64,000 bases of DNA from Dictyobacter aurantiacus (lineage in GTDB: Bacteria; Chloroflexota; Ktedonobacteria; Ktedonobacterales; Ktedonobacteraceae). Numbering within the stretch: position 1 is the first letter of the stretch; each line of letters opens with the position of its first letter. The position numbers and the translations under genes were made by a program. This document shows positions 1 to 64,000 of this stretch, piece after piece. The notes under the pieces were generated by a model, which was not told the DNA's origin, made no database searches, and saw nothing but the letters and a program-made list of their open reading frames with translations. Location of the stretch: assembly GCF_003967515.1 (NCBI RefSeq), contig NZ_BIFQ01000001.1, positions 4,712,001 to 4,776,000 of the forward strand. The letters run 5' to 3'.

Positions 1-3
1 ATC

Positions 4-97
4 GCGCGTCCGCTGCGCGGTCGCGCTGGTTTTGTGGGTTGGTGCATCGGGGGCGCATCCGCGCCCCCGATGCACCAACCCACAAAGGACTTGTGAG
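4..97 (+). repeat. Bipartite palindrome, copy 1
   Basis: A short GC-rich hairpin (4-26: GCGCG/CGCGC closing CCGC-TGC-GCGG) is followed by a long perfect hairpin with arms 31-56 and 61-86 (26 bp) and a 4-nt loop ATCC. The left flank (GCGTCCGCTGCGCGG) and the right flank (ACTTGTGAGC) recur almost unchanged around copy 2 at 1754, while the long stems differ in sequence. The right edge abuts the surviving part of an oxalate decarboxylase gene whose 5' end is gone, so insertion or rearrangement at this element probably truncated it. Confidence 0.85.
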
Positions 98-1077
98 CTC
101 ATAATCGGCTGCAAGAGGGTGGCTGGGCGCGCCAGGTCACCAGGCGCGAACTGCCGATCGCCACTACGCTGGCGGGCGTCAACATGCGCCTGAATCCCGG
201 TGCTATCCGTGAGCTGCACTGGCACAAAGAGGCGGAGTGGGCGTATATGCTTGATGGTCATGCGCGCATCAGTGCCGTGGACCAGAATGGGCGAAATTTT
301 CTGGCGGACGTCGGGGTCGGTGACCTCTGGCACTTTCCCGCTGGTATCCCACACTCGATCCAGGGATTGCAGGATGGCTGTGAGTTCCTGCTCGTCTTCG
401 ATGATGGGGACTTTTCAGAGGATTCCACCTTCTTGATCTCGGACTGGCTGGCGCATACGCCGAAGTCGGTGTTGGCCAAAAATTTCGGGGTCGCCGAGAG
501 CGATTTCGCCTCCATCCCTGCACACGAGCTCTACATCTTTCCGGGTACGATACCGGGTCAGCTGGCTGATGACCAGGTGCCCAATCCGCAGGGACCACCC
601 GCGCACTCGTTTGCCTATCGCTTGCATGCCCAGGAACTGATCAAGATGGATGGCGGTACGGTGCGCGTTGTAGACTCTACAAACTTTCCGGCCGCATCCA
701 CCATCGCGGCAGCGCTGGTTGAGGTAGAACCGGGAGCCATGCGCGAGCTCCACTGGCATCCTAACGCCGATGAATGGCAATATTATATCGAGGGTAATGG
801 CCGTATGAGCGTGTTCGCCTCCGAGGGCAAGGTGCGCACCTTCGACTACCAGGCGGGGGATGTGGGCTATGTCCCGTTCGCCATGGGACACTACATCTAA
901 AATACTGGAGATACCACGCTGCGCTTTCTGGAGATGTTTAAAAGCGATCACTATGCTGATGTCTCGCTGAAGCAGTGGATGGCGTTGACGCCGCCCGAAC
1001 TGGTGCGGGCTCACTTACATCTTAACCAGAACGTAATGGGCTCCCTCTCCAAGGAAAAGAAGCCGATCACTCGCTAA
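97..1077 (+). pseudogene. Oxalate decarboxylase-type bicupin, truncated and interrupted
   Basis: The reading frame from 97 encodes a bicupin protein. The first cupin has an HWH motif in [11 protein letters not shown] followed by [12 protein letters not shown]. The second has [12 protein letters not shown] and [14 protein letters not shown]. These are the manganese-binding histidine and glutamate motifs of oxalate decarboxylases, which convert oxalate to formate and CO2. Two lesions are visible. The N-terminal part is missing: an in-frame TGA at 94-96 and hairpin copy 1 lie directly upstream, with no start codon before 184. An in-frame TAA at 898-900 falls where GAA (Glu) is expected, and the frame continues after it with a normal C-terminus (NTGDTTLRFLEMFKS...) to a second stop at 1075-1077. 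A 238-residue fragment starting at 184 could still be made, but I judge it non-functional. Confidence 0.85.
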
Positions 1078-1080
1078 ATA

Positions 1081-1123
1081 AAAAAAAAGAGAGGGTACAG
1101 CTCACGCTGCGCCCTCTCTTTTT
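1081..1123. terminator. Bidirectional intrinsic terminator
   Basis: AGAGAGGG (1088-1095) pairs with CCCTCTCT (1112-1119). The stem is flanked by an A-run on the left and a T-run on the right, so it can end transcription from both the bicupin pseudogene and the convergent small gene at 1131. Confidence 0.8.
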
Positions 1124-1130
1124 GAATGTA

Positions 1131-1328
1131 CTACCGCTCAACCAGTTCGGCAGGGGAGACTGCGAATTCCTGCAGCCTGTCATCTACGCGAGCTCGAATA
1201 ATGACCTTGTCCATCTCCTGGCGCACAACAACGCCTGGAATGGGCAGTAAGCGTAGAGCGGTGCGAGAGTGCCAGAGCACTAGATCCTGGTTCTGAAATT
1301 TCATTTCTTCTAATTGATTGATTGCCAT
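1131..1328 (-). CDS. Small conserved hypothetical protein, 65 aa
   Basis: This is a 65-residue, mainly charged protein starting MAINQLEEM, with no signal peptide or membrane segment. A GGA-type ribosome site lies 8-10 bases before the ATG, and the gene ends against a bidirectional terminator, which supports it being real. The middle (LRLLPIPGVVVRQEMDKVIIRARVD) looks like short beta-strands. I do not recognise the family. Its position between a pseudogene and a long spacer gives no functional clue. Confidence 0.5.
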   Translation of the reverse strand: MAINQLEEMKFQNQDLVLWHSRTALRLLPIPGVVVRQEMDKVIIRARVDDRLQEFAVSPAELVER

Positions 1329-1753
1329 CGCACATTTCCTATATGTTTATTATTTGTTGTGTCGGGAGGCCTGAGCATCCCTTCCTCTCGTACACCAATG
1401 GATACCCTCGATAACGGTCCCTCGTTAATCCTCTGGAAACTATAAATGTTTAAGTGCTGATTAAAGGGTTTACTGGTCTGTAAGAACTAACTGATGCGAC
1501 CGCCACCGTAGCATTAATGATGCCGTAGTGGCGAGCCTCGGGTAGCAACGATCTCTTTTTCTACCGAGGCGCGATGTAACTATGAGTCGATTTTATCAGA
1601 AATCCATGCCCCCGGATGCTCATGTCTTTTGCTTATAGTACTTTTTGGCCGTGTGCCCTCTTCCACCCAGGATACAGGCCGTTCCACAGCCCTCCCCCCT
1701 TACTGAGGATCTTACTCGCATCTTATCGGGGCGCATGGTACCCCCCCGCACAG

Positions 1754-1846
1754 GCGTCCGCTGCGCGGCCGCACTAGTTTTGTGAGTGAGTGCAACAGGC
1801 GCGCCGAAGCGCCCCTGTTGCACTCACTCACAAAAGACTTCTGAGC
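1754..1846 (+). repeat. Bipartite palindrome, copy 2
   Basis: The short hairpin is GCG-T-CCGC-TGC-GCGG-C-CGC (1754-1772). The long hairpin has arms 1778-1804 and 1809-1835 (27 bp, one mismatch) and loop CGAA. The right flank GACTTCTGAGC matches copy 1. The core of the long stem (GAGTGAGTGCAACAGG) differs from copy 1. Confidence 0.85.
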
Positions 1847-2014
1847 ACTGTAGGCGCAAAAAGCCAGGCATCCGTGGGGTGATGAGCATGAGGGTAAGAT
1901 ACTCTCTTACAAAGGGCCATTAGAGGTGTTGATGCATCGTAGGTGCGAAAGCCCATGCACCAGCTATGACATAGCCATTTTTGGTTGCTTTATGGACAGG
2001 TGATCGGTCAATGG

Positions 2015-2044
2015 TTGACAGGTAAACCTTTTTTAGGGTATACA
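2015..2044 (+). promoter_or_regulatory. Sigma-70-type promoter of the amylase gene
   Basis: TTGACA (2015-2020), an 18-bp spacer and TATACA (2039-2044) match the housekeeping consensus closely. Transcription would start near 2051 and give a leader of about 125 nt containing the CAGAAAAC/GTTTTCTG inverted repeat. Confidence 0.7.
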
Positions 2045-2178
2045 CGTAATCAGAAAACGATTTATGTTGTTACAACGGCAGAAAAAGTTTTCTGGTTGAC
2101 CGTATGTCAGTTACGATCTCTGTAACTATTAAAAGTATTGATCGATGAAGAGAAATACGCGTATGGAGGACGCATACC

Positions 2179-3684
2179 ATGCAAGGAAAGCAGCTTCTTT
2201 TGCATCTGGGCCAGCACAGTCGTTGGTTCAGGTTGTACGCAGGCGTTGCCCTGATTTTGATCGCTGTCATTGTAGCCGTTACATTGCAGTTCCTTCCCTC
2301 CCCTCAGCATGCTCAGGCGCATAGCGCCAAAGATTGGACCTCGCGCTCGATCTACTTTATCATGACGGATCGCTTCAGCGATGGCGATACCTCGAATGAT
2401 AATGCCGGTGGCTTCAACACCAATCGCTCTGATCCCACCGCCTGGCATGGTGGCGACTTCCAGGGCATTATCAATCATCTGGACTACATCAAGAATATGG
2501 GCTTCACCGCGATCTGGATTACTCCTGTGGTAATGCAGCACGATGCCCATGCGTATCATGGCTACTGGGGTTATGATTTCTACTCCATTGATGGACATCT
2601 GGGAAACATGGGTAAACTGCAGGAACTGGTGGCGAAGGCCCATCAGCGCAATATCTGGGTGATGCTGGATGTGGTGGCCAACCATACCGGCTACTACAAC
2701 TACAATACCCCCACCTTTCCTAATTACAACGAGTACCACCATAATGGCGATGTCGCCGACTACAATAACCAGTGGGACGTTGAGAACCAGGACGTGGCGG
2801 GCCTGAACGATCTGGACCAGAGCAATCCCACCACTCGTTCGACTCTGCTCAATAATATCAAGTGGCTGGTCAATACGACCGGGGTGGATGGGTTGCGCGT
2901 GGATACCGTGAAGCACGTGCCCAAGGATTTCTGGGCCGCCTACGCGCAGAGCGCTGGCACCTTCACGATGGGAGAGGTTTTCAATGGCGATCCAGCCTAT
3001 GATGGTCCCTACACCCACTACCTGGATGCGGTCCTGGATTATCCGATGTACTATACCATCCACGATGTCTTCGGGCAGAATCAGTCGATGTGGAATATTC
3101 ACGACCGCTATGCTTCGGACTTCCAGTATCGCGATCCGCTCACCAATGGCGTCTTTATTGACAATCACGATGTCGATCGCTTCCTCTGCGACGCCAGCGG
3201 CAATCCTTCTGCGACCTGGGATAAGTGGCCGCAGTTGGAGATGGCGCTCTCCTTCACCTTCTCTGGTCGTGGCATCCCAATCATGTACTATGGGACCGAG
3301 CAGGGCTTTAGCGGCTGCGCCGATCCCAAGAACCGCGAGGATATGTTCAACTCATTCAGCACCACGGGCACGCTGTACAACTATGTCGCCAAACTCAACT
3401 ACGCGCGTAACATGAACCCGGCCATCCAGAACGGCACCCAATCCGAGAAGTTTGTCGATGATACCTTTTATGCTTTCGAGCGTGAAAACGGCGCTAACGA
3501 TGTACTGGTCGGACTCAACAACGCCTGGAGCACGCGCACGGTCACCATCACCAACCTCGATAACTTCAGCAACGGCCAGGTCCTGCACGACGAGTTGACC
3601 GGCAAGGCCTATACCGTTTCGGGCAGCAGTGTTACACTGACCCTCAACAGCCACCAGGCCGTTGAACTGACCAACCGCTACTAA
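2179..3684 (+). CDS. Secreted alpha-amylase family (GH13) glycosidase
   Basis: This 501-residue enzyme is predicted to hydrolyse alpha-1,4-glucans outside the cell. An N-terminal signal or anchor segment (about residues 19-40) is followed by AHS-type residues that may be a cleavage site. All four GH13 regions are present: DVVANH (164-169), GLRVDTVKH with nucleophile D242, GEVF with acid/base E266, and FIDNHD with D331. A short beta-sandwich C domain follows. Length and order fit a secreted amylase of the cyclomaltodextrinase/alpha-amylase type; exact specificity is unclear. GGAGGA lies 8 bases before the ATG. The gene stands alone, has its own promoter, and ends at a hairpin with a T-run (about 3704-3736). 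Confidence 0.9.
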   Translation: MQGKQLLLHLGQHSRWFRLYAGVALILIAVIVAVTLQFLPSPQHAQAHSAKDWTSRSIYFIMTDRFSDGDTSNDNAGGFNTNRSDPTAWHGGDFQGIINHLDYIKNMGFTAIWITPVVMQHDAHAYHGYWGYDFYSIDGHLGNMGKLQELVAKAHQRNIWVMLDVVANHTGYYNYNTPTFPNYNEYHHNGDVADYNNQWDVENQDVAGLNDLDQSNPTTRSTLLNNIKWLVNTTGVDGLRVDTVKHVPKDFWAAYAQSAGTFTMGEVFNGDPAYDGPYTHYLDAVLDYPMYYTIHDVFGQNQSMWNIHDRYASDFQYRDPLTNGVFIDNHDVDRFLCDASGNPSATWDKWPQLEMALSFTFSGRGIPIMYYGTEQGFSGCADPKNREDMFNSFSTTGTLYNYVAKLNYARNMNPAIQNGTQSEKFVDDTFYAFERENGANDVLVGLNNAWSTRTVTITNLDNFSNGQVLHDELTGKAYTVSGSSVTLTLNSHQAVELTNRY

Positions 3685-3703
3685 ATCTTCAGCGCCCTGA
3701 GGC

Positions 3704-3736
3704 GTGGGGAACGCAGGCGTCCCCATCTTCTTTTTC
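3704..3736 (+). terminator. Intrinsic terminator after the amylase gene
   Basis: TGGGGA...TCCCCA with a small GC-rich loop is followed by TCTTCTTTTT, directly downstream of the amylase stop codon. Confidence 0.65.
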
Positions 3737-3820
3737 TGAGGAGGTGCAAGGGGTGCGCATTCGCGCACCCCTTGCACCTCCTCAATAAACATGGGCGGCC
3801 GCATGCGGGGCCGCCCATGT
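3737..3820. repeat. Bipartite palindrome, copy 3 (inverted)
   Basis: The long hairpin has arms 3737-3758 and 3763-3784 (22 bp, perfect) with loop ATTC. It is followed by a short GC-rich hairpin with arms 3789-3800 and 3809-3820 (ACATGGGCGGCC/GGCCGCCCATGT). The order is reversed relative to copies 1 and 2. It lies between the convergent amylase and TIR-protein genes. Confidence 0.85.
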
Positions 3821-3859
3821 GAGGGCTATTACGCCCACCAGCAAAAAGTGTGTTCTTAA

Positions 3860-5602
3860 TTATCCGTATTTTTTGACAGTGAAGCTGGAGAGGTGTTGGA
3901 TGTGGTCGTACAACCAGATCGCGCCCCCCATACGGTTGCCGCTGCCGGGATCGTACGCCCCATAGTAGGCGTTGCAGCCTTGCGTATAGAGATCATCCAG
4001 CGTTGTTTTATCGTTGGGATTGGTCGCCAGTTTGGTGGCGTCCGACCGGATCAGGGTGAGCATATCAACGATGCGGTTCAGGTTTACGTTGATCTGATTA
4101 ATCTGCTGCTTCTGGTCTGGCGTGATCTGTGGTGCCTCGATCAGGCCAGTGAGATGGTGCCCCATCAGCTTATCGAAGCCGGTTGGATTCTCGTGCTCGG
4201 GATCCAGTGTCAGCAGGCCGATGCGCGACGTCTTCTGGTCCACCAGTAATTTGGTGCCCCGCGGAACATCCTGCGCCACGTATTTGTATCCATCGATATA
4301 ATCTAGAATTTTGGTAACGTCGTATTTAGTGGTGGCTGGATTATTCTTGTTGCGCGCATCCCTGGACAGCAGCATAACTTCCTGAATATCCTGTTGGAAC
4401 CAGAACGCTATACCCCCCTTGAGGTCGACATTCAGATCCTTATTTTGCAGGGTGGGATCCTGGTAGAGCAGATGCCTCAGATGATCCAGTTGCGTGCCCG
4501 CCGCCATATTCATGGAGTCGCCATTGTCGCCACCCATATTCATCGCTGAGCTACCGGAATTGCCCTGTGGAATCTCCGCGTAGTAGCGCCACATGCTTTT
4601 GTCGGTCGTCGGCGTGCTGGGGGGGATGCTGCTGTTCTCGGCGGTGATCAGGATGCGGCTCCCTAACGCCAGCAGATTATTATGGGTCGGGCTGACATAG
4701 GAGAGCGTCGCGCTGTGATCGCTGATGTCTGGCAGTTTACCCATCAGGACGGTATTGGCTTCACTCGCCTGTGAGTCCGCCAGGAGCCAGACGTAATAGC
4801 TCTTATTCGCCGGAGGGGGAGCAATATTATTTAGGGTGACGTTGAGTCCGTCGTTGGCACCTTTTGTGCCGTCGCTGTTAAATAATTCTGAGCTGGTGAA
4901 ATAGGCATTGCCGGCGACCAGGTTGGGTGGTGGCGGTGCTGGCTGTGGGCGAAATACGTTGATAAGTACTACGATCACGCTGGCCAGGACGATCAGCGAG
5001 GCCAGCGCAATCGAGCCGATCATCAAATTTTTGCGCCCGATGGTGTAGGGCATGTCTCTGAGCACCGCCATTCGGGGCGGAGGGGCCAGTGGTCGATCAT
5101 ATGTCGGCGATGGCGTACTGAAATGGCTGATCCTTTTCGGCAGGCGCGTCTGTTCAGGAGCCTCAATGGTATGCAAACTGCCTGTATCCCCCAGAGAAAG
5201 GATGAACAGAAGCTTTTCAAGCGCCTTTGGATAATCTAGCGCGATATTGATGGTATTGAGCTCGCTCCACTCCTGGGGAGCCTGCACGGTCTCGGTAGGA
5301 GTGGGGATAATGCGCAGGATCTCTGATTGCTGCTGCTCTGTGAGCCGTTGGGCGGCCGTGAAGATGGCGCGCGTCCTGGGATGCTGCAACGTTTCGGCCG
5401 TTTGGGCGAACATGATCCATTGACAGGTGGGCAGGGAGCGAGTGATGTATTGGTAAAAGTCTTCATCTGTATTCCGGCCCGCATCGGTGATGACCTCTGT
5501 GCCGGCGGCACGCAGGTCATTAAATAACTGCCGCAGCAGCGATTGACCTGCATCTGGCGTTTCGCCCGGATAATAGCAAATGAAGACTCTTGGAATATCC
5601 AT
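3860..5602 (-). CDS. TIR-like domain membrane protein with large C-terminal domain
   Basis: This protein of 580 residues starts at the ATG at 5602, which has AGGAG 7 bases upstream. A further 32 in-frame residues upstream have no ribosome site. Residues 1-110 look like a TIR fold (RVFICYYPGE...; LRAAGTEVITDAG; FYQYITRSL; WIMFAQTAET). A linker with prolines precedes a single membrane span (about 195-220, MIGSIALASLIVLASVIVVL). The remaining 360 residues would be outside; the first part (YYVWLLADSQ..., LMGKLPDI) resembles the ectodomain of RskA-type anti-sigma factors, and it is followed by a Met/Asn/Gly-rich stretch and a helical region. It is transcribed away from the secretion block and shares its upstream region, so co-regulation is possible. 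Function is not known. Confidence 0.7.
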   Translation of the reverse strand: MDIPRVFICYYPGETPDAGQSLLRQLFNDLRAAGTEVITDAGRNTDEDFYQYITRSLPTCQWIMFAQTAETLQHPRTRAIFTAAQRLTEQQQSEILRIIPTPTETVQAPQEWSELNTINIALDYPKALEKLLFILSLGDTGSLHTIEAPEQTRLPKRISHFSTPSPTYDRPLAPPPRMAVLRDMPYTIGRKNLMIGSIALASLIVLASVIVVLINVFRPQPAPPPPNLVAGNAYFTSSELFNSDGTKGANDGLNVTLNNIAPPPANKSYYVWLLADSQASEANTVLMGKLPDISDHSATLSYVSPTHNNLLALGSRILITAENSSIPPSTPTTDKSMWRYYAEIPQGNSGSSAMNMGGDNGDSMNMAAGTQLDHLRHLLYQDPTLQNKDLNVDLKGGIAFWFQQDIQEVMLLSRDARNKNNPATTKYDVTKILDYIDGYKYVAQDVPRGTKLLVDQKTSRIGLLTLDPEHENPTGFDKLMGHHLTGLIEAPQITPDQKQQINQINVNLNRIVDMLTLIRSDATKLATNPNDKTTLDDLYTQGCNAYYGAYDPGSGNRMGGAIWLYDHIQHLSSFTVKKYG

Positions 5603-5792
5603 GTGATGTCTCCTATAAGTGCTATGTAGGAATAAATTGACATATGTCTGGCAAGCATTGCGATTGCAAGTATAACAGAGTGTGGTATTCTTATACAAGT
5701 AGTAATGGTCTGTAGTTGCATTTTCGTTTAATATCTTAAATGTTGAGCCTGTTTACCTATTTATTCCTGGTTGATTAACCAGGGTGAAGTTC

Positions 5793-6569
5793 ATGGAGAG
5801 TTGTGCACGTATGAATCGTATGTTGTATACCCAGCCGGCCACGTCGCTGACACCCGCACTTATTATTTATTTGATCGATGCCAGCCATTCTATGAATGAT
5901 CTATGTGGTGCTGTGACCAAGATCGACCTGGTGAATCGGGCCCTGCGGGATGTGATCAAAGATATGGTGCGCCGCTCTATGCGCGACGGGGTGGTGCAGC
6001 GACGGTACAAAGTGGCGATCCTGGCGTACAGTACCGAGGTGGTTGATGTGCTGGGGGGCATTCGCGATCTGCCCGAACTGGTGCGCGAGGGCACGCCGAT
6101 CTTGAGTGCCGGTGGCGAGACGGATACCAGCGCGGGCTTCGCGGCCGTCGAGTCGCTGCTGCAGGAAAATATCGCCAGCTTCCAATCTCATCCCGCCCCC
6201 CTGGTCTGCCACCTGACCGACGCCCTCTTTACCGAGAGCGATCCCTCTCCCCTCATCAAGCGTATCCAAAGCATGGCGGTTAACGACGGACCTGTGCTGG
6301 TAGAGAATGTCTATGTGGCCGACAAGATGCTGCGCTCATCCGTCGCGGACTGGCATAACTGGGGTGGGGTTACCAGGCCGAGTCAGTTGACCAATGAATA
6401 TGCCAGGCTGCTCTTTCACCTCTCCTCGCCGCTGCCCGAAACGTATCGGCAGAACATTAATAATTATGGCTATCATCTGCAGAACGGTATCCCCCTCTTC
6501 TTTCCCGGTACCCATACCGACCTTGTGCGGCTGGCCTTCGCCGTCTCCTCGGCAACCCAATTAAAATAA
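5793..6569 (+). CDS. VWA-domain protein of a TerY-like triad
   Basis: This is a von Willebrand A-domain protein of about 258 residues, cytoplasmic, with a metal-ion-dependent adhesion site: DASHS near the N-terminus, GGETDTS in the middle, and HLTDALF. Such proteins bind partners through the metal ion. It is followed within 25 bp by a PP2C-like phosphatase, which overlaps a protein kinase gene. VWA, PP2C and kinase genes in this order match the TerY-P triad known from bacterial phosphorylation systems. The start is uncertain: ATGs at 5784, 5793 and 5811 are all in frame. I chose 5793 because AGGGTG lies about 6 bases upstream. It is the first gene of the block leading into type VII secretion genes. 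Confidence 0.8.
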   Translation: MESCARMNRMLYTQPATSLTPALIIYLIDASHSMNDLCGAVTKIDLVNRALRDVIKDMVRRSMRDGVVQRRYKVAILAYSTEVVDVLGGIRDLPELVREGTPILSAGGETDTSAGFAAVESLLQENIASFQSHPAPLVCHLTDALFTESDPSPLIKRIQSMAVNDGPVLVENVYVADKMLRSSVADWHNWGGVTRPSQLTNEYARLLFHLSSPLPETYRQNINNYGYHLQNGIPLFFPGTHTDLVRLAFAVSSATQLK

Positions 6570-6592
6570 GTCAGAAGGAAATACATGTAACT

Positions 6593-7459
6593 ATGCCGTC
6601 AAAACATGCTGAGGATGCGTTTCGCATCCTCGAGAGTGATCAGATCATCGATAGCTTTACGCGCGCCGAACTGGCCTCTTCCACGATCGCTCGTCTGCTC
6701 TCGTTCCGCTGCCGCGAGGCGCGGGAGCAGGCGTTACCTAATCAAGACTATGCCAGGATCTCTTACCGTAAGGATGGTTCGTCGCTCAGCTTCTGCGTCA
6801 GCGATGGCGTGAGTAGTTCTTACAAAGGTGATTTCGCCGCCTGCTGCCTGGCAGCATACCTGGTGAAGTGGTTGCAGGAGTTGCCGGCCGAGGCCGCGCG
6901 GCATGAACGATTGGATGCCGCCCTGCGTACGCAGCTTGATCGCCTGGCGGTGCAGGCGCAGCAGCAGCTCCAGAGGCTGGAGATGGAGCCGGGTACTCCT
7001 GGCCTGGTGCGCGAGGTGCTGGAGGATCTGCGCCAGAACTATGGGAGCGAGACGGTCTTTTTTTGTGGTCGCCTGGATTATGAGATGAGCATTGACCGCC
7101 AGCGGGCGCAGCTCAAGAGTGCTTTCTTTTGCTGGATGGGCAATGTGACGGCGCGCCTCTTCCTGAATGAGCAGCAGTATATCTTGTTGGGGGAGAAGAC
7201 CGATAAAAATGGACGCTGGTCCACGCGCCATGGATGCCGGGGTGAGCTACATACCTGGAGCCGTTCCCTCTCGACCCTTGAGCGTCTGATTGTGCATACT
7301 GATGGTCTGGATGCCATCGGGGAGACCCTGTCAACCCTGGATGATGATGCCTGGTTGGCCGAAGTCCAGCGGCTCCTGGCCTCGTCAGACAGTGATGACA
7401 TGACGGTTTTCGATCTGTCCTGGTTGCCCGCCGAGGATGCAGAGGGGACATGGCGGTGA
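6593..7459 (+). CDS. PP2C-like Ser/Thr phosphatase
   Basis: This 288-residue cytoplasmic protein has PP2C signatures: FCVSDGVSSSYKGD (metal-binding D71 and D80, in place of the usual DGxGG), a central beta-rich part, VHTDGLDAIG, and a C-terminal SDDMTVFDLSW motif supplying the last metal aspartate. It would remove phosphate from proteins modified by the adjacent kinase. Its 3' end overlaps the kinase start by 10 bp, indicating translational coupling. A helical insertion (about 95-150, Arg/Gln/Leu-rich) is longer than in minimal PP2C domains. The ribosome site (AAGGAAA) is rather far from the ATG. Confidence 0.8.
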   Translation: MPSKHAEDAFRILESDQIIDSFTRAELASSTIARLLSFRCREAREQALPNQDYARISYRKDGSSLSFCVSDGVSSSYKGDFAACCLAAYLVKWLQELPAEAARHERLDAALRTQLDRLAVQAQQQLQRLEMEPGTPGLVREVLEDLRQNYGSETVFFCGRLDYEMSIDRQRAQLKSAFFCWMGNVTARLFLNEQQYILLGEKTDKNGRWSTRHGCRGELHTWSRSLSTLERLIVHTDGLDAIGETLSTLDDDAWLAEVQRLLASSDSDDMTVFDLSWLPAEDAEGTWR

Positions 7460-8388
7460 ATACATTCCATCCACACCAGGGGATGCTCTTGCCGATTGGG
7501 GCGGCCTACTATCACTTTCTCCCCCATCCCTATTTTCCCGATGATCGGCAAGAGGTTTTTGTGCTGGAAGGCGGAGAAGCCTTTGTCTACAAGCTGCACC
7601 ACCTTGGGGAGAAGCGGGACTATGCCTTGAAGGTGATGAAGCCGGGATTCCGTGATCCCTATAGTTTGCAGGTGGCCCGGCACCTGGCGCAATATACCAA
7701 TGTGCCGGGACTCTTTCTGGCTCGCCGTACCTGCCTGACGCGTGAACAGTACCCAACGTTGATCCGGCGCTTTCCCGAGCTCGAATACGCGGTCCTCATG
7801 CCCTGGCTTGAGTCTCGCACCTGGACCGGGCTGCTGCTTGATCCCGTGGCGAGCAGACACTATACGCCGAGCAACGCTCGCAAACTGGCGACCGCCACGG
7901 CCCATGTCCTCTGGAACCTGGAGGATCGTTTGCTGGCCCACACCGATATCGCCGGCAGCAACGTCGTCTTAAGCCCCGACGTGCAGCAGATCCAACTGAT
8001 CGATCTGGATGCCATGTATATTCATGGCCTGAAGATGCCAAAGCGGCATAGCCGCGGCTCCCCCGGCTACCAGCATCCTAACCAGGATGAGCGCGGCCAG
8101 TGGCGTGCCGACGGTGATCGCTTTGCGGGCGCCATCCTGCTAGCGGAGATGCTTACCTGGTGGAATCCCATCATACGTGCTGAGACTCCCGAAGGATCTG
8201 AGTCGCTCTTTTCTCCCCAGGAGCTGCAGCGGCGCGATGCCACACGCTGGCGACGTGTACGCCGCACGCTAGAACAGATGAATCCAGCTTTACGCGACCT
8301 CTTCGATCAGGCCTGGGCCTCGCGCAGGATTGAAGATTGTCCCGATTTTGGTTCCTGGTCTATGTGTCTGATTACATCTTTCATATAG
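7450..8388 (+). CDS. Soluble protein kinase-like protein of the triad
   Basis: A 312-residue protein kinase fold without a membrane segment. Visible elements are a glycine loop GGEAFVYKL (41-49), ATP lysine K61 in YALKVM, catalytic loop HTDIAGSN (164-171), and a metal motif DLD (185-187) where most kinases have DFG. A GSPGYQHP segment (about 204-211) corresponds to the activation segment. HTD replaces HRD, so activity is likely but the enzyme is divergent. The start overlaps the PP2C gene. In Firmicutes type VII systems the EssB/YukC component carries a kinase-like domain; whether this soluble kinase is a counterpart is only an inference. Confidence 0.8.
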   Translation: MAVNTFHPHQGMLLPIGAAYYHFLPHPYFPDDRQEVFVLEGGEAFVYKLHHLGEKRDYALKVMKPGFRDPYSLQVARHLAQYTNVPGLFLARRTCLTREQYPTLIRRFPELEYAVLMPWLESRTWTGLLLDPVASRHYTPSNARKLATATAHVLWNLEDRLLAHTDIAGSNVVLSPDVQQIQLIDLDAMYIHGLKMPKRHSRGSPGYQHPNQDERGQWRADGDRFAGAILLAEMLTWWNPIIRAETPEGSESLFSPQELQRRDATRWRRVRRTLEQMNPALRDLFDQAWASRRIEDCPDFGSWSMCLITSFI

Positions 8389-8557
8389 AAGTATTGCAAT
8401 TTTCCAATGCAGGCTGTAAATTGGGTGTCGAAGGATTTGCATGCTGAGTAATCTAATACTAGTAATACTAGCATCTAAGATTTCCAGTGGTGAATTGAGA
8501 TCTGAAATTCCCTATTGTTTGTTGTACGTTATTCACCTTATTCAAGAGAGGTTTTCC

Positions 8558-8863
8558 ATGAGCAGCAATCAGGTAGCTACAGATTTTTCAGAAATGGATG
8601 CGGCGGTAAGAACGTTTGATACCAACGTGATCAATCTGGAAGAGGCAATTTCCAACGTACAGAGCGCCGTTGACCGGCTGGGGGCCGTTTGGAAAGGTAG
8701 TGGTCACGACCAGTTTGTGCTTGCTACACAGTCCTGGAGCAAAGTCTCGAAAGAGATGAAAGACACGCTGCACCAGATCAACCAGAACTTGATGGCCAGT
8801 AACCAGGAATACCAGCGGGTGGAGCAAGAGGTTTCAAAGTCTTTTCACGGTTTTCAGATCTAA
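8558..8863 (+). CDS. WXG100 family protein (EsxA-like)
   Basis: This 101-residue all-helical protein has the WXG turn (VWKGSG) between two helices and a C-terminal YQRVE, which fits the YxxxD/E secretion signal of type VII substrates. The chosen ATG at 8558 has GAGAGG about 8 bases upstream; the longer frame beginning at 8441 would add a hydrophobic, poorly supported extension. The gene lies between the kinase and a YukD-like gene and upstream of the EccC-like ATPase, so it is the expected core substrate or structural partner of the secretion machine. It probably has its own promoter in the preceding 169-bp spacer, but I see no firm motif. Confidence 0.88.
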   Translation: MSSNQVATDFSEMDAAVRTFDTNVINLEEAISNVQSAVDRLGAVWKGSGHDQFVLATQSWSKVSKEMKDTLHQINQNLMASNQEYQRVEQEVSKSFHGFQI

Positions 8864-8896
8864 TGCTGCTGCCGGGGCGGCTCCCGGGAGCAACGT

Positions 8897-8926
8897 GCCT
8901 GAGCTTTCTCATCTGTCGTGCTCAGG
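8897..8926 (+). terminator. Hairpin after the WXG100 gene
   Basis: TGCCTGAGC pairs with GCTCAGGCA about 15 bases downstream. There is no strong T-run, so it may attenuate transcription or protect the abundant WXG100 message rather than fully terminate it. Confidence 0.5.
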
Positions 8927-8936
8927 CATCATAAGT

Positions 8937-9014
8937 ATGCTGGTGCATGGAGGGTTCGAATGCGATCTGCATGCACCAGCATGCGAAAAATGGAACGACC
9001 GCGCCAGCGGACGC
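8937..9014. repeat. Bipartite palindrome, degenerate copy (inverted)
   Basis: ATGCTGGTGCATG (8937-8949) pairs with CATGCACCAGCAT (8970-8982) across an unusually long 20-nt loop. It is followed by CAGCGGACGC (9005-9014), the inverse of the GCGTCCGCTG flank of copies 1 and 2. It sits between the WXG100 gene and the YukD-like gene. Confidence 0.65.
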
Positions 9015-9038
9015 TGTGTACATTAGCGAGTATACGTT

Positions 9039-9407
9039 ATGCAAACCCTACTTGTTACCGTTACGGGACAGCGGCAATCATTCGATCTTGAACTGCCTGG
9101 CGATATACCCGTTAGCGAGCTCTTACCTTTTCTTCTGGATCTCTGTGTTCCTCAGAAGGATAATGCCAGGCAAGCTGATGCCACTTCCTGGTGTTTATGC
9201 CTGGCCGAACAGACAACGGCCTTGCAGCCCACCCATACGTTGATCGACGCGGGCATCATGGACGGCGCCATCCTGCATCTGCAGACCCTGGCGGCATTGG
9301 AACAGGCGCGCAAGCCAAAACAACCACTGGGACCCCGGCAAATCGTACCGGGACCAGAAACGGGCGGCATCGGCGTGCGCTGGCAGCGAGGCGACCTCGA
9401 TTTTTAG
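9039..9407 (+). CDS. YukD/EsaB-like ubiquitin-fold protein
   Basis: A 122-residue protein whose first 80 residues (MQTLLVTVTGQRQSFDLELPGDIPV...TLIDAGIMDGAILHL) match the ubiquitin-like fold of YukD/EsaB, small cytoplasmic components of type VII secretion. A 35-40-residue basic and proline-rich tail extends beyond the usual 80-residue family length. The gene lies 78 bp before the EccC-like ATPase gene and after the WXG100 gene, the standard neighbourhood. The ribosome site is weak (AGCGAG), so translation may be low or depend on upstream structure. Confidence 0.85.
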   Translation: MQTLLVTVTGQRQSFDLELPGDIPVSELLPFLLDLCVPQKDNARQADATSWCLCLAEQTTALQPTHTLIDAGIMDGAILHLQTLAALEQARKPKQPLGPRQIVPGPETGGIGVRWQRGDLDF

Positions 9408-9485
9408 CCCTTCTATCATTATTATCTTCCAGTGAAATGGCCCTGACATGCGCTGAGCGGCTACAGCTGAAGGGATAACATATAT

Positions 9486-12400
9486 ATGCATGGAATAAAA
9501 TTTTATCGACCGGCCAGGGCTTATCCGGCTGTCTTGCCCTCTGAGGAGATCGTCATCCAGACTCCTCCCACGCTGCCTCCCGATCCCAGTGGTGTCATGG
9601 TCTGGATGCAATACCTGCTCCCCATTGTGGGGAGTCTGGGTTCCATGATTTTTATGCTGGCCTATCGTACCAATCCGCTGATGGTTGGCGCCTGCATCCT
9701 GATGATCGTCTGCTCCATCGGTGGTGGTGTCGGTATGGGAGTCGCTCAGCGCCATACGAAGAAGAAGATGCTCAAGCATGATGGGGAGTTGTACCGCGCC
9801 TATTTAGCGCAGCATCGCACGCGTCTGCGCTCGATCGCGCAGCAGCAGCGCCAGGTGGCCGATCGTCTCTACCCCTCCTATGATCGCCTGGCCGAGCAGG
9901 TGAAGCAGCACCTCTACCTGTGGGAGCGCCGGCCCGAGGATGGCGATTTTCTACGGGTGCGCATCGGCATCGGTCCCGTTCCTCTCTGCTGCCGCGTGCG
10001 CCTGGACCTGGGTGGCAATCCTATGGTGCAGTTCATCCCCGAACTGCGCGCCCTGGCCGAGTCGCTGGTCAACGAGTCGAGCTACCTTGATGATATGCCG
10101 GCCCATATTCTGCTGAAGCAGATCGGTGTGCTGGCGATCAGCGGACAGCGCGCGCGTACGCGCTCATTGACGCAGGCCATGCTCTGCCAGATCCTGGCCC
10201 TGCAATCCCCCGAAGATGTGCGCTGCCTGGTCTATTTCCCCGAACATCTCGCCCAGCAGTGGAGCTGGATCAAGTGGGCCCCCCATCTGCGCCGACTGCG
10301 CCAGGTGAAGGCCGAGAAGCAGAATACACCCGATCAGCTCTGCATGCTTGCCAGCACATTGGATGAGCTGCGCAAGCTCCTTCAATTGCAGATCAAGCCG
10401 GAACTGGACCGTCGCCGCCGCCTGCTCTCCGATAAAAATAAGCAGGATAATCAGAAAGATCTGACCCACCCCCACCTGGTCCTGGTGCTGGATGGCTTCG
10501 CCCCCTATGGTCCTATTGGACAGATGCCCGAGATGGATGAACTGCTGCGGGATGCCGCGCAGCTGGGCGTGACCGTTATCTGCCTGGTCGACGATAAGCG
10601 TCAGGAGCCGACGCAGATCCAGGCCCGGCTCTCCATCTCGCCGATCGGCCAGTTGGATTTCGAGGAGATGCGCTTTGGTGGTCGGCGCCTGGAGGGTCTG
10701 CGCCCCGATAGCATTGAGCGCGAGACCTGTGAGAAGATCTCGCGCAGCCTGGCCTCTATTACGCTGATCGAGGCCAACGCGCAGCAGGACCTTTCGCACG
10801 ACGTGCGCCTGCTGGATCTGCTCTCGATCCCATCGGCCGACGCGGTACAACCCGAAGAGAATTGGAAGCCACGTCAGAAGCAGGATCTGCTGCGCGTGCC
10901 GCTCGGCATCCGGGCGGATGGTGAGCCGCTGGTGCTGGATCTCAAAGAGGCGGCGGATGGAGGTATGGGTCCCCATGGGCTGGTTGTGGGCGCGACCGGC
11001 TCGGGCAAGAGTGAGCTGTTGCGTACAATGGTCATCAGCCTGGCCGCGACCCATGATCCCGAAACGGTCAACTTTGTGCTGATCGACTTTAAGGGTGGCG
11101 CCTCCTTCGCCGATTTTGCCGCACTGCCGCATGTGGCCGGTATCATCACCAATCTGCAGGGGGATGTCTCGCTGGTCGACCGCGTCTATAACTCACTGCT
11201 GGGAGAGCAGCAGCGCCGGCAGAGGATGCTGCACGACGCCGGCAATCTGGATAACATCAAGCAGTATCGTGAGAAGTGGCGTACCCATCCAGAGATGGAG
11301 CCGATGCCGCATCTGCTGATTATCGCGGACGAATTCGCCGAGCTGATTAGCAGTCGGCCGGACTTCCTGGACCTTTTTGTGACCATGGGACGCGTTGGGC
11401 GAAGCCTGGGATTGCACCTGCTGTTCGCCACCCAGCGTCTCGACGAGGGACGCATCCGCGGTCTGGAGGGTCATCTGCGCTACCGCATCTGTCTGCGTAC
11501 GTTCAGTGCCTCTGAGAGTACCTCCGTGCTGGGCAAGACCGACGCCTACTATCTGCCCTCCGCCCCTGGCGTTGGCTATTTCAAGGTCGATACCGACACC
11601 TATCATATGTTTAAGACGGCCCTGATCTCGGTGCCCTTTGTCCCTGTGCGTGAGCAGGTATCGCCGCTGGCCCGCATCCGCGACTTCACGGCCACCGGAG
11701 CGCTGGTCAGGCATCACTATACCTCGGTCTCGGCCTCCCCCACCATGCTGCTGCAGGATGATGAGGGCAGCGAACTGCATACCGAGATGGATGTCGTCAT
11801 CGATCAACTGGCTGGTGGGAGCCAGCGTCACAGCCACGCCCATCAGGTCTGGCTACCGCCCTTGAGCAAGCATCTGCCGCTGCGCGAGGTTCTGACACAG
11901 TATTGCCAGCAGCCGGACCTCAAGGGGCGCTCCTGGAGCTCAACACCACCGTTTGGTCCTCTGCAGCTTCCCATGGGCCTGGTAGATTTGCCGCTACAGC
12001 AGGCTCAGGAGCCGATGTGGCTTGACTTTTCTGGATCTGGGGGACACCTGGCGCTGGTTGGCGCGCCTCAGACCGGTAAGAGTACCTTCTTGCGCACGCT
12101 GGTTACCTCGTTTATGCTTACCCATGCGCCAACCGATGTACAGCTCTATTGTATCGACCTGGGTGGTGGCCTGCTGCGTGTCTTTGAGTCGGCGCCCCAT
12201 GTGGGAGTCGTGTGCGGCAAGGCTGATCGTGACAAGGTGCGCCGCGTCATTCGCCAGATGCGCAAGATCATCGAGGATCGCGAGTTCCTCTTCCGCGAGC
12301 ACGGCATTGACAGCATGAACACCTTCCGCGCGCGTCGTCAGGCGGGCGAGCTGCGCGAGATCCCCTTTGGCGACGTGTTCCTGGTGATCGACAACTTCGC

Positions 12401-13571
12401 CCTCTTCTGCCAGGAGTTTGGCCTGGAAGACGAGGTGACCGAGCTCGCCGCCAGCGGATTGACCTATGGCGTACACGTGGTGCTGGCCGCCAATCGCTGG
12501 GCCGAGATCCGTAGCCGCCTGCGCGACAATATCGGTACGCGCCTGGAATTGCGTCTGAACGATCCGCTCGACTCCGAGTTTGGCAAGCTGGCGGCGGCAG
12601 CCATCGCGCTGGGAGTCCCCGGTCGAGGCTTGAATAAAGATAAACTGCACTTTCAGGTCGCGCTCCCTCTGATTGAGGAGACCCGGCTGGAGAATACCAG
12701 CCAGAACACGGCGATGCAGCAGGTCGTTGAGCGCTTTGTGCTCCAGGTGCGCGCCGCCTGGAAGGGCGAGGTCGCGCCTCCCATTCGCCTCCTGCCCCTG
12801 CTGGTGCGGCCCGAAGACCTACCGCGCCCCGCCTCCGATCAGCCGGCGGGCGTCCCCCTGGGACTGGAAGAATTCCGCCTTGACCCGCTCTACATTGATC
12901 TGCTGGGCGCTGGCCCTCATTTCCTGATCCTTGGCGACATGGAGTGCGGCAAGACAACGCTGCTGCGTACCTTCCTGCGCGGTATCGAGCAGCACTATAC
13001 ACCGGCCGAGGCCAGATTTGGCATTATCGATTATCGCAAGACGCTGCTCGATTTTGTGGATAGCAAACACCTGCTGATGTACGCCTATAATCCACCCACC
13101 CTGGCCGAGTGCGTTGGCAACTTCCAGGCCGATCTCGACAAGCGCATGAAGGTCGGAGCCGATCTACCACTGCATCAGCTGCGCAGCCGACAGCGCTGGA
13201 GCGGCATCCACTACTTCCTGTTCGTGGACGACTATGATTCCATCGTCACATCGCCCAGCAGCAGCCCTCTGGGACCCCTGGTAGAATTTCTGCTGTCCGG
13301 CAAGGATATCGGCTTCCACCTGGTGCTGGCCCGGCGCGTTGGTGGCATGGGACGTGCCTCGTTTGAGCCGGTCCTGCAGCGCCTGCGCGAAATGGGAACG
13401 GCCACCCTGATTATGAGCGGAGATCCGCAGGAGGGGCGCATCATCCATGGCTATGCCGCCTCCCAGCAACCGCCAGGACGTGGCTCCCTCGTACAGCTGA
13501 AGACCCCGCCCACCCTGGTGCAGGTCGCCTACACCGAACCCTCCTACGCCTACAGCGCTGACTTAGGATAG
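9486..13571 (+). CDS. EccC/EssC-like FtsK/SpoIIIE ATPase of type VII secretion
   Basis: This 1361-residue membrane-anchored motor drives WXG100 secretion. The N-terminus (EEIVIQTPPTLPPDPSG) resembles actinobacterial EccC and is followed by two membrane spans (about 38-58 and 63-83). No FHA domains are seen, unlike Firmicutes EssC. Three FtsK/SpoIIIE ATPase modules follow, with Walker A motifs GATGSGKS (502-509), GAPQTGKS (859-866) and GDMECGKT (1150-1157). The first has a clear Walker B (LLIIADEFAEL); the second has VIDNF and the third FLFVDDY, so the latter two may be weakly active. No EccB, EccD, EsaA or mycosin gene lies nearby, suggesting a reduced machine or components elsewhere. Confidence 0.93.
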   Translation: MHGIKFYRPARAYPAVLPSEEIVIQTPPTLPPDPSGVMVWMQYLLPIVGSLGSMIFMLAYRTNPLMVGACILMIVCSIGGGVGMGVAQRHTKKKMLKHDGELYRAYLAQHRTRLRSIAQQQRQVADRLYPSYDRLAEQVKQHLYLWERRPEDGDFLRVRIGIGPVPLCCRVRLDLGGNPMVQFIPELRALAESLVNESSYLDDMPAHILLKQIGVLAISGQRARTRSLTQAMLCQILALQSPEDVRCLVYFPEHLAQQWSWIKWAPHLRRLRQVKAEKQNTPDQLCMLASTLDELRKLLQLQIKPELDRRRRLLSDKNKQDNQKDLTHPHLVLVLDGFAPYGPIGQMPEMDELLRDAAQLGVTVICLVDDKRQEPTQIQARLSISPIGQLDFEEMRFGGRRLEGLRPDSIERETCEKISRSLASITLIEANAQQDLSHDVRLLDLLSIPSADAVQPEENWKPRQKQDLLRVPLGIRADGEPLVLDLKEAADGGMGPHGLVVGATGSGKSELLRTMVISLAATHDPETVNFVLIDFKGGASFADFAALPHVAGIITNLQGDVSLVDRVYNSLLGEQQRRQRMLHDAGNLDNIKQYREKWRTHPEMEPMPHLLIIADEFAELISSRPDFLDLFVTMGRVGRSLGLHLLFATQRLDEGRIRGLEGHLRYRICLRTFSASESTSVLGKTDAYYLPSAPGVGYFKVDTDTYHMFKTALISVPFVPVREQVSPLARIRDFTATGALVRHHYTSVSASPTMLLQDDEGSELHTEMDVVIDQLAGGSQRHSHAHQVWLPPLSKHLPLREVLTQYCQQPDLKGRSWSSTPPFGPLQLPMGLVDLPLQQAQEPMWLDFSGSGGHLALVGAPQTGKSTFLRTLVTSFMLTHAPTDVQLYCIDLGGGLLRVFESAPHVGVVCGKADRDKVRRVIRQMRKIIEDREFLFREHGIDSMNTFRARRQAGELREIPFGDVFLVIDNFALFCQEFGLEDEVTELAASGLTYGVHVVLAANRWAEIRSRLRDNIGTRLELRLNDPLDSEFGKLAAAAIALGVPGRGLNKDKLHFQVALPLIEETRLENTSQNTAMQQVVERFVLQVRAAWKGEVAPPIRLLPLLVRPEDLPRPASDQPAGVPLGLEEFRLDPLYIDLLGAGPHFLILGDMECGKTTLLRTFLRGIEQHYTPAEARFGIIDYRKTLLDFVDSKHLLMYAYNPPTLAECVGNFQADLDKRMKVGADLPLHQLRSRQRWSGIHYFLFVDDYDSIVTSPSSSPLGPLVEFLLSGKDIGFHLVLARRVGGMGRASFEPVLQRLREMGTATLIMSGDPQEGRIIHGYAASQQPPGRGSLVQLKTPPTLVQVAYTEPSYAYSADLG

Positions 13572-13595
13572 CGCATATAAGGAGAGAGACAATTC

Positions 13596-13829
13596 ATGGA
13601 AGGTTTTCCTGGAGGTTATATACTCGTTCCGGTTTTTGATTGCTGGCTACAATACTATGGTCCCCAGGAACTATAAAACAGCCAGGATCGCCAGACTCTG
13701 GCACAATCGCTCCAAGATGTTATCCATGACTATTCATATAACAACTCGGTTCTGGCCGATCTCGATAACGGTAGTGTCCTGTTTCGCTCGGGATCCAATT
13801 CGTGGGATATGGGGGATGAAGGTGAATAG
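13596..13829 (+). pseudogene. Short ORF after the EccC-like gene, split by an in-frame TAA
   Basis: An ATG at 13596, with GGAGAGAG 7-9 bases upstream, opens a 26-codon frame (MEGFPGGYILVPVFDCW...) that ends at TAA 13674-13676. The same frame then continues for 50 more codons with ordinary composition (QDRQTLAQSLQDVIHDY..., DLDNGSVLFRSGSNSWD) to TAG at 13827. It lies 24 bp downstream of the secretion ATPase in the same direction. It may be a recently inactivated last gene of the operon, or a 26-residue peptide with a chance extension. I do not recognise the family. Confidence 0.5.
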
Positions 13830-13868
13830 TTGATGAGCTGCACGTATTACTCGTGTGCAGCTCATCAA
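13830..13868. terminator. Palindrome between convergent genes
   Basis: TTGATGAGCTGCAC (13830-13843) and GTGCAGCTCATCAA (13855-13868) form a 14-bp stem between the secretion block and the convergent glycosidase gene. No flanking GC-rich hairpin is present. It probably terminates both transcripts. Confidence 0.6.
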
Positions 13869-13875
13869 TCATGGA

Positions 13876-15498
13876 CTACTTGTTTGCCAGTGTGATAGTC
13901 TGGCCGTGACCGGGATGGCTTTCGTGATGCAGGCGGTCGAGGGCCGTAACGTAGTAGGTATATGTTTTACCGGCCTGCGCGCTGGTATCGGTGAACGTTT
14001 GCATAGTTGTGTCGATGGCGGTGCGGTGTACGGTCGCCAGCATGTACTGCGCGTTGTTGAAGTCACCACGATTGTGCCGGACCCGTCCATCGAAGCGATA
14101 CACCACGTAATACGTGGCGTTGCTGTGAAGCGGTGTATACCAGGTGAGTTGCACGCCGTTAGCCTGAGCACTGGCCTGCTTGAGGTTGACCGGCTGCGGC
14201 GCGTGACCGCCCAGCCATGGCATGATCGGCACCAGCGCGGGATAGCGGTAGATGTCGTTCTTCAGCCGGTCCGTGAAGCCCAGCGGGTTAGCCGTGAGAT
14301 CTTTCATGCTGAAGAAGATGCTCCCCTTCACGGCGCTATACTGCAGATTCAGCTTCAACTGGTTCGGCATCTCCTCGGGATTGGCCCATGCCTGGTTATT
14401 GTTGTTGATCTTGTATGCGGCCTGCCCGATATAGAGCTGGACGCGGCTCCCCTCGACCTCATTGGACCACCAGGGGACCAGGATGTCGTAGGCCGCCGGG
14501 GCGAAGCCGATGTTCCAGTAGATCTGCGGCGCGATATAGTCCAGCCAGTTATGCTTGATCCAGGTGCGCGTATCGGCATACAGATCATCATAATCGCTGA
14601 CGCTGGCCGCGGTGGCCGATCCGGTTGGATCAACCGAATTGTTGCGCCAGACCCCAAAGGGGCTGACCCCGAACTTCACATAGGACTTCACCGCTTTGAT
14701 CTGCTGCGAGAGCTCCTGAATCAGTTTGTTGATGTTGTCGCGACGCCAGTCCGCCTTATTGGCGAATTGTGCCGCACCGTAGCGTTGATAGGTGGCGTTA
14801 TCCGGAAAGTCCTGCCCGGCGATAGGATAGGGATAGAAGTAGTCGTCGAAGTGCACGCCATCGATATCGTAGTTGCGTACCGCCTCCAGGATACTCTTGA
14901 CGATGAACTCCCTGGCTGTCGGAATGCCCGGATCAAAATAGAGTCCGCTACCATACTTCACTACCCAATCGGGATGCAGGCGCGCCGGATTGTTGGGGGC
15001 CAGCTTCGTTACATCTGTCTGCAGGCTGACGCGATATGGATTAAACCAGGCGTGAAATTCCAGATTGCGTTTATGCGCTTCGGAGAGCATAAAGGCCAGC
15101 GGATCATAGCCCGGATCCTTACCCTGCACGCCCGTGAGGTACTGGGACCAGGGTACATACTTCGATGGATAGAAGGCGTCCATGGTCGGCCTGACCTGCA
15201 CGAAGACCGCGTTCATGTGCAGTGCCTGCAACTGGTCCAGCTGGCTGATAAACTGCTGCTTCTGCCTCTCAATCGGTAGCCCCGGCTGCGATGGCCAATC
15301 GATATTGGCCACGGTAGCGATCCAGGCACCCCGTAGCTGGCGCTTTGGATACTGCGCCGTCTGTGGAGCCGTCCCCGCTCGCGCCGTAGTCCCCGCCGCC
15401 TGCGCTGATAACGTTCCCGGCACCATGAACAGCGCCACCACGCTACAGGCCAGCATGAAGGCTGAGATCCTTCTCATGCCTCCGCGAAATAAGGTCAT
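13876..15498 (-). CDS. Secreted GH10-like (DUF187/GHL10) glycosidase with C-terminal FN3-like domain
   Basis: A 540-residue exported protein with an N-terminal signal peptide (about residues 10-35, ending LSAQAAG). The main domain matches the family 10-like glycosyl hydrolases of the YngK/DUF187 type: QLRGAWIATVANIDWPS at the start, MNAVFVQVRPTMDAFYPS, EFHAWFNPYRV, and DGVHFDDYFYPYP carrying candidate catalytic acids. A C-terminal FN3-like module (about 450-535, QLTWYTPL... YYVTALDR) is probably for carbohydrate or wall attachment. Substrates of this family are poorly known; cell-wall glycan cleavage is an inference. GAGAGG precedes the ATG. The gene is single and converges with the secretion block. 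Confidence 0.85.
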   Translation of the reverse strand: MTLFRGGMRRISAFMLACSVVALFMVPGTLSAQAAGTTARAGTAPQTAQYPKRQLRGAWIATVANIDWPSQPGLPIERQKQQFISQLDQLQALHMNAVFVQVRPTMDAFYPSKYVPWSQYLTGVQGKDPGYDPLAFMLSEAHKRNLEFHAWFNPYRVSLQTDVTKLAPNNPARLHPDWVVKYGSGLYFDPGIPTAREFIVKSILEAVRNYDIDGVHFDDYFYPYPIAGQDFPDNATYQRYGAAQFANKADWRRDNINKLIQELSQQIKAVKSYVKFGVSPFGVWRNNSVDPTGSATAASVSDYDDLYADTRTWIKHNWLDYIAPQIYWNIGFAPAAYDILVPWWSNEVEGSRVQLYIGQAAYKINNNNQAWANPEEMPNQLKLNLQYSAVKGSIFFSMKDLTANPLGFTDRLKNDIYRYPALVPIMPWLGGHAPQPVNLKQASAQANGVQLTWYTPLHSNATYYVVYRFDGRVRHNRGDFNNAQYMLATVHRTAIDTTMQTFTDTSAQAGKTYTYYVTALDRLHHESHPGHGQTITLANK

Positions 15499-15710
15499 AT
15501 ACTACCTCTCACGTTTCTACAATGAAATGCTGCTCTAACGACAGCTATAGCTACAGTATATACAAATTTCTAGATAAACAAAAGACTACATATCTATACC
15601 AGTGCGTATGGATTACTTATATTAGTGCAAATGAGGCACCAGATGCGCATTCTCCGCCCTAATATAAGGAATATGATATACTCTTTTTGTTATCGGATGG
15701 TAAGGTAAAG

Positions 15711-16159
15711 TGGGCGCAAGGTACAATATATTCAAATTTAGATGAAGCAGCAAGAAAAGCGGCAAACCGCCAGCGGAATAGGTGAACGTTCCTCGAGACG
15801 GTCATGTCCCCGTAGGCGGCATAGGATTGGGGCCTCATCGATACGCTATTTCTCCCGAAAAGCAGCAATCCGGCCTTGTGCATGCCGCTCTGTTGACGTA
15901 CGATATGTTGGCTTCTGCGTGGTTATATGAACGCTTTTCTCGTTTTTTAGGGACGGAATCGTACGTGAACGGGCGCGGCATGCACAAGGCCGGATTGCTG
16001 CGTGGGAGGCACGCCAGCATCTTGAGAAAGCCGCAATCCTATGCCGCCTACGGGGACATGATCGTGTGGGGGACCGCTCACATGCGTTCCTACGACGTTT
16101 TGGGTTTCTCAATGCTCCCCTTTTTTCGCTAAAGTTGAACGTATTGGATACAAGGCCCG
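15711..16159. mobile_element. MITE-like element, about 450 bp, built of long imperfect inverted repeats
   Basis: The ends are related inverted repeats (CAATATATTCAAATTTAG on the left, CTAAAGTTGAACGTATTG on the right). Inside, an outer 27-bp stem pairs 15803-15829 with its complement near 16035-16063, and an inner 27-bp stem (GCAGCAATCCGGCC...) pairs about 15862-15888 with 15976-16002. The arms between the stems are diverged but equal in length. No transposase is encoded. It sits just upstream of the ArsR promoter and could influence it. Confidence 0.6.
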
Positions 16160-16174
16160 AACCTACGGCGGGCT

Positions 16175-16204
16175 TTGACAATGATTGCCCCTCTCGATTA
16201 TAAT
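16175..16204 (+). promoter_or_regulatory. Promoter of the ArsR-SRPBCC operon
   Basis: TTGACA (16175-16180), an 18-bp spacer and TATAAT (16199-16204) are a perfect consensus pair. The expected start of transcription (about 16211) coincides with the start codon at 16212, implying a leaderless message. An ArsR-type repressor probably binds over this site. Confidence 0.8.
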
Positions 16205-16211
16205 TAACTGT

Positions 16212-16577
16212 ATGGTTAACGATTCATCAGAGAGGCTTGATACCATCTTTTTCGCGCTCGCCGACCCTACGCGTCGAGCCATCTTGGAGCGCCTGGCACA
16301 GGGAGAAGCTTCTGGAACGGAACTGGCGCGGCCATTCTCTATCTCGGTGCCGGCCATCTCCAAGCACCTGCGCATGCTTGAGGGCGCCAACCTTATCCTG
16401 CACAGAAAAGATGGCAGGACGCATCTCTTTCGCCTCGCGGCCGGTTCCATGGGAGAAGCCGCCGCCTGGCTCGATCACTACCGACAACTCTGGGAAGAGC
16501 AGTTTGACTCGCTCGAAACCTATCTGCAAGCCACATCGGAAGGGGAACAGGACACTGATGATACCCCTCATCCCTGA
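16212..16577 (+). CDS. ArsR-family winged-helix transcriptional regulator
   Basis: A 121-residue DNA-binding repressor with the ArsR winged helix: FFALADPTRRAILERLA, SISVPAISKHLRMLE as recognition helix, and LHRKDGRTHLFRLA as the wing. No metal-binding cysteine cluster is visible, as in the SdpR-like branch that partners SRPBCC proteins. The ATG at 16212 is chosen because the -10 box lies only 7 bases upstream, which excludes the longer form at 16185. The 3' end overlaps the next gene by 20 bp, so the two are co-translated. Confidence 0.88.
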   Translation: MVNDSSERLDTIFFALADPTRRAILERLAQGEASGTELARPFSISVPAISKHLRMLEGANLILHRKDGRTHLFRLAAGSMGEAAAWLDHYRQLWEEQFDSLETYLQATSEGEQDTDDTPHP

Positions 16578-17022
16578 TGACTCCGCCACTCTCGTGCTGC
16601 GACGTGTATTCAAAGCGAAGCGCCCGCGTGTTTTTCGCGCCTGGATTGAACCCGATGTGCTGCAGCTCTGGTTTCGCCCACGGGGACTGCGCATGACCGT
16701 CAGCCAGCTGGAAGCGCGGGTAGGGGGATCTTTCCGTTTCGATATCGAGAACGGCGTCTCCATTACCGGCACCTACCTGCACGTCATTCCACCTCAGCGG
16801 CTCTCCTTTACCTGGTCAGACGCGTCTGTACAGGGCCAGGAGACCATCGTCACGCTCGATTTTTTTGACCTCGGCACTTCCACCGAAGTTGTTCTCACCC
16901 ATGAGCGGCTAAGCACGCAGGAGATGCGCGCGCTTTTCAGCGGCGGCTGGCCATCCCTGCTCGACCTGCTCGCGCAGGTCATCTCTGGTCCACAAGACGT
17001 CCAGGGGGCCCTGCGGTGTTAG
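16558..17022 (+). CDS. SRPBCC / AHSA1-like lipid- or ligand-binding protein
   Basis: A 154-residue cytoplasmic protein of the START-like SRPBCC fold (Activator of Hsp90 ATPase homologue type): VLRRVFKAKRPRVFRAWIEPDVLQLWF, GGSFRFDIENG, GTYLHVIPPQRLSFTW, and VTLDFFDLGTSTEVVLTHERL. These proteins have a deep hydrophobic pocket, and many are encoded beside an ArsR regulator, as here. The gene overlaps the ArsR gene end and shares its promoter. The ligand is unknown. Confidence 0.85.
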   Translation: MIPLIPDDSATLVLRRVFKAKRPRVFRAWIEPDVLQLWFRPRGLRMTVSQLEARVGGSFRFDIENGVSITGTYLHVIPPQRLSFTWSDASVQGQETIVTLDFFDLGTSTEVVLTHERLSTQEMRALFSGGWPSLLDLLAQVISGPQDVQGALRC

Positions 17023-17070
17023 CTGACACCAGCCCCAGCGTAATTGAGGGGGAGAAACAGAGAGGTTCCA

Positions 17071-17929
17071 TTATGCCTCATGGGCCGCAGGCTCTATATT
17101 CCAGGCCAGCACGACCGCGAGCAGACCGATCCCGCCCATGATACCCCAGCAGAGCGGCGGCGAATAGGAGAGCAGCATCCCACCAAGGGCCGGGCCAAGC
17201 GCGAATCCCAGGCCAGTTGCGATCCACAGAAAGCTCATATAGGTTCCTCGTTGCTCAGCCGGTGCGATCTCAGCTCCGATCGTATCGTATGGAGGTGAGA
17301 AAATCATGCTGTCAAATACAATGGCGAGCAGAGGCAGAGCCAGCCAGTAAGGTCCCATAACCAGGCTACAGATCCCCGCCGCGATAGCCATCAGGAGACT
17401 TCCCAGGGCGATGACCCGTCCAACCGGCACATGCTGAAAAAACGTTGTCAAGGGAACTTCTAACAGAATTACTATCAGGCTGCCGGCCGCCATCAAGCCA
17501 CAATAGAGCGCGGGACTACCACCCAGCCTGGTCAGGTAAACCGCGAAGGTCGTTGTTTGCTGGCTTAAGACCATAGTGGCGCAGAAGCTCACCAGCCAGA
17601 TGCGGCGAAACGCGCAATCTCGCAAGGGCACCAGTAGCGCCAGAACTGGACGCGGACCCTGAACCATCTGCGCTGCTGGCTGTGGATGTATGTGGCGGGG
17701 AAAGAATATGAGCATCAGGAGAGCAAAGATGAGCGTCGTCCCCGTATCCGCGCCAAAGAGGGTGAGAAACGCTACCGAGGCGAGGAGTCCTCCTAGTGAG
17801 GCGCTGACCATGCTCCCCACGTTCATAGCCAGGCGTAATATGGAGATAGCCGGTCGCCGTTGTTCACGTGGAACCAGGTCCATTATGAGCATCCCGGCGA
17901 GAGGCCGCTGCGCCTCGCATGAATGTTCT
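17071..17929 (-). pseudogene. MFS transporter lacking its N-terminal part
   Basis: The frame encodes about 285 residues with eight or so membrane spans typical of the C-terminal two-thirds of a major facilitator drug-type exporter (DLVPREQRRPAISILRLAMNVGS, the central cytoplasmic loop PRHIHPQ, then six spans). Family members have about 400 residues and 12 spans; the first four spans are missing. The frame is closed by TGA about 45 bases upstream of the first possible start, directly beside the divergent gene at 17984. A start at 17892 is possible, but no ribosome site supports it. I treat it as a truncated remnant. Confidence 0.7.
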
Positions 17930-17983
17930 ATGCTAGAGGAGGTTCAATGGTTCGGAGTTCTGACATGCAAAGGAGGGTTGGGC

Positions 17984-18964
17984 ATGGAGTTGTCGGTCGA
18001 ACAGTATGAGGAATTGTATCGGATATTGCGCCAGTATCCGCTGGAGGTCTCGCACCTGGAGCTTCTCCAATATCATGGGCGCGCGGTGGCGCGTGTGGAG
18101 ACGCCGGATGCGCCATACGTTTTGCGCATCAGCTATCCGCTGACCAGGATTGAGCGCGTTCAGGAAGAACTGGATTGGCTGCGGGCTCTGCGGTACGATA
18201 CCGATCTGATCGTGCCGTCGCCTGTGGCCAATAAGCAAAGGGAGTTTATTACTTCCTGGGTAGCGGGCGAAGGAGAGCCTGTGCAATATTGCCTGTTGTT
18301 CAACTGGGTGGAAGGCGATTCTGTTCGTGACTCGCTGTCGCTGGAAACGGCGGACGCCATTGGCGTGTTACTGGCTCGCCTGCATCGACATGCGCAGGCA
18401 TATACGCCCGCGCACGCTGCTACATTCGTGGGGCCGCGCTATGACTTCAACTGGCTGCTGGGCCCTGATTCCTGGTGGACAAGTGGACATGCACAGAGCG
18501 ATCTTGGGAGCGACACCTACCGGCGTCTGCAGCCCGCTATTGCTCTTGCTGGTGAAGCCATGTCGCGACTGGGTGAGGGTCCCCAGCACTTCGGCATCAT
18601 CCATAGCGATCTCCACTTCGACAATATCCTGCTACACAATGATCGCTGCGCCCTGATCGATTTTGATGATTGCGCGCCTGGCTACTATTTGTATGACCTT
18701 GCTATCACGGAACAGGCGTTCCGCTATCACTACGACCACACTCCTATCCTGGCCGCCTTTCATGAAGGTTACTGTCGCGAGCGCGGCCTCCCGCTTGCCT
18801 CTCTCCGTGATATCGATGCCTTTATGATCGCGGTCGACGTAGGTTTTCTCGCCTGGATCCTCCGTACCGATGAGGTGGAGGCGCGCGAACTCCTGTTGCC
18901 ACAGGTCCCCGAGCGTGTAGAGCATATCCTCGCCTGCGCCGAGCGAGCGAGACAGTCTTCCTGA
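17984..18964 (+). CDS. Aminoglycoside phosphotransferase-like (APH/ChoK superfamily) kinase
   Basis: This 326-residue protein is a small-molecule kinase of the APH fold. Features include a lysine or arginine strand (YVLRISYP), hinge YCLLFNWVEGD, catalytic loop HSDLHFDNILL and metal motif LIDFDDC. The family includes homoserine kinase II-like and choline kinase-like enzymes; the substrate is not clear. AGGAGGG lies 6 bases before the ATG at 17984, so the much longer upstream frame is not coding. Transcription is divergent from the truncated MFS gene. It has no obvious operon partner. Confidence 0.85.
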   Translation: MELSVEQYEELYRILRQYPLEVSHLELLQYHGRAVARVETPDAPYVLRISYPLTRIERVQEELDWLRALRYDTDLIVPSPVANKQREFITSWVAGEGEPVQYCLLFNWVEGDSVRDSLSLETADAIGVLLARLHRHAQAYTPAHAATFVGPRYDFNWLLGPDSWWTSGHAQSDLGSDTYRRLQPAIALAGEAMSRLGEGPQHFGIIHSDLHFDNILLHNDRCALIDFDDCAPGYYLYDLAITEQAFRYHYDHTPILAAFHEGYCRERGLPLASLRDIDAFMIAVDVGFLAWILRTDEVEARELLLPQVPERVEHILACAERARQSS

Positions 18965-19179
18965 TGATGTACCTATACTGCTTGCCCCTTTCTCAAACCC
19001 GGTTCGCCAGACAAATATAAAAGGACCTATTCCTCGTGGAAGGTCTGCTATGAATTGAGGTCGGCCTGTCGTGGTTGATCAAAAAGATGATATGCTAGAG
19101 GTACAGAAGATCTGTATCGTTACGTTATTTCTGTGGAGAAGAGATGTAACGCTGAGAGAACGAGAGAAAGAGGCATGCG

Positions 19180-19686
19180 ATGGAAGTATTTGACGCCGTA
19201 CGCACGGTCCTGGCGGTGCGCCAGTTTCAGGATAAGCCGGTCCCGGAAGACGTTGTTCGTCAGATCGTCGAGGCAGGACACCTGACCGCCAGCAGCATGA
19301 ATGGGCAGCCCTGGCATTTTATTGTGGTTGAAAACAAAGAGACGCTGCGCCAGCTGGCGCCACTCGCCCGGACGGGTCCCTATATCGCGCAGGCCCCTCT
19401 GGCGATCGTTGTTGGCACGGAGCACAGCCCATTTGGAGTCTCCGATGCCAGCCGGGCCATTCAATCCATGATCCTGACGGCCTGGTCCCAGGGTGTTGGC
19501 TCAAACTGGGTGGGTTTTAATAACCTCCAGCAGATTAATGCTCTGCTGGGTATTCCTGACAGGATCGATATTCTGGCCGTGCTCCCGTTTGGCTACCCGG
19601 TTCAGGCTACCGGCAAGGGCCAGAAGAAGAGGAAGCCATTGGGTGAGGTTGCTCACCGTGAGCGATGGGATCAGCCATTCGCGTAG
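19180..19686 (+). CDS. Nitroreductase family protein
   Basis: A 168-residue FMN-dependent oxidoreductase. The N-terminal VRTVLAVRQFQDKPVPEDVVRQIVEAG contains the family's FMN-phosphate-binding arginines. TASSMNGQPWHFIVVEN is the typical SNxQPW signature. The LTAWSQGVGSNWVGF segment and the GYP near the C-terminus complete the fold. Such proteins reduce nitro groups, quinones or enones using NAD(P)H; the substrate is not predictable. AAGAGG precedes the ATG. Single gene. Confidence 0.88.
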   Translation: MEVFDAVRTVLAVRQFQDKPVPEDVVRQIVEAGHLTASSMNGQPWHFIVVENKETLRQLAPLARTGPYIAQAPLAIVVGTEHSPFGVSDASRAIQSMILTAWSQGVGSNWVGFNNLQQINALLGIPDRIDILAVLPFGYPVQATGKGQKKRKPLGEVAHRERWDQPFA

Positions 19687-19732
19687 GTGAGCCTTTGCCT
19701 CACGATACTTTATCTTTGCTGATCGCGCAGGC

Positions 19733-20569
19733 TCACAGCGTGTCCTGAATGAACTGATGGATGGCTTGAGCCAGTTTTTCCGGCTGGTCGAGAGGGATGA
19801 GCGTAAGGCTGTCGGTGATCTCTACCAGTCTTGCCTGCGGCAGGAGCGCGGTCAGCCGCTTTCCGTTCGCGGGGGGCATCATGCGATCTTCTGGTGTCCA
19901 GACAACGAGCGCCGGACGCTTAAAAGAGCTCAGACTTTTAGTCGCGGCCAGCAGGTCTGCCTTGCTGGAGTGGCGCAGATATTTCAGGAGATCGCGCCTG
20001 ACCTCCTTCTGGCTGAAGAGTGGACGCAGCCATGCGTCGGTGAGCTCATGAGGAATCGGCCGTTTCGCCATCGGCCCAAGGGCTATCGGCAGGCGGCGCA
20101 TGGCGCGGATCCGCAGGGGTTGGGCCACCATGGCGTTCAGCCCACCGGGAATTTTGGCGGCCAATGAGATCGTGTGACCCGGTAGACCAGATGGGATGTT
20201 CTCGAAGGCTTCACAAGAAGTGATCACCAGTCGTGCCAGCCGCTCTGGATGCTCTCCGGCCGTGGCCAGAAAAGCTCCCAGATCGTTGCCGACCAGGGTG
20301 ACTTCGCGCAGATCCAGGGCCTCTAAAAACTCGGCCTGCAGTTGTGCGAGTCCCAGGAGCGAGAGGTCGGCATTGGCCCGCATCGGTAGCCGATGACCAC
20401 CAACAGGCAGCGTCGGCACGATACACCGATAGGTGGCGCGCAGTTCGCGCACAACGTGTCGCCACGCTGAACCATCCATCAAGAGTCCATGCAGCAGCAC
20501 GACAACGGGACCGCTGCCGCCCGTATCTTCATACTCTATAGTCCCCGCCGAGAGTTCAACCTTTTGCAT
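19733..20569 (-). CDS. Alpha/beta hydrolase with aspartate nucleophile
   Basis: A 278-residue alpha/beta hydrolase. LLHGLLMDGSAW supplies the oxyanion HG motif, and GNDLGAF (nucleophile D96) is the Asp type seen in epoxide hydrolases and haloalkane dehalogenases rather than Ser. WTPEDRMMPP provides the acid. At the place where the catalytic histidine is expected (usually DSGHFP..DQPE) the sequence reads DSLTLIPLDQPEKL, so the His seems absent. The ATG at 20569 has GGAGGAG 8 bases upstream. It is divergent from a LysR regulator, which probably controls it. Confidence 0.8.
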   Translation of the reverse strand: MQKVELSAGTIEYEDTGGSGPVVVLLHGLLMDGSAWRHVVRELRATYRCIVPTLPVGGHRLPMRANADLSLLGLAQLQAEFLEALDLREVTLVGNDLGAFLATAGEHPERLARLVITSCEAFENIPSGLPGHTISLAAKIPGGLNAMVAQPLRIRAMRRLPIALGPMAKRPIPHELTDAWLRPLFSQKEVRRDLLKYLRHSSKADLLAATKSLSSFKRPALVVWTPEDRMMPPANGKRLTALLPQARLVEITDSLTLIPLDQPEKLAQAIHQFIQDTL

Positions 20570-20772
20570 ATGCTTATCTCCTCCATGCTCATTGTGTGAT
20601 CTGATCTTCCTTTGAGGTCGGACCGCATTTTTTCCTCTTGTTGTGATATACCTTACGGGATATACTATCCCTTGTCCAACACTTATTCTTGACTCATTAA
20701 CACTCATGCCATACATAATCATGAACAGGCGCATAAACCAGTCATTTTAATCCTGTATAAGAGAGGTTTCAC
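20570..20772. promoter_or_regulatory. Divergent control region between hydrolase and LysR gene
   Basis: The 203-bp region should hold both promoters. It contains a directly repeated GATATAC (about 20645-20664), a candidate LysR contact site. No firm -35/-10 pair was identified. Confidence 0.35.
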
Positions 20773-21678
20773 ATGGAGCTGCGTCACCTGCGCTATTTTG
20801 TCACCGTCGCCGAGGAATTACACTTCGCCCGTGCCGCCGAGCGCTTGCATATGGCCCAGCAACCTCTGAGCTTTCAAATCAAGCAGCTAGAGGAAGAACT
20901 GGGGGTGACGCTGTTTCGGCGCACGACGCGCCGGGTCGAGTTGACCGAGGCGGGACGCGCCTTGCTGGCGGAGGTCTATGTCGCGCTTGACCACCTGCGG
21001 CTGGGCGTTGAGGCGGCCAGGAGTCTGGAGCGAGGAGAGACGGGATCATTGGTGATTGGTTACGCGAGCATGGCCCTCTACAACCTGGTGCCTCTAGCCG
21101 TGCATCACTTTCGGGAGCGTTTCCCCGCTGTGCAGGTTACGTTGCGGGAGCTGTGTTCGCCCGAGCTGGAAGAGCATCTCCTGAAGGGTACCTTTGATGT
21201 CGGCCTTGCCATACAGGGAATGTATGAGCCGGGGCTGATCTATGAGACCGTGCTGCGCGAACAGGCCACGGTCGCCATCCCCAGACACCATCCCCTGGCA
21301 AAAAGGAGACAGATACCGCTGCGTGCCCTGGCCACGGAGCCGTTTGTGATGTATGAGCGCGCGCAACGGTCGTTAATCCACGATCAGATCATGGCGCTGT
21401 GTGGGGGCGCTGGTTTTAGCCCCAACGTCGTTCAGGAAGCTGCGTCCGAGCAGGCGGTGATCGGACTGGTCGCGGCGGGCGTGGGGGTCGCGCTGGTCTC
21501 GACCTGTATGAGCGGATTGCGCACAGAAGAAGTGGCCTATCGGCCGCTCACTGATCCCGAGACGCCGGTTGAATACGCCGTCGTCTGGAAACGGGAGCAT
21601 CCATCGCCGCTCGTCAGGGCATTTCTCAATGTTGCCAGGGAGGTCTCCCAACAGGCTGGCTCCCGCATTAAGAGCTGA
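20773..21678 (+). CDS. LysR-type transcriptional regulator
   Basis: This 301-residue regulator starts with the canonical LysR winged helix-turn-helix (MELRHLRYFVTVAEELHFARAAERLHMAQQPLSFQIKQLEE) followed by a linker helix and a two-lobed periplasmic-binding-type effector domain (GSLVIGYASMALYNLVP, TFDVGLAI, GVGVALVS). The length is normal. GAGAGG precedes the ATG. Divergent placement next to the alpha/beta hydrolase gene suggests it regulates that gene in response to an unknown small molecule. Confidence 0.92.
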   Translation: MELRHLRYFVTVAEELHFARAAERLHMAQQPLSFQIKQLEEELGVTLFRRTTRRVELTEAGRALLAEVYVALDHLRLGVEAARSLERGETGSLVIGYASMALYNLVPLAVHHFRERFPAVQVTLRELCSPELEEHLLKGTFDVGLAIQGMYEPGLIYETVLREQATVAIPRHHPLAKRRQIPLRALATEPFVMYERAQRSLIHDQIMALCGGAGFSPNVVQEAASEQAVIGLVAAGVGVALVSTCMSGLRTEEVAYRPLTDPETPVEYAVVWKREHPSPLVRAFLNVAREVSQQAGSRIKS

Positions 21679-21738
21679 CGAAGCCGGTGTTGTGCTTGCT
21701 CAGACTCCCGGTGGCCTCCCTGGCTGTCCTGGCTACCT

Positions 21739-22239
21739 CTAGTCGCTCAGCAGACCCCGTACATAGGCGGCCTGACCGGCGTGTTGCAGGTCGTCGGTAA
21801 TCACACTGATCAGCCGCACGCCCAGGGTCACGGGTGGATTCCAGTTGCTATCGACGACTCTGTCGTAGTCCTCATCCTTTAAGCTCTGAAGATAGGTGAT
21901 GGTGGCCTCGTGGACCGCGTCGTAGTAGCCGAGCAGCAGACCGGCGTCCACCTGCACGGCGCCAACCTCCCGGCTGCTATGGCCATAGCCGGTATCGTCG
22001 TTCGCGAACGGTAATGAGAAGCGCTGTGCCCAGCCCGTATGCCAGACCTGTTTCTGCTGCGCGACGCCCGCGATATGATCATCCTGGATGCGCGTCAGGT
22101 GCCACACAAGCCACCCGATCGAGTTCGCTGAAGGGGTAGGGCGGAACGCTAAATCATCTTTCCCCAGCCCCCTCACCACCTGGTGAACAACCTCTTTTAT
22201 GCGCCCGAACGCATCAATGAGCAATGTATCTGCGACCAT
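21739..22239 (-). CDS. DinB-family putative metalloenzyme
   Basis: A 166-residue four-helix-bundle protein of the DinB/YfiT group. Typical features are WLVWHLTRIQDDH, where H47 would be the first of three metal-binding histidines, and the C-terminal DDLQHAGQAAYVRGL with a further histidine. Some relatives are thiol-dependent transferases; the thiol and substrate here are unknown. The start at 22239 has GGAGGA immediately upstream; an ATG 12 bases earlier is a weaker option. It is convergent with the LysR gene. Confidence 0.85.
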   Translation of the reverse strand: MVADTLLIDAFGRIKEVVHQVVRGLGKDDLAFRPTPSANSIGWLVWHLTRIQDDHIAGVAQQKQVWHTGWAQRFSLPFANDDTGYGHSSREVGAVQVDAGLLLGYYDAVHEATITYLQSLKDEDYDRVVDSNWNPPVTLGVRLISVITDDLQHAGQAAYVRGLLSD

Positions 22240-22318
22240 TGTTTCCTCCATTATTATCTTCTTTCTGCATATATCACGCGCTTCCAGGTGATTTTGGTAA
22301 CAATACAACATTGCAGAA

Positions 22319-22398
22319 TTTTAAGTTGGAGCATGGGGGCGCTTTCGCGCCCCCATGCTCCAACTTAAAAAAACTAGCGCGGGCGCGCAGCGGCCGCG
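22319..22398 (-). repeat. Bipartite palindrome, copy 4 (inverted)
   Basis: The long perfect hairpin has arms 22319-22342 and 22347-22370 (24 bp) with loop TTTC. It is followed by CTAGCGCGGGCGCGCAGCGGC, the reverse of the flank of copies 1 and 2. The core ends in GGGGGCGC/GCGCCCCC as in copy 1, but the outer stem is different. Confidence 0.8.
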
Positions 22399-22430
22399 TG
22401 TGTGGGGGCGCGCAAGCCCCCCAGTATCCC

Positions 22431-23402
22431 TCAGGCAAAAGGAATGTTATCCATCAAAAAGTCATCTTCCACATCCTCTTCGGCTATCGGGAAAGGCGGC
22501 AATGCCATGAACAGCTGCGGCCCATCCAGGGTAAGAGGCCGCTTCGGACTGCGCCCACCCCGAGCGGTCCCCTCATTCTCAGTAGTGAATGGAACTATCT
22601 CCTTTGGCACCAGGCGAGTTTCCGGATCATTTAACAGCGTATATCCGATCAGTGAGAGCAAGAGGTTCAGAAAGAAATAGTCCCGCATCATTATTGTCAG
22701 CTCATGATGGGCATCTGGCTTCGAGTTTGGAGCCAGTGGCATTCCTGAATACCAGTAAAGGAGATCTTCAATGTTATCATGGGTAATCTCGCAGAACTCC
22801 TGTTGTTCCCCGGCTTCATCGAGCACAATCGAGCCTGTCGCATCAAGCAGCATATTTGCGATCATGACAGGGCCAACACAGCGCCTGTACTTGCCTTCCG
22901 GCACCTCCAGGAATAAGCTGGCGGAATGTATCCAATGTACTTGCTCGAACCAGCGAGGCTGCTTTTCGGGGAGCGATACCAATGTCCGGGTGAGGTGGTA
23001 GCCGTCGGAGGTGGGGGGAATCTGCAAAGAGAAATGTTGTACTCCCCACGCGCACTCATGGCGACCCCATTTCTCTCTTGCTCCGGTCTCGCTATTGTAG
23101 ATAAAATCTGGCGTTTGCACATACAAAAAGCACGCCGGATATACTGGAGATAGATTCAACTTAAAAGTGTCTTCATCTTCCCTTTCATGGCACAAAAATG
23201 CCCTGGCCACCGCTCGAATATCAATACATATCATATCCTGCATGGTTTCTCGAAAATCATATGGAATCTCTGGCGAAAGCAACATTTTCTGCGCTATGGT
23301 GAATGCCTCAAGCTTGTGAGGAAGATATGGATAAAGCAGACCTTTTGATGAGGATAGCTTCTGAAATGTGAGATGCGTTTTAAATCGTGCTTTTGCGCTC
23401 AT
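22431..23402 (-). CDS. Hypothetical protein, about 323 aa
   Basis: An uninterrupted frame encodes a mostly acidic cytoplasmic protein of 323 residues (from the ATG at 23402; 15 more residues are possible to 23447). No signal peptide; one hydrophobic patch (YFFLNLLLSLIGYTLL, near 250) is probably buried rather than membrane. The C-terminal tail is very acidic (EEDVEDDF). I do not recognise the family. The ribosome site is weak. The gene stands alone between a palindrome and an AT-rich spacer. Confidence 0.65.
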   Translation of the reverse strand: MSAKARFKTHLTFQKLSSSKGLLYPYLPHKLEAFTIAQKMLLSPEIPYDFRETMQDMICIDIRAVARAFLCHEREDEDTFKLNLSPVYPACFLYVQTPDFIYNSETGAREKWGRHECAWGVQHFSLQIPPTSDGYHLTRTLVSLPEKQPRWFEQVHWIHSASLFLEVPEGKYRRCVGPVMIANMLLDATGSIVLDEAGEQQEFCEITHDNIEDLLYWYSGMPLAPNSKPDAHHELTIMMRDYFFLNLLLSLIGYTLLNDPETRLVPKEIVPFTTENEGTARGGRSPKRPLTLDGPQLFMALPPFPIAEEDVEDDFLMDNIPFA

Positions 23403-23711
23403 GTATAATGTATCCCTTCCCTTTCTACAACCAACCAGATCATACATTGTTCTATATTAAAGCATATCAACTATTGAATGCGCAATTATTCATATCAAAG
23501 GTACTAGATGTATAGTTGCGTTGGTACCGTCATCAATAACTGAGACGGTGTTACCTACCAGAATGTGCCACATAGATTCCGTCTGTTTTTTTCTGATAAA
23601 ATAATGCAGTGAGGTCAGGCGAGTAGACATACTTTGTTGTTTCTGTCACTGCACAACTGAAAAGCGGCTCCAGGGATGGGATATCTTTCAGTGTGCAGGT
23701 TGTAACGCAGG
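23403..23711. other. Spacer without recognised genes
   Basis: This roughly 310-bp AT-rich stretch lies between the hypothetical gene and the end of the LysE gene. I see no RNA gene or repeat in it. Confidence 0.4.
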
Positions 23712-24347
23712 CTAAACGTGATGCTCTAGCCAGTCTTGCGCTGTAATCCAGAGGACGCGCACCCCGAAATAACCGAGCGCGAGTCCACACAACGCATTGA
23801 TCCAGCGAAACAGGGCCGGGTGAATCCAGTGACGTCCCCAACGGATAAGCGCACTGATCCCGATACACCAGAGCACTGCGCCCAGAAAGAAACCGACAAA
23901 GAAGCCTGCAAACTGCCAGCCTGCCATCCCTGAGGCAGCTACACTGCTTCCCAGACCTGACCAGAACGCGAGTCCCACGGGGTTGGCCAGCCCAAATACC
24001 ACACCGGTCGCAAAATTACCTCGTGTGGTGGATGTGTTTCCTTGAGACGTGTGCTGGCGGATAAAAACTTCGGAGAGGGCCAGCCATGCCAGGCGGAGTA
24101 AGAAGCAGCCACCCGCAATCCCAAGCACAATCTGAATTGCCAGACAACGAGTTAGCAACGTCACCCCTGTCAATGCGAGGATCGCCCACAATGAGTCCCC
24201 AATCAGCGAACCTGTTTCAACAAGCAGCGTTGAACGTGCCCCCCAGGTGACCCCTCGGCGTATCGCTTCTGTATTCACCGCGCCCGGCGCGGCGGCATAC
24301 GCAATACCAAGCCCGATAGCCATAATGATCGTAGAGAATGAAAGCAT
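23712..24347 (-). CDS. LysE-family amino-acid exporter
   Basis: A 211-residue inner-membrane protein with about six membrane spans, the size and pattern of LysE/RhtB exporters. The N-terminal AYAAAPGAVNTEAIRRGVTWGAR is the family's conserved PG(P/A)xN region, and FGLANPVGLAFWSGL is the second conserved loop. It would export an amino acid or related metabolite. AAGGA precedes the ATG. No regulator is adjacent, so the substrate cannot be inferred. Confidence 0.9.
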   Translation of the reverse strand: MLSFSTIIMAIGLGIAYAAAPGAVNTEAIRRGVTWGARSTLLVETGSLIGDSLWAILALTGVTLLTRCLAIQIVLGIAGGCFLLRLAWLALSEVFIRQHTSQGNTSTTRGNFATGVVFGLANPVGLAFWSGLGSSVAASGMAGWQFAGFFVGFFLGAVLWCIGISALIRWGRHWIHPALFRWINALCGLALGYFGVRVLWITAQDWLEHHV

Positions 24348-24453
24348 CTTTTTTCCTTGTTTGTCTCAGACGGCATGTTTATGCTTCAATACTAAAGGAT
24401 CATTGGACAGGAGTCGAGAGCCACTTCTGATGAAAGGAAGGGGGCCACTTTGT

Positions 24454-24733
24454 ATGAACAAGCGGACCGCGAGCAAAATGATGCCTGAACTCAATCTGCC
24501 TTTAACACTGGTACGTAAGCGCAAGGAGCTTCAGTATCCACGTCCTCCCGGGAGCAATCAATTCAACTGTTGCTCATGGTGCCCCCACAGCTCCTTTTAT
24601 GAGTGCCTCCCCCTATGATGCTACTGCACAGAGTGTCACTGTCTATGCCGCGCGGAGCGATAGCAAAATGAGCGCTACTCCTGTTTCCCAGACCTGGATC
24701 TGGAATGGAACAACATGGAAATTGCAGTCATGA
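24454..24733 (+). pseudogene. Internally deleted copy of the Kelch-like gene
   Basis: The 3' part (24572-24733) translates in frame to AHGAPTAPFMSASPYDATAQ and onward through SQTWIWNGTTWKLQS to a stop. This is nearly identical to the last 53 residues of the Kelch-like protein encoded at 25841-27031. The 5' part (24454-24570) has an ATG with a GGAAGGGGG site and the segment PRPPGSNQFN, resembling PSPPRSNQSN of that protein's N-terminus. The roughly 300 central codons are missing and the join is out of frame. It is a tandem paralogue destroyed by deletion. Confidence 0.75.
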
Positions 24734-24758
24734 TATCCAACCCGAGCACGCGCCGGCT

Positions 24759-25241
24759 TTAGCCTCGTTCGATGGCTCGCTCAACGGCGCTGGGCAGGCG
24801 TGTCTCAAAGTCCAGGATGCCAACCCAGTCTGGATGAATGAAGATGCGCGTCATGCGAGGATAGATACGGGCCGATTCAGCGAGGAATGCCTGTGCGTCT
24901 TCCTCGCTCATCGTCCGGCGGGCATTGGCGACGTACTCCGGGGCAAGACCCTCAACGGTGTCGGTATGCACCGTCCCACGAATTTGGAGGATCTTAGGAG
25001 GCGAGGCGTCATGCTCGATGCTTACTGCCACCCTTGCGCCATTCTTGAGTACCTTCGTTTTGGGGGCGTCTGTGGCTGTCGCCATCACGATTTCCTGCCC
25101 ATTCCAGTAGAAACCCATTGGCACAACACGGGGTGTGCCGTCGTGCCAGTTGTAGGCCAGATGCGCAAGACTCTTCGATTGTAACAATTGCTGGGCAACT
25201 GGATCTTGCAGCAGGCCAACGTCTCCTTGCTTAGTAGGCAT
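24759..25241 (-). CDS. PNPOx-like flavin-binding (F420 or FMN split-barrel) protein
   Basis: A 160-residue split beta-barrel protein of the pyridoxamine 5'-phosphate oxidase-like superfamily: LAHLAYNWHDGTPRVVPMGFYWNGQEIVMAT, then KVLKNGARVAVSIEHD and ILQIRGTVHTD. In Actinobacteria and Chloroflexi such small proteins often bind F420 or FMN and reduce diverse substrates; an LLM-type (F420-dependent) enzyme is encoded 2.3 kb away. The ATG at 25241 follows AAGGAG at 7 bases, preferred over one 39 bases upstream. Confidence 0.85.
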   Translation of the reverse strand: MPTKQGDVGLLQDPVAQQLLQSKSLAHLAYNWHDGTPRVVPMGFYWNGQEIVMATATDAPKTKVLKNGARVAVSIEHDASPPKILQIRGTVHTDTVEGLAPEYVANARRTMSEEDAQAFLAESARIYPRMTRIFIHPDWVGILDFETRLPSAVERAIERG

Positions 25242-25330
25242 CACTTTCTCCTTCTCTCGCAGATCATCTTCTTCTTGCAATTTACAAGTAGATATATCCT
25301 CTTATTCCAACCGCGAGAGGGACAATCGGT

Positions 25331-25402
25331 AATGCTGGAAGAAGCTTTGCAGATGGCGCTGCAGCAACGCCGTCCTCAAGTGGATTTCCTGCACCATTTT
25401 GT
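25331..25402 (+). pseudogene. Possible remnant of an IS3-type transposase
   Basis: The frame reads MLEEALQMALQQRRPQVDFLHH, resembling the ALxxAL..RRP..GLIHHSDRG segment of IS3-family OrfB around its second catalytic aspartate. The match stops just before the aspartate, and the rest is not recognisable. The segment is short, so the assignment is tentative. Confidence 0.3.
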
Positions 25403-25404
25403 CG

Positions 25405-25522
25405 TTATGCCACGTGCAGAACGATGCGGCCGCGCCCATGACCTTTTTGGCTGAATTCTTGGGCCTGCGCGGCTTCGTGAAGAGGGAAAGTCCCACCGAC
25501 AAAAGTTCTGACTTGCCCTTCT
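25405..25522 (-). pseudogene. C-terminal fragment of a zinc-type alcohol dehydrogenase / quinone oxidoreductase
   Basis: On the minus strand, the frame ending at the TAA at 25407-25405 reads EGQVRTFVGGTFPLHEAAQA, then QEFSQKGHGRGRIVLHVA. This is the C-terminal end of NADP-dependent quinone oxidoreductase-like enzymes. The frame loses similarity upstream near 25522, so only about 40 residues remain. It is a decayed gene end. Confidence 0.65.
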
Positions 25523-25840
25523 ATGTGCGGCGAAGAAGCATTTTTTTTGATTTCCATCAAAGAGTGTTCACCTTCCCTATCCAGAATAAGGACTTATGGT
25601 TAATTTGTAACTGAACAAATTGCAGCTTTTTGTATCCGGCGAAACTTACGACGTAGTAATAGCGTTGTGTTCCTCAAATGCATGAATAAAGCTCAAAATT
25701 CATGCCCAAAGCAAGGATATTCTATCTATATGTCTGTTCTAGAGGCATGATGGCTCCAATGGGAAACAGAACAGTAACATAAAACCCTGCCTGATGAAAT
25801 TCCTTATCAGATAAATTACTAACCGATGGGAGAAACATAC

Positions 25841-27031
25841 ATGAAAGAAAAGCTATTTTTCTCGGCTGATCCTGGCCGCGCTCCACATCCAAGTCCCCCC
25901 AGAAGCAATCAATCCAATCAGGGAAGAGGCCGGACCTTGCTCGTAATGAGTCTGGCTCTCCTCGTAGTGCTGATCGTTGTACTCAGCTGGGTGGCATTCC
26001 AGCTGTATGCCGGGACCGAGAAGCTCTCCACGCAGAATGCCTCTTCTCCTCACCTTATCCCTACCCGGCAGGCCCATGTTCCTACATCTACGATCGCCAA
26101 TGCGACGCCTGTCCCTCAGGTGACACCTCCACGTAGCGATAGCGCTATGACCTATGATCCACTTCATCACGTGGTCCTCCTGTTTGGTGGTACCACTACT
26201 GAAGCTACAGATGCGCAACAGACCAACGAGACCTGGGCCTGGAATGGTCATGGCTGGAAGCAACTCCATCCCGCGTCCTCACCTCCAGCGCTTCAGGGAA
26301 CAATGGTCTATGATGCCGCTAGCCAACGCGTCATCCTCTTCTTATACCAGGTTCAGAGTGCGGGGAAGGTAGCCAACGAAATGTGGTCGTGGGATGGCAC
26401 GACCTGGCAACAGTTGTATCCGGAGACGATGCCCGAAGCGGTTGGCGCGAGCATGGCCTATGACGAGGCACGACACGAGATCGTGCTCTTCGGAGGAGGA
26501 GTACCCTCTATGAGAACTGTTACGCTGATCAATACCACCTGGACGTGGGATGGCATGAACTGGCGGCGGCAATATCCAGCGACGTCTCCCTCACCTCGCT
26601 CAGGGGCCGCGATGACGTATGACGCGGCGCATCAGCAGATCATACTGTATGGCGGCGCTGGTGATGGATCAGGTGCTTCTTCTGTTGCTTCTGAAACCTG
26701 GATATGGGATGGCATGACCTGGCAGCAGCACAATGGCGCAGGCATTCCCTTTCAAGACCAGAATGTACGCCTGGTCTATGATAGCGTCACCCAACAAACG
26801 CTGTTATTCGGTGCTACAAACTCAGATGCTACCTGGACCTGGAATGGCAGCCAATGGGTTCGTACAACCGCCCACGGCGCTCCCACAACTCCTTATCTGA
26901 GTGCTTCAGCCTATGATAACGCCGCGCAGAGTGTCATTGTCTATGCCGCGCAGGGCGATAGCAAAATGGGCGCTACTCCTGTTTCCCAGACCTGGATCTG
27001 GAACGGAACCGTGTGGAAACTGCAGCCATGA
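25841..27031 (+). CDS. Membrane-anchored Kelch-type beta-propeller protein
   Basis: A 396-residue protein with a short cytoplasmic N-terminus, one membrane span (about residues 33-55, TLLVMSLALLVVLIVVLSWVAF) and an extracellular propeller. Kelch-like blades repeat the pattern MxYDxxxxxxVLFGG...TWxWDGxxWxQ (blades start near SAMTYDPLHH, GTMVYDAASQ, ASMAYDEARH, AAMTYDAAHQ, RLVYDSVTQ and SAYDNAAQ), about six in all. Such propellers mediate binding; the partner is unknown. The ATG at 25841 has GGGAGAA at the proper distance, better than the one at 25826. A deleted paralogue lies at 24454. Confidence 0.8.
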   Translation: MKEKLFFSADPGRAPHPSPPRSNQSNQGRGRTLLVMSLALLVVLIVVLSWVAFQLYAGTEKLSTQNASSPHLIPTRQAHVPTSTIANATPVPQVTPPRSDSAMTYDPLHHVVLLFGGTTTEATDAQQTNETWAWNGHGWKQLHPASSPPALQGTMVYDAASQRVILFLYQVQSAGKVANEMWSWDGTTWQQLYPETMPEAVGASMAYDEARHEIVLFGGGVPSMRTVTLINTTWTWDGMNWRRQYPATSPSPRSGAAMTYDAAHQQIILYGGAGDGSGASSVASETWIWDGMTWQQHNGAGIPFQDQNVRLVYDSVTQQTLLFGATNSDATWTWNGSQWVRTTAHGAPTTPYLSASAYDNAAQSVIVYAAQGDSKMGATPVSQTWIWNGTVWKLQP

Positions 27032-27587
27032 TAGCCAACGCCATAGGAGATAAAATCCTTCACCTCGTCCGCGTTTTGCAACCATAGGGGCACTCCTTCT
27101 CATATCAAGTGCCCGACTATCTATCTAGCAGACACCTGTATCGTACCATATTGAGCTTGCTCATGAAAGAAGAGGCGTACTTCTAGAGGAAAAATGAGTG
27201 ATAAACAATTACATTCAAGTATATCTATTCGTATAGTCAAAAAACAGGACGCTCTTACTTCTACCGAGTTGCCAGGCCGATGCTGATAAAGCATATCCAT
27301 TCCTGGACGCCAGCGTGGCTGCGCAGTATCCTGAAAGCCAGGTCCCCAGAAAATAGGACACTTACAGCGATGCGTTTTCCTGTTCTTTAATCCACTTCTG
27401 AAGAGAGTTGACGGAGATGCGAACGGCTCTCCCAAAGCGAATCACGGAGGCCCTTTCTGCTTCACATATTGAGGCGGAACCTGAGAGAGACTGTTGTGGC
27501 AAATAGCCATGATGTATGACAAAATTTGAACAGGCCGACAATATTGTCGGTGAACGTAGCCGTATCAAAGGAATCAGGAGAAGATAT
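27032..27587. other. Spacer with an excisionase-like remnant
   Basis: About 550 bp lie between the Kelch-like gene and the LLM gene. Apart from the fragment at 27362-27448 I see no gene, RNA or repeat here. Confidence 0.4.
27362..27448 (-). pseudogene. C-terminal fragment of an excisionase-type HTH protein
   Basis: The minus-strand frame ending at 27362 reads ASVIRFGRAVRISVNSLQKW, then IKEQENASL. This is the wing and C-terminal helix of MerR-like excisionase (HTH_17) proteins, which typically end ...RFGRAVRVPVEALEEWI. The helix-turn-helix half is not recognisable upstream. It may be a trace of a past integrated element. Confidence 0.5.
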
Positions 27588-28529
27588 ATGCCACACGTAC
27601 GACCGTTTCGCTTTGGCATCATTACCGATGGCGCCCCTACCCGCGAAGAATGGATCACACGGGCACGAGAGGCCGAAGATCTGGGCTACTCTACCTTCTT
27701 GCAGCCAGATCACTTTACCAGCGATTTTTTTCCTCTGCCCTCCCTCATGGCAGCCGCGGACGCGACAACAAACCTGAGAATTGGCACACTGGTCTATAAC
27801 AATGATCTTCGTCACCCGGTCCTTCTCGCCAAAGAGGTGGCGGCGCTGGATATGCTCTCCGGTGGACGTTTTGAACTGGGCATTGGAGCGGGCTGGAATC
27901 GACCGGAATACGACCAGGTTGGGGTACCCTTTGAACGTGCCGGACTCCGCATTGAACGCCTGGAAGAATCCTTACAGATTCTGAAACAAAGCTTCAGCGA
28001 TGAACCCGTCAATTTCACCGGCAAACATTATACCGTGACCGATCTCAACGTGACGCCAAAACCCATTCAGCGTCCTCACCCGCCGATCGTTATGGGGGGT
28101 GGTGGCAAAAAACTTCTGAGCCTGGCCGCGCGCGAAGCCAATGTTATTGGTCTGCACGTTAAGGTGAATGATAATGGTACAGTTGATGCCACCGAAAATA
28201 TTGAGGATACCCTGGCCGAAAAAGTCGGGTGGATTCGCGAGGCTGCGGGCGAGCGTTTTTCGTCCATCGAGTTGAATATGCTTATCTCTGGCTTCGCCCT
28301 GGCACACAATCAGCAGGAGGCCGCGGAACACTATATCCGCAAAAGAGAACTGACAGGTGCCACAGTTGAGCAGGTGCTTGCCAATCCGTACATCATGCTC
28401 GGAACCACTGAACAAATGGTCGAGCGTATCCAGCGCTGGCGCGAGCGCCTGGGCGTCTCCTATCTTGTTATCTACGCCGAGTATATGCACGCCTTCGCGC
28501 CGGTTGTGACCCGACTGGCAGGGAAGTAA
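27588..28529 (+). CDS. LLM-class (luciferase-like, F420-dependent) oxidoreductase
   Basis: A 313-residue TIM-barrel enzyme: FRFGIITDGAPTREEWITRAREAEDLGYSTF, PDHFTSDFFPLPSLMAAADATTNLRIGTLVYNND, HPVLLAKEVAALDMLSGGRFELGIGAGW, and RPHPPIVMGGGGKK. These are the cofactor- and barrel-forming motifs of the F420-dependent subgroup of the luciferase-like superfamily. The substrate is unknown. The ATG at 27588 has CAGGAGAAG close upstream; 24 extra upstream codons lack a ribosome site. Single gene. Confidence 0.88.
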   Translation: MPHVRPFRFGIITDGAPTREEWITRAREAEDLGYSTFLQPDHFTSDFFPLPSLMAAADATTNLRIGTLVYNNDLRHPVLLAKEVAALDMLSGGRFELGIGAGWNRPEYDQVGVPFERAGLRIERLEESLQILKQSFSDEPVNFTGKHYTVTDLNVTPKPIQRPHPPIVMGGGGKKLLSLAAREANVIGLHVKVNDNGTVDATENIEDTLAEKVGWIREAAGERFSSIELNMLISGFALAHNQQEAAEHYIRKRELTGATVEQVLANPYIMLGTTEQMVERIQRWRERLGVSYLVIYAEYMHAFAPVVTRLAGK

Positions 28530-28621
28530 ACAGGCAGAAAGCGTGGAATTGGGTGCTCCCCTTGCCCACTACGGAGGAGGAAGGGCCAGAGAGACTGCCC
28601 GCGTACACACCATCGTTGCTG

Positions 28622-29128
28622 TTACGCGTGGCTTCTCCCATCATGAAGGAGTTGCGTAATCTGTTCAATATGATCGATATCATGCATGATCACCTGCAAA
28701 ACCGCTTCCTTGAGCGTGATAGGAAATTGCTCACCATGGATACCTTTCCTCATCCATTGGTCTTCATGTAAATCGTTCAAGGCTTGAAGAAATGCTTGAC
28801 GCGTGGTGAATAACGAATCTAAAACGGTTGTGATATCCTGCTGCTTGTACTTCCCCTTGCGCGCAAGTTCTTCATTGCTCTCTGGTATGGGTATGAGAGG
28901 ATACTCTTCCGTTAGGATCAGTAAGGCACGACGGAAGAAGATATCCTCATAATCACGCAAATGGCACAGGACTTCAATAATACTCCATTCGTGTGCATCA
29001 TGAGGAGCTTGCTGTGCCTGAGATGATGTGACATCACGAAGTAATGTCTGAAGAATGCGTGGCGTTTTCCGTAGTGAGCGAAGTAATCGCCAGGGGGTCA
29101 TCAGTTCCAGAGAGCTTGTAACTGTCAT
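28622..29128 (-). CDS. DinB-like four-helix metalloprotein
   Basis: A 168-residue DinB superfamily member: EWSIIEVLCHLRDYEDIFFRRA with the first metal-type histidine, and the C-terminal LKEAVLQVIMHDIDHIEQITQLL containing two more histidines. The reaction is unknown; many members are thiol-dependent hydrolases or transferases. The ATG at 29128 follows AGGAGG at 11 bases. The start lies inside the 3' end of a decayed TetR-like gene (29034-29538), which may once have been its regulator. Confidence 0.75.
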   Translation of the reverse strand: MTVTSSLELMTPWRLLRSLRKTPRILQTLLRDVTSSQAQQAPHDAHEWSIIEVLCHLRDYEDIFFRRALLILTEEYPLIPIPESNEELARKGKYKQQDITTVLDSLFTTRQAFLQALNDLHEDQWMRKGIHGEQFPITLKEAVLQVIMHDIDHIEQITQLLHDGRSHA

Positions 29129-29538
29129 ATATATTGGTTCCTCCTGCAAATAGAGCAATCAACGCGAGAACAAGATTGTATTCTACCTTGACAACCCATT
29201 CCAGGACGGTCTGCTCTTTGAGTGCGGCGCCTACGATCAGTGTCACCAGCGTGTGCCGCCTATCCGTTTGCAGCACAGCAATGGCATCTTCAAAAAATGC
29301 TCGTGCAAAAAGATCTGCAGTAAGTCGTGCGCATCAGTGATAGAAGGAGCCTGCCGCGCACTATCCAGGAGCCTGACACGGTATTCGGGCCATTGAGTTC
29401 CGACGATACGGGCGAAGGTCGAGATAGTTCTTTAGTTTAACCTGGTAGCGTTCTTTATGGCAGCAACAAATGCTCTGTTGCTGCCTCAATGATCTCCTGG
29501 CGTTTCTGTTCTTCCATTCTATTGTCTCTGATGCCCAT
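29034..29538 (-). pseudogene. Decayed TetR-like regulator
   Basis: The minus strand starts well (GGAGGTGGTAC before ATG at 29538) with MGIRDNRMEEQKRQEIIEAA, the first helix of a TetR-type domain, then hits a stop after 23 codons. Later, in other frames, come TQWPEYRVRLLDSARQAPS and FFEDAIAVLQTDRRHTLVTL... ALIALFAGG, which look like a TetR C-terminal dimerisation domain. At least one stop and one or two frame changes separate the parts, and the total is about 60 codons shorter than the family norm. The identification of the middle is tentative. Confidence 0.5.
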
Positions 29539-29662
29539 TGTACCACCTCCATGAACTGGATGATACCCCTGGGCATCACAAGCTAGTAGTGCCCATCAAT
29601 ACCGGAAGAAATCGCGTCAAACGGGTCATGCACAAATATGAGGTAGGACCCTCACTTCCTCT

Positions 29663-30199
29663 TTATTCTCGATGTGGCTCGTAGGTGAGTACCACGACAC
29701 CAGAGCCGAATGTGTGCGATTGAACAAGTTTGAATTCCTTTTGCTGGCTCTCACCGTGGAAAAGCCGCTTCCCGTTTCCTACGACAATGGGGAAGACCAT
29801 GAGACGGTATTCATCAATGAGATCCGCTTGCATGAGCGAGTGAATGAGTTCAACGCTCCCAAAGATCAAGAGGTCTTGACCAGACTCTTGTTTCAATCTG
29901 GTCACTTCCTCTCCAATATTGTCCTTGATCAGGGTGGCATTCCACTCAGCTTTTTGCAACGTTGTGGTTGGAACATATTTGGGCATACTGTTGATTCTTT
30001 CGCCATAGGCACCAGTAGCACCAGGCCAGGTGGCTGCCAATTCCTGATAGGTTCTGCGCCCCAGAAGGAGTGCATCGCTGGCAAACAGCTCCTCGAATTT
30101 ATATTTTTGTGATTCTTCACTCCGAAATTGAGCAGTCCACTGTGGATTTTCAACAACACCATCCATCGCCATGAGCATCGAAGCCACTATTTTTCTCAC
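29663..30199 (-). CDS. Dihydrofolate reductase-like (RibD C-terminal type) protein
   Basis: A 178-residue protein of the DHFR/RibD-C superfamily: IVASMLMAMDGVVENPQW, DALLLGRRTYQELAATWP, NATLIKDNIGEEVTRLKQESGQDLLIFGSVELIHSLMQADLIDEYRLMVFPIVVGNGKRLF. These are the NADPH-binding and fold motifs of the small stand-alone family, whose substrates are unknown. Translation probably begins at GTG (30199) after AGGAG. Single gene. Confidence 0.88.
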   Translation of the reverse strand: MRKIVASMLMAMDGVVENPQWTAQFRSEESQKYKFEELFASDALLLGRRTYQELAATWPGATGAYGERINSMPKYVPTTTLQKAEWNATLIKDNIGEEVTRLKQESGQDLLIFGSVELIHSLMQADLIDEYRLMVFPIVVGNGKRLFHGESQQKEFKLVQSHTFGSGVVVLTYEPHRE

Positions 30200-30983
30200 A
30201 TTTTTCTCCTTAAAAGAAAGGTCGCAGTAATTTACTTGTAATTTGCAAGTGTTCGCAACAAGCTATTCTCACGGAGCCAATCAAAAACGGTAAAGCTGTT
30301 ACAGATAGTATTGGAAGGTAAATTGACCCGATTTTTTTTCATATATCCATTAACTGGATTAGCCTGCAGACGAACATGATGGCGTTCTGGCTATACCGTG
30401 TAGTTGGGTTGGGTGAAGGGACTCAATTTTGTTTCTGTTCAAAAATTCAATGCTAGTGTGCCAGTGCCTGGCTCCAGATATTCATCATCCACATAGTGTC
30501 CTCCCTCGCTCTCGTCGATCAACCGTTGACCGTAAGGAAGGTCTCTTGCGCACACTGTTGAAATGTGTATGCTCGCTTGCTTCCCGCTGGAAATCATTTA
30601 TATAGATGGGTCTGTTGTATAGATCTCCCGCAGCACTTTCAGTGCTACCACACGATCCTTGAGGAGATCGTGTTCGCGTTGACATCCTCCTCACGGCTGA
30701 CGCCAGGGGTTTTACGGCGCGGTTTGATAAAGCAGAGAGGTGATTGTTGAATCCGATACCGTTGCCAAACCTTCTCTTGATCATCTGGATACCTCGCAGC
30801 TGACACGAGAAATCTAAAAGCGGTTTCGTCAACGGTATCGCAGAGAGCATGAAATGTCAGTTCGATAGAGTGAACTGTACAATATACGCTCAGCACTTCT
30901 CCTGCTTGGTGAAACGCGCCTTCCGCTTACTCTGACAAGAGGAAAGGCAATCTGTCACTCGTGCACGAGCGCTTTTCATATGC
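30200..30983. other. Gene-free stretch with IS605-like end motif
   Basis: About 780 bp lack a plausible gene; short frames in it look like random coding. The only recognisable structure is the motif at 30617-30720. Confidence 0.4.
30617..30720 (-). ncRNA. Possible orphan IS200/IS605 right end / omega-RNA-like scar
   Basis: On the minus strand the sequence CCCCTGGCGTCAGCCG continues TGAGGAGGATGTCAA. The terminal GTGAGGAGGATGTCAA closely resembles the 3' end of IS200/IS605 (TnpB-associated) right ends. Downstream lie two short hairpins (ACACGATC...GATCGTGT and AGCACT-TTC-AGTGCT). No TnpB or TnpA coding sequence is found next to it, so at most it is a scar of an excised or decayed element. Confidence 0.3.
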
Positions 30984-31883
30984 CTACGCATTCTCCTTTT
31001 GAACTCCCTGATGATTGGTCGAGTTGATCAGGGAAGACACAAACGTTGACAATCCCATCTCTTCTGCCAGGGTAGATGCCTGTTGCAGGTGGAACTGCGC
31101 TTTGTTCATGTCCCCAATCTTCTGGTAGATGTCCCAGAGCGTCAGGTGATCTAATGGCTGGTAAGGTCTGAAGCCCCCTGCTTCGCGGAAGGAGAGTGCG
31201 AGCTTGGCGTAGGTAAGCGCAGCCTCCAGGTCTCCTTTGAATAAGGCATCGAAAGTCAGGTGGCGATGGGGTTCGGCCTGTTCCAGCACGTACCCTACCT
31301 CTTCGGCAATCTGGATGGCCCTGGTAAAGTGTTCCCGCGCCACCTCATTCTGCTGCCAGAACTGATACACCACGCCGATGTAAAAATGTGATTCGCTGAT
31401 CCCTCGGGTATCGTGCAGCGCTTCTTGTAGATCCAGAGCCTGCTGTTGATACGCGAGGGCTTCTTCGTACTTCCCCTGATCTTGCGTGCCGAAAGGCACG
31501 GCACCACTTTTCCGGATGGCTACCGTGGTAGCGTAGCAGTGGGCTTGCCCGAGCAAACTCAAGGCGTTCGCGCGACCCTGCTGATCCTGAGTCGATTCGG
31601 CGATCTGTTGTGCCTGGAGGAGGGTCGAAAACATGAGATCTGTCTCACCTCCGTGAAGAAGATGATCGACGGTGAGAACCGTTCCATACAGTAGCAAAAG
31701 TTTGAGGCGATCCTTTTGCGCTACCTCACCTCCTTCTATCAAGTGCAGAGACGTACCAAGCACGTGGAGGGCGTCACCTATCCTGCCGAGAAAAAAAGAC
31801 AAGCGGGCGACCTTACAGAGGGCATCAATGGCTGTGGTGTAGTATACGCTCAATTCGTCGTTCGTGAATACAGATGGCTGCAT
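30984..31883 (-). CDS. Tetratricopeptide-repeat protein
   Basis: A 299-residue all-helical cytoplasmic protein built of TPR-like pairs: for example KYEEALAYQQQALDLQEAL, SHFYIGVVYQFWQQNEVAREHFTRAIQIAEEV, AALTYAKLALSFREAG, and DMNKAQFHLQQASTLAEEMG. It would act as a protein-interaction scaffold. It resembles the TPR tail of large ATPase-type (STAND/LuxR) regulators but lacks their N-terminal domains; it may be a stand-alone protein or a surviving piece. AAGGAG precedes the ATG. It is divergent from a TetR gene. Confidence 0.75.
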   Translation of the reverse strand: MQPSVFTNDELSVYYTTAIDALCKVARLSFFLGRIGDALHVLGTSLHLIEGGEVAQKDRLKLLLLYGTVLTVDHLLHGGETDLMFSTLLQAQQIAESTQDQQGRANALSLLGQAHCYATTVAIRKSGAVPFGTQDQGKYEEALAYQQQALDLQEALHDTRGISESHFYIGVVYQFWQQNEVAREHFTRAIQIAEEVGYVLEQAEPHRHLTFDALFKGDLEAALTYAKLALSFREAGGFRPYQPLDHLTLWDIYQKIGDMNKAQFHLQQASTLAEEMGLSTFVSSLINSTNHQGVQKENA

Positions 31884-32060
31884 AGTGTTCTCCTTTCAAG
31901 AAGGGCGTGCAAAATGGTCTGTCAGTTGCTTGCCTTTACAACTGTCGCCTATAATACTAGGGTTCGATGGCACAACAAGCAATGAGCAATCACCCTGCTG
32001 TTGTTGATTATTGAACACGAGCGAGAGATTGTTGAGAAATAAGGGAGAGGAACAGAGGGT

Positions 32061-32702
32061 ATGGTGACCCGGAAGAGGCAGGAAGATCGGCGTATCCAGC
32101 GCACGCGTCAGATGTTACAGCAAGCGTTCGTGGAAGTGGTACGAGAAAAGGGCGAGGCTCTTAGCAGTCTGCGGGAGATAGAAAAACGCTTTGTGGCGAC
32201 GAGTATCCAGGATATCACCAAGCGGGCCAATGTCAATCGAGGAACCTTTTACCTCCACTTTACGGATAAATATATGTTGGCGGATGCTGTAGTCCGTGAG
32301 CAGTTTCACCAGCAACTCACTAGCATACTCCCTTCTGAACCTCGATGGGACAGAAAGACCTTGCGTCTGCTCATCCAGGCTGTATTCAACAGCTTGGAGG
32401 AGAAATATCGCCACCAGCATCAATCGTCGCTTGTTCTTGCCCCAATGGTTGAAAAGGCCGTCCATGAAGAATTGACGGAACTGCTCTTGACGTGGCTCAA
32501 AGAGGCAAGACGTGGAGAGAGACGAAGGCGCGAGCCATTGGAAACAATCGCCCGCATTGTCAGCTGGGCGATCTTTGGGACCGCGATCCAGTGGAGCCAG
32601 GAGGAGATAACGGTGTCCTTGGAACAGATGACGGATATTATCACGCAAGTGATTATGGACGGGATAGCGCGTCTTGCTCCTGATACCTTACCCGAGGCGT
32701 AA
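32061..32702 (+). CDS. TetR/AcrR-family transcriptional regulator
   Basis: A 213-residue regulator with TetR helix-turn-helix: QRTRQMLQQAFVEVVREKG, then SIQDITKRANVNRGTFYLHFTDK. Between the first helix and the HTH lies an extra segment of about 13 residues (EALSSLREIEKRF) not usual in the family. The C-terminal domain is helical and probably binds an inducer. GAGAGG lies upstream of the ATG. It is divergent from the TPR gene, so their shared 177-bp spacer may carry its operator. Confidence 0.88.
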   Translation: MVTRKRQEDRRIQRTRQMLQQAFVEVVREKGEALSSLREIEKRFVATSIQDITKRANVNRGTFYLHFTDKYMLADAVVREQFHQQLTSILPSEPRWDRKTLRLLIQAVFNSLEEKYRHQHQSSLVLAPMVEKAVHEELTELLLTWLKEARRGERRRREPLETIARIVSWAIFGTAIQWSQEEITVSLEQMTDIITQVIMDGIARLAPDTLPEA

Positions 32703-33094
32703 CTTGCCAGCATGTCTCAAGCGGCTGTAGACACGTTCCCAAGTAGCTTTGCCCATACCAGTTGCAGCAAAGCAGCTGGCAGATCAGTACTCGCCCTTAG
32801 CGGCTTACCAAGCTTACGGTGTATCTCCTACAAGAGAAAAATGTGGTTTTAGTTTTTTTGGATCTCTGGTTCTATTTTCATATAAAACCTTGTCATGGGT
32901 AACTCATTACCTGCATCAAGTGGAAGCGCTTCTGCTCGGTGGTTATCTCTCCCACTTTGGGTGTGCGCGGCACACAATGCGTTAAGAACTGCTCTCAATT
33001 TGATATTGGTGGCGAATTGATTTTCTGAGCACAGATTTTCTCATTTATGTTCGAGTTACGAGCTCAATTTTTTGATTTTGCCACCAATATCCCA
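32703..33094. other. Spacer with a small inverted-repeat element
   Basis: No gene is evident in this roughly 390-bp stretch. Near its end, GATATTGGTGGC (33002-33013) and GCCACCAATATC (33080-33091) form an exact 12-bp inverted repeat, extended by partly matching outer and inner bases. This is the size and form of a very short MITE or a pair of IS ends. Confidence 0.45.
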
Positions 33095-33520
33095 TTAAGT
33101 GAGCTTGATTGCCTTTTGATCGATCTGCTTTGGAGATATTTTCCGATAGAGTCTTTGTACCTTTCTTGATACGTACTGTTGTAGGCCTGGAGTTTCTGTA
33201 ATCATTCCAATGAGAATAGCGTGGCGTTTCTTTAGTTCATTAAAGGTGCAGAGAACATCATTTTCGAATTGGTCTGGCCAACCGATTTTAGAATGCCATC
33301 CATACGCAATACCTTGCTGTAACCACCTTTCATGGCTGATTTTCCATGAGTTGTGATGGTCTAAGAACGTCAGATAGCTTTCAGGAACGTTACCCCCTTC
33401 GATCAGATGAGTTTTTTTGGAAAGCAGTTTTTTGATTTTTTCATTGCGTGGAAAGAAATCAGCATCAGCCCAGAAGAGCCATGTTTTTAATTCCGAGTCA
33501 GAACTTGACCCTGACTCCAC
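33095..33520 (-). CDS. Hypothetical protein, about 141 aa (possibly 5'-truncated)
   Basis: A 141-residue basic protein without signal or membrane spans, rich in Trp, His and Lys (TWLFWADADFFPRNEKIKKLL, SWKISHERWLQQG, FNELKKRHAILIGMI). I do not recognise the family. A GTG at 33520 is the only available start and lacks a ribosome site. The frame remains open upstream to a stop 33 bases away, so the true N-terminus may be missing. It lies beside a transposase fragment and a short inverted-repeat element, which supports local decay. Confidence 0.4.
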   Translation of the reverse strand: MESGSSSDSELKTWLFWADADFFPRNEKIKKLLSKKTHLIEGGNVPESYLTFLDHHNSWKISHERWLQQGIAYGWHSKIGWPDQFENDVLCTFNELKKRHAILIGMITETPGLQQYVSRKVQRLYRKISPKQIDQKAIKLT

Positions 33521-33549
33521 TCTAAAGAAGACGCAGCTTTCGCTGTGAC

Positions 33550-33666
33550 TTAATCAAGGCGAATCTCCTTCGCCACCTTTTTAAATTCAGGCAGACCGCT
33601 GTGTTCCGCTTGGGTCAGCCAAGCATCCAGATCCGCACCTTGTCGCTCTGCCAGAAACATTCTGAG
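33550..33666 (-). pseudogene. C-terminal fragment of an ISL3-type transposase
   Basis: The minus-strand frame reads LRMFLAERQGADLDAWLTQA, then EHSGLPEFKKVAKEIRLD and a stop. This resembles the segment after the DDE domain in ISL3 transposases (...RQGEALDAWLxxAxxSGIPELRxFAxGIRRD). Only about 38 residues are left, and no IS ends are visible. Confidence 0.5.
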
Positions 33667-33749
33667 CCGAGCCGCTCTCCTCGTTTGGATGGTGCATCTC
33701 AGGATACTTTTCTGCCTGGCCAAATTGTTGCGCTCATGAGCTTGTTCTG

Positions 33750-34154
33750 CTACTTTGTGAGGCGTTTGTCTTCGATATGCACAATTTTCAAAGAATGGCC
33801 GTCCTGGTCACGATTTCCTCTACCAAGTAGCCCAATCATGAAATCGGGAGTATCGGGAGTGTTGAGGTCCTCAGGGGAGACGTAGTTGAGCATATCGGGA
33901 TGATGCCCGGTCACAATCCAGCCACCAGGAGGGTTGGGAAGATTGATGATATTGAAATCGCCAGCTGGAGTTCCTGCGACGACAGGCCCCCACTTGGACA
34001 TAATCTGACGAGCTTGTGCGGTCAGGTCTACTTCTGGCTCCATTAAAATCAGACAGGTGTTGTGCTCAAATAGGACCCAGCTTTTCTGGTCACCTTGAAT
34101 GATGGTGCGCCAGAGGGTAATACGAGGGTCAATCTCTTGCTGGTTTCCATCCAT
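33750..34154 (-). CDS. Conserved-looking hypothetical protein, 134 aa
   Basis: A 134-residue protein with a mixed alpha/beta pattern (ITLWRTIIQGDQKSWVLFEHNTCLILMEPEVD, VAGTPAGDFNIINLPNPPGGWIVTGHHPDMLNYV). Codon use and composition look like a real gene; AAAGGA lies upstream at a rather long distance. No membrane spans or known catalytic motif. I do not recognise the family. Transcription would end toward the ISL3 fragment. Confidence 0.55.
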   Translation of the reverse strand: MDGNQQEIDPRITLWRTIIQGDQKSWVLFEHNTCLILMEPEVDLTAQARQIMSKWGPVVAGTPAGDFNIINLPNPPGGWIVTGHHPDMLNYVSPEDLNTPDTPDFMIGLLGRGNRDQDGHSLKIVHIEDKRLTK

Positions 34155-34272
34155 CGAGAGAGTATCCTTTCTGCTACCGCTTGAACTTTGGGTTATTGGA
34201 AAATGGCAATTGCTACATGTTATAGAAGCGTTGCTATAGGGTTGCTACATTTTGGCGATGTAGCCAAAATAT

Positions 34273-34310
34273 AAAAACCCCTCAGGCGGCTGTACATACG
34301 GCCTGAGGGG
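34273..34310 (-). terminator. Intrinsic terminator of the tRNA-Leu gene
   Basis: CCCCTCAGGC (34278-34287) and GCCTGAGGGG (34301-34310) form a 10-bp stem. On the minus strand it is followed by TTTTTAT, directly downstream of the tRNA. Confidence 0.8.
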
Positions 34311-34329
34311 TCATCCTTAAAAAGGGGGG

Positions 34330-34410
34330 TGCCGGTGGAGAGATTCGAACCCTCAACCCTTGCGGGACTTGTTTTTGAGACAAGCGCGTATACCGTTCCG
34401 CCACACCGGC
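34330..34410 (-). tRNA. tRNA-Leu (anticodon CAA)
   Basis: The minus strand folds as a class II tRNA: acceptor GCCGGTG/CACCGGC, D-arm GGCGGAAC..., anticodon stem CTTGT/ACAAG around loop CTCAAAA (anticodon CAA), a short variable arm CCC-GCAA-GGG as expected for leucine, and T-loop GGTTCGAATC. The discriminator is A, and the genomic sequence continues CCC rather than CCA, so the CCA end must be added enzymatically. No integrase or attachment duplication is seen next to it. Confidence 0.93.
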
Positions 34411-34852
34411 TTGTTGTTGACGGAATGTATAATACCGCATCTATATGCGGAAGTCAATAGTTTTTTTGGTTTTTTTGCACGAGATTGGCGATCCGGTGGC
34501 TGGTCCATTTTTGCTATGGCTGCGGTCGGTCGGTGGTACTATCTTGTTTTCTTTTGCGTTCTCTGGATTCATTGGTGTGTATTATTGTAGATGAATGGAT
34601 GATTATGACGGAGGTTATCTGGTGAGGTGCATGAGTGCTCTGGCTGAGGTTATAGGTGGTTGACGGCAGGGCGGTATGTGCGGCATATGCTACTCTTGCG
34701 CATTGGGAAAAAGTTCTGTTATACTTTCCAATATCATTTGAATGAATGGCATTGGTGGTTGTTTTCTCTACTATAAGAGCTGCGGCGGAGCTTTGTAGTT
34801 CGAGCGTGGCTTTGTTTCAAAACTATATTTAGCTATGGCGCGGAGGAATTCC
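34411..34852. other. Spacer upstream of the PAS signalling operon
   Basis: About 440 bp without a gene. It should contain the tRNA promoter (minus strand) and the operon promoter. The best candidate for the latter is TTGCGC (34696-34701), 18 bp, TATACT (34720-34725). Confidence 0.45.
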
Positions 34853-35800
34853 ATGCTTGATAATATGACCCCGAACACTCCAACGTTGTCTCAGCCCGCC
34901 AGTAAGTCGCTGGCGTCTCTGGATGCCGATATCATTATTAAGAATGCGCCGGATCCGATCTTTATTTCGGATCTGGAGGGCAAGATTCTGTCGGCCAATG
35001 ATGCGGTCTATGAACTGCTCGGATTCCGCAATGATGAGGTTCTGGAGCAGTCGCTGTCGCGCTTTATTAGCGCTGAGGAGACGCGTGAGTTTCTGGCGGC
35101 CCTCAAAGAGGTGATCGAGCGTGGATCAACCAGAAATGCGCGCTTGAATCCGCGGACGGCCTCCAATGAGGTGATCCCGACGACACTCAATGCCTCGGCG
35201 CTGCGCGATACCGATGGGAAGGCGATTGGCGCCATCGGTATCCTGCGCGATATGCGCGAATTGGATAAGGCACGGGCCCTGGCTGATAGCCTGATTAAAA
35301 ATGCGCCGGATCCGATCTTTGTGTCGGACCTTGAGGGTAAGATTCTGTCGGCCAATGATGCGGTCTATGAGCTGCTGGGATTCCGTCCCGATGAGGTTCT
35401 GGAGCAGTCGCTGTCGCGCTTTATTAGCGCTGAGGAGACGCGTGAGTTTCTGGCGGCCCTCAAAGAGGTGATTGAGCGCGGAACGACGCGTAATGCGCGC
35501 TTGAATCCACGGACGGCTTCCAATGAGGTGATCCCGACAACGCTCAATGCCTCGGCGCTGCGCGATACCGATGGGAAGGTGATTGGTGCGATTGGCATCC
35601 TGCGCGATATGCGGGCGTACGAGAAGATTCTGCAGGATCTGCAGGAGTCGAAGGCTGAGTTGCAGGAGAAGATTCTGGACCTGGAGAAGTTTGAGGAAGT
35701 GGTGGTGGGTCGCGAGCTGAAGATGATCGCGCTGGAAAAAGAGATTGAGAATCTGCGGCGCGAGTTGGAGAAAGCACGAGGTCAGAGTAAATGGACGTAG
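34853..35800 (+). CDS. Tandem double-PAS sensor protein with C-terminal coiled coil
   Basis: A 315-residue cytoplasmic protein. Two PAS domains of about 106 residues (about 30-135 and 149-254) share all but four positions: IFISD/IFVSD, GFRND/GFRPD, ERGSTR/ERGTTR and DGKAIG/DGKVIG. Each has the FISDLEGKILSANDAVYELLGF core and a LRDMR exit helix. A charged coiled coil (about 260-312) ends the protein. It has no kinase domain itself; the next gene overlaps it by 10 bp and encodes one, so it probably senses redox state or ligand and signals to that kinase. GGAGGAATTCC precedes the ATG at 34853. Confidence 0.88.
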   Translation: MLDNMTPNTPTLSQPASKSLASLDADIIIKNAPDPIFISDLEGKILSANDAVYELLGFRNDEVLEQSLSRFISAEETREFLAALKEVIERGSTRNARLNPRTASNEVIPTTLNASALRDTDGKAIGAIGILRDMRELDKARALADSLIKNAPDPIFVSDLEGKILSANDAVYELLGFRPDEVLEQSLSRFISAEETREFLAALKEVIERGTTRNARLNPRTASNEVIPTTLNASALRDTDGKVIGAIGILRDMRAYEKILQDLQESKAELQEKILDLEKFEEVVVGRELKMIALEKEIENLRRELEKARGQSKWT

Positions 35801-36951
35801 CGCTTTTGCATACGCCAGCCCTCTCTGATCATCAAGAGCTGAGCTTTGAACAATTGAGTGAGGCTTATCAGCGTCTTTTGGAGGAGAATGCCGCTCTTGA
35901 GCTGCGGCTCGTGAAGAGCGAGGAGCGGCGCCGGGCCTTTATGCATATTTTGAGCGATCTAAATATGGTGAATCGTAAGCTGAACGATCAGCGGAAGGCG
36001 ATGATCCATATTCTGGCCGATTATGAGCATGATCGCAGTCGCCTGGCGAAACAGACGGAGCGCTTGCATAATTCGCGTCGGGCCTTGATGCATATTCTGC
36101 AGGATGCCCATCAGTCAAATCTGCGCCTGGAGAATAGCCGCAAGGCGATGATTCATATTATGAGCGATCTTAAGGAGACATCAGAAGAGGTGCAGCGGCG
36201 TGAGCTAGAGCTGCGTGAGAAGCAGGAGCAGCTGGTCCAGGCGGGCAAACTGGCGACGCTGGGCGAGCTGACGACGGGGGTGGCGCACGAGCTGAACAAT
36301 CCTTTGAATAATATTGGGCTGTTCGTGGGAAATGCTATTGATCTGATCGAGCTGGGTATGGCGGATACCGATCCTGAGCGTATCTTGCAGGAACTGCATA
36401 GTACCATGCAGCAGGTGCGTAAGGCGACGGAGATTATCTCTCACCTGCGTACTTTTGGGCGCGCCGCTTCTGTGAGTCGTGAGCCGGTGATGATTACCGA
36501 GGTGATTGAGAATTCGATCTCTCTGATGCAGGAGCAGTTGCGCCTGCGCCAGATTGAGATCAATATTCAGTTTCCTCCCAGTGAGGTGGTGGTGATCGGC
36601 AATGCGATCCAGTTGGAGCAGGTGTTTATTAATCTGTTGACCAATGCGCGCGATGCTCTCTCCGATGTGCCGCGTAAGATGATTACTATTACCTGTACGC
36701 TGAACGAGCAGTGGGTCGATATTACAATCAGCGATACCGGTCCCGGCATTGCCGAAGGTCTGGAGCAGCGCATCTTTGATCCGTTCTTTACGACGAAGGA
36801 TGTCGGTGCCGGCACTGGACTGGGGCTATCCATTACATATGGCATTATTAAAGAGCATCAGGGGACAATCCTGGTTGAGAACCATCCAGGAGCGGGGGCT
36901 ACCTTTCTGATTCAATTGCCACTACATATAAATGAGATGTCAGGTGAGTGA
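35791..36951 (+). CDS. Histidine kinase with HIL-repeat coiled-coil input
   Basis: A 386-residue soluble sensor kinase. The N-terminal 145 residues are a long coiled coil bearing four copies of R(R/K)A(F/M/L)xHI(L/M) starting at 47, 68, 96 and 117, spaced 21, 28 and 21 residues, all multiples of seven. The H-box LATLGELTTGVAHELNNPLNN carries phospho-acceptor H166. The ATPase domain has N-box NLLTNARDAL, DTGPGIAEG and GAGTGLGLSITYGI. The NtrB/ZraS-like H-box suggests phosphotransfer to a response regulator. It overlaps the PAS gene and is followed 9 bp later by a receiver-kinase gene. Confidence 0.92.
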   Translation: MDVALLHTPALSDHQELSFEQLSEAYQRLLEENAALELRLVKSEERRRAFMHILSDLNMVNRKLNDQRKAMIHILADYEHDRSRLAKQTERLHNSRRALMHILQDAHQSNLRLENSRKAMIHIMSDLKETSEEVQRRELELREKQEQLVQAGKLATLGELTTGVAHELNNPLNNIGLFVGNAIDLIELGMADTDPERILQELHSTMQQVRKATEIISHLRTFGRAASVSREPVMITEVIENSISLMQEQLRLRQIEINIQFPPSEVVVIGNAIQLEQVFINLLTNARDALSDVPRKMITITCTLNEQWVDITISDTGPGIAEGLEQRIFDPFFTTKDVGAGTGLGLSITYGIIKEHQGTILVENHPGAGATFLIQLPLHINEMSGE

Positions 36952-36960
36952 TTTGTTGTT

Positions 36961-38175
36961 ATGACTGAAGCCTATATTCTTCTTGTCGATGATGATATAG
37001 CTTTGCTGCAGGCGCTACCCCAGGCGCTGTACCTGCGCATGCCCGGGTCAAAGGTCGATACGGCTGATACAGCGGTCAAGGCGCTGGAGCTTTTGAAGGC
37101 CAACGACTACGATGCGATTGTCAGCGATATCAAGATGCCTGGCATGGATGGTCTGGTGCTTCTTGCAAGAATACAGGGAATCCGGCCTGAGACGCCGACT
37201 CTTTTGATTACTGGTCACGGAGATCATAATCTGGCTATCCAGGCGTTGCGTGGTGGTGCGTACGATTTTATCCAGAAACCGATTGATCGCGAGTATTTTG
37301 TGGCCGCGCTGCGCCGGGCTACGCAGTCGCGATACCTCCGTCGACAGGTCTACGCGCAGCAGCAGGCTTTAGAGCAGCACGCGAAATCGCTCGAAATGAC
37401 CGTCCTGGAGCGCACGCGTGAGCTGATCGAGGCCAACGCGGTGAAAGATGAGTTCATTAGTATCGCGTCCCATGAGCTGAAGACGCCCCTCGCAAGCCTG
37501 AAGGGGATGGCGCAGCTGCTGCATCGCCGCCTGATCCGCGCCAGTTCGCCCGAGGTTGCCAGCCTGGTGAGTATGGAGAACTCAATTCGACGCATCGAGG
37601 TGCTGGTCAATGATCTCTTGAATATTTCTTCCCTGGAGACCGGGCTGTTTGATCTGCATTGTCAGCGCTGCTGCGTCGTTGAGCTTACACAGCGCCTGGT
37701 TGATGAGTATGTTTCGGGCGTGAATCCGCATCCGGTGATCAGTACCCATTTTCCTGACAAGGATTTTGAGGCGGAAATAGATGTGGAGCGATTGGGGCAG
37801 GTGGTTATTAATCTGCTCTCCAATGCGCGTAAGTATTCCGTGACCGGCTCGCCGATCGATGTGATTGTGACACGGCAGGAACAGACCTATACCATCAGCG
37901 TCAGCGATACCGGCTCGGGTATCCCACAGGAGATGCTTCCCTTTATCTTTGAGCGTTTTTATCGCGTGCCTGGTGTCGAGGTGCAGACCGGTTCAAGCGT
38001 GGGCTTCGGACTGGGATTGTACGTTTCGCGTCAGATCGTTGAGCGGCACGGTGGGCGTATCGAAGTAGAAAGCACTCCGGGTAAAGGGAGTGTGTTTTCT
38101 CTGGTGTTGCCTTTGCCGGCGGCTCCGACTTCGTCCGATGCGAGCGTTGAAGATGCCTCGGTGCGTCCCTCCTGA
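36961..38175 (+). CDS. Receiver - histidine kinase hybrid
   Basis: A 404-residue cytoplasmic protein. Residues 1-125 form a receiver domain (acidic triad D10-D12, phospho-acceptor D56 in SDIKMPGMDG, K106 in IQKPID). A coiled coil follows, then an H-box FISIASHELKTPLASL with H171, and an ATPase domain (NLLSNARKYS, DTGSGIP, GFGLGLYVSRQIVERHGG). The receiver is at the N-terminus, so the upstream kinase can phosphorylate D56 and switch the second kinase, forming a relay. No DNA-binding output is encoded nearby. It ends at a palindrome shared with the ABC-F gene. Confidence 0.92.
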   Translation: MTEAYILLVDDDIALLQALPQALYLRMPGSKVDTADTAVKALELLKANDYDAIVSDIKMPGMDGLVLLARIQGIRPETPTLLITGHGDHNLAIQALRGGAYDFIQKPIDREYFVAALRRATQSRYLRRQVYAQQQALEQHAKSLEMTVLERTRELIEANAVKDEFISIASHELKTPLASLKGMAQLLHRRLIRASSPEVASLVSMENSIRRIEVLVNDLLNISSLETGLFDLHCQRCCVVELTQRLVDEYVSGVNPHPVISTHFPDKDFEAEIDVERLGQVVINLLSNARKYSVTGSPIDVIVTRQEQTYTISVSDTGSGIPQEMLPFIFERFYRVPGVEVQTGSSVGFGLGLYVSRQIVERHGGRIEVESTPGKGSVFSLVLPLPAAPTSSDASVEDASVRPS

Positions 38176-38206
38176 TTTTTTTACTTCTCACTTCGAGAAA
38201 GTTTGT

Positions 38207-38284
38207 AAAGCGATTTTTAAAATATATTGATGCATTATGCGTGTCTGTACGCATAATGCATCAATATATTTTAAAAATCGCTTT
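38207..38284. repeat. 36-bp perfect palindrome between convergent genes
   Basis: Arms 38207-38242 and 38249-38284 are perfect reverse complements with a 6-nt loop GTCTGT. The right arm contains the last codons and stop of the ABC-F gene (CDS end at 38271), so the left arm is an inverted copy of a gene end. It is AT-rich, unlike the GC-ended copies, and has no GC-rich companion hairpin. Confidence 0.85.
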
Positions 38285-39920
38285 GTTCAATGTGTCCATC
38301 GCGCAACAGCCATCGTTCCCCCTGGAAGCGTTGGATGAACCAGCGGTCATGGGAGATGACGATGATGGGACCCTGGAAGCGCAGCAGGGCGGCCTCGAAG
38401 GCTTCGAGCACGTCGAGGCTGATATAGTTGGTGGGCTCATCTAGCAGCAGCACGTTGGGCTGCGCCGCCAGCAGACAGGCTAGCTCCAGCTTGCGTTTCT
38501 GTCCCACGCTGAGTTGCCCGACCTGTTTGTGTATGTCCTCCAGGCGAAAGAAGCCGTACCCCAGCAGGCGCCCGATAAACTCCCCTTCGAATCCGACCTG
38601 TCCGTACCGGTAGGTTTCGATGATCGTCTTTTCGGGATCCAGTGTGTCAGGTTCCTGGGCCAGGTAGCCGATGCGCGCGCCCTCTACGATGTGCCGGGTA
38701 CCACTGTCCGGTTGTTCATCACCGTTGATGAGTTTGAGTAGCGTCGTCTTTCCGGTTCCATTGGGACCTGTGAGCATGATGCGCGTCTGCGGCGTGATGG
38801 TCAGGTCGAGCCGATCAAAGAGTTTGCGTTCGCCAAAGCTTTTGCTGATCTGCTCCAGGTGTACGATGACCTGGGATTGGATTGGCTCGCTCTGGAATTG
38901 AGAGTTTACCTGTAGCGGTTGGGGCGGCTTTGGAATGGGATCGTCTTCAATGCGCTCAAGCTGCATCTGGGCGGCCCGTACGTTACGGGCGACGGCGCTC
39001 TGTACGTTCTGGCTAAAGAAGTACTTCGCGTATTTGTCTTTGTCGGGCACCGAACGGTTGCTGTGTCCCACCTGGCGACCATTGACGCGGATGCGCTTCT
39101 GTAGCTCTTTGATCTCTTCCTGCTGCCGTTCATATGCCTCCTCCCAGCGCTTGCGCTCGGCCTGCTTGGCCTCGATATAGGCATCATAGTTGCCGGTATA
39201 CGTGCGCAGTTGATGGCTATGCTCATCAATTTCAAAGATCATGCTCACGGTCTTGTTCAGGAACTGGCGGTCGTGCGAGACCATGACGACGGCCCCTTGA
39301 TAGGTGGAGAGATAACCCTCCAGCCATTCTATGCTGGCGAAGTCCAGGTGGTTGGTGGGCTCGTCCAGCAGCAGGATCTCGGGCGAGCTTAGCAGCAGGG
39401 TGGCCAGTCCGACACGTGCTTTTTCTCCACCGGAGAGCGTTTCGACGGCTCGGCTACGTTCGAGGTAGGTCAGGTGTAATCCTTCTATAACTGAATCTAT
39501 CTTATAGTCGAGTTCGTAGCCGCCGCGATCCTGGAAGCGTGTCGATAGCTCGGCGTATTCTTCCATCAGGGAAGGGATCTGATCCTTGTTGGCGCTGGCC
39601 ATCGCGGCCTCTACGGTGTGCATCTGCTCCTCCAGGAGCTTGAGATTGCCGACCGAGGCCAGGATCAGATCCTGGATGCTCTGCCCATAGAAATCTGGCG
39701 TGGTCTGGGGTAGGTAGCCGAACTCGATGCCTGGCGCATACGTGATCGTTCCACTGTCGGGTTCCTCCTGCCCGACGAGCAGGCGCAACAGGGTCGATTT
39801 GCCGACGCCATTGGGACCGACGATGCCGATGCGCTCGGCCGCGTTCACAACAAATGATAGCGAGTCTAAAACGGTCTGCACACCGTAGGATTTGCTGAGT
39901 TCTTTGCAGCTTAATAACAT
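38271..39920 (-). CDS. ABC-F type ATP-binding protein (ribosome-associated)
   Basis: A 549-residue soluble protein with two ABC domains and no membrane spans. The first has Walker A GPNGVGKST (35-43), signature LSGGEKARVGLATLLL and LDEPTNHLD. The second has GPNGTGKTT, an altered signature LSVGQKRKLELA, and LDEPTNYISLD. The interdomain linker (KQAERKRWEEAYERQQEEI..., about 80 residues) is the P-site tRNA-interaction motif. The NYIS variant and linker length resemble antibiotic-resistance ABC-F proteins (Msr/Lsa/Vga type), but a housekeeping role is possible. ATG at 39920 follows GAGGTG; a GTG 18 bases earlier is an alternative. Confidence 0.9.
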   Translation of the reverse strand: MLLSCKELSKSYGVQTVLDSLSFVVNAAERIGIVGPNGVGKSTLLRLLVGQEEPDSGTITYAPGIEFGYLPQTTPDFYGQSIQDLILASVGNLKLLEEQMHTVEAAMASANKDQIPSLMEEYAELSTRFQDRGGYELDYKIDSVIEGLHLTYLERSRAVETLSGGEKARVGLATLLLSSPEILLLDEPTNHLDFASIEWLEGYLSTYQGAVVMVSHDRQFLNKTVSMIFEIDEHSHQLRTYTGNYDAYIEAKQAERKRWEEAYERQQEEIKELQKRIRVNGRQVGHSNRSVPDKDKYAKYFFSQNVQSAVARNVRAAQMQLERIEDDPIPKPPQPLQVNSQFQSEPIQSQVIVHLEQISKSFGERKLFDRLDLTITPQTRIMLTGPNGTGKTTLLKLINGDEQPDSGTRHIVEGARIGYLAQEPDTLDPEKTIIETYRYGQVGFEGEFIGRLLGYGFFRLEDIHKQVGQLSVGQKRKLELACLLAAQPNVLLLDEPTNYISLDVLEAFEAALLRFQGPIIVISHDRWFIQRFQGERWLLRDGHIEQSDF

Positions 39921-40458
39921 AAAGGGTGAGCACCTCACTTCTGCCGCTGGATAGCAAGAGGAAAACGTACATGGGCCTCTCGTGCTGAAGAAGAAAGCAG
40001 TTGCTCATGTGTCTCGCGACACGTCATTCATGGCATAGTGCAGGTTGGCGGCAGGCAAGAGCTACAACGTGTGCAACCGGATGAAAGAGGGCGATGGATA
40101 CATGAGCATTTGGGGCTGATAGCAATGAAACGCGGGAGCGACAAAAAATTCGAAATTGAATTAAAAATGAGGCTCACCGAAATGCTACCAGAGGTATAGG
40201 ATGCTCATGTTACACGTGGGAATCTCCTTGGGGAATTTAATACACATCAATTATACACGATATTCCCCCCCAAATCAACCCCACCCCCAAAATTCGTAAA
40301 ACCCATAGGTTCGGACCTCGCGTCCGATTACCACCCCACCGGTGAGGTCAATCATCGGGTACGTAATCCATGTACCCGATTGGATTGCCTCGGCGAGGAA
40401 AATAATTGGACGCGAGGTCCGAACCTATGGGTTGTGGGGCGAGGCCCGATCATGCGGG
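39921..40458. other. Spacer with a large cruciform-capable repeat
   Basis: No gene is evident. The right half is the nested inverted repeat at 40300-40433, just beyond the stop of the VWA gene at 40459. The left half should hold the ABC-F promoter, which I cannot define. ABC-F genes often carry attenuator leaders; none is clear here. Confidence 0.4.
40300..40433. repeat. Nested inverted repeat, 26-bp arms
   Basis: AACCCATAGGTTCGG...CGTCC (40300-40325) pairs perfectly with 40408-40433. The 82-bp interior folds again through ATCGGGTAC / GTACCCGAT with an 8-nt loop and a partly paired GGTGAGGTCAATC / GATTGCCTCGGC. It could be a MITE or a large transcript-end structure for the operon ending at 40459. 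Confidence 0.75.
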
Positions 40459-41643
40459 TTATGGGGTGGGGCGGGTGGCGACGATGTCGTTTTGGGCGGC
40501 CCACTGGTTGAGATCTTGCCGCTGGATGGCGGCCGCCATCAGGTCGGGAAACAGTTCGGGCGTACAGGCGAAGGCCGGAATTCCCATCTGGGCCAGGGCG
40601 GCGGCGTTGCTTTTGTCATAGATGGGTGCTCCCTGGTCGCTCAGGGCGAGCAGGCAAACGACCTGGACTCCTGAGATGACCAGTTCGGCGGCCCGGCGTA
40701 GCATGCGCTGTCTATCCCCTCCTTCGTAGAGGTCGGTGATCAGGACCAGGATGGTCTGGGTGGGCCGGGTGATGACCTGCTGGCAGTAGGCCAGGGCGCG
40801 GTTGATGTCGGTGCCGCCCCCCAGTTGCGTGCCAAACAGCAGATCGACGGGGTCCTGCAGATCGTCCGTCAGGTCGACGACCGAGGTGTCGAAGACGACC
40901 ATGCGGGTGCTGACGGCCTTGAGGGTGGCCAGCACGGCGCCGAAGATGCTGGAGTAGACGACCGAGGCGGCCATGGAGCCGCTCTGATCCACGCACAGTA
41001 CGATGTCGCGCAGCGAGGAGCGCCTGTGCCCATGTCCCACCAGGCGCTCGGCGATGACCGTTTGCTTTTCGGGCAGATAGTTCTTGAGGTTGAGACGGAT
41101 GGTGCGGTCCCAATCGATCTCGTTTTGGCGCGGCCGGTAGCTGCGGGTGGCGCGATTCAGGCTGCCGCGTACGGCCTGCAGCAAGGGATTGGCCAGTTTA
41201 CGCTCCAGTTCGTTGACGACCTTGCGCACCACCATGCGCGCCGTGTCTCTGGTCTTCTCGGGAATGACGCGGTTCAGCGAGAGCAGGGTGGCGACCAGGT
41301 GGACGTCGGCGTCGACCTGCTCCAGCATTTCTGGTTCGAGCAGCATCTGCTTGAGGTTGAGCCGCTCCAGGGCGTCCTGCTGCATGATGCGTACGGTCGA
41401 GGTTGGAAAGTAGCTGCGGATATCTCCCAACCAGCGGGCGACGCGCGGGGTCGATGCTCCCAATCCTCCAGAGCGCTCATCGGATTCGTCCGTGCCATAC
41501 AGCGCCTCCAGCGCCTGGTCCATGGTGAGATCGCCGCCTTCCAGCAGACCGTCGATGCCCTGTCCCTGGTTCCCCTGATCGGCGTCCTGCTTGCCCAGCA
41601 CGAGTCGCCAGCGGCGCAGTCGTTCTTTTTCGTCAATTGCCAT
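40459..41643 (-). CDS. VWA-domain protein of a MoxR-VWA system
   Basis: A 394-residue cytoplasmic protein. The N-terminal 200 residues are helical and charged, and the C-terminal von Willebrand A domain has an intact metal site: DQSGSM (D219, S221, S223), GGGTDINRAL and LITDLYEGG. In MoxR-VWA systems the VWA protein binds the AAA+ ATPase's targets. Its ATG lies inside the 3' end of the DUF5682-like gene (11-bp overlap), so it is the last gene of a coupled operon. A nested inverted repeat follows the stop codon. Confidence 0.88.
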   Translation of the reverse strand: MAIDEKERLRRWRLVLGKQDADQGNQGQGIDGLLEGGDLTMDQALEALYGTDESDERSGGLGASTPRVARWLGDIRSYFPTSTVRIMQQDALERLNLKQMLLEPEMLEQVDADVHLVATLLSLNRVIPEKTRDTARMVVRKVVNELERKLANPLLQAVRGSLNRATRSYRPRQNEIDWDRTIRLNLKNYLPEKQTVIAERLVGHGHRRSSLRDIVLCVDQSGSMAASVVYSSIFGAVLATLKAVSTRMVVFDTSVVDLTDDLQDPVDLLFGTQLGGGTDINRALAYCQQVITRPTQTILVLITDLYEGGDRQRMLRRAAELVISGVQVVCLLALSDQGAPIYDKSNAAALAQMGIPAFACTPELFPDLMAAAIQRQDLNQWAAQNDIVATRPTP

Positions 41644-43945
41644 ATGCTACCCCCAGTAGTTGTGCCAGTATCGGTAAGACATGGGCCGCGTGTTCATGAT
41701 CGATCGCCGTCTCTCCATTCTGCCTGCCATGCGCGGTCGTTGCTTGCGGTGATCGATGCAACTGCTGAACCTTCTCCCCCATCTGCCGGCGTTCGGGCCC
41801 CTGGAAGCTGGCGAAGGCGCGCCGCAGGATGGGAAGGAGCTGGATAAAGGTGTCGGTGTTGAGCGCGCTCAGCCATTGATCGAGCGCGTGCCAGAGCTGA
41901 TCCTGGTGCAGCAGCAGCAGTCCGCTGCCGCGCACGACCCCTTCGATCCAGGCGGCAGCCTGCGTCACTGAGACGGCCGGGGAGAGCGCCAGCTGAATGA
42001 GGTCTCGCATCTCTTTTTCGTCCAGCGCCTGCTGATCCAGCAGCAGACGGCAGCTGCGGCCGCGTATCAGTCCGTGGATGTTGTCGTGTCCAGCCAGGCT
42101 TCGCAGGCATTGCAGCCATTCCTGACGCTGGTCGGGACGATCCAGAAGCTGGACGCTGTCTTGCACGTGGTCGATGCTGCTGAGCATCTCCCGAGCGGCG
42201 TCATCATCCAGCGCGAAGCAGGCGCCGGGCAGACCGATCAGGCTGCGCTCAAACAGGCCATCGATGATCGGCAGGATGCGTTCGGCCCGGGTCTGGCGCA
42301 CGTCGCTGTAGCGGGCGACGCGTGCCAGCGGCGGCAGTGCATCCATCAGGTGGCGTACGTCGGTCGAGATGGCCGCCCACTCCTGCAGAATGGAGAGCAG
42401 CTGGTCGATGGCGTCGGGCAGCTCAGCCAGGATGACGCGCTGCAGCAGCTCGGTTAGCTCTGGCAGCTCCTTTGACGTTCTGGCCACATCGATGACGTGG
42501 CTGGTGGCGGCGCTTGCGATGGTGTTGCCCCACACGTTGGCCTCGATGATGGCGACGGCGAAGCTAACCTTCCATTGCAACTGCCAGTGCTCGTGGAAGG
42601 TGCCGGATTTGCCCCTGACCGCGACCTGCTTCCCCCAGGGAATCGAGAGCAGCTGCAGCCGATGGAGCAGCTGGCTGCGCGCGCGGTCGTTCTCTTTGCG
42701 CAGGTCGAGCTCCAGCTTTGTTTTTTCGATGGATGGCTTGAGCCGCAGGCGCTGCTGCCAGTGCTCCAGGTCTCGTTGCAAGGGGACGGTGGGCGCCTCT
42801 CTGGGAACGTCCCCCATCTTGTCACCGATCTCCAGTTGTTCGCGGATCAGCTGCATGGGAGCCATGTCGCCGTGACAGAGCACGGTCAGGATGGCTTCGT
42901 TGTGCTCGGCCAGTCCTGGCTGGGTGAGATCGCGCATGGCGGCCAGCGTATCGGTCAGGCGTACGGCCTCGATGACGCTGGCCGAGGAGGCATCCAGTCC
43001 CTGTTCGCGCAGCAGGTGGGCCGCCCTGGTGATCCAGCGCGTGGTCAGCTGGTTGCGAGATGACCACAGGTGAGCGTACCAGCCGGGCGCATCCATGCCG
43101 GCTCCATAGCCGCTGCGCGACGAGAGCCGCGAGTAGGTCCAGGGGATCCAGGTGGCCGTGGTCTTGACCTGCGGCAGTCCCTTGAGCGTCTCTTCGTCTT
43201 CTTTAGCGGGACCCGGATCGGTCAGGACGGGAGCATGCCAGGCGCCGCAGACGATGGCGATGCGCTGGAACTGTTCTTTCTGGGCGGCCCGGATGGTCTG
43301 GCGCATGTATGCCTCGCGCTGCGCTTCCTCTTCTTTGGGAGGCTTCGCGTCCGCGCGTAGCGCCGTCATGGCCTCCAGGATGCCTTCGAACAGATCGACG
43401 ACGTTGTGGCGCTGCTCGATCTGGCGCTCCCACCACAGCTCGTGATCGGTGTAGCCGGCGGCCTGCGCCAGCAGGGTCAAAGGATCTTCCTCCAGGAGCG
43501 TCTGCTCATCCTTCTCCGGCGCTACCACGGTGGCGAGGCCACCCTGCTTGAGCGCCTTTTTGAGCCGACCACGCGTGGTGGGTGCGGCCGGCTCAATCTC
43601 TTCGCCTTGCTCTCCCTCTTTAACGCGGGCGAGCTGGATAGACTGGGGCAGATCCATGAAGCGAGCCGGAATGTGGGCCTTCTGAGCATACTTGAGCGCC
43701 TGCCATTCGGGTGAGAACTGGGTAAAGGGATAGTAGACGGCCTTTTTGGGCTGTTCTGGTGCGTAGATGAGCAGGGCGACCGGCGGCTTCATCTTTGGTT
43801 GTTCCATGAGCGGCAGCACCGCCTGCGCGTCGGGTGGCCCCTCGATCAGCAGGATGTCTGGCTTGAGCTTCTCCAGGGCGGCGCGCAAGCTGCGCGCGCA
43901 CCCCGGACCATGATGGCGTATGCCAAAGACATGTATGTCACCCAT
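41633..43945 (-). CDS. DUF5682-like protein of the MoxR-VWA operon
   Basis: A 770-residue protein without signal peptide. The N-terminal domain has GIRHHGPG (H11, H12), IEGPPD (35-39) and a later CGAWHAPVL (H237). This GxxH / EG / H arrangement recalls the TraB/TIKI and EreA/ChaN hydrolase superfamily, so a metal-dependent hydrolase activity is a reasonable inference. The remaining 500 residues are helical, with HEAT-like leucine-rich stretches. It begins directly after the MoxR stop codon (TAA then ATG) and overlaps the VWA gene. I assign DUF5682 from recall of the motif and neighbourhood, not a search. Confidence 0.75.
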   Translation of the reverse strand: MGDIHVFGIRHHGPGCARSLRAALEKLKPDILLIEGPPDAQAVLPLMEQPKMKPPVALLIYAPEQPKKAVYYPFTQFSPEWQALKYAQKAHIPARFMDLPQSIQLARVKEGEQGEEIEPAAPTTRGRLKKALKQGGLATVVAPEKDEQTLLEEDPLTLLAQAAGYTDHELWWERQIEQRHNVVDLFEGILEAMTALRADAKPPKEEEAQREAYMRQTIRAAQKEQFQRIAIVCGAWHAPVLTDPGPAKEDEETLKGLPQVKTTATWIPWTYSRLSSRSGYGAGMDAPGWYAHLWSSRNQLTTRWITRAAHLLREQGLDASSASVIEAVRLTDTLAAMRDLTQPGLAEHNEAILTVLCHGDMAPMQLIREQLEIGDKMGDVPREAPTVPLQRDLEHWQQRLRLKPSIEKTKLELDLRKENDRARSQLLHRLQLLSIPWGKQVAVRGKSGTFHEHWQLQWKVSFAVAIIEANVWGNTIASAATSHVIDVARTSKELPELTELLQRVILAELPDAIDQLLSILQEWAAISTDVRHLMDALPPLARVARYSDVRQTRAERILPIIDGLFERSLIGLPGACFALDDDAAREMLSSIDHVQDSVQLLDRPDQRQEWLQCLRSLAGHDNIHGLIRGRSCRLLLDQQALDEKEMRDLIQLALSPAVSVTQAAAWIEGVVRGSGLLLLHQDQLWHALDQWLSALNTDTFIQLLPILRRAFASFQGPERRQMGEKVQQLHRSPQATTAHGRQNGETAIDHEHAAHVLPILAQLLGVAYGN

Positions 43946-45070
43946 TTATAGTACCTCATTACACGCTCGATACAGATCTTTCCAGCCTTCGCGCTCTTTG
44001 ATGACGGTCTGTAGGTATTCCAGCCAGACCACTCGGTCCTGCACGGGATCTTTGACGATGGCGCCCGTCAGGCCAGCGGCCAGGTCGCCCGCGTGCAGCT
44101 CGCCATCCCCATAGTAGCCGGCCATCGCCAGCCCGTTGTTGATGACCGAGATCGCTTCGGCGGTCGAGAGGGTGCCGCTGGGTGATTTGATTTTGGTTTT
44201 GCCATCGATGGTGACGCCTGAGCGTAGCTCGCGGAAGACGGTCACTACGCGGCGAATCTCTTCCAGCGCGGGCTTCTCGGCCGGCAGTTCCAGCGCCCTG
44301 CCCAGGCTGGCCACGCGGCGATCGACGATCTCGATCTCCTCATCGATCGTGTTCGGCAGCGGCAGGATCACGGTATTGAAGCGGCGCATCAGCGCGCTGG
44401 AGAGCTCGTTGACGCCCTTATCGCGGTTGTTGGCGGTAGCGATGACGTTGAAGCCCTTTCTGGCCTGCACCTCGGTGTTCAGTTCGGGGATCGGCAGCGT
44501 TTTTTCGGACAGGATAGTGATCAGGGTATCCTGGACCTCGCTGGCGATGCGTGTCAATTCTTCGATGCGAGCGATCTTACCATCCTTCATGGCCTGCATC
44601 ATGGGACTGACGACCAGCGCGGCCTCCGATGGTCCCTCGACCAGCAGACGGGCGTAGTTCCAGCCGTAGCGGATGGCGTTCTCGTCGGTGCCGGCCGTGC
44701 CCTGGATCAGCAGGGTGGAGTCGCCAGAGATGGCGGCGGCCAGGTGCTCGCTCACCCACGATTTGGCGGTGCCGGGCAGACCGTAGAGGAGCAGGGCGCG
44801 GTCGGTGGCCAGCGTGGCGATGGCGATCTCCATCAGGCGCGGATTGCCGACGTACTTCGGCGAGATGACGAATCCGTTGTCGAGTTTTCCCCCCATCAGG
44901 TAGAGGCGTACCGCCCAGGGCGAGAGCTGCCAGTTGGGGGGACGCTGGCGACTATCGACCTTGCTCAGCTCGGCCAGCTCCTCGGCAAACTGCTGTTCGG
45001 CGTGCTGCCGCAGGACGGCTTCGACCGTTGTCTCAATGGCTGTGGTAGTGCTGCTCTGGCTTGTCGTCAT
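43946..45070 (-). CDS. MoxR-type AAA+ ATPase
   Basis: A 374-residue AAA+ ATPase. Walker A is LLLYGLPGTAKS (GLPGTAKS, 97-104). An acidic segment KIARIEELTRI occupies the Walker B position. Sensor 1 is FNVIATANNRD, followed by an arginine-containing ELSSALMRRFNTV and a sensor 2-like helix near SGTLSTAEAI. MoxR proteins remodel or load metal into partners, usually together with VWA proteins such as the one two genes downstream. GAGGAG lies upstream inside the preceding gene's end. It is the centre of the five-gene operon. Confidence 0.92.
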   Translation of the reverse strand: MTTSQSSTTTAIETTVEAVLRQHAEQQFAEELAELSKVDSRQRPPNWQLSPWAVRLYLMGGKLDNGFVISPKYVGNPRLMEIAIATLATDRALLLYGLPGTAKSWVSEHLAAAISGDSTLLIQGTAGTDENAIRYGWNYARLLVEGPSEAALVVSPMMQAMKDGKIARIEELTRIASEVQDTLITILSEKTLPIPELNTEVQARKGFNVIATANNRDKGVNELSSALMRRFNTVILPLPNTIDEEIEIVDRRVASLGRALELPAEKPALEEIRRVVTVFRELRSGVTIDGKTKIKSPSGTLSTAEAISVINNGLAMAGYYGDGELHAGDLAAGLTGAIVKDPVQDRVVWLEYLQTVIKEREGWKDLYRACNEVL

Positions 45071-45071
45071 C

Positions 45072-46628
45072 TTATGCGATCTCCTCTAACATCTGTTTAC
45101 GTTGTTCAATAATTTCAATAAAAGTGGCGATCTGTCTTTTCTGATCCTGGACGTACCAGGAGGTATCGTTCTCGTCGATCTCCCACGGCTGCTGCGCTTC
45201 CTGCAGGCAACTGGGATGAAGCGCGCTGGCGACCCTGGGCAGACCTACATTCCAGTAGTAATGCTGCTGGCTGGTGGTGTTGGTATCTTTATAATAGGCG
45301 CGCAGTACCTGCAAGATATGCAGGCTAAACTCCTGGCTCCACGGAGCTGGTAACAACTCTGTAGCGGCTTCCCAGGTATATTTGTCCCGCAGAAGCGGCT
45401 CTATCAACGCATCGGTGACTGGCTGGGGAAGCTCGGCCAGCATCTCATGACACACTCTGGTTTCCGGTCGTTGCCTGCTCGGCAGGTATAACAGGTACTG
45501 CAACAATGGCTGATACCATGCCAGGGAGTGATGACGCCGGGCCGCGACCTGTAGTTGCTGAAGTAGAAACTTGCCATAGGTGTCACTTTTGTCCTGCCAT
45601 ATTTTCTGCCTGTTCTCGACCAGCTCGGTGACTATTTGCTGTGGCGAGAGACCCAGGCGCTCTTCCCAGTGGGCTGGTGATATTTTGCTAAAGGCTAGCT
45701 GCAGCCATTGCTCTGGTTGCGTTGGCCATGAGCTGCGCGCGCTCGGTGCTAGCGCCTCTTTACTGGCATCATCGAGTTGATCTGGTATGGTGATAGTAAG
45801 CTTGTTTGAAATTCGACTCGGGTCATAGCTGATGAATTGATCGGCGGCCGCCAGGAAGCGCTGTGTCAGTGGTGATTCTGGCAGCAATAGGATCAGGTCT
45901 GCAGCCTGCTCTCGTACGCCTTCGCTGCGGTCGAGCAGTGCCAGCTCCAGAAAACTGTGATCGTCGAGCGAGAGACCGCCGCGCATCTGTGCTAGAAAGG
46001 CCAGGCGTATCTCGGCTTTCTCCTGCTTCCAGACCGCCTGCAGCCATTCGCGTGCGCGGGCAGGATCTTTCTGCCTCATTTGCTGTAAAACCTGCTGGCG
46101 CTGTGGCGGCGTTCCCTCCTGCCAGATGGTTTCGAGGTCCGCTTCTGGCTGCTGCCCCTGTTGTGTGATCCAGCCCCATTCAGGTACAAACTGGCTCAGC
46201 CAGCGGCCGCGCTCGCCCAGCAGGGGCGCTATCGTTTCCCTGAACTCGCGATGGCTCGTGGCGTAGCTGATGTACTGCGGCAAGCACTCGTGCGGCAACC
46301 GCTGCTGCGAGTGCCGCAGACGTTGCAGGGCCTCGGGCAGCAGGATGTTGTGCGGCTGCTGGAAGAGACCCTCGATTAGCTGCGCGACGCGCATGGAGCA
46401 GGTCGGCATTGTCTCGGGCGCGGCGATAGGCAGAGGAGCTGGCGCCTCGGGCGCGATCATGCCGGCCTGTGTATAAATGGATTGAGCGGCGGCGGCCAGC
46501 AGAAAAGATCGTTCACCCCCTGCGGCAGGAAGCTGTTGCGTCAAGGCATCGACCGCGTCGCCAGCCGTTGGAATACGCGCGCCCACCTGGGCGGTGCCGA
46601 CCACGGCCGTCTTTAAAAATGCGTCCAT
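45072..46628 (-). CDS. DUF5691-like helical-repeat protein
   Basis: A 518-residue protein, cytoplasmic, nearly all helical, with HEAT-like repeats (for example QQVLQQMRQKDPARAREWL, EIRLAFLAQM, DHSFLELALLDRSEGVREQAADLIL). The N-terminus MDAFLKTAVVGTAQV is followed by a Pro/Ala-rich stretch. It is probably a scaffold. It ends 1 bp before the MoxR start and starts 15 bp after the SWIM gene stop, in the order typical for this operon type. The family name is from recall; no enzymatic motif is visible. Confidence 0.7.
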   Translation of the reverse strand: MDAFLKTAVVGTAQVGARIPTAGDAVDALTQQLPAAGGERSFLLAAAAQSIYTQAGMIAPEAPAPLPIAAPETMPTCSMRVAQLIEGLFQQPHNILLPEALQRLRHSQQRLPHECLPQYISYATSHREFRETIAPLLGERGRWLSQFVPEWGWITQQGQQPEADLETIWQEGTPPQRQQVLQQMRQKDPARAREWLQAVWKQEKAEIRLAFLAQMRGGLSLDDHSFLELALLDRSEGVREQAADLILLLPESPLTQRFLAAADQFISYDPSRISNKLTITIPDQLDDASKEALAPSARSSWPTQPEQWLQLAFSKISPAHWEERLGLSPQQIVTELVENRQKIWQDKSDTYGKFLLQQLQVAARRHHSLAWYQPLLQYLLYLPSRQRPETRVCHEMLAELPQPVTDALIEPLLRDKYTWEAATELLPAPWSQEFSLHILQVLRAYYKDTNTTSQQHYYWNVGLPRVASALHPSCLQEAQQPWEIDENDTSWYVQDQKRQIATFIEIIEQRKQMLEEIA

Positions 46629-46642
46629 AATATCCCTGCTTC

Positions 46643-47968
46643 CTATAGTAAGTGATAGCTGTGATTGATCAAGGCACCAAGCGGCATGAGCGTCTCACCG
46701 TTCCACTCGGCGGCCAGGTCAAGTGGGTGTCCGCCGGAGAGCGCCAGCAGTTTCCAGTGCTCGTTCTGGCTGCGCGCCAGGGGAAGGGACTGGCCCTGTT
46801 GATCGCGCAGCCACCAGGTTTTGCTCTCTTGATCATAGATGGGCAGGCTATCCTGGATCAGGCAGAGAAAGCGTTCCTGCCAGGGATTGCGACCCAGTTG
46901 CCGCGCTACGCCGTCCAGAAAATCGGTGAAGCTGGCGACGCCTGGGAGGCGCTCCTGAATGGGCCGGCTGATGCCGTGGCGCTGGGCGAAGAGGGCGCGC
47001 TGCGGCACCACGCCGGGCCAGTAGACCAGTTCGGCCTGCTGATGGGTGCCCAGGGGATAGGTCTCGCCGAATGGCGCGCCCATATAGGAAAATTGCAGCA
47101 CAAAAGTGGCCTGGCCACTGGTGGTGCCATATAGCCAGGTGCGCTGGGCGCGACCGCGCTCGACCTGTTCACGCGTCTGCCCCAGAAACAGCCAGTCATC
47201 GCTGATGTGGGTGCCCCGTTCGAGTACCTCCGGCTCTTTCAAGGACCAGCCGACCAGCTGGCGAACGTTCTCTTGCATCTCCGCGCTCAGACGTTCCTGG
47301 TGTTGGTAGGCTTCGCTCAGCAGTGCCAGCTTGCCCAACTGCGCCAGTAGCTTACTGGTCCAATCTTTTGAGGCATTGGGGATGGCGGTCAGGGCGCGGA
47401 TGCGCGTCGCCAGTCCGGACGCCTGGGCATCGACCATCTGCGCCGCCTGTCCCTCCCAGAAGGAGCTCGGCTGCGCCTCCAGGCTGCCCAGGCCGTTGCG
47501 GATCAGATCGTTGAGCCAGAGATCGAGCTGGCTGAGGCCCTGCTGGATCTTTTCCTCGCGCTTCTCTATCGTTTTCTTCTGTTTGTCTGCATCTGACTGT
47601 TGAGCGGCTCTGCTTGAGCGTGTCTCCTGGCGCTGCTGCTGGGCTTCGCGCTTGCTTAACCAGCTGCTCACCCATTCCAGTGGCTCGCTCTCTGGCAAGG
47701 CTGTAGGGACAGCGGCGGCCAGAAAGAGGAGACCGAGGCTATGTTTACAGGGAAGCTTGCGGCTAGGACAACTGCACCGGGTGGTGAATGTCGAACGCTC
47801 GATGCACACCTGGTAGAGGCTGCTTCCCTGACATTCCCCCCAGATCGCCTGCCCGTTGTGTCCCAGGTTGCTCCAGAACTTCTCCAACGCGAGCTTCTTG
47901 CCCGCTTTGGCCGCGCTGGCGTCGGGCGCCATCTGGTCGACCTGGTCGGTGGTAATGTGTAATTCCAC
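46643..47968 (-). CDS. SWIM zinc-finger protein
   Basis: A 441-residue protein with an N-terminal SWIM zinc finger CSCx6CKH (C65, C67, C74, H76), preceded by the usual beta strands (SSLYQVCIERSTFTTR). SWIM fingers bind DNA or proteins. The rest is helical followed by a beta-rich C-terminal third (LSGGHPLDLAAEWNGETLMPLGAL). It is the first gene of the operon, and its start is probably GTG at 47968 after GGGGGAA. In this context it may recruit the MoxR/VWA machinery to its target. Confidence 0.82.
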   Translation of the reverse strand: MELHITTDQVDQMAPDASAAKAGKKLALEKFWSNLGHNGQAIWGECQGSSLYQVCIERSTFTTRCSCPSRKLPCKHSLGLLFLAAAVPTALPESEPLEWVSSWLSKREAQQQRQETRSSRAAQQSDADKQKKTIEKREEKIQQGLSQLDLWLNDLIRNGLGSLEAQPSSFWEGQAAQMVDAQASGLATRIRALTAIPNASKDWTSKLLAQLGKLALLSEAYQHQERLSAEMQENVRQLVGWSLKEPEVLERGTHISDDWLFLGQTREQVERGRAQRTWLYGTTSGQATFVLQFSYMGAPFGETYPLGTHQQAELVYWPGVVPQRALFAQRHGISRPIQERLPGVASFTDFLDGVARQLGRNPWQERFLCLIQDSLPIYDQESKTWWLRDQQGQSLPLARSQNEHWKLLALSGGHPLDLAAEWNGETLMPLGALINHSYHLL

Positions 47969-48209
47969 GAGTGCGATTCCCCCGAAGAAGTTTTTTTTGT
48001 TCTACCATTATATTCTTTTCATGCCCTACCATTGCGGAAAGTCATGCCACGTAAAACTATGCTCCTGGCTGAAACTTGCGCCCCTACTTCGTACGTGTGA
48101 GTTGTAGGACTTACCCTGGCGCGCACGGCTGATTTTTCAGCTCGATCCGTCACCCTGACGCAGTGTGGCAGGGATGAACATGTTTTTCTGTTCAGGAATG
48201 GAGGCATAC

Positions 48210-48596
48210 ATGGGTGCTCATCATGAGCAAGAATATACACGTAATCGCAGTGAGCAGGTTGATGAATTGAATAGCGAGGCCCGTGATAAGGGCACAACGC
48301 CGGAAAAAATTCAGAAACAGTCATCTGCCATATCATCGGATGAGGCCGTTCCGGGCCAGAAGCCAGATCACAGGTTGGTGGATGGCTACGCGATGACCCA
48401 GGGTGGTGAGACTGCGCAACCCCGGCGCAACGAGACGGAAGGCTACGATCCCACCCATAGCGGGGTACGTCGTCCGCCCAATAAGCCGGGTGCGCCGACC
48501 GAAACTCCGGGCCGTGACGAAGGGACCGCCTGGTCTTCTCAGGAGCAGATGGGTAGCTTGAAAGATACCTATGATGAGAAGAATCCCGCTGAATAG
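48210..48596 (+). CDS. Small hydrophilic protein, 128 aa
   Basis: A 128-residue, very polar, probably disordered protein (MGAHHEQEYTRNRSEQ..., GTTPEKIQKQSS, PRRNETEGYDPTHSGVRRPPNKPGAP). The ATG at 48210 follows GGAGG at 5 bases, better than the ATG at 48165. No family recognised; composition recalls desiccation- or stress-related hydrophilins. The neighbouring Hsp20 gene, 69 bp downstream in the same direction, fits a stress role, but this is inference. Confidence 0.7.
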   Translation: MGAHHEQEYTRNRSEQVDELNSEARDKGTTPEKIQKQSSAISSDEAVPGQKPDHRLVDGYAMTQGGETAQPRRNETEGYDPTHSGVRRPPNKPGAPTETPGRDEGTAWSSQEQMGSLKDTYDEKNPAE

Positions 48597-48665
48597 CCTG
48601 CCTGGTTTGGTGGTTGGTAAGTTGATCCTGTTGATGTCATGATACAGTGCAGAAAGGCGTGAGGT

Positions 48666-49058
48666 ATGCAAGAGAAAGCCAAGATTCAACACATACCGGT
48701 AAAAATGTATCGCACGGCTGATCGTTTAATGGTTGCCGCTCCGATGCCGGGTCTGCAACCGGAAGATATTACAGCCCAGGTTTCTGAGGATGGACGCCTG
48801 ATTATTCAGGGTGAGTTGCGAGGTATGCTCAAGGATCTCAAGGAATTGCTGGTGGACGAGTGGAGTGTAGGTGGCTATTATCGCGATATCGAACTGCCCG
48901 ACATGGTGGATGGGGTGCACGCCAACGCCAACTATGGCAATGGCGTCCTGGTGATCGCCTTCCCCTTAAGCGAGCAGATACAACCTGTAACGCTCAAACT
49001 GCAAAAGACGGCCACCGATCGCGGTGGACGCAGTGGTAATGCTGGCCACACCTTCTAA
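48666..49058 (+). CDS. Hsp20 / alpha-crystallin family small heat-shock protein
   Basis: A 130-residue holdase chaperone. The alpha-crystallin domain is recognised by RLMVAAPMPGLQPEDITAQVSEDGRLIIQGE, YYRDIELPDMVDG and the ANANYGNGVLVIAFPL segment with the conserved GVL motif. The N-terminal arm is short (about 12 residues), and the C-terminal tail lacks a clear IxI motif, so oligomerisation may differ from the norm. GTGAGGT precedes the ATG. It is followed immediately by a 35-bp palindrome, which may stabilise or end the message. Confidence 0.9.
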   Translation: MQEKAKIQHIPVKMYRTADRLMVAAPMPGLQPEDITAQVSEDGRLIIQGELRGMLKDLKELLVDEWSVGGYYRDIELPDMVDGVHANANYGNGVLVIAFPLSEQIQPVTLKLQKTATDRGGRSGNAGHTF

Positions 49059-49069
49059 GATTATGTTGT

Positions 49070-49143
49070 ATGTGAGGTGGTCGTGCAACGCCAGGGAGGG
49101 GTGCATTCGCACCCCTCCCTGGCGTTGCACGACCACCTCACAT
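49070..49143. repeat. 35-bp perfect palindrome after hsp20
   Basis: Arms 49070-49104 and 49109-49143 are exact reverse complements with loop ATTC, the same loop as copy 3 at 3759. The 41-bp tandem array begins at the end of the right arm. No GC-rich companion hairpin lies on this side. Confidence 0.9.
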
Positions 49144-49418
49144 CCTTAAGGGGTGCAAGGGTCCTCCCTATGACCCCGCCCAATCCTTAAGGGGTGCAAG
49201 GGTCCTCCCTATGACCCCGCCCAATCCTTAAGGGGTGCAAGGGTCCTCCCTATGATCCCGCCCAATCCTTAAGGGGTGCAGGGTCCTCCCTGCGCCCCCG
49301 CCCAATCCTTAAGGGGTGCAAGGGTCCTCCCTATGACCCCGCCCAATCTTTAAGGGGCGCCGGGTCCTCCCTATGACCTCGCCCAATCCTTAAGGGGTGC
49401 AGGGTCCTCCCTGCCGGG
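49142..49418. repeat. Tandem array of 41-bp repeats, 6.8 copies
   Basis: Units start at 49142, 49183, 49224, 49265, 49305, 49346 and 49386 (partial). The unit begins ATCCTTAAGGGGTGCAAGGG and ends GACCCCGCCCA; lengths are 41 or 40. Each unit can fold GGGTC-CTCCCTAT-GACCC. Copies differ at a few positions. No unique spacers separate the units. Confidence 0.9.
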
Positions 49419-49456
49419 GTGTGGGGTGTCCCCGCTATCCTTCTCTCTCCTCCCCC

Positions 49457-49535
49457 GCCGCCCGCAGGGCGGCACATTGAAGAAGTGAAGATCCAGGCTG
49501 GATTGTAGTCACAATCCAGCCTGGATCTTCACTTC
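49457..49535 (+). repeat. Bipartite palindrome, copy 5
   Basis: A short GC hairpin GCCGCCC-GCA-GGGCGGC (49457-49473) is followed by a long perfect hairpin with arms 49482-49506 and 49511-49535 (25 bp) and loop AGTC. The order matches copies 1 and 2. Confidence 0.85.
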
Positions 49536-49648
49536 CTCCTTTATGGAACAGGTTAAGAAAAGACGGTACCGGTAAAGTTTTCTTAAGCTTATATCAAACC
49601 ACTGTTCATTTTAATTATTATATGTTTCAATATAGTTATAACAAGAGG

Positions 49649-49740
49649 ATCGTTACAGACACGTAACGATTAACATGTATGAACATTGTTAATAACTGAG
49701 TGTGGTTTCGTGTATTGCTAATGAGTGAATGTGGTTTCGT
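49649..49740 (+). promoter_or_regulatory. Operator-like sites upstream of the sigma-factor gene
   Basis: ATCGTTAC-AGACAC-GTAACGAT (49649-49670) is an exact inverted repeat. TTAACA...TGTTAA follows (about 49670-49692). The 13-base stretch TGTGGTTTCGTGT then occurs twice about 30 bases apart (near 49700 and 49730). These would suit binding of dimeric regulators; the protein is unknown. Confidence 0.5.
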
Positions 49741-49806
49741 GTTATGTCGGAATTCGTATTTTTTTATTGTATGGACCTTATATTGAACAATAAATGAGGT
49801 GAATGT

Positions 49807-50559
49807 GTGTCAACCCAACTTGCTGTAGCACCTGAAGAAATACCCCCGCCGGTTCTAACTCCTTGCTACACATCGGCGGTCAGTTCAATGAGCTTGCTGG
49901 AATTGGTGCGGTTCTGTAAGGAAGAGATGGGCAATTACTGCCGGGGCGAGGTCGGCGACGATCGCTATGCCCTTGAGATCTTACGACGCGCCATGAAGTT
50001 ACATGATGCGCAGGCCTGGGACGCGTTGCAGCAATGTTTTTCAGGTATCGTTCATACCTGGATACGTCGCCATTCCAAGCGCGAGCGCGCCTATGCCCTC
50101 GATAGTGAAGAGAACTATGTAGCCCAGGCGTTTACACGTTTCTGGCAGGCCAGCGTTAATAATGCTGAACTTAAATTTACGTCGCTGGCTTCAGCCCTGA
50201 ACTATTTGCGTGCTAGCTTGAATGGCGCCATTATGGATACGTTACGCGTCTATACGCATCCGAACGAGATCCCATTACCGGATGCCAATGATCCGGTCTA
50301 CAATTATGAACTGGCGACCGAGGAGCCAGAAGATTTTGAAGAGTTGTGGTTTGTGGTACGGTCTCTTCTGAGTGGTGAGCGCGAGATCCGGCTGGCCTAT
50401 TTACATTTCCATTGCGGTCTCAAGGCGCGCGAGATTGTACAGTTTTGTCCCGACGAGTTCAATGATGTCCAGGAAGTTTATCGCTTACGGCATAACATTT
50501 TTAAGCGCCTGACGCGCAATGCCGACCAGATTCGCTGGCGTCTGAGTTGTATCGCTTGA
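49807..50559 (+). CDS. Divergent ECF-like sigma factor
   Basis: A 250-residue protein resembling RNA polymerase sigma factors of the extracytoplasmic type. AWDALQQCFSGIVHTWIRRH and NYVAQAFTRFWQAS look like region 2; a linker with SALNYLRASLNGAIMDTLR continues; and GEREIRLAYLHFHCGLKAREIVQFCP...VQEVYRLRHNIFKRL resembles region 4, whose helix-turn-helix would read -35 elements. The N-terminal 55 residues are an extra. GTG start at 49807 with GAGGTG upstream. No anti-sigma gene adjoins it. Operator-like repeats precede it. Confidence 0.7.
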   Translation: MSTQLAVAPEEIPPPVLTPCYTSAVSSMSLLELVRFCKEEMGNYCRGEVGDDRYALEILRRAMKLHDAQAWDALQQCFSGIVHTWIRRHSKRERAYALDSEENYVAQAFTRFWQASVNNAELKFTSLASALNYLRASLNGAIMDTLRVYTHPNEIPLPDANDPVYNYELATEEPEDFEELWFVVRSLLSGEREIRLAYLHFHCGLKAREIVQFCPDEFNDVQEVYRLRHNIFKRLTRNADQIRWRLSCIA

Positions 50560-50599
50560 GTGGATATGGTATCATAGTCAGAGATAAAGTTCGTATTTC

Positions 50600-50682
50600 A
50601 GCCAACTGGTGATGGAGCTCACCCGGTCAACTTCTGTAGCACGTTGACCAAACCGCATAGAAGCTAATGGCTCCTGATGACG
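50600..50682 (+). promoter_or_regulatory. Fluoride riboswitch (crcB motif)
   Basis: The leader of two crcB genes contains the fluoride aptamer pattern. GGTG-ATGGAGCT-CACC (50608-50623) is the first stem with the conserved GATGG loop. A second stem follows (GGTCAAC...GTTGACC), then CTAATGGCTCCTGATGAC. The loop bases GGAGC (50614-50618) can pair with GCTCC (50670-50674), the pseudoknot that closes the fluoride pocket. Because GCTCC is also the 5' strand of the terminator that follows, fluoride binding should block termination (an ON switch). Confidence 0.85.
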
Positions 50683-50719
50683 CATTGACAAGAATAGAGC
50701 GGCGTCATCAGGAGCTTTT
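50670..50719 (+). terminator. Riboswitch-controlled terminator
   Basis: GCTCCTGATGACGC (50670-50683) pairs with GCGTCATCAGGAGC (50702-50715), followed by TTTT. The 5' strand overlaps the aptamer's pseudoknot strand, giving mutually exclusive structures. Confidence 0.85.
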
Positions 50720-50758
50720 GTGTATGTAGAGATCTCAGGAGTAGGTAAGACAGGCTGT

Positions 50759-51145
50759 ATGGATGGACCTTTTCTCGTGCAACTGGTAAGTATTGGGTGC
50801 GCAGGCGCCCTGGGGGCTGTCGCGCGTTATATGTTGGGATATATGATCACCCGCCGCGCCGGCTCTACGTTCCCCTTTGGAACGCTTGTCATTAATGTGA
50901 GTGGCTCGTTTTTTATTGGACTCGTCTTTGCGCTGACCGCCCGACACGTGGTGAGTCCCGCCATTCAACTGATCCTGGCCACCGGTTTTCTAGGTGGCTA
51001 TACCACCTTTAGCACTATGTCCTGGGAAGGGGTGCAACTGGCTCGTGGTGGTAGGATGTGGGCCAGCGTGTTGTACCTGGGGGAAAATGTGGTTCTGGGC
51101 ATACTGGCCGTAGCCCTGGGCATCGCTGCAGGATGGTGGTTCTAA
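50759..51145 (+). CDS. crcB: CrcB/Fluc fluoride channel, subunit 1
   Basis: A 128-residue four-span membrane protein of the Fluc family, which exports toxic fluoride. Characteristic motifs are GALGAVARYML in span 1, GTLVINVSGSF with the conserved asparagine in span 2, and GFLGGYTTFSTMSWEG in span 3. Fluc channels work as antiparallel dimers, and pairs of crcB genes usually encode heterodimers; the second subunit gene follows with TAA directly before its ATG. I chose ATG 50759 because an upstream GTG would lie inside the terminator. Expression is governed by the fluoride riboswitch upstream. Confidence 0.92.
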   Translation: MDGPFLVQLVSIGCAGALGAVARYMLGYMITRRAGSTFPFGTLVINVSGSFFIGLVFALTARHVVSPAIQLILATGFLGGYTTFSTMSWEGVQLARGGRMWASVLYLGENVVLGILAVALGIAAGWWF

Positions 51146-51640
51146 ATGCGGAAAAAACACTTCAATATACTGGGACTCGTGATTGTTTTCTGTGGCGGTT
51201 TTCTGGGTACAGTCGCGCGCTATCTTCTCAGTCATGCTATCCAGGCCAGCCTGGGCAACAACTGGCCCTACGACATCCTGTTGATCAACATCACCGGCGC
51301 CTTTGCCCTATCCCTGATCTCTACCCTTGCCGATGCCTCGCTCTACATCAGTCCTGCGCGCCGCCTCTTCCTCAATGTCGGTTTTATGGGTGCCTACACC
51401 ACCTTCAGCAGCCTGGCGCTGGGCGACTTCACCCTCCTGAGCGGCGAGAAGGCCATGCTGGCTCTGCTCTATCTGCTCTGCAGCATCATTGGTGGCATCA
51501 TCGCCGTCGTACTCGGCCAGATTCTTGGCCTGCGCATCGTCCAACGTCACACCCCTGCCACCGCCGCGCTCCCCGAATTGGAAGATATCACCCACAACGA
51601 AATCCTCGAAGAAGAGCGCTTATCCCCCCCCTCATCGTAG
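51146..51640 (+). CDS. crcB: CrcB/Fluc fluoride channel, subunit 2
   Basis: A 164-residue partner of the preceding channel subunit. It has four membrane spans with GGFLGTVARYLLS, LLINITGAF (span 2 asparagine) and GFMGAYTTFSSLALGDF. An acidic C-terminal tail of about 30 residues (PELEDITHNEILEEER) extends past the usual family length of about 125 residues. The start codon follows the previous stop without a gap, so translation is coupled, ensuring equal amounts of both subunits. Confidence 0.92.
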   Translation: MRKKHFNILGLVIVFCGGFLGTVARYLLSHAIQASLGNNWPYDILLINITGAFALSLISTLADASLYISPARRLFLNVGFMGAYTTFSSLALGDFTLLSGEKAMLALLYLLCSIIGGIIAVVLGQILGLRIVQRHTPATAALPELEDITHNEILEEERLSPPSS

Positions 51641-51758
51641 GTGCCGGGCTTGCCCCGGATTTGTCGCGCAGCGACTCCGCGCCCGTCTGGGCAAGGCGAT
51701 TGTTTTTAGCGTACAATCAAGAGAACACAGTCTTTTTTGGTAGGTAAAGGAGCATCGT

Positions 51759-53297
51759 ATGCAAACCCTGCTTGGTATCGATCTTGGTACAACCGGTGTT
51801 AAAGCAGCCCTCTTCGCGGCCGATGATGGGCGCGTGATCGCTGATGCCTTCATTGAGTATCCATTATTTCACCCCCACCCTGGCTGGGCGGAGCAGAATC
51901 CTACTGACTGGTGGGAGGCCACTCTTTCCGCCATTCGTCTGTGCCTGCGGGCCGGTGCCAGCAAGGGGGCGGCGGCTGAGGATGTGCGTGGACTCGGTCT
52001 GTCGGGTCAGATGCATGGCGTGGTCCTGCTGGACGAGCAGCGGCAGGTATTGCGCCCCTGCATCATCTGGGCGGACCAGCGCAGCGATGATCAGTGCCGC
52101 TGGATTACTGAGAAGGTGGGTGCCGCTCAACTGATCGAATATGTGAGCAATCCGGCCCTGACAGGATTTTCGGCCCCCAAACTGCTCTGGGTGCGTGATC
52201 ATGAACCAGAGATCTTCGCGCGGGCTCGGACCATGCTGCTGCCAAAGGACTATATCCGCTATCGCCTGACCGGTGTGCTGGCAATGGAGATCTCGGACGC
52301 GGCCGGCACCTGCCTGCTGGACGTGAAGCATGGGGGGTGGTCGCAAGAGGTGCTGGCTGCCCTTGAGCTTGATCCTTCCCTGCTTCCTCCGGTGGTTCCG
52401 GCCGACGCGGCCAGCGGAACCATCACGGCCGAGGTAGCCAATCAGACCGGTCTGCCGGCTGGAGTGCCGGTGGCGGGTGGGGGTGCCGATAACGCCTGTG
52501 GAGCCGTCGGCAATGGCGTGGTCGAGCCTGGACTGGCCCTGGTATCGGTCGGCACCAGCGGCATCGTGCTGGCCCATGCGAGCTCTCCGCAGGTGGATAC
52601 CTCGGGTCCCGTTCCGCGTGTGCATACCTTTAACCATGCTGTCCCCAATGGCTGGTATCTGATGGGCGTCACACAGGGTGCGGGACTCTCGCTGCGCTGG
52701 GTGCGCGACAACATCGGCCTGCCCGAGCGGGCGCTGGAGCGCTGGACCGGGATCGATCCCTATGAACTGCTGTCGAAAGAGGCTGAAGGCGTTCCCGCTG
52801 GCAGCGAGGGGTTGATCTTCCTGCCCTATCTACAGGGTGAGCGTACGCCCCACCTGGACGCCTATGCCCGTGGTGGCTGGATCGGCCTGACCGCCAGCCA
52901 TGATCGCCGCCACCTGGTTCGTTCGGTGCTGGAAGGCGTAGCCTTCAGTCTCAAGGACTGCTATGCCATCATTCGTGAACAGGGCCTGCAGCTTAACCAG
53001 GTGCGCGCTACTGGCGGCGGCGCCAAGAGTCCCCTCTGGCGGCAGATTATCGCCGATGTTTTGGGCGTCGAACTGGTTGTCACCAACTCTTCTGAGGGAC
53101 CCGCCTTCGGAGCGGCCCTGCTGGCTGGAGTCGCCGGTGGTGTCTACTCCTCGGTACAGGAAGCCTGCGCCCAGACCGTGCGCGTGGTACAGCGTACCGC
53201 GCCCGACCCCGCCACCGCACCAGCGTATGAGCAGGCCTACGAGACCTACAAAGCCCTCTACCCCGCCCTCAAACCCATTATCAGTCGCCCCCTCTAA
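51759..53297 (+). CDS. xylB: Xylulokinase
   Basis: A 512-residue FGGY-family kinase, phosphorylating D-xylulose to xylulose 5-phosphate for the pentose phosphate path. LLGIDLGTTGVKAALF is the phosphate-1 motif. GLSGQMHGVVLLD is the xylulokinase-type substrate segment. IIWADQRSDDQC, GGGADNACGAVGNG and the C-terminal RATGGGAKSPLWRQIIADVLG adenosine motif complete the fold. AAGGAG precedes the ATG. No xylose isomerase or transporter is adjacent, although a sugar porter is encoded 8.7 kb downstream. A strong 19-bp-stem terminator follows. Confidence 0.92.
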   Translation: MQTLLGIDLGTTGVKAALFAADDGRVIADAFIEYPLFHPHPGWAEQNPTDWWEATLSAIRLCLRAGASKGAAAEDVRGLGLSGQMHGVVLLDEQRQVLRPCIIWADQRSDDQCRWITEKVGAAQLIEYVSNPALTGFSAPKLLWVRDHEPEIFARARTMLLPKDYIRYRLTGVLAMEISDAAGTCLLDVKHGGWSQEVLAALELDPSLLPPVVPADAASGTITAEVANQTGLPAGVPVAGGGADNACGAVGNGVVEPGLALVSVGTSGIVLAHASSPQVDTSGPVPRVHTFNHAVPNGWYLMGVTQGAGLSLRWVRDNIGLPERALERWTGIDPYELLSKEAEGVPAGSEGLIFLPYLQGERTPHLDAYARGGWIGLTASHDRRHLVRSVLEGVAFSLKDCYAIIREQGLQLNQVRATGGGAKSPLWRQIIADVLGVELVVTNSSEGPAFGAALLAGVAGGVYSSVQEACAQTVRVVQRTAPDPATAPAYEQAYETYKALYPALKPIISRPL

Positions 53298-53308
53298 CCA
53301 CCACCTTC

Positions 53309-53356
53309 ATACAAAGGCAGAGCGCCCCAGAGTTCTAGGGCGCTCTGCCTTTGTAT
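53309..53356. terminator. Intrinsic terminator after xylB
   Basis: A 19-bp perfect stem, ATACAAAGGCAGAGCGCCC (53309-53327) with 53338-53356, and a 10-nt loop lie just after the stop codon. Confidence 0.8.
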
Positions 53357-53450
53357 CTTGCGCACCCGCAAAGCCAAGCCCCCGGCAGCCCCATCCCCAT
53401 CCTTGGATCAACATGCCCGCACAACAAAGCCCTCGGCAGCCCCATCCTTT

Positions 53451-53530
53451 AATATGTGATGTGACAGGTGCGCGACTGCGCACCTGTCACATCACATATT
53501 CAACATGCGCGGCCGCGTATGCGGCCGCGC
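53451..53530 (-). repeat. Bipartite palindrome, copy 6 (inverted)
   Basis: The long perfect hairpin has arms 53451-53473 and 53478-53500 (23 bp) with loop GACT. It is followed by the GC hairpin GCGCGGCCGC-GTAT-GCGGCCGCGC (53507-53530). The layout matches copies 3 and 4. Confidence 0.85.
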
Positions 53531-53696
53531 GAAAGACGTCGATTAGGCACAATAACAACATGCAAATAAAAAAATATACTTTATATTTATCTTTTTCAGA
53601 CGAATACCAAAGACAAGGAGCAAAAGATTATCAATCCGTTTGCCTCTTAAATCCCTTCTATGTCTATAGAATAATAAGGAAGAGGTTATGTAAACT

Positions 53697-54374
53697 ATGT
53701 TGAAATGGATGCAGGTGGGAGTCTCGGCCTGCGTGTTATCCCTGCTGCTGAGCCTCTTTTTTCTCTCAACGGGAGCTGAGGCCCGATCAACTTCCACTAT
53801 GGAACATAGCAGTAGATGCCACCATCACAGCTGCTATCACCGTCAGCTCTTCAATGGCTGGCCCAATGCCTGGAAATGGCGTACATCGAAGGACCATAGG
53901 GGACCTGTTGGCCCTCCTGGCCCTCCTGGCCCGCAAGGTCCAATGGGACCACAAGGTCCAATGGGACCATCAGGCCCCTCCGGTCCTCAACGTCCTGGTT
54001 ATGCCGCGGTAAATATACAGGCGATCACTATTAGTGATACCCCTGTTGATGTAGCCACCATTACAGTTCCCAGCGGCAGCTACCTTGTTACCGCTTCGAG
54101 CATCGTCAATTACAATAGCGCGGAGGCCATCGTTACCTGCCAACTGACCACAGGCAATGTACAGGATGCTTCGGTCGCGGGCGCTGGATCGGCTGGACAA
54201 TCGGGATTGGCCCCGTACGGAATGCAGACGCTGAGCTTAACGGATAATGTCACCCTCACCAGCCCGGGGACTATCGCCTATACCTGTGTCGGGACCGCTG
54301 GCTTATCCGTTCCCTCGGCCTATATTGAAAATTCCTCCATTACAGCCAGTCCGGTTCTCAATATCCAGCCTTGA
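53697..54374 (+). CDS. Secreted collagen-like protein
   Basis: A 225-residue exported protein. The signal peptide spans about residues 1-29 (ending STGAEA). A His/Cys-rich segment follows (CHHHSCYH), then ten Gly-X-Y triplets (69-98: [15 protein letters not shown] ...), a short collagen rod. The C-terminal 120 residues form a beta-rich globular domain ([22 protein letters not shown]..., TVTCQLTTG-like strands) of the jelly-roll type that often trimerises bacterial collagens. Probably a surface or spore-coat component; the role is inferred. A perfect 24-base palindrome with a T-run follows as terminator. Confidence 0.82.
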
Positions 54375-54423
54375 TAGGCTGTTCAGCTTTCCGTCCCACG
54401 GGAGGTTGAGTATTACCCTTCCA

Positions 54424-54455
54424 GGCGGTCGCTCATGAGCGACCGCCCATTTTTA
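54424..54455 (+). terminator. Intrinsic terminator after the collagen-like gene
   Basis: GGCGGTCGCT-CATG-AGCGACCGCC (54424-54447) is followed by CATTTTTA. Confidence 0.85.
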
Positions 54456-55048
54456 TTTGTGACCACAGATAGCATGCTTCCCATAATACATGATGCGATA
54501 TTTTATAGAAATTGCGTTAAAAAATACAACTATCCTTATGTGTATAAAATTAATCGTAAAAAGCTTGAGTTTATCTAATATAGCGAGTATCATATAAAAT
54601 ATATAACAGATATTCTTGTGGACGTGGTGGTTGTACTGAGGAAAGTGAGTATCTGCCTATCATGACTGTATCTGCAAATTCTTCATTTTTGAGTGTGAGC
54701 CAACCTCCACATTCTCCTTCGAAGCGAAGTGCTGTTTTCACACCTCATCTATACCTCGATGTAACCTGCTTTCTTATCCGTTGTTTGTACGAAGGCGCAA
54801 GTAGTGACAAATGATGTTATCTGCATCCCGGCACGTCTCAAGGCTCCACGGGCTACGTGCTGATCTGGCCCCTGACAATGCTCTGTTTTATGTATAAGCT
54901 CGGAAAGAACCTTTGGTACTGTGGGTGTCTGTATATATTCCTATAAGTCTGGAGAGAAAGGGAGGGAAGAAGGATCGTTTTTGGCTTTCAGCGATTAGCA
55001 AATACTATCAAAAACATGTTTACTGGTCATGCAAGATTGGGGGAAGTG
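54456..55048. other. Long AT-rich leader of the multicopper oxidase gene
   Basis: About 590 bp without a recognisable gene or repeat. It should carry the oxidase promoter; TTGGTA near 54914 with an AT-rich -10 region (GTATATATTCC) is a weak candidate. No riboswitch motif was recognised. Confidence 0.35.
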
Positions 55049-58000
55049 ATGATTGAGGAGATCTCAAAAGAGAAGCCCGATGACAATGCGAAGGAGACGG
55101 CGGCTGGTCCTGGCGGCCAACCATTCGTGCTGCCGACGCCAGACTACTACGGCACCATTCCCAACTATGCCAACAGTCCACTGCCTGTGATTGACTATAA
55201 CACCGGTGTTATCACTGGTGGCATCCGGAAATTTGTCGACACGCTACCGGGGCTAGGTGCTACCAATGCTAACTCTGTAGGACAATATATCCCGGTAGCC
55301 ATTCCTGATACGACATCCTATCCCGGCGCTGACTATTACGAGATCGAGGTGGGGCAGTATACAAAGAAGTTGCATCCCGATTTGCCTCCTACCACGCTGC
55401 GCGGGTATCGCCAGACCAATACGACCGACCCCAACGTCAGTAAGTTCTGCTATGGGGGACCACTTATCCGGGCGAGGAAGGACCGTGTGGTACGCCTGAA
55501 GGTGACCAATAAGCTTCCGGTTGGCGCCGCCGGGCGGCTCTTTCTCCCCGTCGATACCACCGTCATGGGGGCGGGAACCGGCCCCAATGGAGGATTGGAA
55601 ACCTATACCCAGAACCGCCATGTGACCCACCTTCACGGTGGCGATACCCCGTGGATCAGCGATGGGACTCCTCACCAGTGGTTTACGCCCGCCGGCGAGG
55701 TGACGTCCTACCCTAAGGGTTTGAGCTTTCAAAACGTTCCCGATATGCCGAACGCCGGCCCCGGCGCGGCGACTTACTATTATACGAATCAGCAGAGTGC
55801 CCGGCAAATGTGGTTCCACGATCACACCTATGGTATTACGCGCTTGCAAGTTTATGCTGGTATACTGGCGCCGTATCTACTTACCGATCCAACCGAGCAG
55901 GATCTGATCGCTCGCCATCTCATTCCGGCGACCGATCTGCCTTTGATCATTCAAGATAAGACCTTTGTCCCTGATCCTGCTCAACTGGCCGCTGAAGATC
56001 CAACGTGGAGCACGGCGTCGTGGGGCGGCAAAGGCAATCTCTGGTTCCCCCACGTCTATATGCCGAACCAGAATCCAATCTCTCCCGATGGCTCTAATCC
56101 TATGGGACGGTGGGATTACGGTCCCTGGTTCTGGCCCCCCTATACCGGGTTGCTCAACGGACCGGTTCCCAATCCGCTCTATGGTACCACCCCTTGGCAG
56201 AATTCGGTCAATCCCGGTACACCGAATCCCTCTATCGTGCCTGAAGGCTTTATGGATACCCCTATTGTGAATGGGGCGGCTTATCCCTATATGCAGGTTG
56301 AGCCGAAGGCATATCGCTTCCGCATCCTCAATGCCTGCAATGAGCGCATGCTCAATCTCCAACTTTACTATGCCCAGACTGGCAGCGGCGCCACCGCCAC
56401 CGCTACGCTGGCCCCGGATGGTTCCGTTGCTTCAATCCACGTTACCTCTGGCGGTAGCGGCTATCAAACCCCACCCAATGTCTATATCATTGGTGATGGC
56501 ATCAATGCGGCTGCTACGGCGACGATCTCGGGTGGCGCGGTGACCAGCGTCACCGTGACAAACGGCGGCGAGGCGTATTCGTTCACTCCCCTGATCGCCT
56601 TCGGTGGCAGTACCGAGGTCCCTATGGTTGAGGCATGTCCAGACTCGGGATTACCCCCCGACTGGCCGACCGATGGGCGCCCCGGCGGCGTTCCCGATCC
56701 GGCTGCTAAGGGACCATCCTGGATTCAAATCGGTAACGAGGGCGGTTTCCTGCCCTCGCCCGTTGTGATTCCTCCTGTCCCGATTAACTATGAGTATAAC
56801 CGTAGGAGCATCACCGTTTTAAATATGTCCACCCACTGTCTGCTAATGGGACCGGCTGAGCGGGCTGATGTGATTGTGGATTTCTCCAGTGTCCCACCTG
56901 GAAGTAACGTGATCCTCTATAACGATGCGCCCGCACCGGCTCCTGCTTTTGACACTCGTTATGATTACTACACCGGTGATCCAGATCAGACTCCGTCAGG
57001 TGGCGCGCCTACGACTCCTCCAGGCTATGGACCAAATACCAGGACCATTATGCAGTTCCGGGTCGTGGGAACTCCCTCTGCCCCCTTCGACCTGAATGCA
57101 TTAAATGAGGCGTTCACCTCGACCGATACCACACAGGGGGTGTTCGCGTCATCGCAGAATCCGATTATCGTGCCGCAGGTTGGCTACGACTCGGCGTATA
57201 ACGCGATCTTCCCAGATGACAATTCCGCCTATGCGCGTATTCAAGATACCAGTATGAGCTTTTTCAATGGGCCTCTCTCGGCTATTACAGTGATAAACGC
57301 TGGTTCCGGTTATACCTCGGTACCCAGCGTGACGATTACCGGGGGTGGAGGAAGCGGCGCCACAGCCGTTGCGACTATATCCGGAGGCAGAGTGACCAGT
57401 ATCACCCTGACCTATGCCGGGGTGGGCTATACCTCGGCTCCGACGGTTCTCATCTCTCCACCGGGAGGCACAGGCGTACAGGCAACCGCTCAGGCCGTTG
57501 GAATCGTTATGCCATTACTGCCTAAAGCTATCCAGGAACTGTTCGATCCTGCCTATGGGCGCATGAACGCGACCCTGGGTGCCGAGCTTCCCAATACCAC
57601 CGGTTTTAACCAGACGACGATCCCTTATCAATACATCGATCCGCCCACGGAGATTATCAACCAGGTGCCACCCCCACCGACCCCGATTTCTGCTGCCGAT
57701 GGCACGCAACTCTGGAAGATTACCCATAATGGCGTGGATACCCACTCGGTCCACATCCACCTGGTGAATATGCATCTCATTAACCGTGTCGGCTGGGATA
57801 ACATGGTGAAACCTCCTGACCTGAATGAGCTGGGGTGGAAGGAGACCATACGCATGAATCCGCTGGAAGATATTATTGTGGCGTTCCGGGCGCGTACCCC
57901 CAACCTGCCCTGGCAGGTTCCCAATAGTATCCGACCCATGGATGTCATGGCAGCTATCGGTACAACAGGCCAGTTTACGAATGTTGACCCGACCAACCAG

Positions 58001-58462
58001 CCTGCGGTCGTTACTAATGTGCTGGTTAACTTCGGGTGGGAGTATGTCTGGCACTGCCATATGCTGAGCCATGAAGAGAATGATATGATGCGTCCGATTA
58101 TCCTGGGGTTGCCGCCCCGGGCACCCTCCAGCCTGACGGGGGCGGCGATTAGCGTCGGCAATATAACGCTGGCGTGGACCGATATGTCCGCCAACGAGAC
58201 CGCATGGATCGTTCTGAGAAGCCTGTCGGCGTCTGGCCCCTGGACCGTTATCGCCAATTTCCCATCGACCACTGGTCCTCAGGTGGGTGGCAGGGTCCAG
58301 TATGTGGATAGGTCGGTTGCCCGGCGCACCAGATACTATTACATGGTCCAGGCCTCAAATGTGGTTGGCTACACCCAGCAATATCCGGCCCCGGCCGTTG
58401 GTTATCCCCACCAGACCCTGAATTCTACCCCATCGTCCATCATAAGCATTACATCCCTTTAA
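55049..58462 (+). CDS. Very large multicopper oxidase with inserted beta-repeat modules and FN3 domain
   Basis: A 1137-residue multicopper oxidase. All four copper motifs are present: THLHGG (about 194), MWFHDHTYGI (about 256), HSVHIHLVNMH (about 899) and WHCHMLSHEENDMM (about 1001), giving type 1 and trinuclear sites. Two inserts of 60-70 residues with GGSGY..PP.V and GxxTS(V/I)T repeats (about 459-520 and 746-810) interrupt the cupredoxin domains. An FN3-like domain (about 1021-1120) ends the protein. Length is about twice that of CotA-type oxidases. No signal peptide is seen. ATG at 55049 follows GGGGGAAGTG; one 33 bases earlier is weaker. Substrate (metal ion or phenolic) is unknown. Confidence 0.88.
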   Translation: MIEEISKEKPDDNAKETAAGPGGQPFVLPTPDYYGTIPNYANSPLPVIDYNTGVITGGIRKFVDTLPGLGATNANSVGQYIPVAIPDTTSYPGADYYEIEVGQYTKKLHPDLPPTTLRGYRQTNTTDPNVSKFCYGGPLIRARKDRVVRLKVTNKLPVGAAGRLFLPVDTTVMGAGTGPNGGLETYTQNRHVTHLHGGDTPWISDGTPHQWFTPAGEVTSYPKGLSFQNVPDMPNAGPGAATYYYTNQQSARQMWFHDHTYGITRLQVYAGILAPYLLTDPTEQDLIARHLIPATDLPLIIQDKTFVPDPAQLAAEDPTWSTASWGGKGNLWFPHVYMPNQNPISPDGSNPMGRWDYGPWFWPPYTGLLNGPVPNPLYGTTPWQNSVNPGTPNPSIVPEGFMDTPIVNGAAYPYMQVEPKAYRFRILNACNERMLNLQLYYAQTGSGATATATLAPDGSVASIHVTSGGSGYQTPPNVYIIGDGINAAATATISGGAVTSVTVTNGGEAYSFTPLIAFGGSTEVPMVEACPDSGLPPDWPTDGRPGGVPDPAAKGPSWIQIGNEGGFLPSPVVIPPVPINYEYNRRSITVLNMSTHCLLMGPAERADVIVDFSSVPPGSNVILYNDAPAPAPAFDTRYDYYTGDPDQTPSGGAPTTPPGYGPNTRTIMQFRVVGTPSAPFDLNALNEAFTSTDTTQGVFASSQNPIIVPQVGYDSAYNAIFPDDNSAYARIQDTSMSFFNGPLSAITVINAGSGYTSVPSVTITGGGGSGATAVATISGGRVTSITLTYAGVGYTSAPTVLISPPGGTGVQATAQAVGIVMPLLPKAIQELFDPAYGRMNATLGAELPNTTGFNQTTIPYQYIDPPTEIINQVPPPPTPISAADGTQLWKITHNGVDTHSVHIHLVNMHLINRVGWDNMVKPPDLNELGWKETIRMNPLEDIIVAFRARTPNLPWQVPNSIRPMDVMAAIGTTGQFTNVDPTNQPAVVTNVLVNFGWEYVWHCHMLSHEENDMMRPIILGLPPRAPSSLTGAAISVGNITLAWTDMSANETAWIVLRSLSASGPWTVIANFPSTTGPQVGGRVQYVDRSVARRTRYYYMVQASNVVGYTQQYPAPAVGYPHQTLNSTPSSIISITSL

Positions 58463-58474
58463 ACGCGGCGCGTA

Positions 58475-58506
58475 CCCCGATACGTTTCATCTCGAACGTA
58501 TCGGGG
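58475..58506 (+). terminator. Hairpin after the multicopper oxidase gene
   Basis: CCCCGATACGTT (58475-58486) pairs perfectly with AACGTATCGGGG (58495-58506). There is no good T-run, so the strength is uncertain. Confidence 0.55.
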
Positions 58507-58543
58507 CATCCCCCCATCAAAAAAACGAATCCCCCCCGTAGGT

Positions 58544-58602
58544 GTCGGGCTTGCCCCGACTTTTTTTGGGCTTGCCCCGACTTTTTTTGGGCCTGCCCCG
58601 AC
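58544..58602. repeat. Short tandem repeat, about 3 copies of 21 bp
   Basis: TCGGGCTTGCCCCGAC is followed by two copies of TTTTTTTGGGCYTGCCCCGAC. Each can form a small hairpin with a T-run, so the array can act as serial terminators between the convergent oxidase and endonuclease genes. A related GTAGGTGCCGGGCTTGCCCCG lies at 51639. Confidence 0.75.
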
Positions 58603-58616
58603 TTCCTGTCTCCTTT

Positions 58617-59357
58617 TTATTGTGGCTTAACCACCGTTTTGTAGTAGTCGCAGAGGTCGGTGATGGGGCAGCGGTTGCAGCGGGGATGCTCGTAGACGCA
58701 GATCCGCTGGCCGTGGCGCAGCAGGGCTTTGTGGAAATTGTAGATGCTGCGCGCGTCCTGCGGCAGCAGGGCCTGGAGCAAGGTATGGGCGGCGTCGGCC
58801 GTGACCTTCTTGCCGATCAGACCCAGGCGACCGGAGACGCGGTGGACGTGGACATCGACCGGCAGCAGTGGCAGGCGGCAACTGAAGAGCAGGACGCAGG
58901 CGGTCGTCTTGGGTCCCACCCCCTCAAAGCGATTGAGCCAGGCCGCTCCCTCCTCGACCGGCAGGTCGCGCAGGAAGTTGAGGTCGAGGTTGCCACGCTC
59001 CTCTGTAATCTGGCGCATGATCGCCTGCAGGCGCGGCGCTTTGACCTCGGGCCAGTTGACATTGGCAATGGCGTCCTGCACCTTTTCGGTGGGGGCATCG
59101 CGCACCGCCTCCCAGGAACCAAACGTCTTCAATAAGTTATCGTAGGCCGCGGCCGTCTGCTCATCCCTGGTGCGATGCGACAGGATGATATCGACCAGCA
59201 TGCTCATTGGATCTTTCTTTGACCATTCGGAGACGCCATATGCCTCGGTCAGCCGTTGACTGACCTCCAGCGCCTTCGCCGAGAGCGCCACGATATCCGT
59301 CGATGGATAGCCATAGTCCGCCCCGTTGCGCGCCGTTCGTGCAGGTTGTTTTACCAT
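58617..59357 (-). CDS. Endonuclease III-like DNA glycosylase/AP lyase
   Basis: A 246-residue base-excision repair enzyme. The helix-hairpin-helix FEGVGPKTTACVLLF contains catalytic lysine K150, and PVDVHVHRVSGRL the catalytic aspartate D168; their 18-residue spacing equals that of E. coli Nth. Four cysteines near the C-terminus (CVYEHPRCNRCPITDLC) bind a [4Fe-4S] cluster. An N-terminal extension of about 25 residues is present. AAGGATG precedes the ATG. The gene is convergent with the oxidase and follows the kinase gene (113-bp gap) on the same strand. Confidence 0.9.
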   Translation of the reverse strand: MVKQPARTARNGADYGYPSTDIVALSAKALEVSQRLTEAYGVSEWSKKDPMSMLVDIILSHRTRDEQTAAAYDNLLKTFGSWEAVRDAPTEKVQDAIANVNWPEVKAPRLQAIMRQITEERGNLDLNFLRDLPVEEGAAWLNRFEGVGPKTTACVLLFSCRLPLLPVDVHVHRVSGRLGLIGKKVTADAAHTLLQALLPQDARSIYNFHKALLRHGQRICVYEHPRCNRCPITDLCDYYKTVVKPQ

Positions 59358-59472
59358 ATTCCCATCCTTCTACTACATCTGTCTGGAATCAGGTGCTGTT
59401 ACCTGTATACACGGATCGGCAGGGGTATGGCGTTCCAGGGTCGCACTGCATGAAGCGCCCAGCACAGGCGTT

Positions 59473-61569
59473 TCATGCCAGCTGGAAGGCGTTGATCTCG
59501 TTGTTAGCGATGATCATCCAGCTGTTGGTCACATAAGGGCGGCTCATTCTGTCTCCAGGCAGTTTCAGCGGCGGCTGTATCAGCTTGCCGTTGTGGGCAT
59601 CGAACATGTAGAGCTCGGCGCTTCTGGTGGTGAGATAGAGGATGCCATCAACCACCAGCGGGGTCGCGCCTGCCTCGTTTTTGAGATAGACGTTCCAGAT
59701 CTGCTTGCCGCTGGCCAGTTCGACGGCGGACATTCTGGTGCGGGCCGTGCTATTGCCAAAGACGCCCTGGGTGGTGAAATAGGCGATGCCGTTGACGATT
59801 TCGATCTCATCGACGATCGCGTTTTCCAGCGGAATCGACCAGTAGGTCTCGCCGGTTTGCATGTCCAGCGCGTAGAGCTGTTCGTTGTAGGAGCAGATGC
59901 AGACGACATGTTCGTCGAAGGGGACGGCTGCGTGCACCCGGCCTACATCGGCATAGCTGGCTAGCTTGTGGCCGCGTTCGGCGTCGACCGCGTAGCAGTG
60001 TCCTCGCCCGGTGGCGATGTAGACGACGTTGTTGGCGATCAGCGGCCGCCCCTGTTGCGGCGCTTTGAGGGTCACATTCCAGTATTGTTGCCCGGTGGCC
60101 GCGTTGAGAGCATAGACGGCGTGCCGCGAGTAGGCATAGACGATGTCGTTGGAGACGATGGGGGAGGCCTTGAGGTTGTCCTCTGTCTCGACGGTCCAGT
60201 AGAGCTCGCCAGTATCGGCGTCCAGGGCCGAGATCTTGCCTCCATCTTCGATATTGCCCGAGGCGAAATAGATCAGCCCCTCGGAGACCACCGGGGCCTC
60301 GAAGATACCGTATTGCGTTTTGTGCGACCACAGGTGCTCGCCGGTTGAGAGGTCGAGGGCGCGCAGGTGGCGGGGACTCATGGTATGCTGGTTGGCCCCA
60401 TTGTACGTGCCCGCGTAGACGATGCCGTTTTCCACCGTGGGCTCTGAATAGTAGACCTGGTTGAGCCCGCTGGTGGTGCTCCAGATGGGCCGCAACTGGC
60501 TGGCGGTCCGGGTTGCATGTTGCGAGGTCTGTGTTGAGGCGCGCTTCTTCAAAAATGCCGGTGGCGTGACCGGTTCGTTGCGCCTCCCGTGCCTGCCCTC
60601 GGCCGCCGTGGGATCGGTCTCGATAAAGCTGCGTTCCCCACGTTGCGTCTGCCTTGTCAGCTGTTCCCGAGAGCCCGTGATTACATTACCCGGCTGCCCC
60701 TGGGGTGTCGGTGGTTTGGTCGGTTGGGACATCCCGGGCGCGCTGGCATCTGTCGCAGCGACCAGGGCCTGAATGAAATCGGAGACGCTCTCATAGCGGT
60801 CGTCGCGCTCCTTTGCCAGCGCCCTGAGCACGGCTAATTCAATGTCCTCAGGAATGTCTGGATTGAGCTCATGTGGCTCGATGGGGGCCTCATAAATATG
60901 CTTGTAGCCGATGGTATAGGGATCGTCGGCCATGAAGATCTGCTGACCGGTAAATATCTCGTAGGCGATGCAGCCCAGCGCGTACTGGTCGCTTTTCTTG
61001 CTGATCTTGCCTTTGAACTGCTCCGGCGACATATAGGCCGGCGTGCCGATCTCATCGACGCGCCGCGTCTTCTGAATCTGCAGGGCGATCCCAAAATCGG
61101 CCAGCAGGGCATCGCCTCGCGCGTTAAAGAGAATGTTGGCCGGCTTCAGATCCCGGTGCACCACATCCATATCATGCGCATGCTGGAGGCCGCGCCCGAT
61201 CTGCTGTAAGATGCGTACGGCCTCACCCGTCTCCATTGGATGGCCGTTGAGCTCATCCAGACGATCCCTCAGAGAGCCGCCGGGCGCGTATTCAGCCACA
61301 AAGAATGGATATCCCTCATATAAGTTAGCATCCAATACCTGCATAATATTGGGATGAGTCAATTCGTCTAGAATCACAGCCTCCTGGAAGAAGCGATCAA
61401 ATTCTTCTTGCGAGTTCAGTGCTGTATTGAGCACTTTGATCGCCACCGGTGGCTTCTGTGATAGGAGGAAGTGCTTGCCCAGATACACACTTCCAAAGGC
61501 TCCCTGCCCCAATGATTCCACAAGAATATAACTGGCTAATTGCTTTCCTAATAATTCGTCCTTCACCAT
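59473..61569 (-). CDS. Ser/Thr protein kinase fused to a PQQ-type beta-propeller
   Basis: A 698-residue protein. The kinase domain (about 10-275) has LGQGAFGSVYL, ATP lysine K45, catalytic HRDLKPAN (138-145), DFG (158-160) and GTPAYMSPEQ, all intact. A Pro/Thr/Arg-rich linker of about 100 residues leads to a C-terminal propeller of PQQ/WD-like blades (for example GIVYAGTYNG, GLIYFASGNIED, LYALDMQTGETYWSIPL, GILYLTTRSAEL), about seven. No membrane span separates the two, unlike most bacterial receptor kinases, so it is likely cytosolic. ATG 61569 with AAGGATG upstream. Confidence 0.9.
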   Translation of the reverse strand: MVKDELLGKQLASYILVESLGQGAFGSVYLGKHFLLSQKPPVAIKVLNTALNSQEEFDRFFQEAVILDELTHPNIMQVLDANLYEGYPFFVAEYAPGGSLRDRLDELNGHPMETGEAVRILQQIGRGLQHAHDMDVVHRDLKPANILFNARGDALLADFGIALQIQKTRRVDEIGTPAYMSPEQFKGKISKKSDQYALGCIAYEIFTGQQIFMADDPYTIGYKHIYEAPIEPHELNPDIPEDIELAVLRALAKERDDRYESVSDFIQALVAATDASAPGMSQPTKPPTPQGQPGNVITGSREQLTRQTQRGERSFIETDPTAAEGRHGRRNEPVTPPAFLKKRASTQTSQHATRTASQLRPIWSTTSGLNQVYYSEPTVENGIVYAGTYNGANQHTMSPRHLRALDLSTGEHLWSHKTQYGIFEAPVVSEGLIYFASGNIEDGGKISALDADTGELYWTVETEDNLKASPIVSNDIVYAYSRHAVYALNAATGQQYWNVTLKAPQQGRPLIANNVVYIATGRGHCYAVDAERGHKLASYADVGRVHAAVPFDEHVVCICSYNEQLYALDMQTGETYWSIPLENAIVDEIEIVNGIAYFTTQGVFGNSTARTRMSAVELASGKQIWNVYLKNEAGATPLVVDGILYLTTRSAELYMFDAHNGKLIQPPLKLPGDRMSRPYVTNSWMIIANNEINAFQLA

Positions 61570-61963
61570 ACGCATCCTTTGCACCGCGAAACTAACTGCT
61601 AATGTTGAATAGAATTATATACGATTTATCTTATATAAAGAAGAGTATCATAATTACAGGGGTCGCAACACCATTGCTCAGAAGGTGTGATATGGCGGGG
61701 AGTGCGCTACAGATGGTGCCAGCGCGTGCTAGCTGAAAAATCATCAGCTTAAAGATCCACCGGCATAATCCATCGAAAGATGGATGGTTACTTATAGTTG
61801 CGCTCTTTATACTATGCTCGACACTACTATCCGTTCCTCATTGACGAGCAGTTTAGCTGGCCTTTTTCCAGATGGACAGTGGTTGGTAGAGCGTCGGATT
61901 ATGATACATGACAAAAAGCTATGGGACTGGCTGGTTTTATTCCTATGACGGGGGAGGTATTCT
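61570..61963. other. Divergent spacer between kinase and sugar porter genes
   Basis: About 390 bp, AT-rich on the kinase side (TATATAAT near 61615 on the minus strand may be its -10 box). No repeat or RNA gene is seen. Confidence 0.4.
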
Positions 61964-63376
61964 ATGCAGAAAGCTACCACTCCTCATTCGACGAAGAAGT
62001 TATCCGTCTACTTCATTACTAGCGTGGCCGCTTTAGGAGGTTTGCTTTTCGGCTATGACACCGGTGTCATTTCTGGCGCGCAGCTCTTCCTCGTAAAGAC
62101 GTTTTCGCTCAATCCTCAGCAGCAGGAGTTAGCGGTTAGCGCTGTTCTTATCGGTGCTATCATCGGTGCGATTGTTGCTGGGAAGGTAAATGACGCCTTC
62201 GGACGCAAGAAAACACTTCTGCTACTGGCTGTTATCTTCACGCTAGGTGCGCTCCTGACAGCCGTCTCGCCGAACTACACGCTCTTTCTTATCTTCCGAG
62301 CCATTGTCGGCCTCGGTATTGGCGCGGCCGCCAGTGTCGTACCGGTCTACATCTCGGAGATGGCACCATTCCAGATGCGCGGTAAGCTGGTTACGTTCAA
62401 CCAACTGGCCGTCACGATCGGTATCGCGGTCTCCTACTGGGTGGACCTGGCTTTTGCCCATGCTGGCATGGGCTGGCCTCCGATGTTCGCGACGGCCGCC
62501 ATTCCTGGCATCCTGCTCTTTGTCGGTATGTTGATGAGCCCTGAGACGCCGCGCTGGTACGCCAGCCGGGGACGCTGGGCCGAGGCTCGCCAGGTACTGG
62601 AGTGTATCGAGGGAGCCGATCCCGAACTTGAAATCGCGGAGATCCATACCTCTCTGAGCATTGAGCAGAAGCAGGGGCGCATTCGCGATCTGTTTACGCC
62701 GCGTGTGCGCATGGCCTTGCTGGTTGGGGTCGGGCTGGCGGTATTCCAGCAGTTCGTGGGTATCAATACCGTGATTTACTACGCGCCAACCATCTTCCAG
62801 TCGGCTGGCGTCTCTTCAGCGAGTAGTGCGATCCTGGCTACCAGCGTGGTTGGTGTGGTGAACGTGCTGGCCACTATCGTCGCTCTGCTGTTGCTCGATA
62901 AGGCTGGTCGACGTGTCCTGCTGATCTCCGGCTGTATCGGTATGATCATTGGCCTGGCCCTGCTGGGCACCATCTTCGCGACCGGCGCGGCCAACGCGGG
63001 CCTGCTGACTATGCTGGCGCTGATGATCTATATCATCTCTTTCGCCATCAGCATGGGTCCTGTCTTCTGGCTGATGAGTGCCGAGATCTTCCCGACCTCT
63101 GTACGTGGTGCTGGTGCCAGCGTCTGTTCGTTCTCCAACTGGGCCGCGAACTTCATCGTCAGCATCACCTTCTTGAGCCTGATTGGCGGTATTGGAACCG
63201 CTCACACCTTCTGGCTCTACGCCGTCATTGGCGTTATCGCCCTGGTCTTCTGCTGGTACCTGGTACCCGAGACCAAAGGCAAGACGCTGGAGCAGATCGA
63301 GGCCTACTGGAACAATGGACGTCGCTGGATCAAACCCTCCACGCTCTCCAAGGCCCGACTCAAGCCCACACCCTGA
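61964..63376 (+). CDS. Sugar porter (MFS, SP family)
   Basis: A 470-residue transporter with 12 membrane spans, most likely a proton-coupled monosaccharide symporter. Family motifs: GGLLFGYDTGVISGA in span 1, GKVNDAFGRKK loop motif, PVYISEMAPFQMRGK, SPETPRWYASRGR, FQQFVGINTVIYYAPTIF (substrate-contacting QQ.GxN), and the C-terminal PETKGKTLEQIE. It resembles XylE/AraE-type proteins. GGGGGAGG lies 6 bases before the ATG. A xylulokinase gene lies 8.7 kb upstream, so xylose transport is an attractive but unproven guess. Confidence 0.9.
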   Translation: MQKATTPHSTKKLSVYFITSVAALGGLLFGYDTGVISGAQLFLVKTFSLNPQQQELAVSAVLIGAIIGAIVAGKVNDAFGRKKTLLLLAVIFTLGALLTAVSPNYTLFLIFRAIVGLGIGAAASVVPVYISEMAPFQMRGKLVTFNQLAVTIGIAVSYWVDLAFAHAGMGWPPMFATAAIPGILLFVGMLMSPETPRWYASRGRWAEARQVLECIEGADPELEIAEIHTSLSIEQKQGRIRDLFTPRVRMALLVGVGLAVFQQFVGINTVIYYAPTIFQSAGVSSASSAILATSVVGVVNVLATIVALLLLDKAGRRVLLISGCIGMIIGLALLGTIFATGAANAGLLTMLALMIYIISFAISMGPVFWLMSAEIFPTSVRGAGASVCSFSNWAANFIVSITFLSLIGGIGTAHTFWLYAVIGVIALVFCWYLVPETKGKTLEQIEAYWNNGRRWIKPSTLSKARLKPTP

Positions 63377-63660
63377 CCTTTGTGAACTTTCTACAGAATC
63401 AGGGGGTGCCATCCGGCGAATAAGCGGGGACGGCCCCCCCTCTCCGTTCCTGTCATGTTCCTTTTTTCGTGCCGTGACCCCGAATGCTGTGCATAGTACC
63501 CAAAAACGTCATTGACGGCGGCTCGCATTGATCCCTATACTGGTATCGTGAGCAAAATATCCTTCGCGAACCCCTTTCCAGCTGCCAGCAGGGTTCGCCT
63601 GCTATTATCGTGCGGCTACGATTCTCCTCGGAGCACAATGAAGTGTTGAGTCGCACATGC

Positions 63661-63891
63661 TCACCCTTTCTCTAAATCACCCCTTCCTTCCAAATCATTC
63701 CAGAAGAAGGTGTCGAGCGCCCTGGTGGCTCACCCCTTCTCTAAATCGCCCCGGAAGAAGGTGCCGAGCGCCCCGGTTGCTCACCCTTTCTCTAAATCGC
63801 CCCGGAAGAAGGTGTCGAGCGCCCTGGTGGCTCACCCCTTCCTTCCAAATCATTCCAGAAGAAGGTGTCGAGCGCCCTGGTGGCTCAGGCC
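63661..63891. repeat. Mosaic tandem array, about 4.5 copies of 50 bp
   Basis: AAGAAGGTGYCGAGCGCCC and the following GGTGGCTCACCC occur four times (near 63703, 63756, 63806 and 63860). Between them lies one of two alternative spacers, TCTAAATCGCCCCGG or CCTTCCAAATCATTCCAG. The last unit is the left arm of the adjoining palindrome. Confidence 0.85.
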
Positions 63892-63956
63892 ATTGGCCTG
63901 AGCCACCAGGGCGCTCGACACCTTCTTCTCCTTCGTGCCGCCGCAGGCGGCACGAA
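63857..63956 (-). repeat. Bipartite palindrome, copy 7 (inverted)
   Basis: Arms 63857-63891 and 63895-63929 are exact reverse complements (35 bp, minimal loop ATT). The GC hairpin TTCGTGCCGCC-GCA-GGCGGCACGAA (63932-63956) follows. The left arm is the terminal unit of the tandem array. Confidence 0.88.
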
Positions 63957-64000
63957 ACCTCCCCTTGACCATCTTTTAGCAATATGGTACTATATTTTTA

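Follow-up and report, generated by a model that had tools for sequence, protein, structure and literature searches.

We describe a compact type VII secretion (T7) locus in the chloroflexotan Dictyobacter aurantiacus in which transport is probably switched by reversible phosphorylation, with sequence comparisons pointing to a T7SSc-like control module seated on a T7SSa-type motor. The locus occupies positions 5784-13571 of the window, by which we mean the whole 64,000-nucleotide stretch of DNA that was analyzed. Six genes follow one another there on the plus strand (VWA, PP2C, kinase, WXG100, YukD and a three-module EccC ATPase), and a divergent gene encoding a TIR domain and a transmembrane (TM) segment lies next to them:

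3860-5698 (likely start 5602), minus strand: TIR domain, single TM segment and ectodomain protein, divergent from the VWA gene; proposed extra component
5784-6569 (GTG start; alternative ATG 5793), plus strand: VWA protein, TscE-like (PF13519, 7.8e-7)
6593-7459, plus strand: PP2C/PPM phosphatase, TscF-like (PF13672, 7.5e-9)
7450-8388, plus strand: soluble protein kinase, TscD-like without the membrane part (PF00069, 2.4e-6)
8441-8863 (likely true start 8558), plus strand: WXG100 protein, TscA-like (PF06013, 3.2e-13)
9039-9407, plus strand: YukD/EsaB ubiquitin-like protein, TscB-like (PF08817, 4.5e-17)
9486-13571, plus strand: EccC-type ATPase with an N-terminal TM region and three FtsK/SpoIIIE modules (FtsK_SpoIIIE, 2.6e-88)

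The original prediction of six genes in this order on one strand was borne out by the open reading frames and by domain matches of each protein, and the WKG and YQRVE motifs it reported are both in the WXG100 protein. Its boundaries shifted: the EccC stop lies at 13571, not at 13829, and though the ATG at 5793, where it had placed the VWA start, is a possible one, the GTG at 5784 was taken as the start of the gene. Its parts list holds for the six genes but omitted the TIR-TM gene, which appears to belong to the unit. The 3' end of the PP2C gene overlaps the kinase start by 10 bases, and the WXG100 protein likely starts at ATG 8558 (101 aa), directly preceded by AAGAGAGG. Promoters and terminators showed no clear excess compared to shuffled sequences.

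Secretion genes and the type of the ATPase

The ATPase exceeds the NCBIfam cut-offs for EccCa (TIGR03924, 698 bits over 509) and EccCb (TIGR03925, 742 over 347), stays under that of the T7SSb model (TIGR03928, 653 under 778), and scored 876 bits against PDB 4nh0 and 238 bits against YukB; its Pfam matches include no FHA domain. Mean identity was 38.6% to Streptomyces and Nonomuraea EccC and 25.0% to the ATPases of three Paenibacillaceae loci, a yardstick picked by locus composition and not from the accessions of PMC11217815 (PP2C was undetected at L059 and L061). In the ATPase tree, the window's EccC groups with actinobacterial EccC, apart from Paenibacillaceae ATPases of loci with similar composition, and a single clade of triad-bearing ATPases was rejected (p-AU 2.8e-53). 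The WXG100 protein scored 52.5 against WXG100_ESAT6 (NCBIfam TIGR03930, cut-off 44.85), and YukD, a free 122-aa protein at this locus, matches the N-terminus of EccD at 1e-10. A split EccC gene also occurs in this genome (L041). A distant EccC clade (L029-L033) gave no triad-profile match in the stretches fetched; at L029 the neighbor of EccC is a VWA-domain gene that belongs to a different family (PF00092), and two PknB-like kinases occur at L032.

Other T7 components were sought across the 47 genomes of the class. EssB/YukC (PF10140) matched none of them, with the B. subtilis control matching; the predicted absence of EsaA held, as no genome passed the cut-off of the EsaA N-terminus model (TIGR03929) and four gave weak, sub-threshold matches; EccB (PF05108) was matched in none of the 47, yet in none of 14 control genomes either. 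Phmmer searches with a 266-aa neighbor of a Paenibacillus kinase and with 639-655-aa neighbors from Cohnella and P. athensensis, queries guessed to include TscG, returned no TscG-like match in the class by sequence, TscG itself being defined by fold.

A VWA-PP2C-kinase triad inherited largely with secretion genes

The VWA, phosphatase and kinase genes lie side by side as in a TerY-type triad, TerY-P being the name for such VWA-phosphatase-kinase sets. The VWA protein matches the PADLOC TerY model (1.1e-18) and the kinase the STK_OB model (1.8e-13), and the two are 37% and 31% identical to their Paenibacillus counterparts. MIDAS residues are kept across 12 aligned VWA proteins with one exception (S34 to G in L020), and the checked PP2C aspartates in all eight aligned. 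The kinase scores 27.6 bits against PF00069, under the Pfam cut-off of 31.7, and AlphaFold2 predicts a kinase fold for it (mean pLDDT 94.1). All 25 aligned kinases retain K61, H164, D166, N171 and D185, while the kinases of L023, L076 and L077 deviate at both positions examined in the glycine-loop region. These conserved active sites would fit control by phosphorylation. By simple hydropathy, the window kinase has no TM segment and 19 class kinases scanned have no convincing TM helix (three weak segments, 1.61-1.72); outside the class, 14 kinase ORFs at 13 loci comprised eight with a segment of at least 2.0, three with a weaker one and three with none. No TM segment was found in the window's VWA or PP2C protein. 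A second, more distant TerY-like pair in the same genome (C1:2491151-2494998) scores 41 bits for the kinase and 74 bits for the VWA protein, against at least 323 and 366 bits for complete class kinases and VWA proteins of the T7 set; because this separate pair scores far lower, the T7 triad forms a subfamily of its own.

The original prediction had named triad genes lying mostly apart from secretion genes in relatives as the finding that would speak against it. Inside the class they are mostly together: EccC lies no more than about 10 kb from 15 of 21 strong kinase matches, and 17 of the 21 have some T7 gene beside them, leaving four with no T7 genes around them (G028:C240, G012:C30, G035 and G027, a fragment on a 3.9-kb contig). 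Likewise, 17 of 20 strong VWA genes are near EccC on the same contig, and 12 of 13 strong PP2C genes adjoin VWA and kinase. These locus counts are not independent, as several loci come from one genus. Outside the class the picture is mixed: among nine genomes with VWA and/or kinase relatives that were searched, EccC was found in five and was absent at E <= 1e-25 from G146, G301, G401 and G402. Six class loci have VWA and kinase genes but no detected PP2C gene (L014, L020, L021, L022, L074 and L076), and the phosphatase is therefore dispensable or supplied from elsewhere.

All seven genes, TIR through EccC, also stand together at L012, L013, L016 and L017, of which L012 belongs to Tengunoibacter tsumagoiensis and L017 to Thermogemmatispora carboxidivorans, both cultured relatives, and the window's flanking genes had no match in the compared stretches of L012, L013 and L016. 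The cluster is present twice in this genome as two paralogous units, and the kinase and EccC trees keep the two apart in groups with good support; the VWA tree gives the same picture, with the window's pair less strongly supported (SH-aLRT 87). In G024, of the same genus, only a scar is left, in which TIR residues 547-612 lie beside EccC residues 1261-1359. On these sequence comparisons, the TIR-to-EccC genes are inherited largely as one unit.

Proposed membrane partner, cargo and mechanism

The TIR domain falls under the cut-off of PF13676 (1.3e-4, 22.9 bits), and the TIR part of the predicted model matches SPARTA and SARM1 TIR structures. With the TIR N-terminus of L023 as query, 12 of the 14 class matches listed sit at triad loci; TIR relatives distant from T7 genes occur in two genomes (L089, L090). 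The gene was not found at L018, L019, L021, L022, L025, L074, L075 and L081, among which the L022 stretch is cut short and those of L025, L075 and L081 stop close to the triad. At 13 of the 20 class loci listed, a separate single-pass protein neighbors VWA or kinase, set against a background of 10 single-pass proteins among 109 others of at least 250 aa in those stretches, the whole window included. The idea that a LamG-like ectodomain marks T7 loci specifically was rejected, since many other proteins across the class match the L023 TIR protein in its C-terminal half. An enzymatic TIR was tentatively set aside: of 12 proteins aligned by eye, 11 lack E (L020 has it) at the position taken, on the pattern of SARM1-type TIRs, for that of the catalytic glutamate. 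The TIR may act as a scaffold, a tentative reading.

Exported cargo probably consists of WXG100-linked, antibacterial toxins, as suggested by gene content at related loci. L014 has an EndoU nuclease between WXG100 and EccC whose N-terminal WXG100 match is under the Pfam cut-off, L020 and L074 have WXG100-headed proteins, and L022 has a papain-fold toxin-domain protein; no toxin gene was recognized beside the window's own locus. We propose that the WXG100 protein would dock on the ATPase through its YxxxE tail and open it, as in known EccC systems, and that the VWA protein may tether the kinase and the phosphatase to the ATPase/YukD platform. Envelope or contact state could be reported by the TIR-TM protein, which could also recruit the kinase to the membrane, a separate subunit doing the job of the membrane half of TscD in Bacillota. 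The locus would work like T7SSc on a T7SSa-type motor, and the WXG100-headed toxins it releases would act mainly against other bacteria. It is of interest for how type VII machines are switched on; the catalogue of kinase-bearing variants dates only from 2024. Here the soluble kinase, phosphatase, VWA protein and separate membrane protein lend themselves to purification one by one, which makes the phospho-switch idea testable. The mixed pedigree of a T7SSc-like switch and a T7SSa-type motor bears on the origin of ESX and adds Chloroflexota to the comparison.

Alternative readings and relation to known systems

T7SSc was described in Bacillota by Garrett, Higginson and Palmer in 2024, comprising WXG100, YukD, an EccC-like ATPase, kinase, vWA, PPM phosphatase and an EspG-like protein; its kinase, TscD, combines a conserved active site with one TM helix or more, and its ATPases cluster closer to T7SSa EccC than to T7SSb (PMC11217815). 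The locus could therefore be a plain, structurally unchanged T7SSc, of the Bacillota type, that Chloroflexota either acquired or have in common with them, and six of the seven components do fit by type, the Paenibacillus identities of kinase (31%) and VWA protein (37%) agree, and the published position of T7SSc ATPases would narrow the gap we observed. We consider this unlikely, given an ATPase closer to Streptomyces and Nonomuraea EccC than to Paenibacillaceae, the rejection of one clade of triad-bearing ATPases, a kinase that lacks a TM segment, and a sequence search without a TscG-like match, albeit for a protein defined by fold. A broader reading, to which we likewise give a low probability, would make the VWA-PP2C-kinase switch an old T7 part carried on two ATPase lineages, one on the EccC/T7SSa side in Ktedonobacteria and one made up of ATPases from Bacillota and from other Chloroflexota. 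An early state of the lineage that gave rise to actinobacterial ESX would then survive in Ktedonobacteria, ESX itself having lost the switch; T7SSb would keep a decayed remnant of the same kinase in its pseudokinase EssB, and the membrane half of the Ktedonobacteria kinase would have split off as a subunit with an exchangeable cytoplasmic module (TIR, zinc ribbon or second kinase).

Two further explanations appear less probable still. The original prediction had also suggested that the kinase takes the part of the kinase-like domain of EssB; it would then be a non-signaling stand-in in which fold counts and not catalysis. EssB/YukC has a kinase-like domain and was not found in any of the 47 class genomes, and the three kinases with an altered glycine-loop region would suit such a role. 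This suggestion was not supported and is very doubtful: catalytic K/H/D/N/D are kept in every aligned kinase, 12 class loci have a phosphatase gene next to VWA and kinase, and none of the 19 class kinases scanned shows a convincing TM helix. Homology to EssB found no support either: EssB is not named among the best 60 of 83 profile-to-PDB matches or the best 50 of at least 2,000 Foldseek matches. About equally improbable is a triad of the common TerY kind, serving stress or defense and traveling with secretion genes by chance. The PADLOC matches, the relatives without EccC outside the class and the four strong class kinases without T7 neighbors point that way, but the genome has its separate, distant TerY-like pair, and the triad goes with EccC at two paralogous loci here and at Bacillota loci. 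We retain a phosphorylation-switched T7 locus as the likelier reading.

Compared to TerY-P triads, the genes are alike in protein types and adjacency but form a separate sequence subfamily tied to T7 genes. With T7SSb (EsaA, EssA, EssB, EsaB and EssC) the locus shares a single WXG100, a free YukD-like protein and a kinase-fold component, whereas EssB is unmatched, EsaA stays below cut-off in the 47 genomes, the ATPase has no FHA match, and the kinase is soluble with an intact active site. The T7SSa/ESX systems of Actinomycetota have the same type of ATPase (EccCa and EccCb over cut-off, 876 bits to 4nh0) but differ in that here there is one core WXG100, a triad, and a free YukD in place of a polytopic EccD at the locus; EccB is unmatched, with control genomes silent too. 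The closest likeness in parts is to T7SSc, in WXG100, a separate YukD-like protein, an FHA-less EccC-like ATPase, a kinase with conserved active site, vWA and PPM phosphatase, and no T7SSa or T7SSb extras were found; because this list largely matches the published one, the triad-T7 association is not itself new. In contrast to T7SSc, in which TscD carries at least one TM helix and TscG is listed, the 19 class kinases scanned have no convincing TM helix, the ATPase goes with actinobacterial EccC, and a TIR-TM protein is added. What is new is a T7SSc-like locus in Chloroflexota, its ATPase placed by sequence with actinobacterial EccC and not with those of the Paenibacillaceae loci, and a predicted soluble kinase with an intact active site alongside a separate single-pass protein at 13 of the 20 class loci listed.

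A type VII cluster with its own kinase and phosphatase

All six genes that the original prediction had read as a reduced type VII secretion locus joined to a VWA-PP2C-kinase triad were found, in the order it gave and on the plus strand, with Pfam supporting five of them and a predicted model supporting the kinase. Its coordinates were nearly right, but the unit probably includes one more gene, a divergent one that it did not count, for a TIR domain, one transmembrane helix and an ectodomain (TIR-TM).

Genes of the window's cluster (window positions)
3860-5698, minus strand: TIR domain, one transmembrane helix and ectodomain; divergent gene; Pfam TIR_2 below cut-off
5784-6569, plus strand: VWA; Pfam 7.8e-7
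6593-7459, plus strand: PP2C; Pfam 7.5e-9
7450-8388, plus strand: kinase; Pfam 27.6 bits, under the cut-off of 31.7; predicted model (pLDDT 94.1) matches solved kinases
8441-8863, plus strand: WXG100, likely start 8558; Pfam 3.2e-13
9039-9407, plus strand: YukD; Pfam 4.5e-17
9486-13571, plus strand: EccC, the type VII ATPase; three FtsK/SpoIIIE stretches, Pfam 2.6e-88

Ten bases are shared by the PP2C and kinase genes, and the gap between VWA and PP2C is 23 bases. In the genome as a whole (G000), WXG100 was matched twice at E <= 1e-3.

A profile search of 47 genomes of the class Ktedonobacteria separated strong from weak matches: 21 kinases scored over 150 bits, followed by one at 53, and 20 VWA genes accounted for 22 rows over 115 bits, followed by one at 52.5. 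EccC lies within about 10 kb of 15 of these kinases and near 17 of the VWA genes. The G041 kinase sits with WXG100 and YukD on a 3.5-kb contig, that of G012:C204 on a contig carrying WXG100 proteins, and no type VII gene was found in the stretch seen around the other four (G028:C240, G012:C30, G035 and a G027 fragment on a 3.9-kb contig); the VWA genes without nearby EccC are those of G041 (contig break), G012:C204 (WXG100 only) and G028:C240. PP2C gave 13 strong class matches at E <= 1e-12, 12 of them next to VWA and kinase genes; the remaining one (G012:C200, locus L091) stands by itself. Six class loci with VWA and kinase had no PP2C match. At the level of sequence comparison, these data show that the kinase, phosphatase, VWA and type VII genes are largely inherited together.

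The genes flanking the window's cluster had no match in the stretches of loci L012, L013, L014, L016 and L034, the TIR gene being the only one that matched. G024, of the window's genus, retains part of TIR (residues 547-612) next to part of EccC (residues 1261-1359), and no further piece of the cluster in its stretch, a remnant that a single deletion spanning TIR to EccC would explain. G026 has interrupted frames in TIR, VWA and EccC, for which sequencing error is a possible source. A distant class EccC clade (L029-L033) had triad profile matches at none of its five loci in the stretches fetched; EccC genes of this clade adjoin a gene whose VWA domain belongs to another family (PF00092; L029:12690-14027) and an intein-bearing DnaB helicase gene (L030:5765-7567).

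G000 also holds a paralogous locus (L010/L077), where VWA, PP2C and kinase genes diverge from a TIR-TM gene and are followed by genes for a 569-aa protein, an RRXRR/HNH protein, WXG100, YukD and an EccC 49% identical to the window's, then by two PknB-type kinases, in which a transmembrane segment is apparent, and finally by a DnaJ-WD40 gene. Partners are kept per locus: both the EccC tree and the kinase tree group the window with L012 (100/100) and L010/L077 with L023 (100/100), and a quick VWA tree gave the same two groupings (87 and 99 SH-aLRT). The gene with Pfam RRXRR and HNH domains between those for the 569-aa protein and WXG100 (L010:12796-14205; G000:C1:3422795-3424204) is presumably IscB-like. 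A third, split EccC-like ATPase of the genome (818 + 372 aa; L041:8439-12021, G000:C1 about 3292400-3296000) has short or split relatives in 12 further class stretches fetched (L035-L040, L042-L047), and none of these stretches, L041 included, strongly matched the type VII kind of VWA or kinase. Elsewhere in the genome (L078, G000:C1:2484000-2503900), a VWA gene and a gene for a 743-aa kinase form a distant TerY-like pair, in a stretch with no type VII gene match.

The single-pass protein and the soluble kinase

Pfam TIR_2 fell below cut-off at L012, as in the window, and above it at L010, L014, L020 and L023; it was not reported for the L016 copy. The predicted model of the window's TIR-TM protein is weak overall (pLDDT 65.2), but within it the TIR part matches TIR structures of SPARTA and SARM1. 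When a fixed rule is applied, a single-pass protein that has a cytoplasmic module plus an ectodomain adjoins VWA or kinase at 13 of 20 class loci; the comparison figure for other proteins of at least 250 aa in the same stretches is 10 of 109. These counts are not independent, since one genus supplies several loci. The cytoplasmic module is TIR in 11 of the 13, a zinc-ribbon at L021 and a PknB-like kinase at L074. The seven loci without a scored protein include L022 (stretch cut) and L025, L075 and L081 (which end near the triad); L018 and L019 have none by this rule, and L017 has a TIR gene that the gene picker missed. A class search with the L023 TIR protein gave at least 14 matches over the TIR N-terminus; among those listed, down to 8.5e-14, 12 lie at triad loci and two, G028:C282 and G029:C321 (L089, L090), away from them. 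The LamG-like C-terminal half of the L023 protein was rejected as a specific mark, being widespread in the class.

Judged by simple hydropathy, no convincing transmembrane segment appears in the 19 class kinases scanned, which are 303-335 aa long (three have weak ones, 1.61-1.72), and 14 kinase ORFs from outside the class have a segment of 2.0 or more in eight, a weaker one in three and none in three. Catalytic residues are conserved in all 25 aligned kinases (18 class, 7 outside; L017, L060, L061, L064, L067, L069 and L071 left out), phosphatase residues in 8/8, and VWA residues in 12/12 apart from one S-to-G change.

We propose, by analogy with known families, that the WXG100 tail would dock on the ATPase, with YukD placed on its first module, and that kinase and phosphatase would set the phosphorylation state of WXG100, the ATPase or YukD, with VWA as a scaffold and the TIR-TM protein as a possible link to the envelope. 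Cargo of the system is suggested by an EndoU nuclease gene between WXG100 and EccC (L014:6756-7766; N-terminal WXG100 match of 24.7 bits, below cut-off), WXG100-headed proteins at L020 and L074, a protein of 1375 aa between VWA/kinase and EccC that carries a papain-fold toxin domain (PF15644; L022:3210-7337), and, at the Paenibacillus locus L059, an Rhs protein that matches WXG100 at 23.2 bits, below cut-off. The 116-aa gene after the EndoU gene may encode immunity. No recognised cargo gene was found beside the window's locus.

The triad beyond Ktedonobacteria

A kinase search of genome contigs gave 20 loci, and at six from Paenibacillaceae (L059-L061, L063, L065, L066) the kinase occurs together with VWA and EccC; WXG100 went undetected at L066 and PP2C at L059 and L061. 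When 400 genomes sampled from the phylum were scanned with VWA, with six candidates scored per genome, four beyond the class matched strongly, and in two of these (G269, G224) EccC adjoins VWA, PP2C and kinase. The triad also occurs without type VII genes, because the other two, G301 (VWA, PP2C, kinase) and G146 (VWA, kinase), and the genomes of L064 (a delta-proteobacterium) and L067 (a Rubrobacter MAG) have no EccC match at E <= 1e-25, and an Anaerolineae genome (L062) has triad and EccC on separate contigs. In G146 the gene after VWA encodes a fusion of kinase and Roc-COR GTPase (L071:9527-13105; PF08477, PF16095, PF25497). One Cohnella panacarvi protein (L060:7471-9162) joins a PknB-type kinase domain to a following VWA domain, so that its locus has two kinases.

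Relation to known type VII systems

WXG100 sequences in Chloroflexota are limited in number according to a review (PMC10765036) and a 2014 study (PMC3935865), and an older survey links YukD, S/T kinase and FtsK-like ATPase in low-GC Gram-positives (PMC1779556). The literature covered, open access with few subscription papers, gave no account of the cluster in Chloroflexota, nor of a TIR protein with it. The association of triad and type VII genes that the original prediction put forward was rightly observed, but its main claim had been anticipated by T7SSc, the kinase-bearing system published in 2024 for Bacillota (PMC11217815), whose main text does not contain 'Chloroflex'. In that paper the survey starts from a Brevibacillus ATPase, TscA-G are WXG100, YukD, ATPase, transmembrane kinase, vWA, PPM phosphatase and EspG-like protein, and the ATPases are placed closer to T7SSa (ESX of Actinomycetota) than to T7SSb (the Bacillota type with EssC).

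The window's ATPase exceeds cut-off with the EccCa and EccCb models and not with EssC, and scores 876 bits against PDB 4nh0 and 238 against YukB. The nine class ATPases compared share on average 38.6% identity with five from Streptomyces/Nonomuraea and 25.0% with three from Paenibacillaceae, whose yardstick loci were picked by composition. In a midpoint-rooted tree with long branches, the window's kind groups with actinobacterial EccC (100/100), a split kept with four long rows removed, and the class EccCs may or may not form a clade apart from actinobacterial EccC (p 0.464). A single clade of 18 triad-bearing ATPases, three counted so on partial evidence (at L015 the triad is on other contigs, and at L019 and L025 VWA alone was seen beside EccC), was rejected (p-AU 2.8e-53). 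In our tree the rows from Paenibacillaceae join an Enterococcus ATPase, which has a long branch, and lie away from T7SSa, whereas PMC11217815 places the T7SSc ATPases nearer T7SSa.

Compared with T7SSc as described there, the window's parts list is largely that of TscA-G and differs in three respects: the ATPase type, class kinases with no convincing transmembrane segment where TscD is a transmembrane kinase, and the added single-pass protein. As far as our searches reach, what is new is the phylum, a T7SSa-type motor under a T7SSc-type switch, a soluble kinase, and a separate membrane protein whose cytoplasmic module is exchangeable.
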